A stretch of DNA of 64,000 bases from Posidoniimonas polymericola. GTDB taxonomy: Bacteria; Planctomycetota; Planctomycetia; Pirellulales; Lacipirellulaceae. The notes under the pieces were generated by a model. That model had not been told where the DNA came from and did not search any database. It worked only from the letters and a program-made list of their open reading frames with translations. A program made the position numbers and the translations under genes. The stretch is from assembly GCF_007859935.1 (NCBI RefSeq), contig NZ_SJPO01000006.1, positions 310,001-374,000 on the forward strand, in the 5' to 3' direction. Shown here piece after piece: positions 1-64,000 of this stretch (positions are counted from its first letter, which is position 1; the number at the start of each line of letters is the position of its first letter).

Positions 1-1030
1 CCGTCTCGCCGGTATCGGATTGCGACTCAACCCGGTAGAAGTACTGGGTTTCAGGGTCCAGGCCGGAGAGCGTGACTTCTTGGATCTCGTTCAGGTTGTC
101 GCTGCTCTCGCTCAGCTCGCAGTCCGCGGTCGGGCCGTAGTGGACTACCGTCGTGCCGGGCGTGGTGGTCTGGCACATGACGGTCATCTCGTGCTTTGTG
201 CCGTACTGCAGGTAGGGCCGCACGAGGAAATTGAACGCGTCGGCCCGGCCGGGCGGACGCGTCCGTTCGGGGCGGAGGGCAACCAGGTTCTTGCGATGGG
301 AAAACTCGTGCTCGACCCAGGCGCCGGTGGCGGCCGAGTCGTAGACCGCAACCTCGCGTACAGAGCCTGCGTGCGGGTAGTTCTCGTTGTCGTCGCGGTA
401 GCCGCCGATCGTGACTGCCGCGTGCTCGGGATAGAGGATGTCACCCGACTGTGCGTCCGATGAGCCGTCGAGCTCGCCGTTGACGTACAGCTCCATGGTC
501 TCGCCGTCGTACACCGCCACGACGTGCGCCCAGCGGCCGCGCTCATGCCTCGCCGAGCCGCGTAGGTAGGTCATCTGACCGTCGCCGTCGTCGGCCCCGT
601 CGGTGGCCAGGGCGAAATAGAAGTGCTCGCGGTCGTAACCCAACAGCCAGCCAGTCTCTGCCCCGCCGTTGTCCTGGAGCACGCCGAACAGACCTCCGAA
701 CTCCTGCGGCTTTTCGATCGACACCCAGGCCGACACCGTCATCGCCCGGCTAGGCAGCTTGTCTTTTACGGCGAGCAGGTCGTCGGCGACTACGACCATC
801 GATCCGCGGCCGCTGAAGTGGAGCGACTCGCCCAGCCCGTCGGCGACAACCTCCGCGCCGCCCTCAATGCGGGCGTCGGGACCAATAACCGCCTTACAAG
901 TGCGGCCGTTGACCGCGTCGTTGTTGAACACCCAACGGGCGAGTGGGTCGGGCCCCTTGTGCGCGCTGGCTGGGAGAGCAGCGAGCGAGGCGCCGACCGC
1001 CAGAGCACAGGCGAGCGTGGTCCTAAGCAT
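1..1030 (-). CDS. Secreted LamG / purple-acid-phosphatase-like protein (3' end off window)
   Basis: Reading from an ATG at 1030 (preceded by AGAGG), the protein starts with a signal peptide (MLRTTLACALAVGASLAA, then ALPASA). It continues with a LamG/concanavalin-like jelly roll over roughly residues 30-235 (AMTVSAWVSIE, WAHVVAVYDGETMELYVNG). From about residue 265 comes a fibronectin-like domain typical of the N-terminus of purple acid phosphatases (RPYLQYGTKHEMTVMCQT ... ETQYFYRVES). The catalytic metallophosphoesterase domain would lie beyond position 1, so phosphatase activity is inferred from the N-terminal partner only. The gene starts 24 bases after the upstream phosphodiesterase gene on the same strand and is probably its operon partner. 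It is likely a periplasmic or surface phosphomonoesterase or phosphodiesterase. Confidence 0.8.
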   Translation of the reverse strand, partial: MLRTTLACALAVGASLAALPASAHKGPDPLARWVFNNDAVNGRTCKAVIGPDARIEGGAEVVADGLGESLHFSGRGSMVVVADDLLAVKDKLPSRAMTVSAWVSIEKPQEFGGLFGVLQDNGGAETGWLLGYDREHFYFALATDGADDGDGQMTYLRGSARHERGRWAHVVAVYDGETMELYVNGELDGSSDAQSGDILYPEHAAVTIGGYRDDNENYPHAGSVREVAVYDSAATGAWVEHEFSHRKNLVALRPERTRPPGRADAFNFLVRPYLQYGTKHEMTVMCQTTTPGTTVVHYGPTADCELSESSDNLNEIQEVTLSGLDPETQYFYRVESQSDTGET

Positions 1031-1054
1031 ACGAATTCCTCTTTCGTTGGCGGA

Positions 1055-2308
1055 TTAATTGTGAGGCGGCCGTTGGCTCGCCAGCAGCGACGAAACCGCA
1101 AGCGACAAGACTGCCGCGCTCGGCTCCGGCGCCATGCCGGACAGACCCCGTAGGGTCGCCTGGCCGATGGCGGGGTTTAGCTTGTTGAGCAATGCCCAGT
1201 CGGACAGGTCCGTGACGCCATCAAAGTTCAGGTCGCCTCGACGGTAGCGGCTCTCGACGCCGCCTACGCCACGCACGAGCCAGTTGTCGAGAAACGCGGT
1301 GACGTCGTCCTCCGCGGCAAGGCCTGAGCCGTCGCCCGACAGCAGGCCGTCCTGATTGACGTCGCCGGCGACTCCGTTGGGGGCAGGCACTTCCAGCCCG
1401 CGAACGGCGCCGTCGAGCCCGGCGGCAAACGGGTCGACCCCCAGATGCCAGAGCGCGGTCGCCGCAACGTCGCGGAGCGTCCCCTGCTGCAGCGAGGTCC
1501 CCGGCGCTACGCTGGGGCCGCTGGCGAAGAACGGAACCTCCCAGTTGGGCTCGCCTTGGCTGGCGTAGTGGCCGAACGCGCCCGGAGCCGCGCCGTGGTC
1601 GGCGGTGACCAGAATCAGCCAGTCCTCGGCGCCAGAGAGAACGCCGGGGCGCGCGTTGACCGCGTCAACAACGGCGCCTACCAGCGAGTCCACGCTCTCG
1701 ATGGCCAATAGGTGCTGCGGGCTCCCCCAGGAGTAGGCGTGCCCCGCGTGATCGACCTGATCGAAGTGCAGGAACAGGGCGTCCGGGTCGGTAAACCCGA
1801 GCAGGTCTGCCGCGTCGTCCGCGACGGCCTGGTCCTGTTGCTCGACCGTTCCGAGGTCGTAGCCAACCTCGATGTCTGTGTACTGATCGGGAGCGATATG
1901 GGTGTTGATCGGCGTCCAGTTGGCCAGGGAGACCGTCGTGAGCGAGCTGTCGTGCTGCTTGGCGTGCTGGAAGAAATGTGGGAATTGGTCGAAATTCTGG
2001 CCGGCGAAGCTGTTGTCGGATACACCGTGGTGCGCCGCCGATGCGCCGGTGAGGATAGTGGACCAGTTCACGCCGCTGGCGCCGTAGCCGTCCGGCGGCG
2101 ACTCTACCAAAGCGCCCTCGTTGAGGAAGTCGTATCGCGCCACGCCGGCGGCCGCCAGGGCGTCGAGGGTTGGGGTGCTCGCCTGCGTCACGTACTGGCC
2201 GCCGGCCCCGTCGATCCCGATCACCAGAACGCGGTTGCTCGCCTGCCCACGACTCTGCCAGGCAAGCACTCCCGCAACCGTCATAACAATCGTCAAATAG
2301 CGAAACAA
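1055..2308 (-). CDS. Secreted type I phosphodiesterase/nucleotide pyrophosphatase-like protein with dockerin repeats and PEP-CTERM
   Basis: This is a 417-residue alkaline-phosphatase-superfamily protein. Visible metal and catalytic motifs are GIDGAGG (Asp33), the nucleophile region NWSTILTG (Ser83/Thr84), DQVDHAGH and TADHGAAPGAFGH, which is the layout of type I phosphodiesterases and nucleotide pyrophosphatases. Two calcium-binding dockerin-like loops follow at about residues 315 (GDVNQDG) and 358 (GDLNFDGVTDLSDW). The C-terminus carries APEP at 393-396, a hydrophobic stretch and a short basic tail, so it should be an exosortase substrate. An N-terminal signal peptide is present. The gene sits between a DUF1559 gene (49-base gap) and a LamG/phosphatase gene (24-base gap) on the same strand, suggesting a small phosphoester-scavenging operon. 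The exact substrate is unknown. Confidence 0.85.
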   Translation of the reverse strand: MFRYLTIVMTVAGVLAWQSRGQASNRVLVIGIDGAGGQYVTQASTPTLDALAAAGVARYDFLNEGALVESPPDGYGASGVNWSTILTGASAAHHGVSDNSFAGQNFDQFPHFFQHAKQHDSSLTTVSLANWTPINTHIAPDQYTDIEVGYDLGTVEQQDQAVADDAADLLGFTDPDALFLHFDQVDHAGHAYSWGSPQHLLAIESVDSLVGAVVDAVNARPGVLSGAEDWLILVTADHGAAPGAFGHYASQGEPNWEVPFFASGPSVAPGTSLQQGTLRDVAATALWHLGVDPFAAGLDGAVRGLEVPAPNGVAGDVNQDGLLSGDGSGLAAEDDVTAFLDNWLVRGVGGVESRYRRGDLNFDGVTDLSDWALLNKLNPAIGQATLRGLSGMAPEPSAAVLSLAVSSLLASQRPPHN

Positions 2309-2357
2309 GAAGGCATTCTCCTCCGGCTCGCCGCCGGTGCGTGGCTAAAGCTAGTCG

Positions 2358-3491
2358 CTACCGACGGTCGGCGCCGCCGGTGCTCAGCACCTGACCGGCG
2401 CGGCTGCCAAGGTCGCTCCAGACTTCGGCCTCGATCGAGTCGTTGATCGTCTCGACGTGCCCGTCCACGAACACCATCTGCACCACGCCACCGGAATGCG
2501 AGCTGCCGAAGCTGAGCTGCAGCGCCTGGCATTCGGGCGAGGTCGCCGTGCGACAGAGCCGTTGGTTCTCCGCCGGTTCGCTCAGCAGGTTAATGCCGAC
2601 GCCTGTCGAGCCGAGGAATTCAGACGGGTCGCTGAAGTCGTTCTCGCTGCCGCTGATGGTGGTGTCGATATCGTCGCTGCCGCCGTACCAGTGGTCCTTG
2701 CGGTCGCCTTCGCGGGCCTCTTTCTCGTGACCGAGTGTCTCGTTGGTCTCAAAGTCAGAGACCGCCTCGCCAATCATCGCGGTCTTGGACGTGCCGTCGG
2801 TTATCTTGCGGAGCGCAATCGAGCCGCTCTTGCGGTCCTGTTGGTGGTGCACTCCGACCAGCACCCCGTCGGCGCCCTTGTAAAGCGGCGGGGCGTCGGG
2901 CGAACGGCGGCCGCGTATCCAGTAGGTCGGGTACTGAGATCGGATCAGGCCGGACGCGACGCCAATGTACGAGCCGGGCACCCGCTGGTTCACTACCCAG
3001 CTTACCGCCGACAGGTCGTACATGTGTTCCGGCAGACCCATCGACGGACAACGGTAGACCGGCAGCACCGTTTCGCACAGCACGATGTTCTGGTAGGTCT
3101 TCCCCAGGTCAGCGACGTTGTCGTAGGCGCCCGGGTGAGCCCATTGATAGTTGCCGTTCTTATCCTCGCCAATTTCGAGGTACTCGAACATCGACCCCTC
3201 TTCGAGGTAGGGGAGGATGAAGGCGCTCCACGCGCTGCCTTCGCCAAGATAGGTTCCCGGCGGCAGCGTGCCGTAGGTGGTTTCGTAGTTCAGGCAGGCC
3301 AGCCCCATCTGCTTCAGGCTGTTTGAGCACTGCGACCGTCGGGCCGCCTCGCGAGCGGCCTGCACCGCCGGCAGCAGGAGCGCGATGAGCACACCGATGA
3401 TGGCGATGACCACCAGCAGTTCGACCAGGGTGAAACCGACCCGCTTAGCACGGGGGAATGCTGCCGTTTCCTTGTGGCATAAATGCTGCAT
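2358..3491 (-). CDS. DUF1559 pilin-like (prepilin-type N-terminus) protein
   Basis: The 377-residue protein has the classical planctomycete DUF1559 organisation. A type IV prepilin N-terminal methylation segment near residue 19 ([20 protein letters not shown]) is followed by LLPAVQAAREAARRSQC and the DUF1559 core (LKQMGLACLNYETTYGTLPPG, ITDGTSKTAMIGE), and near the C-terminus comes the H-x9-DG type segment (VVQMVFVDGHVETIND). I chose the ATG at 3491 because a GGAG lies 8 bases upstream; a longer in-frame reading upstream shows no family similarity. It probably encodes a pseudopilin-like envelope protein; no member's precise role is established. It is the first gene of the probable operon running to position 1. 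Confidence 0.92.
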   Translation of the reverse strand: MQHLCHKETAAFPRAKRVGFTLVELLVVIAIIGVLIALLLPAVQAAREAARRSQCSNSLKQMGLACLNYETTYGTLPPGTYLGEGSAWSAFILPYLEEGSMFEYLEIGEDKNGNYQWAHPGAYDNVADLGKTYQNIVLCETVLPVYRCPSMGLPEHMYDLSAVSWVVNQRVPGSYIGVASGLIRSQYPTYWIRGRRSPDAPPLYKGADGVLVGVHHQQDRKSGSIALRKITDGTSKTAMIGEAVSDFETNETLGHEKEAREGDRKDHWYGGSDDIDTTISGSENDFSDPSEFLGSTGVGINLLSEPAENQRLCRTATSPECQALQLSFGSSHSGGVVQMVFVDGHVETINDSIEAEVWSDLGSRAGQVLSTGGADRR

Positions 3492-3542
3492 TGGGTTTGC
3501 TCCGTTGATTGCAGCGCCCGCTCTGGGCAGAGATGGGTGAGG

Positions 3543-3572
3543 ACGCCCCCCCGGGTGAGGCCGGGGGGCGTT
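3543..3572 (-). terminator. GC-rich hairpin downstream of the triple PEP-CTERM gene
   Basis: A C-run and a G-run (CGCCCCCCCGG and CCGGGGGGCG) form a long inverted repeat with a six-base loop about 40 bases after the stop at 3613. No clear T-tract follows on the minus strand, so termination is only plausible. It also lies upstream of the next minus-strand gene and separates the two transcription units. Confidence 0.45.
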
Positions 3573-3612
3573 CCGTGGCATTTTCAGGCGTTCGCGCCGG
3601 GGGCGTGAGCAC

Positions 3613-6600
3613 TCACTGCGCATCCTTCTTGATCCGACCGCGGCAGCGAGATCCGCAGCAGCCCGCAATCGCTAGCACCAGCAAGCTGGAGTTCGGCTCC
3701 GGCACGGCGCCGGTGATCAGGCGCATCGCCGCCACGCCGGCCGCCGGGTTCGCGTTGTTCAGAACCGCCCAGTCGTTAAGGTCCACCAGGCCGTCGTAGT
3801 TGAAGTCGCCGAGGGCGCGTGTCTCGAGGTCGCCGATGCGGCGGCTGGTGACGAAACCGTCGAACGGGTCGACCGAGGAGATCGTTTTCTCCGCGAGCCA
3901 GTTGCTGGCAAACAGGTTCGCGTCGGCCAGCGTTACCAGGTTGTCGCCATTGAGATCGCCGTCGACCGCCGGGGCGAACGCCTGGGCGTACTGGTTGTCG
4001 CGGGGCAAGTACCACTCGCCCCAGTCGTTCAGCACGTTGTCGCCGCCGCCCCCGATGTTGTCGTTGTCGTTCAGTCCCATGACGAACATCTCGAGGTCGT
4101 CGACGACGCCGTGGTAGTAGCGGTCGTCGTCCGGGGTGCTGCTGTTGAGGTTCCGGTCGAGGCTGTCGGCGTCGGTGCGGGCGCCGATGTAGAGCGGGCT
4201 CTGGTCGACCGCGGCGATGTTGGTGAAGTTGTCGCCCTCGCCGATGTTGACCACCGTCTCGATAGCGTAGGCGCCAAAACCGACCGCCTCGGCGACGCCG
4301 TTGACATAGAGGATCGAGCCGTTGCCGGGCCCGCGGGGGCGGACAACCGCGAGGTGGTACCACTGGTTGTCTACGGGCGAGATATCGGTCTCGTAGTCGG
4401 CTGGCGTGATCATCGGCTCGCCGGTAATCAGCTCGTCGTCTTCGGTCCCCTCGACGCCGTCCAGCCCCGGATCAATCGTGATCTCGATGTCGAACTCGCT
4501 CGCGTACCGCATCGCGAACTTTCCGTCGGAGTTGATCAGCACGCCGTGCTGCTGCGTGTCCATCACGATGTGCTGCTCGCCCGCCGCAACATCCGTCGGC
4601 TTGGTCCACAGCTGGAAGCCGCGGTCGCTGACTCGGAAGTAGTTCAGCGTGCCGGGGCCGTACTCCAAGCTGGTGAGAGTCGCCACCGAGGACGGCGACT
4701 GCTCGGGATTATTCAGCGCTTCGCTGAAGCCGGTGCGGAGGTACTGTCGCTCGAAGGTCTGCTGGTTCAGGGCGATGCCGATCCCGCCCTGGCCATCCGG
4801 CCGGTCGGTCGTGTCGACGTACTTCGGGTAGAAATTGAAGCGGCCCTTGGCGACGAGGTCGATCAGCTGGTTCGCGCCCGTCTGACCCGCGTTGTCGTAG
4901 GTTACCACGTTGCCGTTCGAGTCTGTGTTGCTCATCACCTGGCCGACGGTTGCCCCCGGGTCGACGTCGCCGAAGCCGTAGTCGCGGTCAACAAACGGGG
5001 CGGGCCCGTCGGCCTGGGCGAACGCGTGGTCGGCGCCGCCTCCTACCGCGGCCGCCACTAGCACAACCACGGCGATCGAGGGTCGTCGCCGGACCGCCAG
5101 CGCGAGCACGCCGAGCAGTCCCAGCACGGCCGCCGCTGGCTCGGGAGCCTGACCCGCCGATGCCGCCGACGAGACAGTCGCGCCGTAGTTGGCCTTCCAG
5201 AGGGCGTAGTCGGCGTTGTCGACAACGCCGGCGCTACCGCCGGCCTCGTTGCCGTTGCCCGCTAGGTCGTTGGCGGTGCCTACACTAGCCCGCCAGACGG
5301 TGTAGTCCGCGGCGTCGACGACGCCATTGCCGTTGAAGTCACCCGGCAGCGCCACCGAGAAGTAACTCACCACAACCGGGGAGAACGCCACGTCCGAGGA
5401 CTGGTCAAGCACCTGGCCGAACTGGTCCTCCTGGATGAACGCGTAGGTCAGCAGCAGGTCCTCAATGCCGCCTGGGGTAGCGAACAGGCGACCAATTTCT
5501 AGGGACTCGCCCGGCGCGATCGTCGTTTGGCCGTCGAAGAAGGCCTCGAAGACAATGCCCCCGTTGGCGACGACCGTCTCCCAGGCCTCGCCGGCGCCCG
5601 GGCCCGACTGGTCGACGCCGCGGGCGTCGAGGTTTGTGGAAGCCCACTCGGTCGGGCTGAGGTCGCCGCTCTCACTGCTGACCGAGTAGCCGGTCAGCAC
5701 CACGGGCTCGTCGCTGACGGAAACCAGCGTCGCCATGCCGGTCGTGGTGTTGACCTGCAATTCAAGCGTCGCGGGGGGGGGCGGCGGGATAAAGCGGGTG
5801 ATGGTTTCGACGTGCCGCTCACGGAACGGGGTGACCGGCGGGTTGTAGTTGTCGGTATTGATCACCCATCCCGCAGGGCCGTCCTGCGAGTAGACCGGTC
5901 CCTCGGCGGGCGGGTTGTTCTCGTCGATTGGGTCGCCGAGAACAACGCTCTCGAAATCCTCCGTGAAGAGCGATCCGGTGTTGCCGCTCACGCTGATGTT
6001 GTCGATCGCCCACCACCAGTCATTGGTGGCGTTGAACATGTTGAAGCCGAGCTGCATCGTGGAAGCGCCACCGGAGTCCGGGAGGGTGATGGTGACCATC
6101 TCGTTGGGGGCGTCGTCCTTGAAGTTCGCGCTGAGCGGGTCGGAGCTCCACTGGAAGACTTCGGTCGCAACGCCGTCGTAGAAGACGTCCAGGCTCGCGC
6201 CCTGCGTGTCCTCGTCCCGCCAGCTAGACGCAAACGAGAGGGTCAGCGAGTTCGCGCCGACCCCGCTGATATTGATCGCCGGGCTGCGTAGCTGGGTGTT
6301 CAGGGTCGTGGCGCCACCGGGGCCGCCGATGTCGTCCCACTCGTCCGGGTCGGCGATCGCCACAACGCCCGAGCCGAGGGTGAACTGCGAACGCTGCTGG
6401 TCGCCGGCGACGTCGGACCACCATTCGCGGTCGGCAAACGCCCACTCCTCCCACTCCGTCACGCCGACGCCGTCGCTGAGCCTTTGGGCCTGGGCCTGTT
6501 GGGCGGGCACGGCGAGCAAGATCAACGCCAGTGCGGCGATCAAACCGGGAGCGACCCGCGGCTTCCGCCGCAGCAGCAGACCGACGCCCGCGACCGCGAG

Positions 6601-8025
6601 GACCGCGGCGGTGGCCGGCTCGGGCACGGCGGCGGAACTCAGCATGGCCGAGAAGGCGCCGGCTCCGACAGCGGCGTCAAACGCCCTGCGGAAGGTGGCG
6701 AAGTCGGCGGCGTTGAGACGGCCGTCGTCGTTGAGGTCGCCCTTCAGGTAGGCCTGGGCGGTCGGGAGGTCAGAGAGGTTGGCGGTGTCGGTGATCGCGA
6801 TGAACTCCGACCAGTCGCCAATATCGACCGCGCCGTCAAAGTTGAGATCCAGGAATTCGAACGACGCCCCACCGTTGCCGACAAACTCGACGACGCCTTC
6901 GATCTGATCGTCGCTCCCGTCTATCAGGTAGTGGAACGCGACATCGCCGCTTTCCTCGAAGTACCGCAGCCAGACGTCCGATCCGAAATCGATCGTCTCT
7001 CCGGCGGCGAGCGTGGCGGCGCTGAGGTGGACTTCCGAGAGGTCGTTGATCTGTCCACCCACCTGGGTTGCTTGGACCCAGCTGGAGTCGGTGGCGGAGA
7101 GGAAGCTAGCCGCTCCTTCGTCGAAGGCCCCTTCCTCCGAGGTGATTGAGTACCCCCGCAGTTGAACCGCCGCGCCGGTGTTGTTGGTGATGGTCACTTC
7201 GCCGGTGTCGCGGTCGAGCACCGCGCGGAGGACGCCATCTGCCCCGGTGGCGTCCCCGGTGTAGGCCCGCACGTTGTCGACCGCCCACCACCAGTCATTA
7301 TTACCCTGCAGACGGAACTCGAACTGCACGTTGCTCGCCCCGGCGGGGATCGAATGGAGTGTGTAGGTCAGGCTCTCGTCGAAGGCCTCGTTCTTGAAGT
7401 TCGGATCGGCCACATCCGAGGTCCAGGTGTCAAGCACCTCGACCGCGCCGTTGTTGTAGCGGGCGGTGACGGTGGCGGTCTGCTGGTCCTCGTCGAACCA
7501 TGAGGAGCTGAACGCCAGCCGCACGGGCTCGGTGACGCCGCTAATCGAGACCGTCGGGGTGATCAAGGTCGAGTCAAAAACCCCGTCCAACGGGTCCAAG
7601 TCGCTTTCGCTACTGCCGCTGGGATTGCCAAAGTCGTCCCACTCGTCGGGGTCGGCGACCGCGATGGTGCCCACGCCGCTGACGAAGTTTGAGCGACCCT
7701 GATCGCCGGCGGTCTCGATCCACCATTGCTTGTCGACGAACCGCCAGCCCTCGAATTCGAGGACGCCGCTCTCGGTGTTCCCGACGGAGGTCGTCAGGTT
7801 TAGTTCGGTCCAGCCGGTCGGCCCGTTCGCGCCTACCTGCTGCCAGGCCTCGCGGCTGCGGAGCTCCGACTCGAAGGTCACGGTCGGCTGAAGGGTCACG
7901 CCCTCGAAGTCCTCGTACAGGAGGTCGACCGCTGGCGCGTAGCCGCAGGCAGAGAAAGTGACCGCCAAGGAGGCCGCCCGTACAGATCGAGCGAGCCGTC
8001 GCAACAAGATGGACGTGTGGTTCAT
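3613..8025 (-). CDS. 1470-residue surface protein with three PEP-CTERM signals in tandem (polyprotein-like)
   Basis: The start is taken at the ATG at 8025, which opens a signal peptide (LLRRLARSVRAASLAVTFSA). Unit 1 (about 1-490): a WWWAVDN-type jelly-roll module (36-256), a lamin-tail-like beta domain, dockerin repeats (LNFDGAVDIGDW, GDLNDDGRLNAADF), VPEP at 467-470, a hydrophobic helix and RRK. Unit 2 (about 491-980): a second hydrophobic, signal-peptide-like segment ending AQAQ (493-514), an N-terminally shortened jelly-roll module, the beginning of another one (688-722), a lamin-tail-like domain, dockerin repeats (GDFNGNGVVDAADY), APEP at 960-963, a helix and RRRP. Unit 3 (about 981-1470): another signal-peptide-like segment ending AFAQ (985-1004), LamG (about 1125-1320), dockerin repeats and a terminal VPEP at 1441-1444. 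No stop codon interrupts the chain. Normal PEP-CTERM proteins have a single C-terminal signal, so this looks like three exported proteins fused end to end. Confidence 0.88.
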   Translation of the reverse strand: MNHTSILLRRLARSVRAASLAVTFSACGYAPAVDLLYEDFEGVTLQPTVTFESELRSREAWQQVGANGPTGWTELNLTTSVGNTESGVLEFEGWRFVDKQWWIETAGDQGRSNFVSGVGTIAVADPDEWDDFGNPSGSSESDLDPLDGVFDSTLITPTVSISGVTEPVRLAFSSSWFDEDQQTATVTARYNNGAVEVLDTWTSDVADPNFKNEAFDESLTYTLHSIPAGASNVQFEFRLQGNNDWWWAVDNVRAYTGDATGADGVLRAVLDRDTGEVTITNNTGAAVQLRGYSITSEEGAFDEGAASFLSATDSSWVQATQVGGQINDLSEVHLSAATLAAGETIDFGSDVWLRYFEESGDVAFHYLIDGSDDQIEGVVEFVGNGGASFEFLDLNFDGAVDIGDWSEFIAITDTANLSDLPTAQAYLKGDLNDDGRLNAADFATFRRAFDAAVGAGAFSAMLSSAAVPEPATAAVLAVAGVGLLLRRKPRVAPGLIAALALILLAVPAQQAQAQRLSDGVGVTEWEEWAFADREWWSDVAGDQQRSQFTLGSGVVAIADPDEWDDIGGPGGATTLNTQLRSPAINISGVGANSLTLSFASSWRDEDTQGASLDVFYDGVATEVFQWSSDPLSANFKDDAPNEMVTITLPDSGGASTMQLGFNMFNATNDWWWAIDNISVSGNTGSLFTEDFESVVLGDPIDENNPPAEGPVYSQDGPAGWVINTDNYNPPVTPFRERHVETITRFIPPPPPATLELQVNTTTGMATLVSVSDEPVVLTGYSVSSESGDLSPTEWASTNLDARGVDQSGPGAGEAWETVVANGGIVFEAFFDGQTTIAPGESLEIGRLFATPGGIEDLLLTYAFIQEDQFGQVLDQSSDVAFSPVVVSYFSVALPGDFNGNGVVDAADYTVWRASVGTANDLAGNGNEAGGSAGVVDNADYALWKANYGATVSSAASAGQAPEPAAAVLGLLGVLALAVRRRPSIAVVVLVAAAVGGGADHAFAQADGPAPFVDRDYGFGDVDPGATVGQVMSNTDSNGNVVTYDNAGQTGANQLIDLVAKGRFNFYPKYVDTTDRPDGQGGIGIALNQQTFERQYLRTGFSEALNNPEQSPSSVATLTSLEYGPGTLNYFRVSDRGFQLWTKPTDVAAGEQHIVMDTQQHGVLINSDGKFAMRYASEFDIEITIDPGLDGVEGTEDDELITGEPMITPADYETDISPVDNQWYHLAVVRPRGPGNGSILYVNGVAEAVGFGAYAIETVVNIGEGDNFTNIAAVDQSPLYIGARTDADSLDRNLNSSTPDDDRYYHGVVDDLEMFVMGLNDNDNIGGGGDNVLNDWGEWYLPRDNQYAQAFAPAVDGDLNGDNLVTLADANLFASNWLAEKTISSVDPFDGFVTSRRIGDLETRALGDFNYDGLVDLNDWAVLNNANPAAGVAAMRLITGAVPEPNSSLLVLAIAGCCGSRCRGRIKKDAQ

Positions 8026-8138
8026 GGTGAGAGCTTCGAAAGGACCGTGAGGTTCAAGGGCGTTATGGGGGGCGGCGTTCTTCGTGAACACGATGCCTTT
8101 GGTTGGCCTAGAGCACATGGCGGCGACACTCAGAAAGT

Positions 8139-8170
8139 CCCCGCCGCCGCGACGACGCGCGGCGGCGGGG
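8139..8170 (-). terminator. Perfect 13-bp hairpin, probable terminator
   Basis: CCCCGCCGCCGCG (8139-8151) and its exact complement (8158-8170) enclose a six-base loop 11 bases beyond the stop at 8182. On the minus strand the stem is followed by ACTTTCTG, a weak T-rich stretch. It most likely ends transcription of the 552-residue PEP-CTERM gene and separates it from the triple PEP-CTERM gene. Confidence 0.7.
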
Positions 8171-8181
8171 CAGCAATCAGG

Positions 8182-9840
8182 CTAGCGCTTGCGGCGCGAG
8201 ACAAGGCCCAAACCGTTGATGGCGGCGAGCACGAGCAGACCTGCCGACGGCTCGGGGATGGCGCCCGAACGAACCTGCAGGTTGTCCACGGCCCACCACC
8301 AGTCGTCACTGCCGGCGTAGGAGAACTCGAACTCGACCGACAAGACGCCCGTCGTGTCGATCACGAACATCAGGTTCTCGTTCACAGCGGACGGTTTGTA
8401 GTCGGCCGCGGCGCTATCGCTGCTCCAGCTGAACAGCTCCTGCGCTACGCCGTCCAAGTAGGCGACCAGGCTGGCGGCCTGGCTGTCTTCCGGACGCCAG
8501 CTCGAGTCGAAATCGAACGTGATGGTGTCTTCCGACGATACGTCGATCGCAGGCGAACGCATAAATGTAGTGAGCTCGTCTACGCCGTCGGCGTCGGGGT
8601 TGCCGATGTCGTCCCACTCGTCGCCGTCGGCCACTGCGACGGCGCCGCTGGCGTTGTCGAACTGATTGCGGCTAGAGCCGCCCACCTCGGCCCAAAAATC
8701 CTTATCGGTGATGCTCCACTGCTCCCACTCGAGGACACCGAAGGCGTCGTCGCCGCCGCCGGCGCCGGGAGTCCCGGCGTTGCCGGTGCTCCAGCCCGCC
8801 GGGAAATCGTGGGTGTAGGCGTTCGGCACCGATTGGGTTGGGTAGTCAACGCCGAGGATGTTCGTCACCCCGGTAGAGGGCGTCGTGACGTTGGCTCCGG
8901 CGGCCAGACGCTCGTTGACGCTGTCGCCGAGCGTGACCCCCTCGAAATCTTCGAAGAACACCCGACCCTGGCCACCGCCGAGGTCGTTCACCTCAATATT
9001 GTCGACGGCCCACCACCAGTCGTTGCCGCCGTTGGCCAATTTGAAGGTCAGCGTAGCGCTAGTGGCGTCGCCGGGGGCGACGAACGCCGGCCCCGAGCCG
9101 TCTCCCGGGAAATTCTCATCCGCGGCGTCATCTTTGAAGTCCCCATCAGCGCTGTCCGAATTCCACTTCAGGAAGCTCTCTGAAAAGCCGGTGTTGTAGG
9201 TAACGATCACCTCGACGGCCTGGTTGTTGAGGTCGACGTAGGTGTCGCCCAGGGCGGAGTCGTCGAATGCCTCGTCGCGCCAGCTCGAGTCGAAGCCGAC
9301 GCCATGCGGCAGGCCGCCGGAAACCGGGAACGACGGGGTGGTCATCGCGGTGCTGTAGTAGCCGCCGTTGACCGGGTCGTTCTGGCTGCCGAGGTCGAAG
9401 TACTCGTCCGGGTCGGCGATCGCCACGGTGCCGGAGGCGCCGCTGGTCGTGCCGAACTGCGAGCGGTCCTGGTCGCCGGCGGCGGCAGACCAGAATTCCT
9501 TGCTGGCGAAACCCCATCCATCCCACTCGTCGACACCGTAGTCGGCCAAGCCGGTGCCCGGGACGCCCGGGGTTACCGTGGCCGCGCCGTCGTAGGTGCT
9601 CACTGTGTTGTCAACAGTCCAGCCCGCAGGGCCGGTGGCGCTCCAGACGCCGGCAATCGGCGAGGTGCCGGGCTCAGTCGCGACATTTTCCGAGATCGCC
9701 GCACCAACGCGCTCGTTGGTGCTGTCCTGCAGGGTCACGCCCTCAAAGTCTTCGGACCAGAGAACCGTACCGTACTGGGCGTGCGCTGCCCCTCCCAACA
9801 AAACCGCGCACATCGCGCCACTCGCTAGTCTCCTGAGCAT
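8182..9840 (-). CDS. PEP-CTERM surface protein with two tandem WWWAVDN jelly-roll modules
   Basis: This is a 552-residue secreted protein starting at the ATG at 9840 (upstream GGGAGAGAG), with a signal peptide ending AAHAQ. It consists almost entirely of two copies of one module (about 27-286 and 295-526). Each copy has EDFEGVTL at its start, a GWxxxxKxFW(S/A) segment, R(S/N)QF, a GxVAxADxDE stretch, FDSSWR and a closing DWWWAVDN. The same module occurs in the neighbouring 1470-residue protein. The closing W(A)xDN(I/V) strand resembles the so-called choice-of-anchor J/MAM-like surface domains, but that assignment is by eye. The C-terminus has IPEP near 528-531, a hydrophobic stretch and SRRKR, so it should be an exosortase substrate. 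A role in adhesion or binding is a guess. Confidence 0.88.
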   Translation of the reverse strand: MLRRLASGAMCAVLLGGAAHAQYGTVLWSEDFEGVTLQDSTNERVGAAISENVATEPGTSPIAGVWSATGPAGWTVDNTVSTYDGAATVTPGVPGTGLADYGVDEWDGWGFASKEFWSAAAGDQDRSQFGTTSGASGTVAIADPDEYFDLGSQNDPVNGGYYSTAMTTPSFPVSGGLPHGVGFDSSWRDEAFDDSALGDTYVDLNNQAVEVIVTYNTGFSESFLKWNSDSADGDFKDDAADENFPGDGSGPAFVAPGDATSATLTFKLANGGNDWWWAVDNIEVNDLGGGQGRVFFEDFEGVTLGDSVNERLAAGANVTTPSTGVTNILGVDYPTQSVPNAYTHDFPAGWSTGNAGTPGAGGGDDAFGVLEWEQWSITDKDFWAEVGGSSRNQFDNASGAVAVADGDEWDDIGNPDADGVDELTTFMRSPAIDVSSEDTITFDFDSSWRPEDSQAASLVAYLDGVAQELFSWSSDSAAADYKPSAVNENLMFVIDTTGVLSVEFEFSYAGSDDWWWAVDNLQVRSGAIPEPSAGLLVLAAINGLGLVSRRKR

Positions 9841-10249
9841 GACTCTCTCCCTGGGGTGCGTAACATCGGAACCGATCGGGGCCCAGCCAGCATCGCGAGC
9901 GACTGATGACCTCCCCTGCGTCAACGGCCAGGATGATGAGGTTTAAATGTGAAGATCTCTCGTTGGAAATCGAGCAAATCGTGTTAATCACAGATTTTGA
10001 TGCGTGTCACCGCGCCGGAATTGACCAACAGCGCACGCCGACCAGCCAAATTGCCTTTTTGGCGGCGGCGGGAAACCACGGCGACGCTCCTCCCAATTCA
10101 CCGGCCGGCAGATCGCAGGCGAGCAACGCCTCGTAGCGCCGCGGCACACAATGTCAAATCGTTTGCGCAGGATCACCACGACCGAGTCAAAGATCGCGTC
10201 TACGATCGCAGTGCCCGAAAACGCGACGCCAATTCAGCGAGGAGTAACC
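9841..10249. other. Divergent intergenic region between surface-protein and phosphonate genes
   Basis: These 409 bases separate a minus-strand PEP-CTERM gene from the plus-strand phosphonate genes and must hold both promoters. The part at about 9930-10000 is clearly more AT-rich than its surroundings. I see no convincing repeat, riboswitch or paired promoter boxes. Confidence 0.5.
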
Positions 10250-10825
10250 GTGCCCAAAGAAGAAAACGTAAGGGAAGTCTTGAGCTTGTTTGCCGAGCAC
10301 GGTGAATCACAGTACGGTGGGGAGGCCGTCTCGCAGTTGGAACACGGTATTCAGGCCGCGACTTGGGCCGAACGGGAAGGCGCCTCGGCAGAGCTAATCA
10401 CCGCCGCTTTGTTGCACGACGTAGGACACTTGCTGCACAATCTCCCCGACGACGCGCCCGACAACGGCGTCGACGACCTTCACGAAGTGCTGGGCGCTGA
10501 GTGGTTGGGGAATCGCTTTCCCGAAAGCGTTCTCGAGCCGGTTCGGATGCACGTCGACGCGAAGCGATACCTCTGCGCCGCCGACCCGAATTACCGGGCT
10601 GGTCTGAGCGAGCCCTCCGAGATCAGCCTGCAATTGCAGGGGGGACCGATGAACCGGGTCGAATGCGAGGCTTTTCGTTCGAATCCACACTTTGAGGACG
10701 CCGTACGACTCCGCCGCTGGGACGACCTTGCCAAGGACCCGGATATGCAAACGCCGAACCTTGACCACTTCATGCAGTACGTCCAGCAGGCGTGCGTCAG
10801 ACAAGCAAGCACCCCGACCAACTAA
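10250..10825 (+). CDS. phnZ: HD-domain mixed-valence di-iron oxygenase, PhnZ/TmpB-like
   Basis: The 191-residue protein is read from a GTG with a GGAG 5 bases upstream; the longer upstream reading lacks both similarity and a ribosome binding site. It matches PhnZ in length and in the spacing of every functional residue I can recall for that enzyme: Tyr22/Glu25 (QYGGE), His32, His56-Asp57 (LLHDVGH), His78, His101, Lys105 and Asp158/159. PhnZ cleaves (R)-2-amino-1-hydroxyethylphosphonate to glycine and phosphate with O2. The related TmpB acts on the trimethylammonium analogue. No PhnY or TmpA hydroxylase is visible nearby, so the true substrate is open. The next gene starts 8 bases downstream, and the three plus-strand genes form an operon for phosphonate use. 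Confidence 0.85.
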   Translation: MPKEENVREVLSLFAEHGESQYGGEAVSQLEHGIQAATWAEREGASAELITAALLHDVGHLLHNLPDDAPDNGVDDLHEVLGAEWLGNRFPESVLEPVRMHVDAKRYLCAADPNYRAGLSEPSEISLQLQGGPMNRVECEAFRSNPHFEDAVRLRRWDDLAKDPDMQTPNLDHFMQYVQQACVRQASTPTN

Positions 10826-10833
10826 GACTATTC

Positions 10834-11988
10834 ATGGCCGAGAAAATCGCGGTAATAGGCGGGGGAATTGTCGGTATTGCAAATGCATGGCAGTTTGCGA
10901 AGACTGGTGCGAGTGTAACGCTGTTCGAACGAAATCCAGTCGCCTGCGGAGCGTCCGTGCGCAATTTCGGCATGGTTTGGCCAATCGGTCAACCGAAGGG
11001 GCCGCTGCACGCGACCGCCCTGCGGAGTCGTGAGCTCTGGGACGAGGCGCTCGTCGGCGCCCGCGCGTGGAGCAACCCGTGCGGTTCGATCCATGTCGCG
11101 ACGCGGGACGACGAGTTCGAGGTGCTGGCGGAGTTTGCTCAGAAGTCGTCGCAACTCGGTTACGAGTGCGAGCTGCTCACCCCCGAAAAGGCAGCCGCGG
11201 CCAGCCCCGCACTCCGCGCCCAGGACCTCGTCGGGGCCCTCTGGAGCCCAACCGAGATGTGCGTCGACCCCAGGCAGGTGATCCGCCAGGCCCCCGGCTG
11301 GCTGCGAGACCGCTACTGCGTCGAACTGCAGTACGGGGTCACCGTTCGCGAGGTGCTGCCCACTGGGCTGGTGGATGATCGCGGACGGGTTTGGGAATTC
11401 GATCAGGTCATCGTAGCAAGCGGGGTCGATCTGAAGTCGCTGTTTCCTGAGGTCCACGCCAACGCGGGGCTCGGGGCCTGCAAGCTCCAAATGATGCGGA
11501 CCGTGCCGCAGCCAGAGGGCTGGCGGATCGGACCGATGCTGGCCAGCGGACTTACGCTCCGGCACTACTTGGCCTTCGGGATCTGCGACTCCTTAGAGTC
11601 GCTAAAACGACGCGTCGCGGAAGAGACGCCAGAACTCGACGCCTACGGAATCCACGTCATGGCGTCGCAGAACGGCGACGGCAACGTCGTGCTGGGTGAC
11701 TCGCACGAGCACAACCAAGAAATCGAGCCGTTCGACAAATCGGCCATTGATGATCTAATGATGCGCGAGCTGCGGCGGTTCCTCCACCTGCCCGACTGGT
11801 CGGTAGAGCAGCGCTGGCACGGCGTCTACTCAACCCTGCCGGGAGAGGTGCAGTTCGTCTACCGCCCCTACGAGAGAGTGACGATTGTCGTCGCAACCGG
11901 CGGCGCCGGCATGACGATGTCGTTTGGGCTCGCGGAGCGGCTCGCCAGCGGAGATCGCACACTCTCAGGCGTCCCAGCACTCACCTAG
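10834..11988 (+). CDS. FAD-dependent aminophosphonate oxidoreductase (TIGR03364 type, PbfC/PbfD-like)
   Basis: This is a 384-residue DAO-superfamily flavoenzyme. It has an N-terminal Rossmann FAD motif (VIGGGIVGIANAWQF), the family-typical ASVRNFGMVWPIGQ segment around residues 45-60 with LRSRELW following, and a C-terminal glycine-rich VVATGGAGMTMSFGLAE. This matches the FAD oxidoreductases found next to phosphonatases, shown in the literature to oxidise N-methyl-aminoethylphosphonate, and sometimes aminoethylphosphonate, to phosphonoacetaldehyde. That supplies the substrate for PhnX encoded 14 bases downstream and would replace the transaminase PhnW, which is absent here. The ATG at 10834 was chosen because it directly precedes the FAD-binding strand; no strong ribosome binding site is visible, as is usual inside a planctomycete operon. 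Confidence 0.88.
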   Translation: MAEKIAVIGGGIVGIANAWQFAKTGASVTLFERNPVACGASVRNFGMVWPIGQPKGPLHATALRSRELWDEALVGARAWSNPCGSIHVATRDDEFEVLAEFAQKSSQLGYECELLTPEKAAAASPALRAQDLVGALWSPTEMCVDPRQVIRQAPGWLRDRYCVELQYGVTVREVLPTGLVDDRGRVWEFDQVIVASGVDLKSLFPEVHANAGLGACKLQMMRTVPQPEGWRIGPMLASGLTLRHYLAFGICDSLESLKRRVAEETPELDAYGIHVMASQNGDGNVVLGDSHEHNQEIEPFDKSAIDDLMMRELRRFLHLPDWSVEQRWHGVYSTLPGEVQFVYRPYERVTIVVATGGAGMTMSFGLAERLASGDRTLSGVPALT

Positions 11989-12002
11989 AACCGAGCAGAA
12001 CG

Positions 12003-12821
12003 ATGGCATTCACCCCTCCCGACAGACTCGCCGCGGTCATATTCGACTGGGCCGGCGTCACCGTTGACTTCGGGAGCCGCGCGCCGGTCCTCGCTATGCT
12101 GGCCGCCTTCGAGGAACAGGGCGTGCCGGTGACTGAGCGGGAAGTGCGGGCCCACATGGGGAAGGCCAAACGCGAACACTTGTCGGCAATCCTGGAGCTT
12201 CCCCGCGTGCGTGACGCGTGGGAGGGGCGCCACGGCAAGCCCGCCGAAGCGGCCGACCTCGACCGCATCTACGAAGGCTTCCTGCACCTGCAGGAAGATT
12301 GCATCACGTCCCACTCCGATTTGATTGATGGCTGCCTCGAGACGGTGGCGGCGTGCCGCTCCGCCGGAATGCAGATCGGTTCGAGCACGGGGTACACACC
12401 CGCCCTGCTGCGACCGGTAGCGGAGCGGGCGGCCGCATTGGGATACCGTCCGGACGCGACCGTGTGCGCGGGAGATGTTTCGCCGGGGCGCCCCGAGCCC
12501 TGGCTGTGCTTTGAGAACGCCCGCCTGCTTGGCGTCTTTCCCATGTCGTCAGTTGTGAAGGTAGACGACACGCCGGCCGGCGTTACGGCGGGTCGCAACG
12601 CAGGCGCCTGGGTCGTTGGCGTCGTCGTCAGTGGCAACGAAGTTGGACTTAGCCTAGAACAGTGGCACGCGTTATCCGACGCGGATCAATTAGATCGCCG
12701 GTCGGCTGCGTCAGAGCGGCTGCAAACCGCCGGCGCGCACCTGCTGATCGACACGATTGCCGATCTGCCCGGCGTCATTACCGAAATCAATTCCAGACTA
12801 GGCCGAGGCGAGACGCCCTGA
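12003..12821 (+). CDS. phnX: Phosphonoacetaldehyde hydrolase (phosphonatase)
   Basis: This 272-residue HAD-superfamily enzyme hydrolyses the C-P bond of phosphonoacetaldehyde to acetaldehyde and phosphate. Diagnostic features are all present: the nucleophile motif FDWAGVTVDFGS (Asp near residue 15), the cap-domain Schiff-base lysine region HMGKAKREHL, GSSTGYT, CAGDVSPGRPEPW and the acidic motif KVDDTPAG. The DWAG(T/V)TVDFG sequence is that of true PhnX rather than the related phosphonatase-like hydrolases. It is the last gene of the plus-strand operon and receives phosphonoacetaldehyde from the flavoenzyme upstream and, probably, from the PLP lyase encoded convergently. Confidence 0.95.
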   Translation: MAFTPPDRLAAVIFDWAGVTVDFGSRAPVLAMLAAFEEQGVPVTEREVRAHMGKAKREHLSAILELPRVRDAWEGRHGKPAEAADLDRIYEGFLHLQEDCITSHSDLIDGCLETVAACRSAGMQIGSSTGYTPALLRPVAERAAALGYRPDATVCAGDVSPGRPEPWLCFENARLLGVFPMSSVVKVDDTPAGVTAGRNAGAWVVGVVVSGNEVGLSLEQWHALSDADQLDRRSAASERLQTAGAHLLIDTIADLPGVITEINSRLGRGETP

Positions 12822-12844
12822 TGACGCGCGCCACCGAACAGCGC

Positions 12845-12878
12845 AAACCCTCTAGGCCGACAAACCCTCTAGGCCGAC
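12845..12878. repeat. Perfect 17-bp tandem duplication across a stop codon
   Basis: AAACCCTCTAGGCCGAC occurs twice back to back (12845-12861 and 12862-12878). The second copy contains the stop codon of the convergent class III PLP-enzyme gene, so the duplication lies in its extreme 3' end and the 47-base gap after phnX. Confidence 0.9.
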
Positions 12879-14170
12879 ACGGGCCTGGCCTCGGTAGTCT
12901 CTGCGAGTGCGGCGGTGAGCTCAACCAGCATCTGGTCGCACACGCCCTTGTCGTGGGCCAGCGACAGGTACAGTTTGGTGCCCATAGGGTTCAGGTAGAT
13001 CCCCCGCTCGAACAGCCGCAGCATAAATCGCCGGGCAAACTGCTTGTCCCGGTGCTGGCTCGTCCTGAAGTCGACAGGGTGCGTCCCAGTAAAGGCAAAC
13101 TGAGCCAGCGGGCCGTCCCCGAGGACCTGGGCTTCGACGCCGATTTCGTCCAGGGCCCGCCGCATTCCGGCACGCAGGTAGTCGCCCAGGCTGTGCAGCT
13201 GCTGGTACACGCCGTCGCGTTCCAGCACGTCGAGGGTCGCCAACGCGGCGGTCGCCGAGATTGGGTTGCCGCCCAGCGTCGACGCGGTCCAGACGTACGG
13301 GCCGTCGGCTCCCATGCGGTGCTCGGCGGCCAGGTTCATCACGTCCTCGACGCCGCCAAAGACGCCAATCGGGAACCCCCCGCCGAGCGCCTTGCCGTAG
13401 GCAACCAGATCGGGGACCACGCCGTAGTACTCTTGAGCGCCCGCGTAGGCAAGCCGGAAGCCGGTCACGACCTCGTCGAAGATCAGCTTGATCCCGCACC
13501 GCGAAGTGATATCTCTCAGCCCCTCCAGAAAGCCCGGAGCGGGCGGCAGGCACCGCTGCAGCGGTTCAACAATGACGCCGGCGAGGGTCTCGCGATGGTG
13601 CTCGATGATCGCGGCTGTAGTGTCTAGGTCGTTGAAAGGCGCAACCAGCACACCGTTCTCCTCGTGCGCGGTCAACCCGTCGCACGAGGGCGCAGCGGTC
13701 GGGAACGGGGTTGGCTTGTCAGGGAACAGGCTCGTGACGCCCACGTCGTGGGCCCCGTGGTAGGCCCCCTCGAAACGTAGAATTGCACGGCGCCCGGTAG
13801 CCGCCCGAGCCAGGCGCAGGCAGTACATGGTGGCCTCGGTGCCCGACGCACAAAACCGCACCTGGTCACACGCCGGTGAGAGGTCGATCAGGCGTTCGGC
13901 CAGCTCCAGCGAGGCGTCGGTGACGCTGGCAAAGTTGGCGCCCTGGCCGATCCGCGCGGCGACCGGCACGCAGATCCGCGGGTCGGCGTGCCCCACGAGG
14001 ACCGAACCCCACCCCATCGAGAAGTCGAGCATCTCGGCGCCGTCGGCGGTCCAGAGCCGAGGGCCTTCTCCGCGGACAACAACCTTTGTTAAGACTTCGG
14101 GAAGATTGAACTCGCCGTTGCTCCCCGCCGGGAAGGCGGCCCAGGCGCGCTTGCTGATTGCGTCGACCAC
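12869..14170 (-). CDS. pbfA: Class III PLP-dependent enzyme, candidate (R)-1-hydroxy-2-aminoethylphosphonate ammonia-lyase (PbfA-like)
   Basis: This protein of about 433 residues has the class III aminotransferase fold: CASGTEATMYCLRLARAATG, YHGAHD, FDEVVTGFR (PLP-ring Asp) and GKALGGGFPIG (the Schiff-base lysine). It resembles glutamate-1-semialdehyde aminomutases. Its convergent position beside phnX, a phnZ-like gene and a flavoenzyme points to PbfA, a known phosphonate-island lyase converting (R)-1-hydroxy-2-aminoethylphosphonate to phosphonoacetaldehyde and ammonia. The function is inferred from context; a transaminase role is the alternative. I place the start at the GTG at 14170, behind GGAG, rather than a TTG seven codons upstream that has no ribosome binding site. 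It is divergent from the XylR-type regulator gene. Confidence 0.75.
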   Translation of the reverse strand: MVDAISKRAWAAFPAGSNGEFNLPEVLTKVVVRGEGPRLWTADGAEMLDFSMGWGSVLVGHADPRICVPVAARIGQGANFASVTDASLELAERLIDLSPACDQVRFCASGTEATMYCLRLARAATGRRAILRFEGAYHGAHDVGVTSLFPDKPTPFPTAAPSCDGLTAHEENGVLVAPFNDLDTTAAIIEHHRETLAGVIVEPLQRCLPPAPGFLEGLRDITSRCGIKLIFDEVVTGFRLAYAGAQEYYGVVPDLVAYGKALGGGFPIGVFGGVEDVMNLAAEHRMGADGPYVWTASTLGGNPISATAALATLDVLERDGVYQQLHSLGDYLRAGMRRALDEIGVEAQVLGDGPLAQFAFTGTHPVDFRTSQHRDKQFARRFMLRLFERGIYLNPMGTKLYLSLAHDKGVCDQMLVELTAALAETTEARPVSA

Positions 14171-14213
14171 TAAATCTCCATTCGTTTGCAAGAGAAGCTT
14201 TCATCCTCGACGA

Positions 14214-14231
14214 CCGGCATTAGAATACCGG
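14214..14231. promoter_or_regulatory. Imperfect palindrome between divergent PLP-enzyme and regulator genes
   Basis: CCGGCATTAGAATACCGG is an 18-bp imperfect palindrome with four-base outer arms and a near-symmetric centre. It lies 44 bases upstream of the PLP-enzyme start and about 120 bases upstream of the regulator start, where an operator for the XylR-type regulator would be expected. Only position and symmetry support it. Confidence 0.3.
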
Positions 14232-14349
14232 CGCCACGACGCCTCGGCCACGCGTGTGGGCTCCACGTCAACTTGTTTGCGCAGTGTGTCGGTGGCGAGG
14301 GGGGCGGGCGTGTTTCATCCGCAACGCAACTCAGGAATGGCGACGTTGC

Positions 14350-15540
14350 ATGAATCAGGCAAAGAGAATCGCGCTGCTCATCGACACCGCCACGAGTTGG
14401 GGGCAGGGGTTAATCGAGGGCATCGCGAGCTTTGCACGCGACCACGAACGCAACTGGCTGTTCTCCATCGAGCCGCGTGGCAAGTACGACCGCATGCTGC
14501 TGCCCCCCACCTGGCGAGGCAGCGGCGTCATCGCCCGGCTCACGCACGCAGACCTTGCAAATCAGCTGATCTCCCTCAAGATTCCCGCGGTCAACGTCTC
14601 GTGGTACTCGCTCGGCGCCAGCGTAATCCCCCGCTGCACTTGCGACGAACAGGCGGCTGGCAAGCTCGCCGCCGACTACCTGCTGGGGCAGGGGTACCGG
14701 CAGTTTGCCTACTGCGGCTCGACCCTAAGAACCAACTACCACGACCGCTTTGGCGAAGCCTTTCGAAGCGCCTTGGCCAACCGGGGACGCGAGTGCCGGA
14801 GCTTCCAGCCAGAGCCGGCCGAGTTCGCCCAACTCGACAGCGAGGCCCAGCTCAGACGACTGTCCGACTGGCTCGTCGAGCTGCCGCGCCCCCTGGCTGT
14901 ACTCGCCTTCGACGACATCCAGGGGCGCCAGATCACCGAGGCCTGCGCGCAGGCGGGACTGCTGGTGCCGCAGGATATTGCGGTGCTGGGGGGCGAGCAC
15001 GATCAGCTCAGCTCGCGTATCTCCTCGCCAGAACTCTCGGGCATCGACCAGGACCCCCTCGAGGTCGGCTACCACGCCGCGGAAATGCTCGACCAGCTGC
15101 TACGTGGAGAGCCTCTCAAGCAGTTCAACCAGATGCTCCCCCCGCGGCGGGTCGTGGCCCGACGGTCAACCGACAAGATTGCGTTGCCCGACGATATGCT
15201 GTCGATGGCGGTGCGCTACATACGCGAACACGCCGGCGAGAATTTTCAGATCGAGGACCTGCTTGCCGAGGTGCCGATCAGCCGCCGGGCAATGGAGCTC
15301 GGCTTCCGCAAGCACCTCGGGCGATCGCCCCGCGAAGAGATCCGACGCGCCCGTATCGAGCGCGCCGTGCAGCTGCTGTGCGACACCGATTGGCCCGTCA
15401 CGCGGATCGCCAGCGCCTGCGGCTTCGATCGCCCCGAACTCCTCACCCGCGCGTTCCGCAGGGAACTCGACACCACGCCATCAAAGTTCCGCAAGCGCGG
15501 CGGACGCCCAGCGCATACTCAATCAGAATGTGACGCGTGA
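14350..15540 (+). CDS. XylR-type transcriptional regulator (LacI-like sensor plus AraC HTH)
   Basis: This 396-residue protein begins at the ATG at 14350. Residues about 5-270 form a periplasmic-binding-protein-like sensor of the LacI/XylR kind (RIALLIDTATSWGQGLIEGI, DDIQGRQITEACAQAGLLVP, DIAVLGGEHDQL, SGIDQDPLEVGYHAAEMLDQL). The last 110 residues form an AraC-type double helix-turn-helix (IEDLLAEVPISRRAMELGF, VTRIASACGFDRPELLTRAF). Such regulators are very common in Planctomycetes, where they respond to a small ligand. Divergent placement from the PLP-enzyme gene and adjacency to the phosphonate operon suggest it senses an aminophosphonate, though its family usually senses sugars. No regulator motif identifies the ligand. 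Confidence 0.9.
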   Translation: MNQAKRIALLIDTATSWGQGLIEGIASFARDHERNWLFSIEPRGKYDRMLLPPTWRGSGVIARLTHADLANQLISLKIPAVNVSWYSLGASVIPRCTCDEQAAGKLAADYLLGQGYRQFAYCGSTLRTNYHDRFGEAFRSALANRGRECRSFQPEPAEFAQLDSEAQLRRLSDWLVELPRPLAVLAFDDIQGRQITEACAQAGLLVPQDIAVLGGEHDQLSSRISSPELSGIDQDPLEVGYHAAEMLDQLLRGEPLKQFNQMLPPRRVVARRSTDKIALPDDMLSMAVRYIREHAGENFQIEDLLAEVPISRRAMELGFRKHLGRSPREEIRRARIERAVQLLCDTDWPVTRIASACGFDRPELLTRAFRRELDTTPSKFRKRGGRPAHTQSECDA

Positions 15541-16558
15541 CGGGATCGAGCATTCCGATCCTCGAGAAAGGGGACCAAGGTCTGAGCCCCCGACACTCGG
15601 ACCAGGCCAACAGCAGAGTCTGGCAGCCATAGCGGCTAGGGCCTGAGGTGAGCCTTGATGGGCACGTACTGATCATGGTCACGGTCAAGAAAACGTTAGA
15701 ACGCGACGCGAAGTTCTAGTGGTCAGATCATTGGCCGCATTACTACTGATCCCTGCGCCGCCAATGGACCGAGGCTGACCAACGGAAGGCCGGTTTCCGT
15801 GTGAGCAGGCTCAATACGGCGGGTTCATTCGCCGCGCAGTCATGAATAGTGAGGCTTGGCGATCGCCGATGAGCGGTAGCACGCTGGCCCAACGAGTTGC
15901 CCTGTAGGCATGACGGGACAATTCCCGCTGCGGCATAGTTCTGAAGGGCTCGCCACCGAGTAGAAAGAAAGAGCCGCCGGTGCACTTTCTCCACCTGAAC
16001 GCGCAACCGCCGTGGCTGGCTTACTCCGCAACAGGTTCTAGGGGGTCGAGCCTTGCCGGGGGCGTCGTCACCGTTACTCCTCGTAGCATTGGGTTTGCCC
16101 AACGAAAAAACTCCGTCCCATCGGACGCGTCTGTAATCTCCGAAAACAGAGGCGGTCCGTTAGTCGCCCTCACGTGGCGCTTTGGTGGGGTTAACAACGT
16201 CATCTGGTGGCGGTCTGGCGGCGACGGCGGCGTCGGCCGCTCCCCGCCGGCAATCTTGGCGAAGTTTCTGCTGGACCGCACGCCCAAGAGGCGCTCGCGG
16301 AGATGGTCAGAGATCATCGACGAGAAGACAACGCTACTCCTACAGCTCGCCGACAGGCTCACGGCCGCCGCCGCGTGGTACGCACTGACTTTCGAAGCAA
16401 TTTGCTAAGAACAAAGCCATGCAGGGGGTGGCCACCTTGACGATTACGGCATTGCCAACGGCATTTCCGCCTGGGGTCACTGGTTCGCGTTGCAACGGTC
16501 GATCCTTCAACTACGCCTATAGTAGTTGCACGCCCTCTCCCGTACCCAGTGGTCACCG
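15541..16558. other. 1-kb region without a convincing gene
   Basis: Short open frames exist on both strands, for example 16021-16362 minus and 15980-16408 plus, but none shows a recognisable domain, a ribosome binding site or clear coding bias. The minus-strand frame 16021-16362 is the least unlikely. Composition is less GC-biased than in the neighbouring genes, which would fit decayed or transferred sequence in front of the efflux operon. I see no terminator after the regulator gene and no clear promoter for the efflux genes. Confidence 0.5.
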
Positions 16559-18107
16559 ATGCCCGCCAGCATCCCGAAATGCATATCGCCATCGGGTGGA
16601 ACCGCAAGGTTTGTAGCCGGCGGCCTTGCCCTAATGGCATTGCTGGCGCAGGTGGGGTGCCGTTGTGCGAAGCCGGCCTGCGATCCCTGCTGGCCTACCC
16701 GGCAACTTGTCTGCCGCACCGGCTATGAGATCGAGCGGCTGCCCCCCTGTCAGGAGTCACTCACGGGGACGGTGTGACCGAAGCCGAGGCGGTCGAAACC
16801 GCTCTTGCGAACAATTCTGCCTTCCACGCAACGCTCGCGCAGCTCGGCATGGCCTGCGGCGACTCGATCCAGGCGGGATTGATCACCAATCCGACCGTGC
16901 TGATCTACTTTCCTACGAGCATCAAAGAAGGACAGTACACACTGTACGCGCCGATTGAATCGTACTTCTTGCGACCGGCGCGAGTAAAAGCCGCTAATCG
17001 TGAGTACCGCAGGGTCGGTCAGCAGCTGGTGCAGAACGGTTTGGACGTTGCACGTGACACGCGGCTCGCCTCCATCGATCTGGCGTTGGCCGATGCTCAG
17101 GCGCGGCTCGCTCACGAGGCAATCGAAATCCGCGAGCAGGTGCTCGAACTGACGAACCAGCGGCTCGCAGAGGGCGACATCAGCCAGCTCGAGTCGATTA
17201 GTGCTCAGGTTGACAAGCTGAACGCCGCGGCGACCGAAGGGGTACGTCAGCAAGACGTGGCGATCGCCGAGGCCAAGCTGGCCACGCTCATGGGGATACC
17301 GCTTGTTGAGGAGCCGCTGCTGCCTGCGGGATTGCCGCGCCCCGAATTGGGGGAACTGGACGAGCGGGCGCTTGTGGCACAAGCGCTCGCGTGCCGCCCC
17401 GACTACCACGCGGCCCGCTGGGCTGTCGCCGCTGCCTCGCAGCGTTCGAAGCTGTCGCGCTGGACTTGGCTCCGGCTGGACGGGCTGCTTGACGTGCGGT
17501 CCGCCCCCTCGCGAACCGGCGGCGGCGTCCGGTTCGATTTGCCGATCTTCAATCGCAATCAGGGCGGAATCGTGCGGGCGGACTGGGAACTGAACGCCGC
17601 CCTGCACTCACGTGATGCAATTCGCGATCAAGTAGTGCAAGATGTACGCACCGCGCGCGGCAGTATCATCAGGCCCGGGAGAACCTCGGTATTTTGGAAC
17701 GGGAAGTTTCGCCCGCGATCGCCGAGGCGTTGTCGATCGCCAAGAAGGGGTTCGCCGACGGTGGTACGGACTACTTGCTCGTTCTGCAAACCTCGAGCCA
17801 GTACTTGGACATCAGGAGCCGCGTACTCGACCAGACCGCGGCGATAGGACGCGCGGTCGCCCAGCTGGAGCGGAGCGTGGGCCGCCGCCTTGGCGCCGGC
17901 CCGATTAATATTGAACAGATGCTAAAAGCGACGTCGCCGCCAGAAGAGGTCACTCCGCCGCTCATCAATCCCGCGATTTCCGAAGGCGAGAGTTCCGGAC
18001 AGTCGAGGCGGGGGTACACCGGTTCCAGCTATCTGCTGGCAGCGCCCAGAAGTCTCCGCTTGGTACTCGAGAGGCTCCGCCACCAAACTCCCAAACGGAT
18101 TCCATTG
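16559..18107 (+). pseudogene. CusC/TolC-type outer membrane efflux protein, frameshifted
   Basis: The gene begins at the ATG at 16559 with a lipoprotein-like signal (GGLALMALLAQVGC) and the sequence IERLPPCQESLTG. The reading frame is then lost. DGVTEAEAVETALANN continues in another frame from about 16765, consistent with one missing base in the GGGG run at 16764-16767. The body (coiled-coil outer membrane factor repeats such as LALADAQARLAHEAIEIREQ, a LATLMGIPL segment, FDLPIFNRNQGGI) runs to QDVRTAR, where a second shift at about 17653-17660 inside GCGCGCGG leads into QYHQARENLGILEREV. After the second shift no stop occurs before the adaptor gene, so a third change is likely. The gene is either truly inactivated or carries sequencing errors in short repeats. 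It would be the outer-membrane duct of the efflux system encoded next. Confidence 0.8.
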
Positions 18108-19463
18108 GTGAACTCCTCTGCGGCCCCATCTTGGCGACTCTTACCCAGGCGACTGCGGCGATTCGGTACGCGCACCCGGTCGCTTGCGGCGTTGCTGCTC
18201 GCCGTGGCTGCCACCGTCACGACGCCGGGTTGTCGCAAGAGCCAGGATGCCAAGCACGACGGGGACGCCAAGCCGGCGGTCGTTGAGAAGCTCCCCGTAG
18301 AAACCGAGCTAGCGACGGTCCGACTCACCGAGCAGGCGGCGCGACGCCTGGGGATCGCCACGACCCCGGTCGAACGCCGCGCCGTCTCGAAACGCCGAAC
18401 GCTGGGCGGCGAGGCGATGGCGCCGCTGGGAAACTCGCTCGTCGTTTCCGCTCCCGTCCCGGGCGTCATCACCCAACATGCCGGCGCGGCAGTGCCACTC
18501 CCCGGCGCTCAGGTCGAGCGCAACCAAGTGGTTGCCAACCTTGTGCCACTACTGTCGCCAGAACGCGACTTCATGACTCCTGCCGAGCGCGTCCAATTGG
18601 TGGCGGCCAGGGCCAATGTCGTCGCCAGCCAGCAGACCGCCCTGGGCGACCGCCAGCGGAGCCAGGCCGAGGTAGACGGGGCTCAGATCGCTCTCGAACG
18701 CGCTGAAAACCTCTTTCGGGACGGGGCTGGCGCACGCAAGGCAGTCGACGACGCGACGGCGCAACTCAACATTGCCCAGTCGAACCTGCAGGCGGCTCAA
18801 ACGCGGGAGCAGCAGCTGGCTCGGATGCTGGAACAGTTGAAGCGGGACGGCGACTCATCGGCGGCGAGCCCACTCGCACTAGCGGCGCCCATCAGCGGGG
18901 TTGTGCGGGCCGTAAACGTCCGCGTTGGCCAGGCGGTTTCGGTTGGAGCCCCGCTGTTTGAGATAGTCGATCTCGACACGATCTGGATTCGAGTGCCGGT
19001 CTTCGTCGACCTCCTAGGAACCATCGACAAGGAAAAACCGGCCTACCTGGCAATGCTCAGCGGCCAGCCGCTGCCCCGGACTGCATCGGCCGGTCCTATT
19101 GAGGCCCGGCCGATTGCCGCGCCCCCCAGCGCGGACCCGATGACCTCGTCCGCCGACTTGTACTACGAGCTCCGCAACCAGGGCGTTGGGCTGCGGCCTG
19201 GGCAGCGGGTCGGAATGGACCTGCCGCTCATCGGCAACTCGGAATCACTTGTCGCTCCGGCCGCCGCCATCATCTACGACATCTACGGCGGGACTTGGGT
19301 CTACGCCGCTACCGCGAACCTGGAGTACACCAGGCGGCGCGTAATTCTGGATTGGGTAGACGGCGCCAACGCGGTCCTTTCCTCCGGGCCCGAACCAGGA
19401 ATGCCAGTCGTTACCAACGGCGCGGCGGAACTCTTTGGCTCTGAATTCGGCGCAGGAAAGTAG
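18108..19463 (+). CDS. RND efflux periplasmic adaptor subunit (CusB/CzcB-type membrane fusion protein)
   Basis: From the GTG at 18108 the 451-residue protein has a basic n-region, a hydrophobic segment and a lipobox-like end ([17 protein letters not shown]). The core shows the HlyD/CusB order: barrel-sandwich halves ([19 protein letters not shown] and [21 protein letters not shown]), a coiled-coil hairpin between them (about residues 165-245), then a beta-barrel ([14 protein letters not shown]) and membrane-proximal segments ([19 protein letters not shown]). The GTG overlaps a TGA in another frame (GTGA), which may be the original end of the upstream outer membrane gene. In the current sequence the frame is open upstream, so the start is uncertain. 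The inner membrane pump gene begins 7 bases after the stop. Confidence 0.85.
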
Positions 19464-19470
19464 CGACGCG

Positions 19471-22400
19471 ATGAGCTGGCTAATCGAAAACGCATTGCGT
19501 CTGCGACTTCTCGTGATTGCGCTGGCGATTGCGCTGGTCGTCGTGGGCGTCCGCACATCCGACGAGATCCCCCTGGACGTGTTCCCGGAATTCGCCCCGC
19601 CGCTGGTCGAGATTCAGACCGAGGCCCCCGGCATGGCGACCGAGGACATCGAAAGTCTGATCTCGGTTCCCATCGAGAACTCACTCAACGGCGTCCCGTA
19701 CGTGCAGACCGTGCGGTCCAAGTCGGTGCTCGGCCTGTCGAGCGTCCGCCTGATCTTTGAGCCGGGGACCGACCTGCTCACCGCCCGCCAGCTGGTGCAG
19801 GAACGACTCGCGCTCGCGGCTCGACAGCTGCCGCTTGTGGCGCGACCACCGGTGATCTTGCCACCCCTCTCGTCGCTCAGCCGCTGCTTGAAGATCGGCA
19901 TGTGGTCGGACACAAAATCGCAGATGGAGATGACCACGGTCACTCGCTGGACGATCCGGCCGAGATTGATGGCGGTGCCGGGCGTCGCGAATGTGGCGGT
20001 TTGGGGGGAGAAGGAGGCCGAGCTCCGAGTCACGGTCGACCCGGACCGGCTACGCGCCAACAACCTGACCCTCGACAGCGTTCTGCAGACCGTAAGAGAC
20101 GCGACGGCCGTTGGGACCGGTGGGTTTGTGGACACCCCGAACCAACGCCTCGCCCTGCGGCATGTGCCCGCCGTCTACACCCCCGAGCAGCTGGGGGAGA
20201 TTGTGGTGTCGTTCCGCGGGCCGTCTCAGCCCGCCGCAGGCGCCACGGCCAACGCCCCGTCCCCGCTGCGGATCCGCGACGTGGCCATCGTCGAGTACGA
20301 CCACGCCCCGCCTATCGGCGACGCCATCATCAACAACCGCCCGGGGCTGCTGCTAATAATTGAGAAGCAGCCCTGGGCCAACACGCTCAACGTCACGCGG
20401 GGCGTCGAGGATGCGATGCGAGAATTACGGCCGGCATTCCCGGGCATCGAGTACGACACCACGATCTTCCGCCCGGCGACCTTCATCGAACGAGCCCTTA
20501 CGAACCTAGGCCATTCGATGATCGCCGGCTGCGTGTTAGTCGTGGTCGTGCTGCTCTTATTCCTGTTCGACTGGCGGAGCGCCCTGATCAGCGCCACGGC
20601 GATCCCGCTGTCGCTACTGGCCGCCGTAATGGTTCTTTCTTGGCGCGGCGGAACGGTCAACACCATGGTGCTCGCCGGGTTGGTGATTGCGCTCGGCGAG
20701 GTGGTTGACGACGCGATAATCGACGTGGAGAACATCATCCGCCGACTCCGGCTGAACGCCAAGTCCGCCAGCCCCCAACCCGCGTTCCTCGTCGTGCTCG
20801 AGGCGTCCCTCGAGGTGCAGAGCGCTGTGGTCTACGCCACGATCATCGTCATCCTGGCGTTCCTGCCGGTCTTTTTCTTGACCGGGCTCGCGGGCTCATT
20901 CTTCCGCCCGCTCGCTTCCGCCTACATCCTCGCGATACTGGCCTCTTTGGTCGTGGCGTTAACCGTCACCCCAGCGATGTCGCTGTTCCTGCTGCCGCAA
21001 TCGGCCCAGCACAGCTCGAAGGATGGTCCTCTGGTGGCAAAGCTCAAGCGGTGGTACCGGGGCGTGCTCGGCGGGCTACTTCGGCACTCCCGCCTCGCCC
21101 TTGGCGCCGCGCTGGTGTTCTTTGCTGCGGTCGCGGCAATGACGCCTTGGCTCGGCGAGGAACTGATGCCCAAGTTCCGAGAGACCGACTTCCTGATGCA
21201 CTGGGTTGAAAAGCCCGGCATCGGCATCGACGCCATGGACCGCATCACCCTCAGGGCGTCACAGGAACTACTGGAGGTCCCCGGGGTCCGCAACTTTGGC
21301 TCCCACATCGGGCGCGCGACCGTCGCCGACGAGGTAGTGGGCCCAAACTTCACCGAGTTGTGGATCAGCATCGACGAGCAAGACTACGACCAGACGGTCG
21401 CACAGGTTCAATCGGTGGTCGACGGCTACCCTGGGCTCTACCGCGACCTGCTCACGTATCTGAGCGAACGCATCAAGGAGGTCCTGACCGGGACGAGCGC
21501 GTCGATCGTGGTGCGCGTCTACGGTCCCGATCTCGATCAACTCAGGGCGACTGCGGCCGACGTAGCAAGCCAAATCGCTGATATTGAGGGCGTGACGACG
21601 CTCAAGGTCGAGCCGCAGGTGCTTGTGCCACAGATCGCGGTCGAGATCCGCCCCCAGGCGGCGTCCCAATTCGGCATCACGCCGGGCGTTCTGATGCAGA
21701 GCGTCGCCACACTCGTGAACGGCACGCGGGTCGGCGAGATCTATCGCGACCAGGCGATCTACCCGGTCGTGGTGTGCGGCAAAGAGTCGTTGCGTTCCGA
21801 CGTTGGAAGCCTCCGCGACCTGATGATCGACACCCCCAGCGGCGCCCAGGCGCCGTTAGACGCGTTGGCGTCCGTCACGGTAGTCCCGGCGCCCAACCAG
21901 GTGCTCCGCGAGAACGCGTCCCGGCGTCTCGACATCACCTGCAACGTGTCGGGGCGCGACCTCGCTTCGGTGGCGACTGAGATCGAGAATGCAGTAAACT
22001 CCGGCGTGAAGTTCCCAGAAGGCTATCACCCCGAATTCCTAGGCGAGTACCGCGAAGCGAAAGCGTCCCGGCAGCGGATGCTGTACCTGTGCCTGGGATC
22101 GATCGTAGCGATCACCCTGCTGCTCTACATCGATTTTGGCGACCTCCGGACCGTCGGTCTGATATTCACCGCGTTGCCCATGGCGCTGCTATGCGGTGTG
22201 CTGGGCGTCTTCGCGAGCGGCGGGATCGTGTCCCTTGGTTCGCTGGTCGGGTTTGTCACCGTGCTGGGGATCGCCGCCCGCAACGCCATCATGCTCATCA
22301 GCCACTACCGGCACTTGCAGGCCGAAGAAGGCGTCACCGACCGCAAGCAACTAATCCTCCAGGGCGCCGAGGAGCGACTCGCCCCGATCCTGATGACCGC

Positions 22401-22593
22401 CCTGACCACCGGCCTGGCCCTCACGCCGCTGGTTATCACTGGTGAGCTCCCCGGGCAGGAAATCGAGCACCCCATGGCGCTCGTCATCCTCTGCGGCCTT
22501 GCAGGAGCGACAATAGTCAACCTGTTCCTGCTGCCGGTCCTCTACGGGGTGTTTGCCGTCGTCAACGAAGAATCTCAGCCGACAGCGAGCTAA
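19471..22593 (+). CDS. Heavy-metal RND efflux pump, CusA/CzcA family
   Basis: This 1040-residue inner membrane transporter has the standard RND layout. A transmembrane helix at residues about 10-30 is followed by the porter domain with [19 protein letters not shown], typical of the heavy-metal (HME) branch. Six helices come next, with the proton-relay segment [18 protein letters not shown] near residues 405-422. A second porter loop precedes the last six helices ([21 protein letters not shown]). The length equals that of complete family members. The ATG at 19471 is preceded by AGGAAAG. It drives proton-dependent export of metal cations such as copper, silver, zinc, cobalt or cadmium; the metal cannot be read from the sequence. 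It forms an operon with the adaptor and the damaged outer membrane gene. Confidence 0.93.
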
Positions 22594-23048
22594 CGCTACG
22601 GCGCCACCTAGCGCCACGCCAAGGCGCCCCTCTCGCATAACACCACGTCGATGGCGAGTCGAGGACGATGCCGCTGTTTCTTGAACTCCCGCCCGACCTA
22701 GAAGCGGTGCGTAATCAGCCTGAGCCGGACGCGTGGTACGTGATCCTCAGCTACCGGAGATCCAAACCCAACCTCCGGACGCAGATTCAGTGAATCCTTC
22801 GGAACGCTGAGCTCTCTTACAACCTGAGGGCGACTCGCCAGACAGAGCTGTCGGACGACTATCCCGCAAGTCTGACCGTGAGAAAGCCGCCGGCGACCGG
22901 CCTGCGGCCGAGAATGTGACGCAAAATCCGACGCAACAAGCGCACTCAGAGGGTGGAAACGCCTCGCAAGAAGAAAGCGAAGAAGGCAGTTTCCCCCGGG
23001 GATTGCCGGGGATTGCTTCAAACTGCGAGAGCGTGCAAGAACACGTAG
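22594..23048. other. Intergenic region after the efflux operon
   Basis: No convincing gene is present in these 455 bases. On the minus strand the stretch 22704-22800 reads NLRPEVGFGSP followed by RLRLITHRF and a stop, which vaguely recalls the last strands of an outer-membrane barrel, but it is too short to call. No clear terminator follows the pump gene. Confidence 0.5.
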
Positions 23049-23121
23049 TACCCCGTAGGGGAGTCGAACCCCTGTCTCCGCCGTGAGAGGGCGGTGTCCT
23101 GGGCCACTAGACGAACGGGGC
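23049..23121 (-). tRNA. tRNA-Glu (anticodon CTC)
   Basis: A complete cloverleaf of 73 nt reads on the minus strand from 23121. The acceptor arms are GCCCCGT and ACGGGGT with a G1-U72 wobble, the D arm follows, and the anticodon stem CCGCC/GGCGG encloses the loop CTCTCAC with anticodon CTC. The T arm is AGGGG-TTCGACT-CCCCT and the discriminator base is A. CCA is not encoded. It decodes GAG. Confidence 0.95.
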
Positions 23122-23532
23122 ATCTTGGACGCAGCGGGTAGCGAGGCGTAGGCCTCGCTGCCGCTAGCGGTGGTAAACCTGACACGAGCACCTGACATCA
23201 GGCAATCGGGTCGGGTTCACCAGATCTCGGACGGCAGGGCTAGTGATTCTGCCAGTGATCGCCGCCGCCGGTGGACGCCGCTCACCTCCCAAGAACGCGT
23301 CAGTATGCCGATCTGGCTGGGACTGCACAAGCCCTAACGGGGGTCGACTCCTGGTCGTGCGGCGGTCTCGCTGGGGGCCCGACGCTCTGCCGCGAGCTGC
23401 GGAGCCATCGGGCGAGCGATCACTCGTCATTTCTCGGCATCTCGTGGCGTCAAACGTCCTGCGACCCGCCAGAACGAGGCTACAATAGGGCGTCTGTGCC
23501 TGTGACGCCACCCGCCTGAGCAACCTGCTTTG
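23122..23532. other. Intergenic region before the multiheme cytochrome gene
   Basis: No gene with recognisable features lies in these 411 bases. The tRNA-Glu promoter (minus) and the cytochrome promoter (plus) must be here, but I cannot point to paired boxes. Confidence 0.5.
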
Positions 23533-26448
23533 ATGCCCCCCTCACCGAACCCTCACCGCTTGATTTTATGGCTGTTGCTGGCGGCCGCTTTGCAGGCGAC
23601 CGCAGGCTGTGTCGAACGGCCGGCGGCTAACGCCGAGAAGACTGCGGCGCCCGCGGCGGCGGGGTTGCCAACCCCAAGCGAGATTTCGGTCGCCGCGTTT
23701 GAGGCCGAGCTGTTTGCTTTTGTGAAGGACAGGCGGTATGTCGAACTCGACTGGAAACGGGACAAGCGGGTCCGCGATACGGGCCCGTACATCCGCGGCG
23801 TCTACTACGGCACCCACCCGGCAGTGCGGGTGTTCTACTCGCCAGAGGTGATTGCGTGGCTCGAGGGGGGACGCGAAGGCGCAATCCCGGACGGCGCCGT
23901 AATCATCAAGGAGCAGTACCCGCCTCCGGCGGCCAGGCACGCCGGCAAGAGTGAGGAAGAGCTACGCGACTCGCTCGAGTCGTGGACCATCATGGTGAAG
24001 GATTCGAAGGGGTCGCACGACGGGTGGTTCTGGAGCAACCCGGGCGCCGAGCAGGAGGTGGTCGACAACCATCAAGACTTCTCACACCCAATCTCTGGCT
24101 TCGGGCTGTACTGCGTCCGCTGCCACGCCTCGACTCAGTCGCCGGGCGTCGCGGCCGCTAGCCCCGAGAACGAGTTCACGTTCTCTTCGCTCCGCAACAT
24201 CGCCGGCTACGACGGCGAGCCGATTGTGTTCCGCGTTGACGAGTCGTGGCGCAGGCCGACCGAGTCCGCCCCTTCCTCCGAGGGTGAGTCGGGCAAGCAG
24301 ATGGCCGAGTCGACCTCCGGCTCTCACCCCAGCTGTACACGCTCGGGGGGGATGACGCCGTGCGTGCCGGGCGTGAACCCAGACTTTGTCGCGTTCTACG
24401 ACGGCTACCAGTCTATCGACCGGGCCGAGGTCCAGGACCTGCCGCCGACCACGCACGACTGGGTCGCCAAGCAGGAGGCGGGCGAGCCGCAGCAGTTCGT
24501 CACCTCCAAGCAGTGCATGAGCTGCCACGCCGGGCTGATGGAACCATACGGGCCGACCATGTTCGTTCCCACGGGCGACGATCACGCCTACGGAGCCACG
24601 GGCCGGAACATCTCGCCTCAGGGCGAGTGGCAGTGGACGCCAATGGGTCTGGCGGGGCGCGACCCGGTGTTCCTGGCGCAGCTCGAGAGCGAGAAGGCCA
24701 TGCTCGCCAGCGAGTTCGGCAAAGACCCCGACCAGGCGTCGCGGCTGTCGTGCTTGCTGGAAGACACCTGCCTGAAGTGCCACGGCGCGATGGGCCGGCA
24801 CGAGTTCCACGCCTGCGGCGACCGCCAGGGCGACACGTTTGGGCTTGAGCTGTGCGAGGCTACCCACGACCCCAACTCGCCGATCGGAGAGGGCGACGCC
24901 CGCCTCGGCGCGCTCGCCCGGGACGGCATCAGCTGCATGGTCTGCCACCGGATGCAGGAGCGCCCCCAGCCGGAGGACGACGACCGCCCGTACCTGCAGT
25001 ACTTCCTCGAGACCTCGGTCACCGGCAACCTGTACCTCGGCCCGCCGGACGAGTTGTACGGGCCCTTCAAGGACAACGAGATCACCGCGTACCCGATGCA
25101 GCACGCGCTCGGCATCACGCCGAAGCACAGCGGATTCCTGCAGACTTCACGGATGTGCGGCGTCTGTCACACCGTGACGCTGCCGGCGGTCGACGCGCCG
25201 CTTGGGGGGCACGCGGCCGACGAGCTGAACGCCAGCCAGGTAGTAAAGGAGTTTGCCTCGTTCCATCACCACGTCGAGCAGGCGACCTACCTCGAGTGGC
25301 TCAACAGCGGCTACGAGAACGAATTCAACACCGCCAACCCCGACGCCCAGACCTGCCAGGACTGCCACATGTCCCGCGGCCTGCACGACGAGGAGCAGGG
25401 CATCGCGATGGACTCGCTGCCGACGCGGATGGCGATCATTCAGGACGTCACCTACCCCGACGCCGAAAACCTGGCGTCGCACAAGGACATCGACGTCCGG
25501 GTCCGCGAGGAGGGGTACGCCCGGCACAACTTCTCGGGACTCAACCTGTTCCTGCTAGAGCTGTTCGAGCAGTTCGACGACGTCCTCGGCGTGCGCACGC
25601 AGGACTACATGACCGGGTCGAAGCTCGAGATTGAGAACGCCCGCCGCAACTTCCTCAACACCGCGCGGAACAAGACCGCCGAATTAGAGGTAGCCTCTCG
25701 GCGCGACGGCGACGACCTGGTGGCCACGGTGACCGTCCGCAACAAGGCCGGGCACCGCTTCCCGTCGGGAGTCGGGTTCCGCCGGGCATTCGTGGAGCTG
25801 ACGGTGGTCGAGCTGCCGGCGGAGCAGGGGGGCGAAGAGCGGGTGGTGTGGGGATCGGGACGCACCAACTCGGTCGGCGTCCTAGTCGACGGGCGGGGGC
25901 GGCCACTCCCCACCGAGCTGTTCGACGAGGACCTGCTCGACAAACAGCGCCACCAGCCCCACCACACCGAGATCACCCAAGAAGACCAGGCGCAGATCTA
26001 CGAGTCGCTGCTCTGCAACGCCGAGGGCCGCTTCACCACCAGCTTCCTCCGCGGCTGCGAGACCATCAAGGACAACCGCCTGCTGCCGAAGGGCTGGACG
26101 CCGCTCGGGCCTTCGCCGGACCTCACCGGACGGTACCTCGAGGCGACCCACCCCAAGGGAGACGCCGCCCAAGACCCGCTCTATCGAGACGGCAGCGGCG
26201 CCGACAAGGTGACCTACCGGGTGCGGCTGCCAGAGGGCGTCGACGCGGAGCGAGTCGAAGTGCGGGCAGCGCTGTACTACCAGGCGATGCCGCCGTACTT
26301 CCTGAAGAACCTGTTCGACCGCTCGCCCGATGGGCCCGCGACCCAGCGGCTGCATTTCCTGCTCAGCAACGCCAAGCTGGCCGGCACGCCGATCGAAAAC
26401 TGGAAACTGCTGATCGCCAACGCCGTGAGTAAGCCTGCTGGCGAGTAG
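23533..26448 (+). CDS. Lipoprotein hexaheme cytochrome with an N-terminal cytochrome P460-like domain
   Basis: The 971-residue protein opens with a lipoprotein signal (LILWLLLAAALQATAGC, Cys26). Residues about 60-200 resemble a cytochrome P460 domain (IPDGAVIIKEQYP, WTIMVKDSKGSHDGWFW) closed by the first CxxCH at 194 (CVRCH). Five more c-type heme sites follow at 328 (CMSCH), 413 (CLKCH), 468 (CMVCH), 542 (CGVCH) and 608 (CQDCH), in a layout like the multiheme cytochrome c-554 family. The last 300 residues carry no heme site and include a beta-rich stretch (LVATVTVRNKAGHRFPSGV), a pattern often seen at the end of such cytochromes. Residues 240-276 are a serine-rich linker. It is a periplasmic electron-transfer or oxidoreductase protein. 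Its redox partner and substrate are unknown, and the gene stands alone. Confidence 0.85.
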   Translation: MPPSPNPHRLILWLLLAAALQATAGCVERPAANAEKTAAPAAAGLPTPSEISVAAFEAELFAFVKDRRYVELDWKRDKRVRDTGPYIRGVYYGTHPAVRVFYSPEVIAWLEGGREGAIPDGAVIIKEQYPPPAARHAGKSEEELRDSLESWTIMVKDSKGSHDGWFWSNPGAEQEVVDNHQDFSHPISGFGLYCVRCHASTQSPGVAAASPENEFTFSSLRNIAGYDGEPIVFRVDESWRRPTESAPSSEGESGKQMAESTSGSHPSCTRSGGMTPCVPGVNPDFVAFYDGYQSIDRAEVQDLPPTTHDWVAKQEAGEPQQFVTSKQCMSCHAGLMEPYGPTMFVPTGDDHAYGATGRNISPQGEWQWTPMGLAGRDPVFLAQLESEKAMLASEFGKDPDQASRLSCLLEDTCLKCHGAMGRHEFHACGDRQGDTFGLELCEATHDPNSPIGEGDARLGALARDGISCMVCHRMQERPQPEDDDRPYLQYFLETSVTGNLYLGPPDELYGPFKDNEITAYPMQHALGITPKHSGFLQTSRMCGVCHTVTLPAVDAPLGGHAADELNASQVVKEFASFHHHVEQATYLEWLNSGYENEFNTANPDAQTCQDCHMSRGLHDEEQGIAMDSLPTRMAIIQDVTYPDAENLASHKDIDVRVREEGYARHNFSGLNLFLLELFEQFDDVLGVRTQDYMTGSKLEIENARRNFLNTARNKTAELEVASRRDGDDLVATVTVRNKAGHRFPSGVGFRRAFVELTVVELPAEQGGEERVVWGSGRTNSVGVLVDGRGRPLPTELFDEDLLDKQRHQPHHTEITQEDQAQIYESLLCNAEGRFTTSFLRGCETIKDNRLLPKGWTPLGPSPDLTGRYLEATHPKGDAAQDPLYRDGSGADKVTYRVRLPEGVDAERVEVRAALYYQAMPPYFLKNLFDRSPDGPATQRLHFLLSNAKLAGTPIENWKLLIANAVSKPAGE

Positions 26449-26459
26449 GCGCCGGTTGC

Positions 26460-26978
26460 TCAGGCGAGGGTGGATTCGATGCCGTGCCGCATGCGGAGCC
26501 CCTCCAGTGAGCTCCAGACCCGCCGCGACAACAGGTTGATGATCTCGGTGCGGCTCAATCGGCTGAACGCGATGTCGCGGAGCGCCAGCTCGTCGGCGTT
26601 CAGCACGACGCTGCTGCCGCTGGTGATCAGCGGGATGTCGTCGTTGGCAGTCATGACCGCGTGGGCGAGCGTGTTGGCGAGCTCTTCGTCGGTAAGCCCT
26701 TCGAGCATCGCCCGGCGGACCACCTCCTGCTCGCGCGACAGCGATAGCCGCCGCCGCTCGACAATCAACCGGTGGATCTGCACGAAGTTGATTATTAGGA
26801 ACGCGACGTGCCAGAACGTCGGCCCGTACATTGGCGTTGGCGAGCAGGTCGTGAAGAACACCACGCCGAATGCCAGACCGCAGCAGGTCAGGATCCGCAG
26901 CCAAAGCATATCGCGGCCAAGGAACGAAGCCAGGTAGAACAGGTTGGCGGTGTGTATACACCAGTCGTCGAGGATCAC
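26460..26978 (-). CDS. Popeye-like membrane protein, apparently ending at the start of the cNMP-binding domain
   Basis: The 172-residue product is read from a GTG at 26978 with GGAG eight bases upstream. It starts ILDDWCIHTANLFYLASFL and has three membrane segments in residues 10-75 (DMLWLRILTCCGLAFGVVFF, FWHVAFLIINFVQIHRLIVE), which resemble the membrane part of Popeye-domain proteins. After a basic region and a helical linker (LTDEELANTLAHAV), ADELALRDIAFSRLSRTEI looks like the beginning of the cyclic-nucleotide-binding domain, but the chain stops about 25 residues later. The gene converges on the cytochrome gene, 11 bases away. Its role is unknown; family assignment is by eye and moderately sure. 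Confidence 0.65.
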   Translation of the reverse strand: MILDDWCIHTANLFYLASFLGRDMLWLRILTCCGLAFGVVFFTTCSPTPMYGPTFWHVAFLIINFVQIHRLIVERRRLSLSREQEVVRRAMLEGLTDEELANTLAHAVMTANDDIPLITSGSSVVLNADELALRDIAFSRLSRTEIINLLSRRVWSSLEGLRMRHGIESTLA

Positions 26979-27080
26979 GGGTGAGGCTCCGGCCCAGGGC
27001 GGCAGATCAACGGTGGGGTTTCTAAGGAGTAATTTCGGTCCGCGGGGTCGGCCAGGCAAGCCCCAAAACGTGCGTTTGCC

Positions 27081-28772
27081 CTATTTCCCTTGACCGGTAG
27101 GGTCCGCCTGGTCGGTCGTCATCGAGCGGTACACGAGAACCAGGCCGAAAGTCGCGGCCGAGATGAAGAACACCAGGGCGATGGCTGGGTAGCCCAGCAG
27201 GGTGAGCGAGGTTTCGAGGTGCATCATCAGCGACGCCCCCACGATCAACGCGGCCAGCACCAGCCCGGTAGTGACCCGGTTGGCGACCTTCTCGAGGCCG
27301 GCGATCAGTTTGTGCTCGTCAATCGCGTCGACCTCAACCTTCAGCCCGTTGCTGGCGATCAGTTCGGTGATCCGGTTGGCGCGCTGCGGGAGGTGCTGCA
27401 GCAGGTCGGCGCCCTCGAGCATCGCGTTGTAGGCCTGCTGCAGCGACAGACGCTGCCGGCTGTGCAGCCGCATGATCTCGGTGGACTGCGCACGGATAAT
27501 CTCGGTCGGGTCGAGCGTTGGGTCGAGCGTCTCGACCACGCGGTCGAGGTTCAGCAGCGTCTTGCCGAGCATGTGGAGCGCGTGCGGCAGTCGGAGGCCG
27601 CAGCTCGAGGCAATCCGCTGGATTTCCATGATGCCCGGCCCAACGCTGAGCTGGTCGACGCGTTTGCTCTCGTTTTCGGCAACCAGCTGGCTGATCTGCT
27701 TGTGGAACGCCCCCTCGTCGAAGCTACGTCCGGCCGCGCCCATATCGAGGGCGGCCCGCGCAGCCTCGTCCCCCTCACCATCGGCTAGCGCCAAAAGCAG
27801 CTGCAGCAGCGACCGCCGCTGGTCCTTCGGGACATGGGTCACCATGCCGAAATCGAGCAGGCCGATGCGATGGTCACGCGTCAGCACGAGGTTTCCCGGG
27901 TGCGGGTCGGAGTGGAACACGCCGTCCACCAGCAGCTGGTGCAGGTAGACGGCGACCAGCGCCTCGGCCAGGCCCCGGCGGTCGACCTCCAGCAGCACAG
28001 CCGGGCTGACATCGGTGATCTTCGCGCCCGACAGGTACTGCATCGTGATCACCCGCGACGAGGTGTAGTCGTCTATCACCTCGGGAATGATGAACTGCTC
28101 GTAGTCGGCAAGGTTCTCGCGGAGCGCGGCGGCGTTGGCGGCCTCTTGGCGGTAGTCGAGCTCGTTTAGCAGGCTCTCGCGGAGGGTCTCAATCAGGGCG
28201 ACCAACCCCGCCTGGCGGCCGAATTCGGTGCGTGCCTCTAGCAGCTCGGCCATCTCGTGCATCGCGTCGAGGTCGTCGACAATCTGGCCGCGGATGTCGG
28301 GCCGCTGCACCTTGACGATGACGTCTCGGCCGTCGCGGAGCTTGGCGCGGTGGACCTGGCCGATCGAGGCGGTCGCCAGCGGCCGCTCACTGAACTCAGA
28401 GAACCCGCGGGAAAGACGCACGCCAAGCTCTTCGGATACGATCCTCTCGATCGTCTCATACGGAGTCGACTCGACGTCGTCCTGCAGGCGTTCGAGCGCC
28501 GCCAGGTAAACCGGCGGCAGCAGGTCGGCGCGGGTCGAGAGGAGCTGGCCCAGCTTGATAAACGCCGGCCCCATTTGCTCGAGGTCGTTAGCCAGTTGCT
28601 CTGCCCGCTGCCGTTCATCCTCCGACGCGGCCGTGTCCTGGACGTCGCCGCACTGGTCACGAAGCCCGGCGTCGTCGAGTAGATCAGAACGGCCATACTT
28701 GACTAGCAGTTTCGTGATTGCTGCATAGCGAGACAGTTTTTTAGGCTGCAGAGCGATCAAGGCGGGCCTCAT
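27081..28772 (-). CDS. ubiB: UbiB/AarF/ABC1-family atypical kinase
   Basis: This 563-residue protein has all hallmarks of the family: the KxGQ motif at about 73-76 (FIKLGQLLSTRADLLPP), the alanine-rich nucleotide loop (ATASIGQVHRAKL), the lysine strand (VIVKVQRP), the catalytic HSDPHPGNL and the metal-binding LLDFGMV. Two C-terminal hydrophobic helices (LVLAALIVGASLMM and ALVFFISAATFGLVLVY) anchor it in the membrane. UbiB-like proteins support isoprenoid-quinone biosynthesis or lipid handling; in a menaquinone-using planctomycete the exact role is unclear. The ATG at 28772 was chosen because homology begins there (MRPALIALQPKKLSRYAAI); no Shine-Dalgarno sequence is evident. Confidence 0.92.
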   Translation of the reverse strand: MRPALIALQPKKLSRYAAITKLLVKYGRSDLLDDAGLRDQCGDVQDTAASEDERQRAEQLANDLEQMGPAFIKLGQLLSTRADLLPPVYLAALERLQDDVESTPYETIERIVSEELGVRLSRGFSEFSERPLATASIGQVHRAKLRDGRDVIVKVQRPDIRGQIVDDLDAMHEMAELLEARTEFGRQAGLVALIETLRESLLNELDYRQEAANAAALRENLADYEQFIIPEVIDDYTSSRVITMQYLSGAKITDVSPAVLLEVDRRGLAEALVAVYLHQLLVDGVFHSDPHPGNLVLTRDHRIGLLDFGMVTHVPKDQRRSLLQLLLALADGEGDEAARAALDMGAAGRSFDEGAFHKQISQLVAENESKRVDQLSVGPGIMEIQRIASSCGLRLPHALHMLGKTLLNLDRVVETLDPTLDPTEIIRAQSTEIMRLHSRQRLSLQQAYNAMLEGADLLQHLPQRANRITELIASNGLKVEVDAIDEHKLIAGLEKVANRVTTGLVLAALIVGASLMMHLETSLTLLGYPAIALVFFISAATFGLVLVYRSMTTDQADPTGQGK

Positions 28773-29056
28773 AAATCCAGGGTCGGAGGGAGAGTTAGCT
28801 CGACGGCGACCGACCGCTGTCGGGACGCCGCAGCGAGGGAGAAGCAATTCCTGTGACAATGGGTAAGATGGCGGCCGTTTTCTTGGCGTTTGCGTGCCCG
28901 GAACCGGCACATTTGCCGCTATTCAGGACGTCGCGAGGCCAGTGGCCGTCAAATCCGACAGCCAATGCCGGCGTGGTTGCCTAGCATCCGACCGGCCGGC
29001 GGCCAGCCTGGTCCACCGATGACCAACTAAGCCTAGGAAAGCCGGGTTTTCGGAAG

Positions 29057-29072
29057 TGGCACGCCTGTTGCT
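29057..29072 (+). promoter_or_regulatory. Sigma-54 (-24/-12) promoter
   Basis: TGGCACGCCTGTTGCT matches the RpoN consensus (TGGCAC, N5, TTGCT) at every conserved position, with the invariant GG and GC exactly 12 bases apart. Transcription would start near 29083, leaving a leader of about 100 nt before the small lipoprotein gene at 29184. It sits in the 411-base gap 28773-29183, in which I see nothing else. No sigma-54 activator gene is visible in the window. Confidence 0.75.
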
Positions 29073-29183
29073 TCCCAGGGTCTCAACCCCGCGACTAAAA
29101 CAAGGCGACGCGGGCTGCCTGAGGACGGAGTCGCTTGTCGCGACCGGAGGCTTGCGTCGTCACCTACTGAAAAGGAGCTACCC

Positions 29184-29528
29184 ATGCGCGTTACGAATCT
29201 GCTGAGCCTTGGCCTTGCGAGTCTACTGGGCGCCGGCCTGACCCTGTCGACCGGCTGCGTCGACGACGAGCGTCACGAGATGAACAAGCCGGTCATCGAG
29301 AACGAGTACGACGAGACCGAGGCCGACCTCGACGCCACCGGCGAGGCAATGGAGAACGACGCCGAAGAGGCTTGGAATGACACCAAGGAGGCCGCCGAGG
29401 ACGCCACCGACGCGGTTGTCCCGGATGAGGAGAAGGTCGACGTCGACAGCCCGCTGGGCGATGTCAACGTAAGCGAGGATCCGGTAACCGGAGACGTCAA
29501 CGTCGACGTCGACGCCGACAAGGAGTAA
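29184..29528 (+). CDS. Small, highly acidic secreted lipoprotein
   Basis: The 114-residue product has a signal peptide and lipobox-like end (LLGAGLTLSTGC, Cys25), followed by a mature part rich in Asp and Glu. It contains a helical stretch (ENDAEEAWNDTKEAAEDAT) and a valine/aspartate-rich C-terminus with repeated DVNV/DVD units. No enzymatic motif is present. The start is secured by AAGGAG six bases upstream. It is a single-gene unit: a sigma-54 promoter lies upstream and a strong hairpin terminator downstream. A bulk cation-binding or cell-envelope structural role is possible, but the function is unknown. Confidence 0.85.
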   Translation: MRVTNLLSLGLASLLGAGLTLSTGCVDDERHEMNKPVIENEYDETEADLDATGEAMENDAEEAWNDTKEAAEDATDAVVPDEEKVDVDSPLGDVNVSEDPVTGDVNVDVDADKE

Positions 29529-29559
29529 TTGGCCCTGAGGGACCAAGCGAAAAGTTGCA

Positions 29560-29593
29560 GCCGCCCCGCGTAACCACGCGGGGCGGCTTTTTC
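29560..29593. terminator. Bidirectional intrinsic terminator
   Basis: GCCGCCCCGCG (29560-29570) and its perfect complement (29577-29587) enclose a six-base loop and are followed by TTTTTC on the plus strand. On the minus strand the stem is followed by AACTTTTCG. It ends the lipoprotein gene and, overlapping its stop codon, probably also the CobA-HemD gene. Confidence 0.92.
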
Positions 29594-31101
29594 TATGCGC
29601 CGCAGCCGCGGAGGATTGCCTTGATGACGCCGTCGGCCGTGTACTCGTCGGCGACCAGCGCCGCCGGGTAGCCGAGCTCCTCGAGCACGCCCGCGGTCAG
29701 CGGGCTGATCGCCACCAGCTTGGTGTTGCGGAGCGCCTCGCCGAACAACGCGACCAACGACCGAGCGATCGCCGAGCTCGTCACCGTTGTCCATGGGACT
29801 TGGCCAGTATTCAGGGCTTCGGCGATATCGGGATCTGGCGTGGTAACGTCCGAGCTGAGGTAGGCCACGACCTGTTCGATTTCGGTGCCGGCGTCGGCGA
29901 GCATCTCGGCCAGCACCTCACGCCCTCGGCTCGCGCGGACCAGCAGCACGCGTTTTTCGCTGCACTCGGGCGCCAGGGCCTCGGCGAGCGCCTCGGCCCG
30001 GTACTCCGCGGGGCAGAGGTCGGCGGTCAGGTAGTGCTCGGCCAGCGTCTCGACCGTGGCGGGTCCGATTGCCGCCAGCTTTACGCCGCCAAGCCGCCGG
30101 GCGTCGCCGCCACACTGGTACACGGCCGACATAAACGACTCGACGCCGTTGCTGCTGGAGAACACGATCCAGTGGAAGTCGCCGCAGCGGAGCGCCGCGT
30201 CGTGGAGGTTCTCGATCTGCGGAGGCGGTCCGATCTTGATCGCCGGCTGCACCAGGCACTCCGAGCCGAGCTCGCGCAGCCGCTCGACCATAGGCGCGGC
30301 CTGGTGTCGGGGTCGGGTGACCAGCACGGTCTGACCGAACAGCGGCCGGCCACTGAACCACTCCATCGCTTCGGGCCGGCGCGCCACCGGGCCGACGATC
30401 GCCACCACCGGCGGGCGCACCTTGCCGGGCGCCAGCACACCGGCTACCTCGCCCAACGTGCACTCGAACGCCTGCTGATCGGGCAGCGAGCACCGCCGCA
30501 CCAGCAGCACCGGCGTGTCGGCGGGCCTGCCGTGCTCCAGCAGCCTGCTGCTCCACTGCTCGGCGGTCGTGACCCCCATGTAGATGACCAGCGTGCCGGG
30601 CAGCTTCGCCAGCGCCGCGTAGTCGAGCGAGTCCTCGTCCTTGCCCGGCTTCTCGTGCCCCGTGAGGAACGTGACGCAGCTCGCTTGGTCGCGGTCGGTG
30701 ATGGTGACGCCGGCGTACGCGCCGCTAGCGACCGCGGTGCTGATGCCGGGGATGATCTCGAATGGGATGCCGGCGGCGGTTAGGGCGTCGAGTTCCTCGG
30801 CCAGCCTGCCAAAGATGCTGGGGTCGCCCCCCTTGAGTCGCGCTACGGTCTTGCCCGCCTTGCCGCACTCGACCAGTTTGGCGTTGATCTCGTCCTGCTT
30901 CCACAGCTTGCCGTGCCCGTGGCGGCCCAGGCAATAAAGCTCGGCCCCGGGGCGAGTCCATTCCAGCACCCGCGGGCCGGACAGGTAGTCGTACAGCACG
31001 ACGTCGGCCCGCTCGAGGCATTCGCGTCCCCGCACCGTGATCAGGCCCGGATCGCCTGGGCCGGCGCCGATCAGGTAGACCATTCCCGGTTGCGGATTCA
31101 T
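29593..31101 (-). CDS. Uroporphyrinogen-III C-methyltransferase / uroporphyrinogen-III synthase fusion (CobA-HemD)
   Basis: This is a 502-residue bifunctional tetrapyrrole enzyme. Residues 1-250 are a SUMT-type methyltransferase (VYLIGAGPGDPGLITVRG, LVYDYLS-like VLYDYLSG, RLKGGDPSIFGR, EIIPGIST) that makes precorrin-2 on the route to siroheme and cobalamin. Residues about 260-500 are HemD (GQTVLVTRPRHQA, WIVFSSSNGVESF, KLAAIGPATVETL, VTSSAIARSL), which cyclises hydroxymethylbilane to uroporphyrinogen III. This fusion order is common in Gram-positives and Planctomycetes. It is monocistronic and converges on the acidic lipoprotein gene with a shared terminator. Confidence 0.95.
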   Translation of the reverse strand: MNPQPGMVYLIGAGPGDPGLITVRGRECLERADVVLYDYLSGPRVLEWTRPGAELYCLGRHGHGKLWKQDEINAKLVECGKAGKTVARLKGGDPSIFGRLAEELDALTAAGIPFEIIPGISTAVASGAYAGVTITDRDQASCVTFLTGHEKPGKDEDSLDYAALAKLPGTLVIYMGVTTAEQWSSRLLEHGRPADTPVLLVRRCSLPDQQAFECTLGEVAGVLAPGKVRPPVVAIVGPVARRPEAMEWFSGRPLFGQTVLVTRPRHQAAPMVERLRELGSECLVQPAIKIGPPPQIENLHDAALRCGDFHWIVFSSSNGVESFMSAVYQCGGDARRLGGVKLAAIGPATVETLAEHYLTADLCPAEYRAEALAEALAPECSEKRVLLVRASRGREVLAEMLADAGTEIEQVVAYLSSDVTTPDPDIAEALNTGQVPWTTVTSSAIARSLVALFGEALRNTKLVAISPLTAGVLEELGYPAALVADEYTADGVIKAILRGCGA

Positions 31102-31246
31102 GTGGCGCCTAGACTTGCTCGCGGGGTGTGGATTCCAAGCCGACGACCGCGTTAATCGATACCAGCGGCCTGAACAGCATTATGCCGCCTCGGAGCCGCC
31201 TCAACGAGGCGCCCCGGCGCAGCCCTAGCCAACCCGCGGTGATACG

Positions 31247-32824
31247 ATGGATAGTACGAGCCCGCTCTTCAACCGCACCGCGTCGACGACATTCATGTCC
31301 GACCCCTCAGAAGCCCCGACCGACTTCGCCCCCCGCGCGGGACGCGGCGTCACGGCCGCCACCCGACAGCGGCTCGAGGCCTTGCACACCCGGGCCAAGG
31401 CGTGCCTCGAGCGGGGCGACCACGACTACGCCCACGACCTGCTCACGCAGTGCATCGCCGAGGACCCTGGATCGCTGATCTACGCCCAGACCTTCCGGGC
31501 GAATATCGCCAAGAAGTACGCCGGCGGCGGCAAGAAGAGCTCGATGTTCGGTTCGTTGGTCGGCAAAACCGGCCGCGCCGCGGTCGCCAAGGCGGCCGGC
31601 AAGGGAGCCTGGACCGAGGCCTTCACCGCCGGCTGCCAAGCGCTCAAGAAGAACCCTGTCGACCTGCCCGTGCTGCGCGAACTCGCGACCGGCTGCGGGG
31701 AACTCGGCCACACCGAGACCCAGCTCTTCTACCTCCGCTGGGCCCTCGACCTCGATCTGCACGACGTCGAGACCAACCGACTCGGCGGCGAGGCGACCGC
31801 TAAGTCGAAGCAGTACGAGCAGGCAATCGCCTGCTGGCAGCGGGTCCTCAAGCAGAAGCCCGAGGACGAGGAGGCCCGTCGGGCCATCTCGCGGCTCAGC
31901 GTCGAGCAGACCCTGCACGAGGGGGGCTACGACCACGAACTGCTGAAGGGCGAGGGCGCGACGCCCGACCTGCCGGCCATCCGCGTGTCGGACCTTGCCT
32001 CCAAAGAGTCCGACGGCCAGCCCCGCCGCCCGGCAACAATCTCTGCCGAACCAGCAGCCGAAGAATCAATTGTCCCCCCGCTGTCCCGCGAAGAGCTCGA
32101 GGAGGTCGTCGAGGAAGAGCCCAAGAACCTGACGGCCGCAGGGCAGCTCGCCCGTATCCTGCACGTCGCGGGGGAGAGCACGGCCGCGATCGAGCTGCTG
32201 CGGCGGACGCTCGCCGCGTCGCCCGATCCCGAGTCGCCCGATCCCGAGTCGCCCGAACAGGCCAAGCTCGAAGAGGCCCAGCTCCAAATGACCCGCGAGC
32301 ACGTCGAGGCGACTCAGGACCGCGCCAAGGCGACCCGCAAGCCGGCGGAAATCAAGCAGGCCAAGCAGGCGATGGTGCTGTCCAACCAGGCCGAGCTGGA
32401 GGTTTTTGCAGCCCGGGCGAAGCGGAACCCGGCCAGCGTGCGGGACCAGCTCGAGCTCGGGCTGAGGCTCAAGCGGGGTGGGAACCACCGTGAGGCGATC
32501 AAGGCCCTGCAGGCCGCCCGCGGGGACGCACGGCGGGAAGCCGAGGTGCAGCTGCACCTTGGGGAGTGCTTCCAGCACATCGAGCAGTTCAAGCTCGCGG
32601 CCAGCAGCTACGAAGCCGCGATAAAGGCCTCCGCGACCGAGTCGGCCCACGCCTCGGAGGAGACCCACAAGCTGGCCCTGTACCGCGCCGGGGTGCTCGC
32701 CCTAGGGCTGGGGGACCTCGATCGGGCCGAAAACCGCCTGACCGAGCTGGCCGGGCACGATTTTGGCTACCGGGATGTTAGTGACCGGCTGGACAAGATC
32801 GCCGATTTGCGTAAAAATGCGTGA
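31247..32824 (+). CDS. Tetratricopeptide-repeat protein
   Basis: This soluble 525-residue protein is rich in TPR-like helical hairpins: residues about 45-90 (LHTRAKACLERGDHDYAHDL), 135-230 (WTEAFTAGCQALKKNPVDL, YEQAIACWQRVLKQKPEDEE), and a C-terminal set at about 390-520 (LELGLRLKRGGNHREAIKAL, HLGECFQHIEQFKLAASSYE). A Lys/Glu-rich coiled stretch and a tandem pair of PDPES units (15-base direct repeat at 32219-32249) form a linker. An alternative ATG at 31295 (MSDPSEAP) may be the true start because homology begins just after it. It is likely a scaffold protein; partners are unknown. The gene lies immediately upstream of rpsT. Confidence 0.85.
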   Translation: MDSTSPLFNRTASTTFMSDPSEAPTDFAPRAGRGVTAATRQRLEALHTRAKACLERGDHDYAHDLLTQCIAEDPGSLIYAQTFRANIAKKYAGGGKKSSMFGSLVGKTGRAAVAKAAGKGAWTEAFTAGCQALKKNPVDLPVLRELATGCGELGHTETQLFYLRWALDLDLHDVETNRLGGEATAKSKQYEQAIACWQRVLKQKPEDEEARRAISRLSVEQTLHEGGYDHELLKGEGATPDLPAIRVSDLASKESDGQPRRPATISAEPAAEESIVPPLSREELEEVVEEEPKNLTAAGQLARILHVAGESTAAIELLRRTLAASPDPESPDPESPEQAKLEEAQLQMTREHVEATQDRAKATRKPAEIKQAKQAMVLSNQAELEVFAARAKRNPASVRDQLELGLRLKRGGNHREAIKALQAARGDARREAEVQLHLGECFQHIEQFKLAASSYEAAIKASATESAHASEETHKLALYRAGVLALGLGDLDRAENRLTELAGHDFGYRDVSDRLDKIADLRKNA

Positions 32825-32900
32825 CTCGCAGCGGGAGGCTGCGATCGCCCAGCGCCGTTCAAGTCTGCGCCATTCACCCCCAAGAGTTTTTTCGTCGGCC

Positions 32901-33173
32901 ATGCCAAATTCCGCCAGTGCTCGTAAGCGTCTCCGTCAGGACCAGGCCCGTCGCCTCCGCAACCGTTCGGCTAAGGCCTCGGTCCGCACCCAGCTGAAGA
33001 AGCTCCGCAAGGCCATTGAGGCCGGCGAGGTCGAGACCAGCGAGAAAGAATTCATCACCGCGACCAAGCGTCTGGACCAGGCGGCCGCCAAGGGCCTGAT
33101 CCACGCCAACGCGGCTGCCCGCTACAAGAGCCGCCTGAGCAAGGCGATCAAGGGCATCAAGACCGCCAGCTAA
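32901..33173 (+). CDS. rpsT: Ribosomal protein bS20
   Basis: This 90-residue basic protein of the 30S subunit binds 16S rRNA early in assembly. MPNSASARKRLRQDQARRLR, KASVRTQLKKLRKAIEAGE and the C-terminal GLIHANAAARYKSRLSKAI are characteristic of bS20. The ATG at 32901 gives the family length; a longer in-frame upstream reading is unrelated. The gene lies 76 bases after the TPR gene and is followed by a strong terminator. Confidence 0.97.
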   Translation: MPNSASARKRLRQDQARRLRNRSAKASVRTQLKKLRKAIEAGEVETSEKEFITATKRLDQAAAKGLIHANAAARYKSRLSKAIKGIKTAS

Positions 33174-33248
33174 GGCCGGTCGGCAGCAAGCCAATCACGA
33201 GCCGTGGCGGAGCTGCGGCCGGCGCACCTACGCGTGGCGACACAAACC

Positions 33249-33283
33249 AAGCCGCGCTCGTCAACTGACGAGCGCGGCTTTTT
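33249..33283 (+). terminator. Intrinsic terminator after rpsT
   Basis: AAGCCGCGCTCGTC (33249-33262) and its exact complement (33267-33280) form a 14-bp stem with a four-base loop, followed by further T residues. It lies about 75 bases after the S20 stop and may also stop the minus-strand DUF1559 gene ending at 33314. Confidence 0.92.
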
Positions 33284-33313
33284 GCGTTGGCGGCGTCGGC
33301 ATGCGCAACGCGG

Positions 33314-34906
33314 CTACCATTGGCTGAGGTCACGGATCTCTTCGCCGTTCCGCGTGAGCGCCTTCAGAAATTCGGCAGGGGGAATCTCGATACTTACCGG
33401 CTTCACGCTGCCGTCAGCCCGGGCGGCGACAAAGCTGCTCCGACCCTCCTGTCGCAGCGTTGCTAGTGGGTTTGCTTCATGAAACTGCCAGTCGGCCGGC
33501 TTGGTCCAAGGAACGGCGTGCTCCGGCGCTACCTCGACGATCATAAGCGTATTGGAGCTGCCATCGGTGATATCCCGGAATGTCAGCCCCTTGGCCATCG
33601 TGAAGCCACGATTCTCAATCAGCTCGGCATCGGCGGCGGTTGGGAAGATGGTCCTCGGCCCTACCGGGACTTGGTAGACCGTCATTCCCCGGCGGTTAAG
33701 GTCGGGACGGGCCGGGTTGGCGAACACGTCGGGCATCTCCGCAACAAGGGCCAAGTTGTGCGGGCTGTCCCACGGCTCGTCGAGCCGGAAGCGGCGCCAG
33801 AGGTCGCCTTCCTCAAGATAGGGCAGGATCGCGACCCGCCAGGAGAGCAGCGGTCTGCCCTTAGGGTCGCGGAGGGCGGCCATCGCGGGCAGGCTGCCGT
33901 TGGCGCTCTCGAAGTTGAGGATGCCCAACGCAAGCTGCTTCAACTGCTGCATCCGCCCCTCGGTGCGGGCCCGTTCGACGACTTGACGATAGACGGAAGG
34001 CAAGACAGCGCCGAGCAGTTCATCTGCTGCTGGCGAGCCGCCGCGGAGCGACAGCGTGATGCTCGCCCCGTCGACCTTAGCAGGAAACGCGGTGGAGAGC
34101 GGTTGGGCTTCGCTCCCCCCGTTCCGCCACTGAGCGAGGAGTCCATCCAACGCCGACAGTCCCGCGGACGCCAGTGGCTTCCACTCCTGCGCGGCAGCCG
34201 CATCCTTACCCGCAACCGAAAGTTCGACCTCAAAGGGGTCAAGCGAAACTGTCACCGACGCGTGCCGGGCGTCGGCGATTAGGTCGCCGGTCAACGCTTC
34301 GCAGGGCGTCTGCATCGCGGGCCACAGCTCGCGGATCACGTGTCGGGCGTCCTGGCCGGGCGACACGACGATGGTGATTGCCGGTTCGTCGCCGCGAGCC
34401 TCCTGCAATGCGGCAGCAAGTTCTTCTCGCTTGGCATCGACTTCTGATTCGGACTTGTAGCGGTCGAGTGCCCGCTGGGATCCAACGAGCAGGCATTTGT
34501 CGGCCTGCTGAATCCGCAGGCTGTGCGGCGTGTCGCGGGGCCAGCCGAAGCCGGCGAACAATTCATCTAGGCGGGCCGCCGCGTCAGACGTACTGGCGTC
34601 TTCCGCCAGGCTAATCGCCAACACTGGGCCCGACATAGTCTGCAGGTCCTGCACGCCGAGCACCAGCGTGGCGTTGACCACCCCGACTTCTCGCAGGGCC
34701 TCGAGAGCGCGGCGTGCTTCGTCAGCCACCTCCGGCGAGTAGCGGGCGAGCTCTCTCGCAATAGTGGGCGGCTCGGCGTTCTGGACTTCGGCCGTTGCGA
34801 CCAGCAGCGTCTGGTCGTCGGCAAGTCGGCGCCAGACGGTGTCCGCGGCGCGCGACGTGGCGACACCAATCAGGACGACAACAGCAACAGCGATTCTTGT
34901 GAGCAC
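33314..34906 (-). CDS. Secreted protein with C-terminal DUF1559 domain
   Basis: The product of about 530 residues has a signal peptide (MLTRIAVAVVVLIGVATSRAA), a long N-terminal part of unknown family (about 25-370), and a DUF1559-type C-terminal part. Recognisable DUF1559 elements are LKQLALGILNFESANGSLPAM, LLSWRVAILPYLEEGDLW, FRDITDGSSNTLMIVEV and a final FVAARADGSVKPVS segment. Unlike other DUF1559 proteins it lacks the prepilin [13 protein letters not shown] signal. I prefer the GTG at 34906 because AGGAG lies ten bases upstream; a GTG at 34924 is the alternative. It is the last gene of a sigma, anti-sigma, secreted protein, DUF1559 series and may be an output of that regulator pair. Confidence 0.85.
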   Translation of the reverse strand: MLTRIAVAVVVLIGVATSRAADTVWRRLADDQTLLVATAEVQNAEPPTIARELARYSPEVADEARRALEALREVGVVNATLVLGVQDLQTMSGPVLAISLAEDASTSDAAARLDELFAGFGWPRDTPHSLRIQQADKCLLVGSQRALDRYKSESEVDAKREELAAALQEARGDEPAITIVVSPGQDARHVIRELWPAMQTPCEALTGDLIADARHASVTVSLDPFEVELSVAGKDAAAAQEWKPLASAGLSALDGLLAQWRNGGSEAQPLSTAFPAKVDGASITLSLRGGSPAADELLGAVLPSVYRQVVERARTEGRMQQLKQLALGILNFESANGSLPAMAALRDPKGRPLLSWRVAILPYLEEGDLWRRFRLDEPWDSPHNLALVAEMPDVFANPARPDLNRRGMTVYQVPVGPRTIFPTAADAELIENRGFTMAKGLTFRDITDGSSNTLMIVEVAPEHAVPWTKPADWQFHEANPLATLRQEGRSSFVAARADGSVKPVSIEIPPAEFLKALTRNGEEIRDLSQW

Positions 34907-34974
34907 GGCTATGATTCTCCTCACGAGGAAAGTTTCGGAGCGGCGTCGAGTCAGGTTACGGTCGGCGCCGCCTG

Positions 34975-36453
34975 CTAATCCGCGAGCCGGATCTCGTACC
35001 GACGATTCACACGGTGGCCGTCCGACCACGGCAGGTTGAATGTAGCTACGCCGGCTTCCAGCGTGTACTCGAACGGCTCGCCGGTCGACGGGTTGTTCGG
35101 TACGGGGACGCACGTCACGTCGGCCAGCTCGGCCGGCAGCTCACCGGCCTCGGCGGCGTGCATCCGCACGGCCTCAACTGCCCGCAGCAGCGCGGTCTCG
35201 CGTTCGGTCCGGGCCACCGCGTTGCAGCACGTTCTCACCGCTGGGGTCAGCATGTGGGCAATCGGGATCAGTTCCCGGTCCGGGTCGTCCGAGAAGGGGC
35301 CCGACTGACGCAGCCGCTCCCACGCGGGGTCACCCTTGCGGACCTCGCTCCACGGCAGGTAGATGTCTTTGGCCGCCGCGTCGGCGTGCACGCGATAGAC
35401 CCGCGCGCTGTAGATCGCCAGCACCCGGCCAACCGCCATGCCTTCGACCTCGTCGCGGCCGTAGCCCCAGTCGACCAGCCGCTCCTTGGCGTGCGAGTAG
35501 CCAAGCACACCGGCCCCAACGCCGCCGAACGTCGAGGACAACTGACTAGAGACGTCCCTCGAATTGCCGTTAAATCGCTCTAGCTGGGCGAACGCTCCGC
35601 TGAACCGCCGGTTCCACTCTGCGGGTGCGTAAGAGGCGTTTTCTGGATCACGCAGCAGCGGAAACACACGCGGGCCGAGCGACATCTCGAACTGCACCGC
35701 CTCCCGCAGCGAGAGGTTCGGCTCGGGCAGCTCGGCGAGCGCCCAGTAGAGGTTGGGCGAGTCCGGCGCAGCGATCAAGTCGAGCGCGTTGTTGTTGGTG
35801 ATGCCAATCTCCGCGATGCCGACTAAACCACAAACAAGAAATGGGACCTGGGCCGTGTCGTGGCCCATGCGGTAGTTGATCCGCATCAAATCGACCGCGT
35901 CGGCGTAGCGGTGCTCGGCGATGGCCAGGCGGGTGTGCAGAGCGACCATCCGCGTCAGCTCGCGCATTGCCTGGATCTCGGGAAGCAAGAACTCGATGGC
36001 CTCCATTCCCTCCAGCGTTTCCGGTGCGAATCCCCAGTCGACCCGCTTGCAGTCGGCCCCAGCGCGGGGTCCGTGGGTGACGACTTTCTCCGAAAGGTTG
36101 GCAGCCTGACGCACCTTGTCGAGCGGCAACTGGCTAATCGGCACATCGGCGTCGAGCCAGTCGTACCACTCCCGACCAACCTTCTGCTCCATCGCGGACT
36201 GGGCGCCCCGCAGGATGTTCTCGGCGTGGATCCGGCGATAGTACGCCGGGGCGTTGCCCTCCTTGAGCTGGTCGAGCGGCTTGATCAAACGGTACGCGAA
36301 CGCCGGCGTCGGCTCCGCCGCCGGCGTGACCGTCAGGCGGAAGACCTCGACCTGGTGGTCCCCGTCTTTGGAGTCTTCGTCGGTCGTTACGAGCTCCGCA
36401 AAGCACGGCGGCGCCGTTAGAGCTAGCAGGAGGATAGGAGCAAATAGTTTCAT
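34975..36453 (-). CDS. Secreted protein of unknown function
   Basis: This 492-residue protein has a clear signal peptide (MKLFAPILLLALTAPPCFAE) and is otherwise largely helical. Conserved-looking stretches are RIHAENILRG, WGFAPETLEGMEAIEFLLPE, MVALHTRLAIAEHRYADAVD and the C-terminal GEPFEYTLEAGVATFNLP. No catalytic motif is recognised. It resembles long secreted hypothetical proteins found widely in Planctomycetes. The start is supported by GGAAGGG upstream. It lies 85 bases after the anti-sigma-like gene and 68 bases before the DUF1559 gene on the same strand, so it is probably part of the same operon. Confidence 0.8.
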   Translation of the reverse strand: MKLFAPILLLALTAPPCFAELVTTDEDSKDGDHQVEVFRLTVTPAAEPTPAFAYRLIKPLDQLKEGNAPAYYRRIHAENILRGAQSAMEQKVGREWYDWLDADVPISQLPLDKVRQAANLSEKVVTHGPRAGADCKRVDWGFAPETLEGMEAIEFLLPEIQAMRELTRMVALHTRLAIAEHRYADAVDLMRINYRMGHDTAQVPFLVCGLVGIAEIGITNNNALDLIAAPDSPNLYWALAELPEPNLSLREAVQFEMSLGPRVFPLLRDPENASYAPAEWNRRFSGAFAQLERFNGNSRDVSSQLSSTFGGVGAGVLGYSHAKERLVDWGYGRDEVEGMAVGRVLAIYSARVYRVHADAAAKDIYLPWSEVRKGDPAWERLRQSGPFSDDPDRELIPIAHMLTPAVRTCCNAVARTERETALLRAVEAVRMHAAEAGELPAELADVTCVPVPNNPSTGEPFEYTLEAGVATFNLPWSDGHRVNRRYEIRLAD

Positions 36454-36538
36454 CGAGAGACCCTTCCCGAGAGGAGCGAATTGGATTGACTGGAATGCCT
36501 AGCAGTACGTCCGAGTCGAGCGTCTCGAACGCCACGAG

Positions 36539-37096
36539 TCAGGAGCGACTGCCGTCGAGCCCCTGCTCGGCGAGCATCTGCTTCATAAGTTCGCGTGAGG
36601 TCGTCAGCACACGCGGCTGGCCAACAACCGTGACGCCCTTGTCCGGCTCGATTCCAAACTCGTCAAACTGGCCCGCCACCACCGCCTGCCGCAGTACTAG
36701 GTACGGCGCCGATGGGTTGGAGCGGAGCGGCGCGGCCCAGGGCGGCGTGGACGTTTGCGGTCTGGTCTTCTGAAGTGTCGAGACAGGGGGGACCTCGACA
36801 GGTTCGGTCACCTCGACGACTGCCGACGCGACCGGCGACACCGCTTGCTCGGTGTGCCCGCTTGTCGATGGCGAAGCTTGCTGCACTACTACCGCCAGCA
36901 GCGCCGCCGCGGCCAGCGTCGAGACCGCCGACGCGGCCTTCCACCAGTTGGTTGTCTGAATCGTGGGCCGCGCGAGCTGCGCCTCGGCCGCGGCCCAGCC
37001 CGCTTCGTACATCAGCCGGTCGCGGTCGATCTGCACGGCCGGCGGCCGGACCGCGGCGAGTCGCGCCTCGAAGTCGTTGTTGGAGTGCTCGTTCAT
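36539..37096 (-). CDS. Putative single-pass membrane anti-sigma factor
   Basis: The 185-residue protein has a cytoplasmic N-terminus (MNEHSNNDFEARLAAVRPP), one transmembrane helix at about residues 53-71 (AASAVSTLAAAALLAVVVQ) and a proline-rich extracytoplasmic part with no known domain. Its ATG overlaps the stop of the preceding sigma factor gene by four bases (ATGA), the usual arrangement for a sigma/anti-sigma pair. There is no zinc-binding ZAS motif, so anti-sigma function rests on topology and coupling only. Confidence 0.7.
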   Translation of the reverse strand: MNEHSNNDFEARLAAVRPPAVQIDRDRLMYEAGWAAAEAQLARPTIQTTNWWKAASAVSTLAAAALLAVVVQQASPSTSGHTEQAVSPVASAVVEVTEPVEVPPVSTLQKTRPQTSTPPWAAPLRSNPSAPYLVLRQAVVAGQFDEFGIEPDKGVTVVGQPRVLTTSRELMKQMLAEQGLDGSRS

Positions 37097-37596
37097 GGTT
37101 CGCGCTCGGTAGGGGTCGTGGCGTCACAAACTTGACGGAGGGTCTCTAGCGCCTGCTCGTAGCGGCGGTGCGCGGTGGCGGTCGACAGGCCGAGTGTGTC
37201 GGCAATCTCGGCGAACGTGAGCCCGCCCCACAGCCGCAGCACCACCGCCTCGCGGTCGGGGCCATCGAGCTGCGCGAGCAGCTCGGCGATCTCGGCAAAG
37301 TCGGTCGCTTGAGAGCCGGCGGTCGCGACGCGGCTCTGGCCAACGGCCTGCTCGCGTTCGCGGCGGCGGCGGTCGCCCCGCGCGGCGTTCAGCGCCCTTC
37401 GCTTCACCACCCGGTACAACCAGGCGACCGGCGAGTCGGGCGTCCGCGGCTGCCGGGCGAGTTCGACCAGCGCCTCCTGCACACAGTCGTCGGGCGACGC
37501 CGTCCACTGCGAGGCGTACAACGCCAGCACAGCGCCCTGCTGGTTCAGCAGTCGGCCGATCAGCTCAGGCGAAGGCGATTCGTGTGAAGCAGGCAT
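37093..37596 (-). CDS. ECF-type RNA polymerase sigma factor
   Basis: The 167-residue protein has sigma region 2 (DDCVQEALVELARQP, VAWLYRVVKRRALNAARGD) and region 4 (DREAVVLRLWGGLTFAEIADTLGLS, ATAHRRYEQALETLR) and nothing else, as in extracytoplasmic-function sigma factors. It is translationally coupled to a membrane protein gene, and further secreted proteins follow on the same strand. It probably directs its own operon in response to an envelope signal. Confidence 0.9.
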   Translation of the reverse strand: MPASHESPSPELIGRLLNQQGAVLALYASQWTASPDDCVQEALVELARQPRTPDSPVAWLYRVVKRRALNAARGDRRRREREQAVGQSRVATAGSQATDFAEIAELLAQLDGPDREAVVLRLWGGLTFAEIADTLGLSTATAHRRYEQALETLRQVCDATTPTEREP

Positions 37597-37738
37597 CCGG
37601 CGACCCCGTGACCATCCGTTTGGAAGAGAGTCACCGCCAGACTAGCGGATTTCTTACCGGGCCGCGAAATTGCCCAGAAAAGGGAAAGGACGCGTCACGA
37701 AGAGGGTCGGGGCAGCCGCAGCGGCGTCAGCTGCAACA

Positions 37739-38659
37739 CTACCACTCGATCTTCGCCGCGTCGAACACCGGGCCATCGACGCACGTCCGCTTGTAGTCCC
37801 AGTCGCCCGCGGGTTGCTTGACCTTCGCGACGCAGGAGAAGCAGATGCCGATGCCGCAGGCCATCGGCGTTTCGAGCGACACCCGGCATGGCGCGCCGCG
37901 GTCGAGGCAGATCTTGGCGACCGCCTCCATCATCGGCTCGGGCCCGCAGCAGTCGACCTGCACCCGCTTACCGGCGTAATCGTCGCGCGCTTCGTCAAGG
38001 GCCTCATTGAGCAGGTCGGTCACCAGCCCGTGGTGGCCGACCGAGCCGTCGTCGCTGGCGATGCGGAGGTCGAGCCCGGCGGCGCGGAAGGCGGGCTCGC
38101 CCGCCAGCAGGTCGGCGGTGCGGACGCCGTAGCACATCACGACTTCGGCGGCGGCGCCTCCCACACGGGCCGGCGCCCCGTACCGCGCGGCGCCGAGCGA
38201 CTCCTTGCCCGCCGCCAGGAATGGCGTGTAGCCGATGCCGCCGGCCACCAGGATGCGGCGGTCGCACTCCACCGGATCAAACCCGTTGCCCAACGGGCCC
38301 CACAGCTCGACCGTGCGGCCGGGCTGGCAGGCGGCCAGTGCGGTTGTGAGCTTGCCGTGCACCAGGTACACGAAGTCGAGCGCCACCGCGGCGCCCGACC
38401 CGTCCCGCACGACGTCGTACATGGCGAAGGCGCGGCCTAGCATCGGGTCGACCTGGCCGGCCACCCGGACCATCACGAACTGACCAGGCACGATCCGCTC
38501 GGCGATCCCGGCGGCGTCGATACGCATGCGGTACGTGCCGCGGGCGAGCTGCTCGTTCTCGAGCACCACGGCCGGCGTGAAGGCGGCATGGTCGGCGTAG
38601 TGGGCGGCGTGCAGCGAGTCGTGCCCGTTGGCAACGTGACAGTCGGGGGCGTCGTCCAT
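37739..38659 (-). CDS. pyrK: Dihydroorotate dehydrogenase electron transfer subunit (PyrK-like)
   Basis: This 306-residue ferredoxin-reductase-type protein carries an FAD-binding barrel (PGQFVMVRV, RAFAMYD at about 76-82), an NAD(P)-binding part (RRILVAGGIGYTPFLAAGKE) and a C-terminal [2Fe-2S] site with Cys268, Cys273, Cys276 and Cys293 (ACGIGICFSC, then RTCVDGPVF). The last feature is diagnostic of PyrK, which passes electrons from type 1B dihydroorotate dehydrogenase to NAD+. No pyrD is adjacent. It follows rluB by 39 bases on the same strand, with AAAAGG before its ATG. Confidence 0.9.
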   Translation of the reverse strand: MDDAPDCHVANGHDSLHAAHYADHAAFTPAVVLENEQLARGTYRMRIDAAGIAERIVPGQFVMVRVAGQVDPMLGRAFAMYDVVRDGSGAAVALDFVYLVHGKLTTALAACQPGRTVELWGPLGNGFDPVECDRRILVAGGIGYTPFLAAGKESLGAARYGAPARVGGAAAEVVMCYGVRTADLLAGEPAFRAAGLDLRIASDDGSVGHHGLVTDLLNEALDEARDDYAGKRVQVDCCGPEPMMEAVAKICLDRGAPCRVSLETPMACGIGICFSCVAKVKQPAGDWDYKRTCVDGPVFDAAKIEW

Positions 38660-38698
38660 GGCGTACCTTTTCTCTCCCGCGAGGGGGCGGCGGCGGGC

Positions 38699-39850
38699 TT
38701 ACTCGATGACTCGCCGGCCGGCCTTGTTGGTCGCGGAGGCCGACTTCTTGGCGCCCGGCTTCTTTACGGCCGGCTTCCGCTTCTTCTTTGGCGCCAGCTT
38801 GCCCTCCTGGGCGGCCTCCGAGTCGACGACGCACTGCCGCAATGCCTTGACCTCTTCGCGGGTCAGCGGGCGGTAGGCGCCGGCGGGCATCTCGCCCAGC
38901 TTGATCGGTCCGTGGGCGACGCGGGTCAGCTTCTGCACCTTGTGACCCATGGCGGCCAGCACGCGGCGGATCTCGCGGTTGCGGCCCTCGTCGAGCACGA
39001 CTTCCAGCAGGGTCGACTTCTTGTGCCGCGACTTGATCTTGGCCCCGACGAAGTGCACCTTCCCCTCGGCGATGTAGATGCCGTCGCGGGCGGTCTTGAG
39101 CTCCTCGGCCGTGATGTGCCCCGCGACCTGCACGAGGTAGGTCTTCTGCACGCCGTGCCGCGGGTGGGCGAGCTGGTTGGCGAGTTCGCCGTCGTTGGTC
39201 AGCAGGATCAGCCCCTCGCTGGCCATGTCGAGCCGCCCGACGTTGAACACGCGGCCCATCTGCGGCGGCAGCAGCTCGGTCACCCGCGGCCGTCCGGACG
39301 GGTCGCGGGCGGTGCAGACATAGCCCTCGGGCTTGTTGACCGCGAAGTACACCTTCTTGGTTTTCTTGAGCGGCTCGCCGTCGACCCAGATCTCTTGCTT
39401 GGAGGGGTCGACCCGCACGCCAAGCTCGGTGATCGGCTGGTCGTCGACCATCACCCGGCCTTCGAGGATTAGCTGCTCGCACTCCCGCCGGCTGGCGATC
39501 CCGGCCGCGGCCAGCACCTTCTGCAGCCGGTCCTTGCCGTCGTCGGGGTGCTGCTTCTGCGCGGCGGGGCGTTTGCCGGCTGCGGGCTTCCTGGCGTAGG
39601 GCGCTTTGCTGCCGCTGGGCTTGCCGCCGCTGAATTTACTGCCGCTGGGTTTGCTGCCGCTGGGCTTACTGCCGCCAGGCTTTCCAGTGGCCTTCGCGCC
39701 GGCCTTCTTTGGGGCGCCTTTCTTCGGACCTGCCGTCTTGGCGCCGGCCGTCTTCGAACCGCGGCCGGGACGCTTGGGCTTGCCGCCTGCTTTGGGGCCT
39801 TTGCCACCAATGGGCGTATTCTTGCGGGGTTTCGAGGCGCGTTTGGGCAT
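38699..39850 (-). CDS. rluB: rRNA large-subunit pseudouridine synthase, RluB/RsuA family, with repetitive basic extension
   Basis: The 383-residue protein has a low-complexity N-terminal tail of about 105 residues made of Lys, Gly, Pro and Ser (repeated KPSGS units). An S4 RNA-binding domain follows (DRLQKVLAAAGIASRRECEQ), then the RsuA/RluB catalytic core (GRLDMASEGLILLTNDGEL with the catalytic Asp, and LDEGRNREIRRVLAAMGHKV). A Lys-rich C-terminal tail ends it. It isomerises a uridine of 23S rRNA, by family equivalent to E. coli U2605. The basic tails are typical of planctomycete homologues and may aid RNA binding. Confidence 0.92.
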   Translation of the reverse strand: MPKRASKPRKNTPIGGKGPKAGGKPKRPGRGSKTAGAKTAGPKKGAPKKAGAKATGKPGGSKPSGSKPSGSKFSGGKPSGSKAPYARKPAAGKRPAAQKQHPDDGKDRLQKVLAAAGIASRRECEQLILEGRVMVDDQPITELGVRVDPSKQEIWVDGEPLKKTKKVYFAVNKPEGYVCTARDPSGRPRVTELLPPQMGRVFNVGRLDMASEGLILLTNDGELANQLAHPRHGVQKTYLVQVAGHITAEELKTARDGIYIAEGKVHFVGAKIKSRHKKSTLLEVVLDEGRNREIRRVLAAMGHKVQKLTRVAHGPIKLGEMPAGAYRPLTREEVKALRQCVVDSEAAQEGKLAPKKKRKPAVKKPGAKKSASATNKAGRRVIE

Positions 39851-39927
39851 GGTTTCTCTGTGCGGCGGGAGGGTTGCCCATTGTACCCTGGCCGCCTGTC
39901 CCTCGACAGGGACGATCGCGCCCTCAA

Positions 39928-40668
39928 CTACTCCTGGGGGACCCCTTCGGACTCGGTGATCAGCTTTTTCGGCCCCTCGGCAAGCGGCGCCCCCAGTTCA
40001 ATGCGCGGCTCTTCGCCGTCGAGCACCCGGCCTACCCAAGTATTGAACTCGGGCGGGTCGCCCTCGAAGTACCGCGCAAAGTCCCGCCCTGGGCAGCTGG
40101 TCTGCCCCTTGGCGACCTTGCCGTGCGTGCTGATCGCCGCGAGCGGCAGTTCGAACTTGCCGAGCAGCCAGGCCGTGAGCCGCACCGCGGAGTCGACCTG
40201 CGCCGGGCTGGGGCGTTGCTCCTCGAAGTTGCCCATCAGCTCGACGCCGATATGGCCCGCCAGCTCGTACTTGGTGTTCGACTCGGGCTCGTAGTCGAGC
40301 GGCCGCCCCTCGTAGATCCGCCCGTCGGGCGCAATCAAAAAGTGGTACGGCAGGTCGGGCCAGTAGGTGTTGCGCGGCGGCGGCTCGACCTCCGGGCGGC
40401 GCTTGCCCCACGACTGCATGTTGCGGATGAAGGCGACCGGGTCGCGGCCGGCGTCCCACTTCACACCGGCGTGGTGCAGGGTCACGTACTTAGGCGTGTG
40501 CCGCCGGCTGTCGTCAATCGGGTCGGGGTCCGAGCCCCACTGCTCGGCCGACACAAACCTCTCGGGCCTGGGAACGTCGACCTCCGCTCCCGTGGCACGC
40601 GCCGCGGTCGAGAACGACAGGCCGACCGAGGCGGCGAGAAGACCGATAGCAAGACAGGTTCTGATCAC
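39928..40668 (-). CDS. Secreted N-acetylmuramoyl-L-alanine amidase (Amidase_2 / PGRP type)
   Basis: From the GTG at 40668 the 246-residue protein has a signal peptide (IRTCLAIGLLAASVGLSFS). The zinc amidase domain shows the expected ligands and surroundings: KYVTLHHAG (first His), YHFLIAPDGRIYEGRP, GHIGVELMGNF and ISTHGKVAKGQTSCPG (second His and Cys). It cleaves the amide between MurNAc and L-Ala in peptidoglycan stem peptides and so takes part in wall remodelling or recycling. It is monocistronic. The start codon is uncertain by a few residues. Confidence 0.88.
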   Translation of the reverse strand: MIRTCLAIGLLAASVGLSFSTAARATGAEVDVPRPERFVSAEQWGSDPDPIDDSRRHTPKYVTLHHAGVKWDAGRDPVAFIRNMQSWGKRRPEVEPPPRNTYWPDLPYHFLIAPDGRIYEGRPLDYEPESNTKYELAGHIGVELMGNFEEQRPSPAQVDSAVRLTAWLLGKFELPLAAISTHGKVAKGQTSCPGRDFARYFEGDPPEFNTWVGRVLDGEEPRIELGAPLAEGPKKLITESEGVPQE

Positions 40669-40905
40669 GACTGATCTCGGCGTAAGCAAGTGCGGGGCGA
40701 CCGGGCGGCCGCTCTCACCCCACACTAAGGAAACGCCCCCGACGCCCGCAATTGCCTATCTGGCCGCCGCGGGCGTTTTGCGCAAATCGCTGCCGATCTT
40801 TACGCGGGCCGATCGCCGCGGGCGTGAAATGCACCGGCGTTAACCAGTTGAAGGGGCCGAGCGGCCCCCAATCACTACCGCTACCAACGAACGGAGTTGA
40901 ATCCC

Positions 40906-41532
40906 ATGAATTCGCTAAGAAGCATTGCCGGCGTCGCTGTCGCGGCGGCTGCGCTCGTCTGCCCAACGCAGACTCGGGCAGAACTGACAGGCGTGTACGA
41001 CCTCACCTGGAACGGCGCCGAAACCAGCACCGCCACCGAGTTCCCCGCCGGGATCTACTTCGAAACCTACCCCATCCGTGGAGGGCTGCAGCTCGACCTC
41101 GACCCGGTCACGCCGCGGCTGATCAATGTGCAGTCGGACATCATGCTCCACCCGGGCGGCACGCCCAACAGCCCAGCGGCGATCAGCCCCGAGGTGTGGG
41201 GCAACTTCGACCTGCTAACCGGTGTGTATGCCGCCCCGGCCAACGAGGGCGACATCTCTCTGGTGTTCACGCCGACCGTGCCGGACGGGCTGATCCGCGG
41301 CGGCTGGGAACTGTTGGTCGACATCACCAACGGCGGCCAGAGCCTGTCGCTCACCGGCGGTATCCAGCAGGAAGCGACCTCGCCCATGGAGCCGGATGTC
41401 GTGTTCGCGGTCAGCGGCCAACTCATCGAGGGCGACTTCACGGGCTTCCGTGTGCCCGAGCCCGCCGCCGGCATGCTGCTGCTCTCTTGCTCTGCGTGGC
41501 TCGGCGTCATCGCCAGTCGCCGTCGTCAATGA
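40906..41532 (+). CDS. PEP-CTERM protein of unknown function
   Basis: This 208-residue secreted protein has a signal peptide ([22 protein letters not shown]), a beta-rich body without a recognised domain, and a C-terminal VPEP (183-186), hydrophobic helix and SRRRQ tail. The ATG at 40906 has GGAG nine bases upstream. Its 3' end overlaps the convergent DUF1559 gene by 26 bases (41507-41532). An exosortase substrate destined for the surface is inferred from the C-terminus. Confidence 0.88.
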
Positions 41533-42448
41533 TCTCTTCTCCGTGGCGGCTCATCAGCGCCGCCACCACGCCCCATTCCGCGTCGGCGCCAAGCGTGAGT
41601 GCAGCCCCATCGCACATCACAACGTTGGCGCCGGCGTGGAACCCGTACGGCCCCGAATAGTTGTCGAGGTTGACGCCGGTCGTGTAGTAAGCGGCCATCT
41701 CGGCGGTCGCCCACGGGCCCTCGGTCGGCGACGCCGGCCTGGGGACGCCTCCGCCGTCGAATCGGGACGGCTTGCCCGCCTGCTCCACCAGCAGGATGGT
41801 CTGCGAGAGCCCATCGGCAATCGCCCGCAGCGGGACCCGCTCAGTCCGCCGCCGCAGGCCTTCCGCGTCCGGTGCGATCTCAACGCCGGGGACCTGGGTG
41901 GCGTCCCTAACGCCGCACCCCGGACTCCAGGCCCCGGCCTGAGGCGTCGCGTCCGGCGCGGCGGTCACCTCGAAACAGGCCGCGTAGTCCGCCGCCGCCA
42001 GGGCCAAGTCGTCCTGCAGCACCCCACCGCTAGCCGACACGCCCAGCCCGGTCACGACCCGCGGGAAGCCGGGCGCCGACGGGCACTCGTAGACCGCGAT
42101 CGGCGTCGCGGCCGCGCGGCGATTCACGGGGTCGAGCGGCGGCCGCTGGCGGTCTAGCTGATCGGCCAGCGGCTGCTCTTCAAGCTCGCCGAGGATCGCC
42201 GACCGCCAGCCGAAATTTTCCCACGGGGCCGCGTGGTCGCTGGCCCACATGGCCGGCAGCCGACCGCCGTGAGCCTCGCTGCAATTGGCAATCGCCAGGG
42301 CGACCTGCCGCAGGTTGTTGAGGCACGCCATCCGGCGGGTCGCCCCGCGCGACGCCTGCACGGCGGGCAGCATCAGCGCGGCGAGCGCGCCAATGATCGC
42401 GATCACTACCAGCAGCTCTACCAGCGACATCGCCCTGCGGGACCCCAT
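41507..42448 (-). CDS. DUF1559 pilin-like protein
   Basis: The 313-residue protein begins at the ATG at 42448, two bases after the stop of the kinase gene, with GAGGGTG upstream. A prepilin-like signal ([20 protein letters not shown], then [21 protein letters not shown]) is followed by the DUF1559 body ([19 protein letters not shown]) and the C-terminal [17 protein letters not shown], equivalent to the H-x9-DG region. It is the third gene of a sigma, ZAS-kinase, DUF1559 operon, so it is probably the envelope protein controlled by that signalling pair. Confidence 0.9.
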
Positions 42449-42450
42449 AG

Positions 42451-44373
42451 CTACGACACCCTCAAGTAGGTCATCTCGGGTTGCAGAAACACGCTCTCCC
42501 CGCCGGCCGCCGCCACGCCGATGCGTCCGACGCACGCGGCCGCAGCGCCCCGCGGCCCCCTCGCGGCGCGGCGTTGCCCCTCGGCCGACAGCGTCCACGC
42601 CTCCTCGGGCGCCAGCCCGCCGTTCCACCGCACCGCGGGGAAAGCGCCGGCTCCAATTGTCACCTCGAGCAGCTGATCGCCCGCCGCGCGGTCGAGCCGC
42701 ACCAGCGTCTCGGCGAGCGGCGTCCGCGTCGGCGGACCGCCGTCGGAGCCAACCGACCACGCGCTCCACAGTAGCCGCCGGGCGGACAGATCCTTTGGGT
42801 TGTCGGGCGGCCTCAGCTCGATCAGTTGAAACGACTCGACGCCGCCATCCGCCAACTGCCTGCCGGCAAAGAACACCCCCGACGCACCGAGCCACTCGTT
42901 CTGCCGGATCCGCACCCGCACGCCCAGCGGCGCTGCCACCGCGTGGCCCAGGCTCAGCAGGGCGAGCTCGGCAGCGTCGAGGCGGAGCGTGCCGTCGGCG
43001 AGCTGCTTGTGCTCGACCTCCTCGGCAGCGCCGAACGATAGCCACAGCCCGTCCGTTGGCTGCAGCGGTCGCCAGTGCGACCGGCGGAGCCGCTGCTCTG
43101 ACTTGGCAAACAGCCACGCGCCGTTCGACCACGCCCCGATCCCGATGCCGCCGATACCTGCCGCCGCCGCGGCGGCGAAACGCCGCCGGCTCACGCCCGC
43201 CCGCTCCTGGACTACGGAGGTTGTGCGTGAGTCCTTGCCGTCCTGCGAGAGAGATTCCGCAGCGACCAACGCCGCCAGGTTCGCCGTCCGGGCCGGGCCG
43301 CGGAGCCGCTTGGCGACCTCCGCCGCCGAACCGACCCGCAGGGCGACCTCGCGCGTTAGCATCTGCGCCACCAGACGCTCTAGGCGGCGGCTCGCGTCGG
43401 GGCGTTCCCTACGCAGACTGCCGCCGCCCGGTACCGGCGGGCGGCCTACCAGCAGCCGCCACAGCGTGCACCCGAGGCTGTACACATCGGCCCGGCCGTC
43501 GACCCGGTCGAAGTCGGTCCACTGCTCCGGCGCCATGTACTCGGCGGTGCCGAGCGGGCGTACGGGCGGGGCGGCGGCGGGCGGCGCGTCGTGCCGGCCC
43601 GCGATCCCCAGGTCGAGCAGCCGGACGTGGCCCTCGTGGTCGACGATCAGGTTGGAGGGCTTCACATCGCGGTGCACCCAGCCCAGAGCGTGCGCGTGGT
43701 CGAGCGCCTCGGCCGCCTGCCGCACCACTTCGCACGCGTCGGCCACACGCAGCGGCCCCTCGCCCGCGAGCCGACCCGCGTCGACGCCTTCGATCAGGTC
43801 CATCGCCAAGTAGTACAGCCCGTTGTGCTGCCCGGCGTCGGTCGCCCGGACGATGCCCGGGTGCCTGAGCTGGCCCGCCGCCTTGGCCTCGCGGAGGAAC
43901 TGCTCAGCGGCCTCGGCGTCTGGCAGCCGGCCGGGGTCGAGCACCTTGACGGCGATCGGCAGGTCGAGCCGCGTGTGCCGCGCGTGGTAGACCGCGCCCC
44001 ACGCCCCGCGGCCGATGCAGCGCTGCAGCTCGTAGTTGCCGAACTGGCAGGGCAGGGCGCCCACCGGCGGGTCGGCCGGACGGCCCGCACGGGGCCAGCC
44101 GACCGCCGTCGCCGGCGTGCCGAGCAGCGTCGCCTCGAGTCGTTGGAACTCCGGCTCGTCGTCGTCCACCGCGGTGAGCGACGACAACGCGCGGATGGTC
44201 GCGTCGCTCGCGTCGGTCAGCGTGTCGGCCGCCTGCGCGCAGGCGTCGCATTCTTCGAGGTGCTGCTCGAGCTCGCGGCAGCGGGCGTCATCGAGCGTGC
44301 CGGCGTAGTACTCGGCAACCCTCGCACTGAGCGGGCAGCGGCCGCCGGCGTCAGTGGGCGGGGCGGCGTTCAT
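42451..44373 (-). CDS. Membrane Ser/Thr protein kinase with N-terminal anti-sigma zinc motif
   Basis: The 640-residue protein combines three parts. Residues about 30-50 ([16 protein letters not shown]) form an HxxxCxxC anti-sigma zinc motif (ZAS/zf-HC2). Residues about 112-360 are a Hanks-type kinase: glycine loop [12 protein letters not shown], Lys143, HRDVKPSN at 234-241, DLG at 254-256, [12 protein letters not shown] twin-arginine-like RRRF and hydrophobic segment at 397-418 precedes about 220 extracytoplasmic residues of no known family. Its ATG overlaps the sigma factor stop by four bases. The likely role is to hold the ECF sigma factor and release or activate it when the external domain senses a signal. 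Confidence 0.9.
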
Positions 44374-45041
44374 GACGGTTCCGGCTTCGCTTCGCCCGGC
44401 GCTCCGCCCCCTTCGAGCTCGGCCCGCAGCCTCCGCAGCACGCGCATCTTGACGATCCGCACCGTGTTGGCCGAGACTCCGAACTCGCTGCCCACCTCGA
44501 CCGCCGACTGGCCGTCGACCGCCACCCGCCAGAAGAACCGCCAGTTGCGGGGGCCGACCTCGCGCCGCACCCGCTCGATCGCGGCGGCGGCGCGGGGGTC
44601 GAGCGTCGGGGATGCCACGGCCCGTGATGCTTCCGGCTGGGGCGCCGCTTGGGCCTGCGGTGGGGCAGCGGGCGCCGCGGCCAGCAGGCCCAGCGCATCG
44701 GTCCCGCCGAGCGCCTGGTCGTTCCGTTTGGCGAGCCCGCGGTAGTGGTCGCGTACCTTGTTGTCCACAATCCGCCGCAGCCAGCCGCGGAAGGTGTCGC
44801 CCGGCCGGTCGCGGCGGAACGTGGCCAGGTTCCGCGCCACAGCCCCCAGCGCGTCCTGCACCACGTCCGCGGCGTCGGCCGGCTGCAGGCCGGCCACGCG
44901 GCACCAGCGGTACATGCGTCGGCCGTAGATTCTCACCAGGTCCTCCCAGGCAGCAGGCTGCTGGTCGCCCGCCGCACGCAGCAGCGTCAACGACGTCACA
45001 CTCACAGGTTCGTCCGCAGGACTAACGGAGGAGCATTTCAT
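44370..45041 (-). CDS. ECF-type sigma factor coupled to a Ser/Thr kinase
   Basis: The 223-residue protein has region 2 (WEDLVRIYGRRMYRWCRVAG, DAADVVQDALGAVARNL, GWLRRIVDNKVRDHYR), an alanine/proline-rich linker (about 125-160), and region 4 (VGPRNWRFFWRVAVDG, EVGSEFGVSANTVRIVKMRV). A downstream ZAS-kinase gene overlaps it by ATGA. Planctomycete sigma factors linked to Ser/Thr kinases are known as a distinct ECF class. The ATG at 45041 is chosen; a few downstream starts are possible. It probably drives the sigma, kinase, DUF1559 operon. Confidence 0.9.
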   Translation of the reverse strand: MKCSSVSPADEPVSVTSLTLLRAAGDQQPAAWEDLVRIYGRRMYRWCRVAGLQPADAADVVQDALGAVARNLATFRRDRPGDTFRGWLRRIVDNKVRDHYRGLAKRNDQALGGTDALGLLAAAPAAPPQAQAAPQPEASRAVASPTLDPRAAAAIERVRREVGPRNWRFFWRVAVDGQSAVEVGSEFGVSANTVRIVKMRVLRRLRAELEGGGAPGEAKPEPS

Positions 45042-45239
45042 CAAGCAGGCCTGGAAGAGAAAATGGGCGTCTGCGGGCCGTTTACCGCGGAATTGCCCTG
45101 ATTCTAAGCGCCCGTTCGCAATGGCCGCAACTAGTTTGGCCGCTAGCCCCGCGCTACCGACGGCGAGCACGCCATCGAAGCCTTGCCCAACCAATCACGA
45201 GCATCGCCCGCGGGGCATTCTCCAACCGATTGACGCAGC

Positions 45240-45962
45240 TTATTCTGCCGCCGGCTGACCGCTCGAGGGGTAATAGATCTCGACGCACTCGGGGCAGATG
45301 CTGTGGGTGAAGTCGGCTCCGGTGTGCGAGGCAATGAAAGCCTCAATCCGATTCCAGTAGCCGTCGTCGTCGCGGATCTTCTTGCAGCCGGCGCAGATCG
45401 GCAGCAGCCCCCGCAGCACCCGGGCGTTGTCGACTGCCTCTTGCAGTTCGCGCATCAGCCGTTCGTTCTCGAGCTCGACCTGCTTGCGGGCAGTAATGTC
45501 GGTGTGGGTGCCGACGACTCGCAGCGGCTCGCCGGCCTCGGTCCAGCTCATGACCTTGCCCCGGTCGCAGATCCACAAGTACGAGCCGTCTTTGCACTGC
45601 ACCCGATGCTCGTTGTGGTAGAAGGGAGAGCCGCCGCTGAGGTGGGCGTTCAGGTCGGCGTAGACCGCCTCGCGGTCGTCGGGGTGCACCCGCTTGTCCC
45701 ACTCGGAGAGGTCGTTCGAAATCTCGTGCTCCCCGAACCCGAGCATCTGCTTCCAGCGTCTGGAGAAGAACACCTCGCTGGTGACCACGTTCCAGTCCCA
45801 CACGCCGTCGCGGTTGCCCTCCATCGCGAAGGCCCACCGCGTCTCGCGGTCGGCGGACAGCTCGGCAGACTCCGTTAGATTGGTCACCTGCCGCCTAAGT
45901 TCAGCGACTTGGTCGCGCAACTGCTCGGCCGACTGCCTACTAAGGCTACCGTCGCTTTCCAC
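45240..45962 (-). CDS. PAS-domain signalling protein with C-terminal double CxxC motif
   Basis: The 240-residue soluble protein has an N-terminal coiled coil (AEQLRDQVAELRRQVTNLTE) and a PAS_3-type sensor (residues about 45-165: NRDGVWDWNVVTSEVFFSRR, VHPDDREAVYADL, GSYLWICDRGKVMSW, GTHTDITARKQ). After a short helix comes a conserved tail, LPICAGCKKIRDDDGYW ... ICPEC, with two CxxC pairs. This tail occurs at the end of many bacterial PAS and response-regulator proteins. There is no kinase or cyclase output domain, so it is likely a sensor that acts through a partner. It is a single-gene unit. Confidence 0.88.
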   Translation of the reverse strand: MESDGSLSRQSAEQLRDQVAELRRQVTNLTESAELSADRETRWAFAMEGNRDGVWDWNVVTSEVFFSRRWKQMLGFGEHEISNDLSEWDKRVHPDDREAVYADLNAHLSGGSPFYHNEHRVQCKDGSYLWICDRGKVMSWTEAGEPLRVVGTHTDITARKQVELENERLMRELQEAVDNARVLRGLLPICAGCKKIRDDDGYWNRIEAFIASHTGADFTHSICPECVEIYYPSSGQPAAE

Positions 45963-46251
45963 GCCGACACCCGTGCTGGATCAGAAGAGAAGAGGTTCCG
46001 TCGCGTGCCGCGACGCCCGCCGGGCGCCACACGCCACGCCCCAATTCTGCCCTCCTGACGCCTCTATTCCAATAGCATTCTCGGCAAGCAACGCCCCGAC
46101 GGGGCCCGAGAATCCGCAACCCATGCGACTCCCCGCTCCTGCTCGCTCGGCTGCCAGTCCCCTCGCTTCGTTGAGACCCGTGCGACCCGGTCGTACAATG
46201 GCGAGCAGCACGTCTTGCGACGTTCGGCTTACCTAGCACAGGGGCGGTCTC

Positions 46252-47013
46252 ATGAGGTTTGGCGGGGTAGCGGTTCTGGCGTCGGTCGGGATCTTGAGCA
46301 CTTGGTCCACGCAGGCTCAGGCGGCGCCGGCGACAATTGTGGTGGCCGATTCGGTAGCCGAGTTCTCAAGCGTGCAGGGGCAGGACGGCTGGTACTACGG
46401 CTATTACACCGGCGCCCCCAGCTCCCCCGACGACTTCATCCCGATGACCGAGTACGACCCCATCGAGCAGGCCTGGAAGGTCGACGATAGCCTGCCGGCG
46501 CCCGTCTACTGGACCATGCTCGACCGGTTTGGTGGGCACCCCAACGGCTCGTACACCAGCAGCGGCCGCACACCCGCCGAGCACCGGGCCGCGCGGAGGT
46601 ACGTGAGCGAGGTCGCCGGCCTGGTGACCATCGCCGGCGAGCTCGCCGACCGCGACCCGTACCCAGGCACGCTCGGCGCCCGCGGGCACATTCATGTAGA
46701 CGGGGTGCAGCGGTTCATCACCAACCTGCCTGACGGCTCGCTGCCAATCGGTTACTCGATCGAGGCGGACGTGCATGTTGGCTCGATCATCGACATCGTC
46801 ATCAACCCGGCCGCCGACGACTACGCCGACCTCACCCGCTTCACGGCCGTCATCACCACCATCGCACCCGAGCCGACCCAGCTCGGCCTGCTGGCGAGCG
46901 CCGCCGCGACCCTGCTGCTGCGGCGGCGGACGCCTAGAAAGTCAAGGGAACGCCAATCGACGCTGATTTTCGCTAATGACGGCTCGCGCGGTGATTATCG
47001 CCCTCAGCGCTGA
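46252..47013 (+). CDS. PEP-CTERM protein with a repeat-derived extra tail
   Basis: The 253-residue protein has a signal peptide (VAVLASVGILSTWSTQAQA) and a body without known domains. APEP at 205-208 is followed by a hydrophobic helix and LLLRRRTPRK. Normal PEP-CTERM proteins end about here, but this one continues for about 24 residues (to RPQR). The coding sequence of that tail coincides with a copy of a dispersed intergenic repeat (46952-47024), suggesting that loss of the stop or repeat insertion lengthened the gene. Surface anchoring by exosortase is inferred. Confidence 0.82.
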   Translation: MRFGGVAVLASVGILSTWSTQAQAAPATIVVADSVAEFSSVQGQDGWYYGYYTGAPSSPDDFIPMTEYDPIEQAWKVDDSLPAPVYWTMLDRFGGHPNGSYTSSGRTPAEHRAARRYVSEVAGLVTIAGELADRDPYPGTLGARGHIHVDGVQRFITNLPDGSLPIGYSIEADVHVGSIIDIVINPAADDYADLTRFTAVITTIAPEPTQLGLLASAAATLLLRRRTPRKSRERQSTLIFANDGSRGDYRPQR

Positions 47014-47024
47014 TTTGTGTCCCG
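46952..47024. repeat. Dispersed GATTAGCG/CTGATT repeat, copy 1
   Basis: The stretch contains CGCTGATTTTCGCTAATGAC and CAGCGCTGATTTGTGTCCCG, related to copies at 47341-47406 and 48733-48763. It overlaps the last codons of the preceding PEP-CTERM gene. Confidence 0.6.
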
Positions 47025-47069
47025 TCGAACTTGCGTCCAACTGGACCGCACCAGAGGATCAACCACAAC

Positions 47070-47318
47070 ATGGCTTCCGGAAGACCTTGCGAACAGTGCG
47101 GGCGGCGGTGCGGGCCCGACAAGTGCCGCACGGTGGAGTTCAGCCAGAAGAGCGGCCCGGCCGGGCGTGCGGGCGAGCCGACCGAGACCAAGACCCGCCT
47201 CGTCTGCCTCGAGTGCGCCGCGCAGCGCGACTCGACCGAGAAGTCGATCGTGCAGGCGGTCTTGTTCGTCCTCGGCGGCCTGGTGGTCCTGCGGCTGCTG
47301 GTCGCTTGGCTGGGGTAG
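47070..47318 (+). CDS. Small membrane protein with N-terminal zinc ribbon
   Basis: The 82-residue product is read from the ATG at 47070. An N-terminal Cys-rich part (RPCEQCGRRCGPDKC, then LVCLEC) suggests a small zinc ribbon with two CxxC pairs. A single C-terminal membrane helix follows (SIVQAVLFVLGGLVVLRLLV). No functional family is recognised. It lies 56 bases after the PEP-CTERM gene. Confidence 0.65.
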   Translation: MASGRPCEQCGRRCGPDKCRTVEFSQKSGPAGRAGEPTETKTRLVCLECAAQRDSTEKSIVQAVLFVLGGLVVLRLLVAWLG

Positions 47319-47340
47319 GGTGGCCAATCAGAGAGGGGAG

Positions 47341-47406
47341 CACTGATATCCGCCAGTGGCGTCGCCCCCAATGATTAGCGGCTATTAGCGCTGATTAGTG
47401 TTCCCC
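47341..47406. repeat. Dispersed GATTAGCG/CTGATT repeat, copy 2
   Basis: It contains ATGATTAGCGGCTATTAGCG directly followed by CTGATTAGTGTTCCCC, a tandem of ATTAGCG-type units. It shares the GTGTTCCCC end with copy 3. It lies in the 245-base gap between the zinc-ribbon gene and the SUMF1-like gene, where I see nothing else. Confidence 0.7.
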
Positions 47407-47563
47407 AGCAAACGGACGGGCCGGTTGCCGCCTTCGCTCTTCGTTGCCTTCTGTCCTTGAGACTCGCCGGGATGAACAGAAGGGAACGAAGACTCCTTGA
47501 ATATCGGCCGCAAGAATCTCCCTGCAATTGGTTCCTGACACCTTTGCAAGTTCGAATGTGGAT

Positions 47564-48541
47564 TCATTCGAAGTTGCAACCACGGCGAGGGACTGCTAGT
47601 AGTGCGAATACAAGAAGGAATAGGGATGCTGTCGGCTCCGGAACACGAACAACTCGGAATCCAACATTCACGGGATTCCCAGTCGGCGGAAACGTATTAC
47701 GGAAAGATGACGAAAGATCTATTGCTCCGATCGTTGGTCCTGAGTCGCCTCCTCTAAGGCCGAGCAACTCCCCACCCCTGTCATTGACCAAGTCTGCCGC
47801 TGTTTCCTCCCACTCGATCACATTCCCACCCTGCCCGATGGTCCTGAAAGGACTCGCCCCACCTGCAAGTTGTACGTCGGCGGGCCCGGTCACCTGGTTC
47901 CAAACGGCCGTGCCAGGGTCCGTTCCGCTGGCAACCGGAATTGGCGGCTCATCGCTTCCGGTAGGGTAGTCCCACCAGACCTGGGCGATGGGGTCGTAGT
48001 ACGCCGCCTTGTACCACTCGTCGACGCTCGGCAGCACGTACACGGCGGCGCGGTTGCGGAAGGGGTTGGCCGGGTTGTAGCCGGCGTCGTCGGGCGACCA
48101 GAGCTGGAACGCGCCCTGCTCATCGAACTTGTACGCGGGCGGGTGGCCCTGGTCGGCGTTGAGCCAGTTGACGAACCGGGCCGCTTCGAACCAGCTGAGG
48201 CTGGTCGCCGGCTTCTGCGGTCCGCGGTCGTCGAGTGTCAGGCCGAGCGGCTCGCCGGCCAGTTCGCTGAGGGCGTTCGCGCTGCGGACTGCCTCTTCAG
48301 GGACCTCGTACTTGCAGATCTGGTAGACGTAGTCGACCCGGCCGGCGGGGTTGGGCGCGCCGGTCGTGTCGGCGGGGTTGCCTGGGGCGCCGATCGTGAC
48401 GAACGGGATCTCGAAGCGGTGCTCGCCTGAGCCGAACCAGTCGGCGTGGGCCGGCGAGGCGCCCGGGAGCAAGTCAACGAAGAGTAGGCCGACCAAGATC
48501 AGTGTCAGCAAACAGACACGCTGCGTGGATCGATCGGCCAT
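47564..48541 (-). CDS. SUMF1/FGE-sulfatase-domain protein with PEP-CTERM
   Basis: The 325-residue protein starts at the ATG at 48541 (AGGA seven bases upstream) with a signal peptide (VCLLTLILVGLLFVDLLPG). The body has the formylglycine-generating-enzyme-like fold: VDYVYQICKYEVP, TSLSWFEAARFVNWLN, YVLPSVDEWYKAAYYD, GQGGNVIEWEE and SSSFRNTFPPTGNPVNVGFR. Catalytic cysteines of true FGE are not evident, so it is probably a ligand-binding member. VPEP at 300-303, a helix and a short RRGCNFE tail mark it as an exosortase substrate. Such SUMF1/PEP-CTERM proteins are common in Planctomycetes. Confidence 0.88.
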   Translation of the reverse strand: MADRSTQRVCLLTLILVGLLFVDLLPGASPAHADWFGSGEHRFEIPFVTIGAPGNPADTTGAPNPAGRVDYVYQICKYEVPEEAVRSANALSELAGEPLGLTLDDRGPQKPATSLSWFEAARFVNWLNADQGHPPAYKFDEQGAFQLWSPDDAGYNPANPFRNRAAVYVLPSVDEWYKAAYYDPIAQVWWDYPTGSDEPPIPVASGTDPGTAVWNQVTGPADVQLAGGASPFRTIGQGGNVIEWEETAADLVNDRGGELLGLRGGDSGPTIGAIDLSSSFRNTFPPTGNPVNVGFRVVRVPEPTASLFLLVFALLAVPRRGCNFE

Positions 48542-48732
48542 CAGTTTTCCTGCTCGGGTCGCGGTTGGGGGGCTTGGCTTTGCGGCGGTGAGGGTCATTC
48601 TAGCCCGAAGTTGGTGGGGGCCGCCAACGAGCACTCGCGCGGTGGGGAAAGAGAGCGGGTGATCGCCGGTGGTTGGAGCGACCGCGGCACGGGGTGGGCC
48701 TGACGGCCCACGCTAGGTTGAGCGCGGGGGTC

Positions 48733-48763
48733 GCAATCGATTAGCGTTGATCAGTGTTCCCCC
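48733..48763. repeat. Dispersed GATTAGCG/CTGATT repeat, copy 3
   Basis: CGATTAGCGTTGATCAGTGT followed by TCCCCC matches the right half of the copy at 47341-47406 with a few differences. It lies in the 559-base gap 48542-49100, which holds no gene I can support. Confidence 0.65.
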
Positions 48764-48909
48764 TTTTTATTGCCGCCGTTGAGAGCGATTTCTAGCGCTG
48801 CATCGATCCCGACTTCTCACCGGATTTCGGTAGAAATAGGGCCGGTAGCGCGGTCCAATAGAGGGGCTGCAGAAGCTAGGCCCCGAGCGGCCGATCGCGT
48901 TCGCGAAAC

Positions 48910-49072
48910 GACTTTTGTCCGCGCTAGCGGGCAGGATCGGACAAAAGTCAGCGGAGGCGGATCAGGGCTGTTTTCGCAACGGCCACAACTGGAACGACTT
49001 ACGGCGATCTTCGCCGGAAATGGGGCCCGACTTTTGTCGCTATGAATCGATGTCGGAATAGCGGACAAAACT
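48910..49072. repeat. Two related inverted repeats with GACTTTTGTC arms
   Basis: Copy 1 has GACTTTTGTCCG (48910-48921) and its exact complement (48938-48949) around a 16-base loop. Copy 2, about 80 bases on, has GACTTTTGTCGCTAT (from 49029) facing ATAGCGGACAAAACTC. Both lie in the gene-free stretch 48542-49100. The shared arm sequence suggests a REP-like element or a binding site rather than a terminator, since no T-tract follows. Confidence 0.7.
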
Positions 49073-49100
49073 CTACGGGGACAATATTCCGCCGGCACGC

Positions 49101-49859
49101 TTAGGCAGCCGCACCGCCGAGCGTGCCGATTGCCTGGAGCACGCAGACCACGATGTACAGCAGCAGGGTGACCCACCACACCATCACGACCCGCGCCGGG
49201 GGCTGCACGCCGACCGCGTAGGTCAGCAGGCCGGTGACCGCCACCAGGCCGAGCACGACCGCGAGCGCCTTGGCCCCGATCGCGGCGCCAATGCCCATCA
49301 CCACCGCCGCCACCGTGACGGCGATCATCATGTCCTGGAAGGAGAAGCTGAGGCGGAAGCGGGACTCCTGGACGGCGGCCTCGAGCTCGGCGTCGGCCTC
49401 CTCGAGTTCTTCGTCGTACATCGTGGGGGGGCCGCCGATGTTCTCGGTGGCCTGCCGCTCTCGGGAGCGGCGGACTACCTCGGCGCGGCGGGCCGCGGCC
49501 TCGTCGATGCGTTGCTGCTCGCGGCGGTTGAGGTACCAGTGGGTGATGATCAGCGCGACGGTCGTGCCGACCATCAGCACCGCGAAGCCGTTGGTCAGCT
49601 TGGCGAGCGTCAGGCCGATCGCCAGCACCGCGGTGGCGATCAACAGGTGCTTGGTCTGAAACTGGAACTGGAAACTGTCGGAAGGGTCGAGCATGTGCCG
49701 CTCTTCCATCGCCCGCTGCGCGTTGTCGATCTCCAGCGAGTCGGTGGCGTGGCGGAACTCGGCTGCGGCCCGCTGACGGGCGAGCTGCTCGACCGACTCG
49801 TCGGGCGCCTCGAGCTCGTAGTCGTCGTCGGCGTCGTGGGAGAGGGGTTCGTGCGGCAT
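49101..49859 (-). CDS. Multi-pass membrane protein of unknown function
   Basis: The 252-residue protein has an acidic N-terminus (HDADDDYELEAPDESVEQLA), a pair of helices at about 70-110 (LLIATAVLAIGLTLAKL, FAVLMVGTTVALIITHWYL), a charged cytoplasmic stretch with coiled-coil character (about 112-170), and a C-terminal group of helices (MMIAVTVAAVVMGIGAAIGA, VMVWWVTLLLYIVVCVLQAI). No family motif is recognised. The ATG at 49859 is chosen because the upstream continuation is not membrane-protein-like. It is a single-gene unit. Confidence 0.8.
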   Translation of the reverse strand: MPHEPLSHDADDDYELEAPDESVEQLARQRAAAEFRHATDSLEIDNAQRAMEERHMLDPSDSFQFQFQTKHLLIATAVLAIGLTLAKLTNGFAVLMVGTTVALIITHWYLNRREQQRIDEAAARRAEVVRRSRERQATENIGGPPTMYDEELEEADAELEAAVQESRFRLSFSFQDMMIAVTVAAVVMGIGAAIGAKALAVVLGLVAVTGLLTYAVGVQPPARVVMVWWVTLLLYIVVCVLQAIGTLGGAAA

Positions 49860-50067
49860 AGAACGGGGACGGTCGATCGGGAGGGCAAGGGCTCGATTAG
49901 TATCGTGCGGCTGCCCCAGTTTCCCATCCGCGGCCGCGGCAGGCAACCGCAGCGCGGGCAACGGGGAGTATTCGGCCGCCGGACGCCCGCCTGGGGCCGC
50001 TTCACGGGGACGGGGCGCATTCCTACATTCAGACTAGTCGATTGACCTACGGAGATACTTCAGACCG

Positions 50068-51366
50068 ATGCACTTCCTGCTCACCGCTCTCGGCAGCTAC
50101 GGCGACGTGCACCCCATGATCGGCCTCGGCTCGGCGCTGGCGGGGCGGGGGCACGAGGTCGAGCTGCTAGCCAACCCGTACTTCGAGCAGGAGGTTCATG
50201 GGGCGGGGCTCGGTTTTATTCCGATGGGCACGGCCGAGGAGTACCTCGAGCTGACCCGGCACCCCGACTTGTGGCGGCCGCGGCAGAGCCTGCCGATGAT
50301 CGTCCGCCAGGCGAGCCTCAAGTACCTGGCGCCGATGCACCGCACGGTCGCCGAGCGCTGCCGCCCGGGCGAGACCGTCATCGCGGCCCACGGCCTCGAC
50401 CTGGCGAGCCGCGTGGTCCGCGACCAGGGCCTGGCGCCGGTCGCCTCGGTGACGTTCGCGCCGCTGGCCGTGTGGAGCAGCACCGCGCCGCCCAAGCTGC
50501 CGGTGGCGTTGGCCAGGCCGTGGCTGCCGCGGTGGGTCAACGCGACTCAGTTTGCGATCGGCGAGCGGTTGGGGCTGCGGCCGTTGATCGCGCCGGAGCT
50601 GAACAAGCTGCGGAGGGAACTCGGTCTGCCGCCCGCCGGCCGGCTGATGCCCGACTGGTGGTACGCGGGCGCGTGCAACGTGTGCCTGTTCCCGGAGTGG
50701 TTCGCGGCCCCACAGCCCGACTGGCCGAGCGGCTCGGCGTGCGTCGGCTTCCCCCAGTGGGACGGCGGCCAGCAGCGGCCACTGAGCGACGCTTGCCAGG
50801 CGTTCCTCGACGCTGGCGAGCCGCCGATTGCGTTCACGCCGGGCACTGCCAACCGGCAGGGCGAGCGGTTCTTCGCCGACGCGGTCGACGCGTGCGTGCG
50901 GCTCGGGCGGCGGGGGGTGCTGCTGACCAAGTTTGCCGAGCAGCTGCCGGCGGACCTGCCGGACGTCGTGCGGCGGTTCGAGTTCGAGCCGCTCAGCCAG
51001 CTGCTGCCCCGCTGCGCGGCGTTCGTGCACCACGGCGGCATCGGCAGTTCGTCCCAGGGGCTGGCGGCGGGCGTGCCGCAACTGATCCGACCGCTGGCGT
51101 TCGACCAGCACGACAACGCCGAGCGGCTGCGGCGGCTGGGGGTGGCGGAGGAGCTCTCGCCGCGGCGGTTCGCCGGCCAATCGGCGGCCGAGGCGCTCGG
51201 GCGGCTGATCGGCTCCGCAGCGGTCGGCGCGAGCTGCCGCCGCTACGCCGAACAGTGCGATGGCCGCGCCGCCCGCGACCGGGCGTGCGACCTGCTCGAG
51301 GGGCTGCTTGCGGCCGACGCCGACCGTCCGCCTACCATCAAGCCGGTGGTTAGTAGCGGACCGTAG
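50068..51366 (+). CDS. Glycosyltransferase, GT1/UGT (MGT) family
   Basis: The 432-residue protein has the two-domain GT-B layout. The N-terminal acceptor domain has LLTALGSYGDVHPMIGLGSA and AGRGHEVELLANPYF. The C-terminal nucleotide-sugar domain has VHHGGIGSSSQGLAAGVPQL and FDQHDNAERLRRLGV, the signature of UDP-glucuronosyl/glucosyltransferase-like enzymes acting on lipids or secondary metabolites. It transfers a sugar from a nucleotide donor to a small hydrophobic acceptor, unidentified here. GGAG precedes the ATG. The 3' end overlaps the convergent TPR lipoprotein gene by 17 bases. Confidence 0.9.
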   Translation: MHFLLTALGSYGDVHPMIGLGSALAGRGHEVELLANPYFEQEVHGAGLGFIPMGTAEEYLELTRHPDLWRPRQSLPMIVRQASLKYLAPMHRTVAERCRPGETVIAAHGLDLASRVVRDQGLAPVASVTFAPLAVWSSTAPPKLPVALARPWLPRWVNATQFAIGERLGLRPLIAPELNKLRRELGLPPAGRLMPDWWYAGACNVCLFPEWFAAPQPDWPSGSACVGFPQWDGGQQRPLSDACQAFLDAGEPPIAFTPGTANRQGERFFADAVDACVRLGRRGVLLTKFAEQLPADLPDVVRRFEFEPLSQLLPRCAAFVHHGGIGSSSQGLAAGVPQLIRPLAFDQHDNAERLRRLGVAEELSPRRFAGQSAAEALGRLIGSAAVGASCRRYAEQCDGRAARDRACDLLEGLLAADADRPPTIKPVVSSGP

Positions 51367-52090
51367 ACTGGTACTGGTTGGCGACCCGCGAAGGGTCGGT
51401 CCCGGGCGCCAGCGAACCGGCCGTTCCGGTGGCGGCCTGCAGCGCGGCGACCCGCGCCGCGACCTGCGGCTGGGCGCCGTTGATCGAGAGCGAGCGCTGG
51501 TAGTTGGCGAGCGCCTGCTGGTAGTCGCCCGCCTGGTCCCGCAGCCGGCCGAGCGCCGTGAACGCCCGCGCGTCGGTCGGGGCGACCTCCAGCGCGGCGA
51601 TCAGCTGGGCCTTGGCCTGCTCGAGCTGGCCGGTCTCCTCGAGGAGTCGGGCGAGCTCGATCCGCGGGTTCGGGTTCTGCGGGCTGGCGGAGCTCCAGTT
51701 GTTGAGCAGGCGGAAGGCCGACTCGCGGCGGTTGGTCTCGCTGAGCAGCACGGCCAGGCCGCGGTAGCACTCGACGTGGTTCGGGTTGCGTTCGAGGCAC
51801 TGATTGTAGAGCACCTCGGCCTGCTTGATGTCCTCGGGGCGCTGGTACATCGAGCCCGCTTTGTGGAGCGAGGCGGCCAGGTTGTAGTAGCCGTCGGGGG
51901 AGTCGGGGTTGGTGGCGATCGCCTCTTGGAACTTGGCGGCCGCCTGGTCGTAAGCCCCCTGCGTGTAGAGCCGCACGCCCTCGGCATTATTGGCTTGGCT
52001 GTTGACCGTGTTGCAGCCGCTCAGGCAGACGAGCGAGAGCAGCAGGGCGGGGGCGGCCCAGGGGCGCGGGTTTTGGCAGTTTGAGAGCAC
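51350..52090 (-). CDS. TPR lipoprotein
   Basis: The 246-residue protein has a lipoprotein signal ([12 protein letters not shown], Cys26) and five to six tetratricopeptide repeats: [89 protein letters not shown]. It is likely anchored in a membrane facing the periplasm and acts as a protein-interaction scaffold. Its partner is unknown. It converges on the glycosyltransferase gene with a short overlap. Confidence 0.88.
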
Positions 52091-52441
52091 GTTCGGTTTC
52101 TCCGCGTCGGCCGGATCGGGTGGGCGGGGACCGCCCAGGACCCGCGGACCGTACCAACCCGCCCAAACGGACGCAAGGCGAGCGAAATGGCCCTCGTTTT
52201 CGCGCTAGATCGGCCGCACGGCGCGCCCTGTCGCGCATGTTTGACTCACACGCAACGACTGGCCAAACCTGCAAATCCGCCCGAACTGTGTATTTTTCCA
52301 GGACCCTCTAAAACGCAGGCCCCGGCCCCCGATTGGAACCCTAGCGACACCCCATCCCACCCTGACTGCCCTGCCCGACGGCTTTCCCCAACCGTCAGCC
52401 CCGCCCGGGCGATCAGACCCACGCCGACAAGGAGAGACCAG
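52091..52441. other. Intergenic region upstream of the lysine-rich protein
   Basis: In these 351 bases I see no gene. An in-frame upstream extension of the lysine-rich protein is open but has proline-rich, non-family character and lacks a ribosome binding site. AAGGAG at the right end belongs to the next gene. Confidence 0.5.
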
Positions 52442-52945
52442 GTGGCCAAGACCAAGACCGCAGCTAAGAGCACCAGCAAGAAAGTCGCAACCAAGACCGC
52501 CAAGAAGACGACCAAGAAGGCCTCTCCGAAGAAGAAAGCCGCCAGCAGCAAGGCGGGAGCCAAGGAGGTCAGCGTCGACCGCCGCCGCACCGCCCGCCGC
52601 ACGAAGGAGGAGACCGCAGAGCAGCCCGCGGAGGCCCCAAAGCTGGAGCGTCGCGAGAAAGTCAGCCGGCGCCGCCAGATCGACCCGACCACCTGCGAGC
52701 GTGACTACTCGGACTGCGAGGTGCAGTTCATGAACGCCCTGGACGACTACAAGCGGAAGAGCGGCCGCATGTTCCCGACCTGCAGCGAGGTGCTAGAGGT
52801 GATCCGCGGCCTAGGCTACGTCCAGCTCTCGCCGGCGGAACTCGCCGCTCGCGCGCCGGCCGAAGAGACCGACCTCGAGGCCCAGGCCGAGACCGAGGCC
52901 CAAGAAGCCCTGGCCGAATCGGCCGAGCTCGCCGCTACCGAGTAG
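52442..52945 (+). CDS. Lysine-rich histone-like protein with conserved C-terminal domain
   Basis: From a GTG at 52442 (AAGGAG about eight bases upstream) the 167-residue protein begins with about 45 residues of Lys, Ala and Thr ([17 protein letters not shown]), as in bacterial histone H1-like proteins. A basic hinge follows, then a compact domain of about 45 residues ([20 protein letters not shown], then [20 protein letters not shown]) and an acidic tail. The C-terminal domain is of a kind I associate with Planctomycetes, but I know no name for it. Nucleoid binding is inferred from the tail only. A strong terminator follows. Confidence 0.8.
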
Positions 52946-52984
52946 CCGATTATCCGGCGCCGCCGGCCATCAGCGACCAAAAGA

Positions 52985-53024
52985 ACACGAGGCCCGCTCT
53001 GCCGAGCGGGCCTCGTGTCTGTTT
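52985..53024. terminator. Strong intrinsic terminator (bidirectional)
   Basis: ACACGAGGCCCGCTC (52985-52999) and its exact complement (53004-53018) form a 15-bp stem with a TGCC loop, followed by CTGTTT on the plus strand and CTTTTGG on the minus strand. It separates the lysine-rich gene from the convergent 82-residue protein gene. Confidence 0.93.
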
Positions 53025-53052
53025 ACTGTCAGCCGCCACAAGCGGCGCCGCG

Positions 53053-53301
53053 TCAGCTGGTCGACTGCACGTCGTGGAAGACGTCGCGGAGTTCGCTGGT
53101 CGACGCGTCCGAGATGCGTTTGCCCCGCTGCTCGAGCCGCTCGCCAACCTTGATGAGCGTTTCCTGCATGCGGCCGTGGGTCTCCTCGGACCCGCCGGCA
53201 AGCAGGAAGTCCTTGCCGCGGGTCAGTCTCTTGTGACCGTCCTCGGCGTCGAACGCCAGGCCGAGCACGCCCGACTTCTGCTTAGGCTGATTAGACTTCA
53301 A
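53053..53301 (-). CDS. Small soluble protein of unknown function
   Basis: The 82-residue charged protein has no membrane segment or signal (KSGVLGLAFDAEDGHKRLT, then MQETLIKVGERLEQRGKRIS). It follows the FHA-domain gene by 42 bases on the same strand, so it is probably co-transcribed with it. No domain is recognised. Confidence 0.7.
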   Translation of the reverse strand: MKSNQPKQKSGVLGLAFDAEDGHKRLTRGKDFLLAGGSEETHGRMQETLIKVGERLEQRGKRISDASTSELRDVFHDVQSTS

Positions 53302-53343
53302 TTCGATCGTTCCCGTACGGAAAGAAAACCAGCGGCGCCGCGC

Positions 53344-54042
53344 TTAACGTCGCCGCGACATCTCGCGAAGGATATCCGCCGCGGCTTCCCGGCTGTCCTT
53401 TGTGCCCGGCTTCTTAGGGAGCTCGGGCAGCTTGCCGAAGCGCTTCTTGTCTTTCTTGTCCTTCTTGTCACTGCCGCTGTCGTGTTCGGCTTCTTCGCCG
53501 CCCTCCGCCAAGACATCTTCAGCGTCGGCGTCCGTTGCGGCTTCTCCGGCGGGAGCAGCGATCTTCGACGACCGGGTCTCGTCGACGCGGAAGCTCATCG
53601 TCTCGCGCATTGAGACCGACGACGTCGGGTCGCCGCCCAGCAGCCAGTTGCTGATGTCGTCTTCCGCGACGTCGCCAGCAGCCTGATTCGCGGCGCGGTC
53701 TACCGCCTCGGCGACACTCTTTACCGGCGGCTTCTTCGCCGACTTGAGCTCGGCGCCGGCGGCGATCATTTCGAACTCAAGCGGACCGACCTTCAGCCGG
53801 TCGCCGATACTGAGCGGCGTCTCGGACTCGATACGCTCGCCGTTGACGAGTGTTCCGTTCCGGCTGCCGAGGTCGCGCACGCTTACGCCGCTCTCACGCG
53901 TCAGCACGACACAGTGCCGACGGCTAATAGCGTCGCTGCCCGCTCGCAACGTACATTCACTGGAGCGCCCAATCAGGAACTTCGATCGCTTCAATGGGAT
54001 CTCGGTTCCCTCCTTAGCGCCCGCCAAGACTTTCAACTTCAT
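53344..54042 (-). CDS. FHA-domain protein
   Basis: The 232-residue protein has a forkhead-associated phosphothreonine-binding domain at residues about 1-95, with the conserved FLIGRSSECTLR, ISRRHC and VRDLGSRNGTLVNGERI motifs (Gly-Arg, Ser-x-x-His and Asn-Gly residues). A long acidic then lysine-rich disordered tail follows (DKKDKKDKKRFGKLPELPKK). GGAGG precedes the ATG. Such proteins read Ser/Thr-kinase signalling, which is abundant in Planctomycetes; the partner kinase is unknown. Confidence 0.92.
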   Translation of the reverse strand: MKLKVLAGAKEGTEIPLKRSKFLIGRSSECTLRAGSDAISRRHCVVLTRESGVSVRDLGSRNGTLVNGERIESETPLSIGDRLKVGPLEFEMIAAGAELKSAKKPPVKSVAEAVDRAANQAAGDVAEDDISNWLLGGDPTSSVSMRETMSFRVDETRSSKIAAPAGEAATDADAEDVLAEGGEEAEHDSGSDKKDKKDKKRFGKLPELPKKPGTKDSREAAADILREMSRRR

Positions 54043-54415
54043 GTTGAGCCCCCATTCCTCCGCACGAGGAGTTTACAAACAAAAAATAGCGACGTGCGTG
54101 CGGAGAAATACTCGATCAATCTTGCCTACAGCCTTACCGCGGAGTGGGTACTAAGAAATGGATGACAGCTCCTGCGACTCGGCATTCGACCTCCAACGCC
54201 AGCCGGCTTGCCAGCTGGGTGGGCGTTCTCGGGCTACTCGTCCCGGACACCCTCTACGACTAGTACGCAAATTGTATACGCAAAAATGGCTCTTGGGATT
54301 GCATTATTGCGCGTTCTTGTCACTCTTTTTCCACGCGGCAACCCTGCGGCTTCCTGCACGACAGGCGTCTGAATCGTGCTCCAAGGCTCTCATCGACCAT
54401 CCTGACGCCCGGCGA
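54043..54415. other. Intergenic region upstream of the FHA gene
   Basis: No supported gene occurs in these 373 bases. The part near 54070-54130 is AT-rich and should hold the FHA gene promoter (minus strand). I cannot fix its boxes. Confidence 0.5.
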
Positions 54416-55216
54416 TTAGCGCCGGTAGGTCCAGGCGTCGCTCCCGAACTTGCTTGCCAAAATCCCCTGAGCCTCCTCTTCAAGCTTAGTCTGGGGACAC
54501 TCTGAAGTGTGGAGTTCGAGCGATAGTCTGCTAGATAACCGAGGCAGCCAAGCCTCGGCCAGCCCACCGGCTGTGATCTCCTGACCGATAAGTTCTTCGA
54601 TACCAGGGAGTTCGGGCGCTCGCGGAGAGGCCTGCAGCAGAATACTGCCGTGCTGGAGAATAGCCCCCTGACGCTTCCGCTGACTGCTCCCTCCCACTTT
54701 GTGGCATTGGTCGACCGTTTCCGGCAGCCCCGCCGCCGCGGAGCGGATCAGCAGGTCGCCGACTGAGCGACGAAGAAAGCAGAGGAAGGGGTCTTCCGAC
54801 CGCGGCCGCGACGGCGGCGGCTGGCACAGCTCGACCGCAACTCCCGCGGGCGGTGAGAAGTCCTGCTGCAGAGTATCCCGTAAGGTTTCGTGCGCGGCGA
54901 AATAGAGGGCGTAGGGGTCGCGGGAGTATACCAGCACTGGCGGGACCGCCAAGCTGTACGTCAGCTCGCGATCGTGAACGATCGCACCCCCGCCGCTATG
55001 CCTGCGGACCACCGGGCATCCGGTGCTTTGCTCGTGCGAGGCGCGATCGGACTCGCTCTGAAAGTAGCCGAGCGACAACGTTGCGGGCGTCCACTGATAA
55101 AGCCTGAGCGTGGCGACTCCCTGCTCGGCGGCCAGATTGAGCAGGGCCTCGTCGAGCGCCATGTTCCACGCCCCGTCGGCAGGGGAATCGTTCCGCAGGC
55201 CGCACGCCAGACGCAT
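54416..55216 (-). CDS. lplA: Lipoate-protein ligase / biotin-lipoate A/B-type acyltransferase
   Basis: The 266-residue protein of the BPL/LplA/LipB superfamily has DGAWNMALDEALLNLA, LRLYQWTPATLSLGYFQ, the signature PVVRRHSGGGAIVHDRELTY, and a lysine-containing KVGGSSQRKRQGAILQHGS, as in lipoate ligases. It attaches lipoate or octanoate to carrier proteins such as GcvH and pyruvate-dehydrogenase E2. The ATG at 55216 is chosen because GAGGAGG lies five bases upstream. It begins 16 bases after gcvPB, and the pairing fits the lipoyl requirement of the glycine cleavage system. Confidence 0.9.
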   Translation of the reverse strand: MRLACGLRNDSPADGAWNMALDEALLNLAAEQGVATLRLYQWTPATLSLGYFQSESDRASHEQSTGCPVVRRHSGGGAIVHDRELTYSLAVPPVLVYSRDPYALYFAAHETLRDTLQQDFSPPAGVAVELCQPPPSRPRSEDPFLCFLRRSVGDLLIRSAAAGLPETVDQCHKVGGSSQRKRQGAILQHGSILLQASPRAPELPGIEELIGQEITAGGLAEAWLPRLSSRLSLELHTSECPQTKLEEEAQGILASKFGSDAWTYRR

Positions 55217-55232
55217 CGCATCCTCCTCACGC

Positions 55233-56684
55233 TCAGCCACAGTAGCACATCACCGGCTGCCGCGCGGCCTGGACTTCGTCGGGCCTGCTGATCGTGGTGG
55301 TGTGCGGCGCGTCGTGCAGCAACTCGGGGTCTTCCTCGGTGATCCGGAAGAGCGTCTCCGCGAAGTGATCGAGGGTCTCTTTGCTCTCAGTCTCGGTCGG
55401 CTCGACCATGATCGCTTCCTTGACGGTCAGCGGGAAGTAGACCGTCGGCGCGTGGTAGCCATAGTCGAGCAGCCGCTTGGCGACATCCATCGCGCTGACG
55501 CCCTTTTCTGCCTTGAGCTTGGCGCCGGTCGCGACAAACTCGTGCATGCAGCGGTCCCCCTGAGGAACCGGCAGGAAGTGCTTCACCTTACTCAACAGGT
55601 AGTTGGCGTTCAGGACAGCCATGTCGCTCACCCGCCGCAGGCCGTCGGGCCCGTGGGCGCGGATGTAGCAGTAGGCCCGCACCAGGACGCCGGTGTTCGC
55701 GAAGAACGACCGCACGCGGCCAATCGATTTGGGGCGGTCGAACTCCAGGGCGTAGGCGTCGCCCTGCTTTACCACGAGCGGAGTCGGCAGGTAGGGCGCG
55801 AGCGCCTCGCTGACACAGATTGGGCCGGCTCCGGGCCCACCGCCGCCGTGCGGCCCACTGAAGGTCTTGTGCGGGTTGTAGTGCTGCATATCGGCGCCAA
55901 AGTCGCCGGGCCGGGCCACCCCGAGCACCGCATTCATGTTGGCTCCGTCGAGGTAGATCAGGCCGCCCTTGGCGTGCACCGCGTCCGCAATCGCCCGCAT
56001 CGACGGCTCAAACACGCCTACCGTGTTCGGGTTGGTGATCATGAAGACGGCGATCTGATCGTCGAGCTTCGAGTGAAAATCGTCCATGTCGACCGCGCCG
56101 GTCGGCAGCGTCTTGACGGTAACCGTCTGGAAACCCGCCATCACCGCGCTGGCCGGGTTGGTGCCGTGGGCGCTGTCCGGAACGAGCACCTTGGTGCGGG
56201 CTTCGCCGCGGTCGCGGTAGTACGCCGCCGCCACCCACAAGGCCGCCAATTCGCCGTGCGCCCCAGCGGCCGGCTGCAGGCTGCACGCGGGCAGGCCCGA
56301 AATCTCGCTGAGGTACTGCTGCATCTCGTAGAGCAGCCGGAGCATCCCTTGCAGCGACTCCGTCGGCTGGTAGGGGTGCACGTCCGCCATGCCCGACAGG
56401 GCCGCGGCCCGCTCGTTCCGCTTGGGGTTGTGCTTCATCGTGCACGAGCCGAGCGGGTAGAAGTGCGTGTCGACGCTCATGTTCTGGGTCGACAAATTAA
56501 CAAAGTGCCGCACCACCGCCGGCTCAGAAAGCTCCGGCAGCGCCGGCAGGTTCTCCGCCAGCATCGAACTGGGCAGCAGGTCCGCGACACGGCTCTCGGG
56601 TACGTCGCAGACCGGCAGTCGCGTGGCCCGCCGTCCGGGCTTGGAGAGTTCGAACAGCAGCTGCGTATCACGCGTGTTCTTCAT
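55233..56684 (-). CDS. gcvPB: Glycine dehydrogenase (decarboxylating) subunit 2, P-protein beta
   Basis: This 483-residue PLP enzyme subunit has the family blocks FYPLGSCTMKHNPKRNE, LQPAAGAHGELAALW, DSAHGTNPASAVMAGF and the PLP lysine in NPHKTFSGPHGGGGPGAGP. Together with GcvPA it decarboxylates glycine and passes the aminomethyl group to lipoyl-GcvH. Its alpha subunit, gcvT and gcvH are not in the window. It is followed immediately by the lipoate ligase gene. Confidence 0.96.
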   Translation of the reverse strand: MKNTRDTQLLFELSKPGRRATRLPVCDVPESRVADLLPSSMLAENLPALPELSEPAVVRHFVNLSTQNMSVDTHFYPLGSCTMKHNPKRNERAAALSGMADVHPYQPTESLQGMLRLLYEMQQYLSEISGLPACSLQPAAGAHGELAALWVAAAYYRDRGEARTKVLVPDSAHGTNPASAVMAGFQTVTVKTLPTGAVDMDDFHSKLDDQIAVFMITNPNTVGVFEPSMRAIADAVHAKGGLIYLDGANMNAVLGVARPGDFGADMQHYNPHKTFSGPHGGGGPGAGPICVSEALAPYLPTPLVVKQGDAYALEFDRPKSIGRVRSFFANTGVLVRAYCYIRAHGPDGLRRVSDMAVLNANYLLSKVKHFLPVPQGDRCMHEFVATGAKLKAEKGVSAMDVAKRLLDYGYHAPTVYFPLTVKEAIMVEPTETESKETLDHFAETLFRITEEDPELLHDAPHTTTISRPDEVQAARQPVMCYCG

Positions 56685-57054
56685 AGGGGGGCTTCGTGCC
56701 GTGACTGGATGGCGGGTGGGGAGGGGTCTCGCGCCGGGTCCCCCTCAACAGATCTGGGAACGCGACGGGTGATAGCAGGGATTATAGCCGCCTGCCGACC
56801 AAGTCGACAGCGGTCTGGCGCCGCAAGGTTTCCGCGACCGGCGTGACCCGGCCGACCGCCACAGGGGGGAACGCGTCGCTGTCGAAACGAGTCGAGCGGC
56901 GCCGCCGCCAAGCCGATGCACTGACAGTCGGGACAACTCGTCCGGCGCCAGCGGTCCCAGTAATCCCGTTGGACGCCTGCGGCGGATCTTGGTACCGTGC
57001 CCGACCGCGGGGCGCCCGGTGCGCCCGGCGTTCGCCCCGGAAAAGGAGTTCCCC
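56685..57054. other. Divergent intergenic region upstream of gcvPB
   Basis: These 370 bases must hold the gcvPB promoter (minus) and that of the small lipoprotein gene (plus). I see no glycine-riboswitch-like element, inverted repeat or coding frame of note. Confidence 0.5.
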
Positions 57055-57348
57055 GTGCGTCGCTTCCCCCGAACCCAACGCCGCCGTCAGCTGTCACTCA
57101 GCGGGTCGCTGGCTGTCGCGATCGCCTGCTGCACGGGCTGTGGGGCCGGCACGCGGATGCCCAGCCTGTTCCACCCCGGCACCGCTGGCCAGCAGCAGTA
57201 CGACGCCATCTACCACGACCCTTACCCGCTCAACGACGTCGCCCCCGAGATCGTCGGCGGCCGTCCGCGTGAGTACCAGCGTGAGGTGCCGCAGGTCACG
57301 CGGGGCAGGCTGTTCCGAGCTCCGCAGGCCAGCTCCAACGCTTATTAG
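57055..57348 (+). CDS. Small secreted lipoprotein, planctomycete type
   Basis: The 97-residue product is read from a GTG at 57055 with AAGGAG seven bases upstream. A basic start is followed by a hydrophobic segment with a lipobox-like end (LAVAIACCTGC). The short mature part is SLFHPGTAGQQQYDAIYHDP, then DVAPEIVGGRPREY and a terminal RGRLF segment. It resembles short membrane or secreted proteins found repeatedly in Planctomycetes. No function is known. Confidence 0.75.
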   Translation: MRRFPRTQRRRQLSLSGSLAVAIACCTGCGAGTRMPSLFHPGTAGQQQYDAIYHDPYPLNDVAPEIVGGRPREYQREVPQVTRGRLFRAPQASSNAY

Positions 57349-57470
57349 GCGGGGCCTTGCCAGCGGACGCCGGTAGCAAGAGAATACTGGCTTGCCGCAT
57401 TCGGGCTTCACGGGCCGCGGCCCGGCCCGTAAGGCAGAAATCGCCACCAGTCTGGCGTGCGAAATCGCTT

Positions 57471-57544
57471 GTCCCCGTAGCTCAACTGGATAGAGTGTCG
57501 GCCTCCGAAGCCGAAGGTTACAGGTTCGAATCCTGTCGGGGATA
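57471..57544 (+). tRNA. tRNA-Arg (anticodon CCG)
   Basis: The cloverleaf of 74 nt has acceptor GTCCCCG/CGGGGAT with a G1-U72 wobble, D loop CTCAACTGGATAGAG, anticodon stem TCGGC/GCCGA with loop CTCCGAA (anticodon CCG), T arm ACAGG-TTCGAAT-CCTGT and discriminator A. CCA is not encoded. Confidence 0.95.
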
Positions 57545-57691
57545 CTCTCGCAACCGCCGCCGTTCGGTGGCGATCTCCGCTCCGGCTCGCCAGAACGGCC
57601 CGCCCGCGATTCTTACCACGACAGCCATCCACGCTTGCGGCGTGGGCGTCGACTCACCATAATTCCGGATCTACTGCACTCGTCGCACATT

Positions 57692-57775
57692 GCCGGAGTG
57701 GCGGAATTGGCAGACGCGCTGGATTCAAAATCCAGTGGGAGTAATCCCGTGAGGGTTCAAGTCCCTCCTCCGGTA
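57692..57775 (+). tRNA. tRNA-Leu (anticodon CAA), integration target
   Basis: The class II tRNA of 84 nt has acceptor GCCGGAG/CTCCGGT, anticodon stem CTGGA/TCCAG with loop TTCAAAA (anticodon CAA), a variable arm GTGGGAGTAATCCCGT, T arm GAGGG-TTCAAGT-CCCTC and discriminator A. CCA is not encoded. The next base begins the stop codon of a convergent integrase gene, so its 3' end is the likely attachment site. Confidence 0.96.
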
Positions 57776-57778
57776 CTA
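57752..57778. other. Putative attachment site (attL) in the 3' end of tRNA-Leu
   Basis: Tyrosine integrases commonly recombine in the T arm and acceptor end of a tRNA gene, restoring it from the element. The integrase gene ends at 57776 directly after the tRNA's last base. The matching direct repeat should occur at the far end of the element, outside this window, so the core boundaries are an estimate. Confidence 0.55.
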
Positions 57779-58939
57779 TTGACTGTGCAACGACTTGCGG
57801 CGATTTTCGCCGCTCTTCTGCAACGCTCGATTTTGCGAAGTGTCCCCCAAAGTGTCCCCCTGGGCCTCCCACAGGGCCTTGGCGGTCGCTTCCGCGTCGT
57901 CGCCGACGTAGTAGCCCATCGTTGTGGTGATGCTCGAGTGCCGCATCAGCTCGCGTAGTACGGTCGGCATCACCTTGCGGGACCAGCGGGCCCCAAACGC
58001 GCGACGCAGGTCGTGCGCCGATGCGAACTTCCGCTTCCCGTCGGTATCGTCCACCACCACGCCGGCCGCCTTGCCGATCGCCGACACGGTGCTGCCTACC
58101 TTCGTGCGGTTGCCCTCCACCTTGAAGACTCGGCCACGCCGCTGCGGGTCCGGGACCCTCTGCAGCAGCTCGGCAAAGTCTGGGGTGATCGGCAGGATTC
58201 GGTCTCGGTGCCCCTTCTCGGCCTCTGCAGGGATCCTCAGCATCGGGTAGGCGCCGGACAGGTCGACCACGATCGCCCCCGGCTTGGCGTCCCAGGAGAG
58301 CGTCAGAGACTCGCTAAGCCGCAAGCCAGACAACCACAGCCCCCGCAGGTAGAACGTCCACAGAGCCTCGTCGGGGGCGTTCTCGGCGACCTTCTGCAGC
58401 ATCCGCTCGAACTCCTCGAGCGTGATCGGGCGCCCCCGCATGAGTTTGGCGCCGGCGACGCGCTTGGGCATCTTGAAGGTGGGGACCGCGGCGAGCAGCT
58501 TCTCGCCGTGGGCCCAGTTGCTGACGGCCTTCAGGCAACGCAGGTGCCTGGCAATCGTCGCTGGCCGACATTTGGCCTCCCGCAACTTGGCGGCGAACGC
58601 GGTCACCCTGGGGGTCGTGAGGTCGCCCAGCCGCTTCGGTTTGCAGTGCTCCTCGAACTTGTTGAGCGTCGCGCAGTAGTTGACCGCGGTACCGGGCGCG
58701 AGAGTCACCAGCCAATTGTCGGTGTAGAACTCGCGAAACTGGTCCCACGCCATTGCCGCCGACTTTCGGTAGCGTCCTTCCTGTAGCTCGGCCTCCCACT
58801 TCGCGGCGGCCTTGGCGGCCTCCTTGGGGCTGGTCTCGCCGGTGCTGCGGGTCTCTTCCTCCCCGGTCAGCGGGCACCGGAACCGCATGTAGAGGTACTT
58901 GCGGCCCTTGCTGACCACGTGCACCTTGATTGCGTGCAT
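57776..58939 (-). CDS. Tyrosine recombinase / phage-type integrase
   Basis: The 387-residue protein has an N-terminal arm and core-binding domain (FYTDNWLVTLAPGTAVNYCA, IARHLRCLKAVSNWAHGEKL). The catalytic domain shows the R-H-R-H-Y set: Arg in LWLSGLRLSESLTL, HDLRRAFGARW, LMRHSSITTTMGYY with the nucleophilic tyrosine. It integrates and excises its element at the adjacent tRNA-Leu gene. The stop codon abuts the tRNA 3' end, typical of an element inserted there. The ATG at 58939 is preceded by GGTTG. Confidence 0.95.
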   Translation of the reverse strand: MHAIKVHVVSKGRKYLYMRFRCPLTGEEETRSTGETSPKEAAKAAAKWEAELQEGRYRKSAAMAWDQFREFYTDNWLVTLAPGTAVNYCATLNKFEEHCKPKRLGDLTTPRVTAFAAKLREAKCRPATIARHLRCLKAVSNWAHGEKLLAAVPTFKMPKRVAGAKLMRGRPITLEEFERMLQKVAENAPDEALWTFYLRGLWLSGLRLSESLTLSWDAKPGAIVVDLSGAYPMLRIPAEAEKGHRDRILPITPDFAELLQRVPDPQRRGRVFKVEGNRTKVGSTVSAIGKAAGVVVDDTDGKRKFASAHDLRRAFGARWSRKVMPTVLRELMRHSSITTTMGYYVGDDAEATAKALWEAQGDTLGDTSQNRALQKSGENRRKSLHSQ

Positions 58940-59006
58940 CGTTCAACCTTTCGTTTTGGGTTAGAATCTCGGCGCTTCACCACTGATCCGACGATCGGAG
59001 ATCGCT

Positions 59007-59522
59007 GTGCAGATTGCTCTTTTCTTGGCCGACGCCGCACCCACCTGGCTACCGATTGCCGGCTTCGCTCTCGGTGCCATCGGTACGGTTCTCGGAATAC
59101 TCAACTTCTGGCGGAATGTGGTCCGCGATCGCCCCAAGCTGAGAGTTACGCCGACGCAGGCAATTGGGGTCGGGAATCGCGCAGGCGTCAGGTTTGTGGG
59201 TGTCCATGTGGTCAACATGTCGACCTTCCCCCTCACGATCACCGGCGCTGGTTGGATCATCCCCGAGGTGGAAGCCAAAAAGCATCGCGCCCACGTGATT
59301 CCAGACCAGCCGCCCGTCATGGGCGAAAACATCCCGGCAACCATCGGACCCAGAGAGGCCGCCTCGTTCGTTATGCGGGCGAAGCCGGAGACAGCTGAGA
59401 AAGGCATGACCTATACGGGCGTCTGGGCAAAGACAGCATGTGGGTTCGAAGTTCGAACGAAGATCAAGCACCTCGACAGTTCCTTTCGAGTGTTCGTGGC
59501 GGGTGCGGATCAATTTCAATGA
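59007..59522 (+). CDS. Small membrane-anchored protein of unknown function
   Basis: The 171-residue product is read from a GTG with GGAG six bases upstream. It has one N-terminal membrane helix (WLPIAGFALGAIGTVLGILNF) and a soluble beta-rich part (KLRVTPTQAIGV, FVGVHVVNMSTFPLTITGAG). It is the only plus-strand gene inside the element and is separate from the structural genes, as is typical of accessory cargo. No family is recognised. Confidence 0.75.
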   Translation: MQIALFLADAAPTWLPIAGFALGAIGTVLGILNFWRNVVRDRPKLRVTPTQAIGVGNRAGVRFVGVHVVNMSTFPLTITGAGWIIPEVEAKKHRAHVIPDQPPVMGENIPATIGPREAASFVMRAKPETAEKGMTYTGVWAKTACGFEVRTKIKHLDSSFRVFVAGADQFQ

Positions 59523-59610
59523 GCCCGACCGCAGCAGTGAGCAGCCGGCGTCATTCGTCACGATCGCTTGTCGCCCCACCTGGTTGCGCCGCCGGATCTG
59601 GCGTCGATCG

Positions 59611-59874
59611 CTAGTCGCCGTTGTCGGCGGCCCTGCAGGGATACCTATCGAGCTGCTGGGCGGCTCGCTGCTGCCCCCACGCTCGGAGGGATTCGACCTC
59701 GAAAAACACGTGGTTGCCGTCGCGGAAGTGCGGGGCGCGCGGCTGCTGGGCTTCCTGGCTGCACCAGTGCTCGAGGATCCAGCGACGTGTTAGCCCGAGC
59801 TCGGCCGCCAGGGCTTCGATCGAGACGATAGGGAGGCTCAGCGGCCGCGTGGTGGGCGAGTTGGCACTTTCCAT
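59611..59874 (-). CDS. Excisionase-like helix-turn-helix protein
   Basis: The 87-residue protein has a winged-helix/MerR-like N-terminal part (VSIEALAAELGLTRRWILEH) and a following strand (FRDGNHVFFEVESLRAWGQQ), the pattern of AlpA/excisionase-type DNA-binding proteins. GGAG lies six bases before the ATG. Its place near the integrase fits a role in excision or regulation. Its C-terminal codons lie in one copy of a 28-bp direct repeat. Confidence 0.75.
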   Translation of the reverse strand: MESANSPTTRPLSLPIVSIEALAAELGLTRRWILEHWCSQEAQQPRAPHFRDGNHVFFEVESLRAWGQQRAAQQLDRYPCRAADNGD

Positions 59875-59968
59875 GATTGACTCCGTGATCGTTGACGAGG
59901 GGCGTTCTCACAGGGGCTGGCGAGTACTTCGCCGCCAAATTCGGCGGCCCTGCAGGGATACTTCTCGA
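59624..59968. repeat. 28-bp direct repeats flanking the excisionase-like gene
   Basis: TCGGCGGCCCTGCAGGGATA followed by CCTATCGA (59624-59651) recurs at 59941-59968 with 2 mismatches. The first copy encodes the end of the excisionase-like protein (RYPCRAAD on the minus strand). The second, upstream, would encode a similar KYPCRAAE, suggesting the remnant of a second gene copy or a recombination trace. Confidence 0.7.
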
Positions 59969-59981
59969 ATCGATGGCCCGG

Positions 59982-60011
59982 GCGCCAGACGCTATCCGGT
60001 GCGTCTGGCGC
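59982..60011 (-). terminator. Perfect 11-bp hairpin after the small HTH-type gene
   Basis: GCGCCAGACGC (59982-59992) and its exact complement (60001-60011) enclose an eight-base loop 17 bases beyond the stop at 60028 on the minus strand. No T-tract follows, so it may be a terminator of another type or an RNA-end-protecting stem. Confidence 0.55.
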
Positions 60012-60027
60012 GACGGGCTCGAAATGG

Positions 60028-60327
60028 CTACCAGCTGAACTCCACGGACTGATCCCCAACCGTCAGACGCGGCGCCTGCTGGCGGATCCGCTCGCACTCG
60101 CGGGCGATCTCCTCGAGGGAGGGGACCCACCCGCGTAGATGGCAGTTGCTGCGTCGGGCTTGCTCCTCCTTAGGCTGCTGGTGGTAATGCTGGCCTCTGG
60201 CGATGATGCGTACGGTCGTGCCAGCAAGACCAGTCGCGGTCGCTACGTCGATCCACGCGGCACCGGTCTCGAGCAGCCGCTCGACTTCGGCGACCTTGGC
60301 CTCGGAGAGTGTTTTGAGAGGCTTCAT
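60028..60327 (-). CDS. Small phage-type HTH protein
   Basis: The 99-residue product starts MKPLKTLSEAKVAEVERLLE and contains a likely helix-turn-helix (GAAWIDVATATGLAGTTVRI), then a basic, polar stretch. Its ATG overlaps the stop of the preceding gene by ATGA. It is likely a small DNA-binding protein of the element; no family name is known. Confidence 0.65.
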   Translation of the reverse strand: MKPLKTLSEAKVAEVERLLETGAAWIDVATATGLAGTTVRIIARGQHYHQQPKEEQARRSNCHLRGWVPSLEEIARECERIRQQAPRLTVGDQSVEFSW

Positions 60328-60821
60328 CGGGGCATGCCCCCTCTCGTCAGGGCGCCGGAGGCCGCCCGTTGCCCGCGACACGAGTCCTCGAGAGTTTGGC
60401 GCCGGACGTTGCCGGCCAGCTTGGGAGCGCTGTCGACGCCGTCGACCGCCAGTGCGGTTACTAGGGCGGCGACAACCTCGGCGTGCCATGCCTCAACTGG
60501 CAGAGGGCGAGTCAGCACCAGTCGAATCGCCTTGTTCGTCCAGTCGTCCAAGGCACATCCCGAGGTGAGCTTGTCGACCAGCTGAAACCGTTCCGCGATC
60601 GGCGAGCCGGGCTTGCCCGAATGCTCGACCCATTTCACACGGAGCCAGTGGTCCAGGGCGATCTGGAATCCCGACCAGGCGTTTTCGAAGTTGCCCTCGG
60701 CGAGCTCCTCACGAGCAGAGCCCACGATCTCGGGCAGGCTGCTGTGGGGGTCTCTCCACGCTGGGGCGGAGGGGGTTGAGACGGGCGATAGCGTACGCGT
60801 CCGCAGAGCTGCGGTTGCCAT
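60324..60821 (-). CDS. Element-encoded protein of unknown function
   Basis: The 165-residue product is taken from the ATG at 60821 (GGAAAGG about eight bases upstream). The helical core (EIVGSAREELAEGNFENAWS, FQIALDHWLRVKWVEHSGK, then AIRLVLTRPLPVEAWHAEVV) has no recognised family. It is the first gene of a coupled pair running toward the integrase. An ATG at 60860 is an alternative start. Confidence 0.65.
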   Translation of the reverse strand: MATAALRTRTLSPVSTPSAPAWRDPHSSLPEIVGSAREELAEGNFENAWSGFQIALDHWLRVKWVEHSGKPGSPIAERFQLVDKLTSGCALDDWTNKAIRLVLTRPLPVEAWHAEVVAALVTALAVDGVDSAPKLAGNVRRQTLEDSCRGQRAASGALTRGGMPR

Positions 60822-60866
60822 CGTATTGGCCTTTCCAGCGCCGGCAGAATGTCGGCGCATAAAGAA

Positions 60867-60951
60867 AGCGCCGAGGTGCACTGGCGTTGTCAGGCGGCGT
60901 AGAACCACCCGGGGGCCTTACGGACTCCCCACACCTGCGCACCTCGGCGCT
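60867..60951 (-). promoter_or_regulatory. Long-range 13-bp inverted repeat enclosing a structured leader
   Basis: AGCGCCGAGGTGC (60867-60879) and its exact complement (60939-60951) are 59 bases apart. On the minus strand the closing arm is followed by TTCTTT, so the segment could be a folded leader RNA or attenuator ahead of the gene starting at 60821. Smaller G-run/C-run pairings are possible inside. No known riboswitch is matched by eye. Confidence 0.45.
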
Positions 60952-61103
60952 CTGTTTTCTACGAGAGTTTGACATCTCTTCTTCTACGTGCTGTGGTCGG
61001 CAGGTGCGAGCAATCGCAGCCGCCAGCCGGGTAGCTTTGACCCCCGGATTATTGCTCAAATCGTCGGCGGGGGGAAGGACCGACAGACGCGGCCGCTAGC
61101 AGG

Positions 61104-62672
61104 CTACTCCTGACGTGAACCGCGGTCGACGCGGTCGGCGGATTCGACCGCGTCGGCAGTTCGCTCGGCGGCGGTCGCTGCTCGCTCCTGCAGCTCGACT
61201 AGGCTGCTCCTCATCGCCCGCAGCTCTTCCAGCATCTCATTGGTCTCGCTCGCAAACGCCGGATCGTTTTGCTGCAGGTGCCACGCGGTACGCTCAGCGG
61301 TGGTCAATGATCCTCGAGGCACCGCAGGGGAAATCCGCTCGAGCTCGCGGACCCTGTTGTCGAGTTCCGCGATCGCCTCGCTGCGGCTCATGGTTTCGCC
61401 GACACGGCTGTAGATGCCAGCCTCGGTCGTTGCCCGCGGGAACCAGTTTGTGGATCGGCCTAGTTTGCCGGTGCGTACGCGCGAGGAGGTGTCACCCAGC
61501 AGATCGTACACGTCGTTGGCCGCATTCAAGCTCAGCTCGGCGTCAGCGAACACCCGTCGAACCTTGTCCGAGCCGGCGGCCACCACGAGCTCGGTGCTCG
61601 CGGCTCGCGAAAACTTACCGCTGCCCACCCAATCGAGAAGCCCTCGCCCGTGCGACGCAATGCTCGCCTCGTCTGCGAGGCTCTGCTTCACACGGCTGAA
61701 CTCCATCGCGAGCGGGGAGCGGCTACTGCGTACGAACTGCTCGAGCTCGCCCTGCGCTTCGATCGGGCCGCCTAGGCTGCCGAGAAAGTCATCTGCCAGC
61801 GATTTGTTAGACCGCACCGCCTGCAGACGCTCACCAAATGTGTCCACGTTTCCAGCGACCTTCCCCGACTTGATCGCTTCGGCGACGAACTGCTCGAGCC
61901 GAGAGCCGAAGTTGAGCGCGGCGGTCCTGGTGGTGTTCCCCTCGGGGTCCACCAGCCGGTTCGACAGCGCGGCGAACATCGCACCCGATTCCTGATAGGT
62001 GAACTCGCTGTTGGCCAGTCCCCCCATCGTCTTAGGGATCGCCAGCAGCTGCTTTTTTGGGTCGATCACGCGGGACGCGGCGCCCACCTTGTTGAGCACG
62101 CCCAGATTGAACGCCGGGTCGACGCGGTTGGTCGCCTTGGAAACGTCCGACAGGCCGCCGGCCGTGACGGCGATATTTCCCGGAGAGTTTGGGTTGTAGC
62201 CCGCGGCCGCTCGCACGTTACTGAATGCGGCGTTCACGTTGCCGCCTGAGCCGCTGAACGCGTCGGCAAGGGCGACGTCGATAACATTCTGATCCTGACC
62301 GAGCGACGATCCGAGCTTGTCGGCGCGGGCCAGGAAGGCGGTGCGCTGCGCCGCGGGCAGGACCGCAATATTCTGCTTCAAGGTTTCGCGGGCCTGCGCC
62401 GCGCCAACCTGAGTTGCATTGACTCGTTCGCTCGCCTCACGCAGCAGGTTGAGCTCGCGTCGAACCAGCTGCACGGCCGAGCCTGCAGACAGGAGCCCGG
62501 TCGCCATTGACGTCACCTGCCCGAGCAGCTTGGAACTAAAGGCGGAATTGCTCGCCGTCGTCACCCGCTCCATCTGCTGACGGTACTTGCCGGCGAGCAG
62601 CTCGGCGCCGTCGATCGCCTCACCGGCGGCCAGGCGGTGCAGGACGCTCGCGTAGGTGGGGCTGGTGTTCAT
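61104..62672 (-). CDS. Phage-like helical structural protein of unknown type
   Basis: The 522-residue protein is mostly helical, with coiled-coil C-terminal stretches (AIAELDNRVRELERI, EMLEELRAMRSSLVELQERA) and Ala/Gly-rich middle parts (LLSAGSAVQLVRRELNLL). It has no signal peptide or membrane anchor and no catalytic motif. Length, composition and the ATGA overlap with a phage-type gene suggest a virion or tail-associated protein, which is inference only. Confidence 0.65.
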   Translation of the reverse strand: MNTSPTYASVLHRLAAGEAIDGAELLAGKYRQQMERVTTASNSAFSSKLLGQVTSMATGLLSAGSAVQLVRRELNLLREASERVNATQVGAAQARETLKQNIAVLPAAQRTAFLARADKLGSSLGQDQNVIDVALADAFSGSGGNVNAAFSNVRAAAGYNPNSPGNIAVTAGGLSDVSKATNRVDPAFNLGVLNKVGAASRVIDPKKQLLAIPKTMGGLANSEFTYQESGAMFAALSNRLVDPEGNTTRTAALNFGSRLEQFVAEAIKSGKVAGNVDTFGERLQAVRSNKSLADDFLGSLGGPIEAQGELEQFVRSSRSPLAMEFSRVKQSLADEASIASHGRGLLDWVGSGKFSRAASTELVVAAGSDKVRRVFADAELSLNAANDVYDLLGDTSSRVRTGKLGRSTNWFPRATTEAGIYSRVGETMSRSEAIAELDNRVRELERISPAVPRGSLTTAERTAWHLQQNDPAFASETNEMLEELRAMRSSLVELQERAATAAERTADAVESADRVDRGSRQE

Positions 62673-63232
62673 GCGTGGCAGTCCGGGCAGACGGTCTCGA
62701 GTTCGACCAGGCCGCTCCGTTCCGGCTTCTTACGCCACTTGGAGCCCCACCTGTACTTGCCGCAGTGGACGCAGCAAGCGATCGTCTGCCCGCTGGCGAT
62801 CGCCTCACTGCGTTCTGTTTCGCCAGGGTCTCGCAGCACGCCGGCCTCTTCCCATCGCGTGCTCGTGCACCGCCACCGCTTGAGCTCGTCGAGCACCACG
62901 GTGCCAATCGCGGCCAGGCCGGCCGCGCCGTGGCGAGCGGCGACACGTTCGATGTCGTCGACAAGCTTCGTGGGCACCTCGACGGTCATGTCTTCAACCG
63001 CGCGGAGCACAACCTCGAGCTCGTCGTCGTTGAGCTTTGCCGGCCTGTAGTCTGTGCAGAGTCCCTGCACGAGCTCGATCAGGTTCCAGGTGCCGTCGAG
63101 ATTCCGTCCACGGAGTTCGGGGTGGTCCTTTAACTTGTGTCGCGGCACGCCGGCAATTTGCGCCGCCACGTCTTGCGGCAGCCGCAGAAGACTTGCCGGC
63201 TTCCCGCCCGCTGCCCTACTCGTCTTCGCCAT
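62669..63232 (-). CDS. Phage-type protein with C-terminal zinc ribbon
   Basis: The 187-residue protein has a helical N-terminal part (DVAAQIAGVPRHKLKDHPEL, VLRAVEDMTVEVPTKLVDDI). A C-terminal four-cysteine ribbon (CCVHCGKYRWGSKW ... CPDC) is typical of small phage DNA-binding or packaging proteins. Its stop overlaps the next gene by ATGA. The specific role is unknown. Confidence 0.68.
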   Translation of the reverse strand: MAKTSRAAGGKPASLLRLPQDVAAQIAGVPRHKLKDHPELRGRNLDGTWNLIELVQGLCTDYRPAKLNDDELEVVLRAVEDMTVEVPTKLVDDIERVAARHGAAGLAAIGTVVLDELKRWRCTSTRWEEAGVLRDPGETERSEAIASGQTIACCVHCGKYRWGSKWRKKPERSGLVELETVCPDCHA

Positions 63233-63449
63233 TAGCTGCTCCGGTTATGGGGGAGAGAGAGAATCCGCCGGACCCGATTTTCCCAGATCCTGCACGCAAA
63301 AAATCCTGTCGATCGCTCCTGGCGGAGCCCCCGCGGGGGGCCCGGGGAAGGACCCCAAGCCCCCCCCGCCCCCCCCGGGGGCAGCCCGACGGCCTCCGCC
63401 GAGGCCAAAAGCCCTGCGTCTCAGCGGCCCAGCAGGCCGCCTCGCGGGC
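63233..63449. other. Intergenic stretch with long C/G runs
   Basis: Between the zinc-ribbon gene and the DUF2190-like gene lies a segment of unusual composition, with C-runs of up to eight and G-runs at 63336-63380. The minus strand carries several G-runs in close succession and could form a G-quadruplex. No gene is seen. Confidence 0.55.
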
Positions 63450-63806
63450 CTAGTCGGGCACGACCCTCACCACGTCGTCGGTCGCCGCGGTGATCGCCAC
63501 GCCGACGCGTACGGTCCCTGACGCCGCCACCTTGCCGTCGGCCGCCTGGTAGACCGCGCCAAGCGTGACCTCGCCCGACGCCTCCACCACCAACACCGCC
63601 GCCGCCGACCGCATCGCCACCCGCGTCGGCCCATCGCCGTGAAGGGCGTCGCTGGGCAGCGTGGCCGCGATTACGTCTGTCGACGCCGCCGCCGCGAGGG
63701 CCAGCTCGCCTGATCCGTCGAGCCGCACCAGCCGGGCGCCTGGCAGGCGCTCGCTGGCTGGGAACCACGCCAGCGGTTCCGTTAGTTCCTCGAGTCTGGT
63801 TGTCAT
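63450..63806 (-). CDS. DUF2190-like phage capsid-associated protein
   Basis: The 118-residue protein consists of alternating short strands (ARLVRLDGSGELALAAAAST, RVAMRSAAAVLVVEASGEVT, then VAASGTVRVGVAITA), the pattern of DUF2190/capsid-decoration proteins of tailed phages. AAGGAA precedes the ATG. The assignment rests on pattern only. Confidence 0.6.
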   Translation of the reverse strand: MTTRLEELTEPLAWFPASERLPGARLVRLDGSGELALAAAASTDVIAATLPSDALHGDGPTRVAMRSAAAVLVVEASGEVTLGAVYQAADGKVAASGTVRVGVAITAATDDVVRVVPD

Positions 63807-63849
63807 CGTACTAGTTCCTTGGGAATGAGAGGTGAGGTAAGGCGCCGCC

Positions 63850-63883
63850 GGCCGCCCCGAAAGCCGATCAAAAAGGGGCGGCC
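63850..63883. terminator. Hairpin in a phage intergenic gap
   Basis: GGCCGCCCC (63850-63858) and its complement (63875-63883) flank a 16-base loop containing an AAAAA run. It lies between the stop of the gene at 63901 and the start of the DUF2190-like gene, where a processing or attenuation site is plausible. No T-tract follows on the minus strand. Confidence 0.4.
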
Positions 63884-63900
63884 GACGACGTTCCCAACAC

Positions 63901-64000
63901 CTACAGCGGTAAGGGCTTCTTGCGTCCTTCAGCGACGAACAGCTCGCGGGCCTTCGGGTAGGCGCTGAGAACCGCGTGCAACGCCTGCCGCGGTCGCAGC
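63901..64000 (-). CDS. C-terminal end of an element gene (5' part off window)
   Basis: The last 33 codons are visible, ending LHAVLSAYPKARELFVAEGR and KKPLPL, with the stop TAG at 63901-63903. The rest lies beyond 64000, so no function can be assigned. Its place upstream of the DUF2190-like gene suggests a phage structural gene. Confidence 0.6.
   Translation of the reverse strand, partial: LRPRQALHAVLSAYPKARELFVAEGRKKPLPL

Follow-up and report, generated by a model that had tools for sequence, protein, structure and literature searches.

A likely PEP-CTERM polyprotein with internal signal peptides in Posidoniimonas polymericola and similar fused genes in the Pirellulales

Bacteria rarely make cellular polyproteins, and by definition a sorting tag lies at the C-terminus. 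What is made, then, from a single open frame that carries three PEP-CTERM tags? Such a frame lies on the minus strand of the window, a 64,000-nucleotide stretch of the Posidoniimonas polymericola genome, where the open reading frame list gives 1501 codons without a stop from position 8118 to 3613. Known PEP-CTERMs sit close to the extreme C-terminus, 87% of them with fewer than ten further residues, according to Haft et al. 2006 (PMC1569441). A previous sequence-only reading took the frame for three units, each joined to the signal peptide of the next and released by proteolysis. We consider it likely that the gene encodes a bacterial PEP-CTERM polyprotein in which stop-transfer segments alternate with internal signal segments and which signal peptidase and exosortase cut apart. 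The single frame, the alternation of putative signals and their conservation are observations, and the cleavage is an inference.

Alignment with ten orthologues places the likely start at the ATG at 8025. The gene with its three PEP-CTERM units accordingly spans 3613..8025 (minus strand, as do all window features below) and comprises 1470 codons and the stop. By inspection, without a predictor, this ATG is followed by a signal-like segment with a basic n-region and a hydrophobic stretch, and residues 1-32 (7930..8025) were read as the N-terminal signal peptide with a probable cut after APA. The mature part of unit 1 (residues 33-466; 6628..7929) contains a domain recognized by its sequence motif, for which we coined the name NDWWW, a type I dockerin and an LTD-like region below cut-off. 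It is followed by the first internal PEP motif (VPEP, 467-470; 6616..6627), the putative stop-transfer PEP-CTERM helix 1 (471-485; 6571..6615), which is matched by PF07589 and TIGR02595, and the arginine cluster RRKPR (486-490; 6556..6570), which would serve both as tail of unit 1 and as n-region of internal signal peptide 1 (491-513; 6487..6555). The latter ends in AQA and is supported by sequence, alignment and AxA enrichment. Junction 1 is VPEP-ATAAVLAVAGVGLLL-RRKPR-VAPGLIAALALILLAVPAQQ-AQA.

Unit 2 (mature residues 514-959; 5149..6486) holds an NDWWW beta-sandwich, whose fold in a low-confidence model weakly resembles MAM and CBM domains, and, as judged by eye, may also hold LTD-like and dockerin-like regions. 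Behind it lie the second internal PEP motif (APEP, 960-963; 5137..5148), helix 2 (964-978; 5092..5136) and the arginine cluster RRRPS (979-983; 5077..5091), the latter two assigned by sequence, and internal signal peptide 2 (984-1003; 5017..5076), which ends in AFA and is likewise supported by sequence and AxA enrichment. Junction 2 is APEP-AAAVLGLLGVLALAV-RRRPS-IAVVVLVAAAVGGGADH-AFA. Unit 3 (mature residues 1004-1440; 3706..5016) is possibly LamG/ConA-like and dockerin-like, an inference for which a Pfam search of the unit returned no LamG match. The protein ends with the C-terminal PEP-CTERM (VPEP 1441-1444, helix and basic tail; 3616..3705). Since this last PEP occupies the usual C-terminal place, the gene has two internal junctions. 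The three PEP positions given by the sequence-only reading, and the succession that it described after the first two (a helix, arginines, another helix and an AxA site), are borne out by the translated frame.

Over the whole protein, TIGR02595 scores 30.1 bits (cut-off 16) and PF07589 33.7 bits (cut-off 20.7), each in two stretches; Pfam and NCBIfam assign PEP-CTERM and dockerin domains, and most of the remainder has no named domain. The succession of PEP, hydrophobic helix and basic cluster that marks PEP-CTERMs is present, and the extreme C-terminal position is met by unit 3 alone, the tags of units 1 and 2 being internal. As expected of a polyprotein, several complete units share one open frame, and internal signal peptides with protease sites are present as far as sequence features can tell. 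A structure model of unit 3 was discarded (mean pLDDT 49). For junction plus unit 2 the model reached a mean pLDDT of 61 with low-coverage matches, the best to a zymogen of the Bacillus peptidase InhA2 (E 1.7e-7, TM 0.19 by query) and the next to MAM-bearing and CBM entries; it was not used as evidence for cleavage.

Homologues were sought in 97 genomes (the window's own and its relatives) and, by one pattern search, in the genome_contigs collection (the 80 best of 198 retained). This yielded frames of 1422 to 1570 residues with the same three units, among others in Lacipirellula limnantheis and in Aeoliella straminimaris (Lacipirellulaceae, Pirellulales, Planctomycetota). Counting the window frame, 11 full frames were aligned, and none of the 11 departs from PEP at any of the three sites. 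Majority-residue identity in these frames is 0.49 and 0.42 for the two hairpins, compared to 0.65, 0.50 and 0.60 for the units. With the PEP invariant while the helices diverge, the pattern is retained as its letters change. The presence of the fused frame in the separate assemblies of ten other genomes excludes a frameshift or lost-stop error as its cause, which speaks against the refuting condition that the sequence-only reading had named for itself, a stop or frameshift at a junction. Relative to G001, a genome of the same genus, pN/pS is 0.43 and 0.51 in the hairpins and 0.82 in the C-terminal tail; relative to the more distant G021 the values are 0.68 and 0.91, and 0.69. The units range from 0.25 to 0.32. 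The hairpins evolve like weakly constrained coding sequence, with a weaker signal against G021, which fits signal peptides and sorting tails, the ordinary C-terminal tail being similar.

The groupings of the 11 in the unit 1 and unit 3 trees are compatible, which fits a locus inherited in one piece. All 11 loci have a stand-alone PEP-CTERM gene on the upstream side and, downstream, a gene whose product bears a prepilin leader motif. In the window these conserved neighbours are a PEP-CTERM gene with two NDWWW domains (8182..9924) and a DUF1559 prepilin-like gene (open frame 2358..3668; start likely the ATG near 3491, read by eye); DUF1559 was confirmed by Pfam for the window copy, and the genes at the other loci were recognized by the prepilin leader motif. 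At 1055-9924 the window has the conserved locus of stand-alone PEP-CTERM gene, polyprotein gene and DUF1559 gene, with a phosphodiesterase-like protein that carries a C-terminal PEP coming next there.

The sequence-only reading had also proposed a search for either the fused chain or three separate adjacent genes. The fused chain was found, and a trio of adjacent, separate PEP-CTERM genes occurs in G004 (L133), without shown orthology to a fused gene. We looked for a clean pair of orthologues, one of them fused and the other, in a second genome, divided at the same junction, and found none. In G018, unit 1 is split off and the next gene has an overlapping GTG start; we rejected this split as proof of fission, since G018 sits on a very long branch in both unit trees and is a distant relative for which fission remains unproven. 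There, the end of the PEP-CTERM gene overlaps the start of the next gene (GTGGTTAA; L115:6100-6420), with an AAAGGAG site within the arginine codons, and a prepilin-type gene likewise lies downstream.

The phenomenon is far larger than one gene. Merging overlapping loci, we counted 81 genes with 134 junctions and 2 to 10 units each in the loci examined, one of the 134 junctions being prepilin-type; the window and loci L001-L114 account for 25 genes with 39 junctions. As the loci from L138 on were mostly chosen by a junction profile or for long open frames, these totals give no unbiased rate. The 28 rows of the profile were picked for compact junctions with AxA-like ends, and its invariant Ala is therefore no evidence. 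Within the window's family the profile matched in 43/43 genomes at E 1e-4, the matches listed mixing complete junctions with ordinary C-terminal matches. In the order, at least 124 of 396 genomes had a match at 1e-7, and among the matches listed genes were read in nine Pirellulales families (f1, f2, f4, f7, f11, f13, f14, f17 and f19). A sample of the phylum gave a match in 9 of 392 genomes at 3e-8; own genome aside, complete junctions occurred in two of them (G472, f77, and G554, f96), both confirmed by reading, and such junctions are thus apparently rare outside the order. Outside the phylum, none of 57 matches at E 1e-5, found in 10 of 17 mostly verrucomicrobial genomes, was a complete stop-free junction. 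In the window's own genome, where 150 of 716 candidates were scored, the profile gave 137 matches at E 0.01, of which 10 are long, stop-free junctions; the loci read there hold 12 junctions in 10 genes.

Some of these frames are very long. G068 (f11) has one of at least 2531 residues with ten PF07589 stretches (L168:3-7595) and another of 2298 residues with eight PEP-CTERM units (L169:561-7454). In both, the PEP helices are alike and the signal segments different; the ten-unit frame also has LamG and F5/8 type C matches. A frame of 2427 residues in G086, with seven PF07589 stretches and six sulfatase-modifying-factor (FGE) stretches (L173:3594-10874), is apparently a polyprotein of paralogues.

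A second helix is present at 133 of 137 strict internal PEP-CTERM sites (at least 150 residues after the site; second-helix score of at least 1.8), compared to 7.1% of 1,289 control windows drawn from the same frames; a spurious site in L089 had been removed before counting. Four internal PEP sites stayed under the cut-off, L077 and L120 clearly, L085 (1.75) and L235 (1.79) narrowly. In the loci that preceded the profile (up to L137), a second helix occurred at 53 of 56 sites at a cut-off of 1.75. The loop between the helices has a median of 4 basic residues (minimum 2) and a median of 0 acidic ones. Within 20 residues from mid-core onward, AxA follows the second helix at 107 of 136 junctions (500 shuffles: mean 72, maximum 86), the prepilin-type junction of L225 having been left out of this and the start counts, hence 136 instead of 137. 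After the PEP helix there is no enrichment (60 versus 56 expected from shuffles). N-terminal signal-like segments occur in 94 of 122 stand-alone PEP-CTERM frames, and 68 of these 94 have AxA versus 46; the enrichment at the second helix resembles that of these putative N-terminal signal peptides. A strict AxA is missing at 29 of the 136 junctions. The relaxed motif [AVSTLGCI]xA was uninformative (136/136, shuffles mean 130), and exosortase helices were too few to serve as a control for AxA (3/10).

Examples of stand-alone homologues carry an N-terminal signal peptide where the fused copies carry the internal one, as in L070 (...GAAQAQ-VIFSEDFEG) beside a frame of G011 (...ATDADAQ-LVLLSEDFEG). 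The 17 stand-alone N-termini had been pre-filtered for AxA and are therefore examples only, which give no rate; another scan for stand-alone homologues gave, among the matches listed, mostly interior domain matches. In G001, G021 and the window, unit 2 begins with a shortened domain (AQRLSDGVGVTEWEEW; 6400-6487 in the window), and in the other orthologues it has the full EDFE start after the cut site. For the three with the missing domain start, the comparison is thus indirect. Taken together, the invariant PEP, the diverging helices, the AxA enrichment and the matching position of the signal in stand-alone homologues agree with the earlier interpretation as far as it can be tested on sequence.

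We also considered where translation might start. Before the second helix, the range examined at the two window junctions contains neither an ATG nor a Shine-Dalgarno-like site, in keeping with the single chain that the sequence-only reading had proposed; the only in-frame candidates there are TTG and GTG. Overall, an in-frame ATG, GTG or TTG precedes the second helix at 108 of 136 junctions (ATG in 34), and by a looser count a Shine-Dalgarno-like site occurs at 17 of 136. Such a site is combined with a start at 2 of 110 compact junctions versus 12 of the 26 that have a long linker (p = 1.4e-8 by Fisher's test), and in L033, L036 and L024/L045 site and start are clearly in frame. Polyprotein genes may have arisen by in-frame joining of neighbouring PEP-CTERM genes, the early products retaining a ribosome-binding site and a start within an extended linker and the later ones having a compact junction. 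Long-linker junctions would then be younger fusions of neighbouring genes, at which internal initiation may still operate, and compact junctions settled polyproteins. The two classes suggest a route from operon to polyprotein.

For the window gene, we propose that one mRNA frame would be translated into one chain whose export is opened by the N-terminal signal peptide. The first PEP-CTERM helix would halt transfer and, by the positive-inside rule, leave the arginine cluster inside the cell, where it would double as n-region of the internal signal peptide and let export restart; this cycle would be repeated at junction 2. Cuts are inferred behind AQA and AFA for signal peptidase I, and at, or close to, each PEP for exosortase. 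The predicted products are three mature surface proteins in equal amounts and two discarded helix-Arg-helix remnants. The window's genome has three exosortase genes (PF09721) and the gene or genes for signal peptidase I (PF10502), and an exosortase was present in 10/10 other tested genomes with such fused genes. A 2025 abstract terms the bacterial role of exosortase hypothetical (PMC12188702).

Cleavage at both kinds of site is not the only way to account for such a frame. Signal peptidase could cut the internal signals while exosortase skips the internal PEPs, leaving units 1 and 2 anchored by hairpin remnants. Haft et al. 2006 (PMC1569441) wrote that the handful of PEP-CTERMs whose tails are dramatically longer may not function. 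This option remains unlikely, however, as the internal PEP is invariant in 11/11 frames and, according to a statement in PMC11980579, mid-protein sorting tags do function elsewhere, in other sorting systems; for these genes, the conservation of the internal PEPs argues against the idea of non-functional long-tailed tags. If neither enzyme acted at the junctions, the product would be one polytopic surface protein, its exported domains joined by membrane hairpins with PEP and AxA as leftovers. Such a topology works without cuts, no cleavage has been observed, and the low-confidence model has two predicted junction helices, but we find this quite unlikely: the internal PEPs are as invariant as the C-terminal one (11/11), and there is AxA enrichment behind the second helix but not behind the PEP helix, whereas an uncut linker needs neither signal.

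Planctomycete starts without a Shine-Dalgarno site are possible. Internal starts could yield separate proteins, the fused frame being incidental, and the TTG and GTG at the window junctions, the starts at 108 of 136 junctions and the sites kept at 12 of 26 long-linker junctions elsewhere would permit this. The lack of an ATG or Shine-Dalgarno-like site in the range examined makes it very improbable for the window gene, whose upstream frame, having no stop at the junction, would read on even with an internal start. Long open frames arise easily here, and the window has many long antisense ones, yet a sequencing error, chance read-through or a decaying relic is scarcely conceivable given the fused frame in ten other genomes' assemblies, the 81 genes and the 7.1% in control windows.

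The preferred reading, a polyprotein cut by signal peptidase and exosortase, shares features with known systems. The cytochrome b/c1 polyprotein FbcH of Bradyrhizobium is a bacterial polyprotein whose internal signal sequence is cut by signal peptidase; it differs in comprising respiratory membrane proteins with one junction and neither sorting tag nor exosortase. In viral structural polyproteins with tethered internal signal peptides, stop-transfer segments likewise alternate with signal segments and host signal peptidase does the cutting, in the eukaryotic ER and without exosortase. The window's bacterium and its relatives with such genes seem to produce some of their surface proteins in polyprotein form, like some viruses. 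With the PEP-CTERM/exosortase (EpsH) system (PF07589, TIGR02595, PF09721) the window gene shares PEP, helix and basic cluster, exported proteins with signal peptides and genomic exosortases, but its tags recur along a single chain, where they are fused to internal signal peptides. The sequence-only reading knew of no described PEP-CTERM polyprotein, and the open-access literature searched agrees, as we found no description there of one or of a multiple or internal PEP-CTERM architecture. The claim is to be qualified by internal MYXO-CTERM motifs, which are known as rare cases; one, in MXAN_5598, is proposed to be processed (PMC11980579). This protein of the myxosortase system likewise has a sorting tag inside one frame, thought to be a two-gene fusion, but differs in tag, protease and its two parts, and the sections available mention neither repeated units nor an internal signal peptide (PMC11980579).

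Recurrent conserved internal tags would mean that exosortase accepts internal sites, which would fix the stoichiometry of surface proteins per translation event. Giant 'PEP-CTERM proteins' would be explained, several proteins perhaps really being made. The polyprotein would give exosortase, a protease whose chemistry in bacteria has hardly been tested, a natural test substrate that brings its own size markers. The design, widely recurrent within one order, is directly testable.

For the Pirellulales as a whole, we lean towards the view that part of the surface proteome is made as true polyproteins of up to 10 proteins, whose maturation would take at least two proteases: signal peptidase I, exosortase and, for a PEP-CTERM/DUF1559 fusion, prepilin peptidase. 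This fusion lies on contig C15 of the window's genome (L225:2267-4930), where a PEP-CTERM protein and a DUF1559 protein share one frame and are linked by a type IV prepilin leader (VPEP...RRRRPTARRVGFTLVELL). To mature, the fusion would depend on prepilin peptidase in place of signal peptidase I, which suggests that other export signals may form the second half of a junction.
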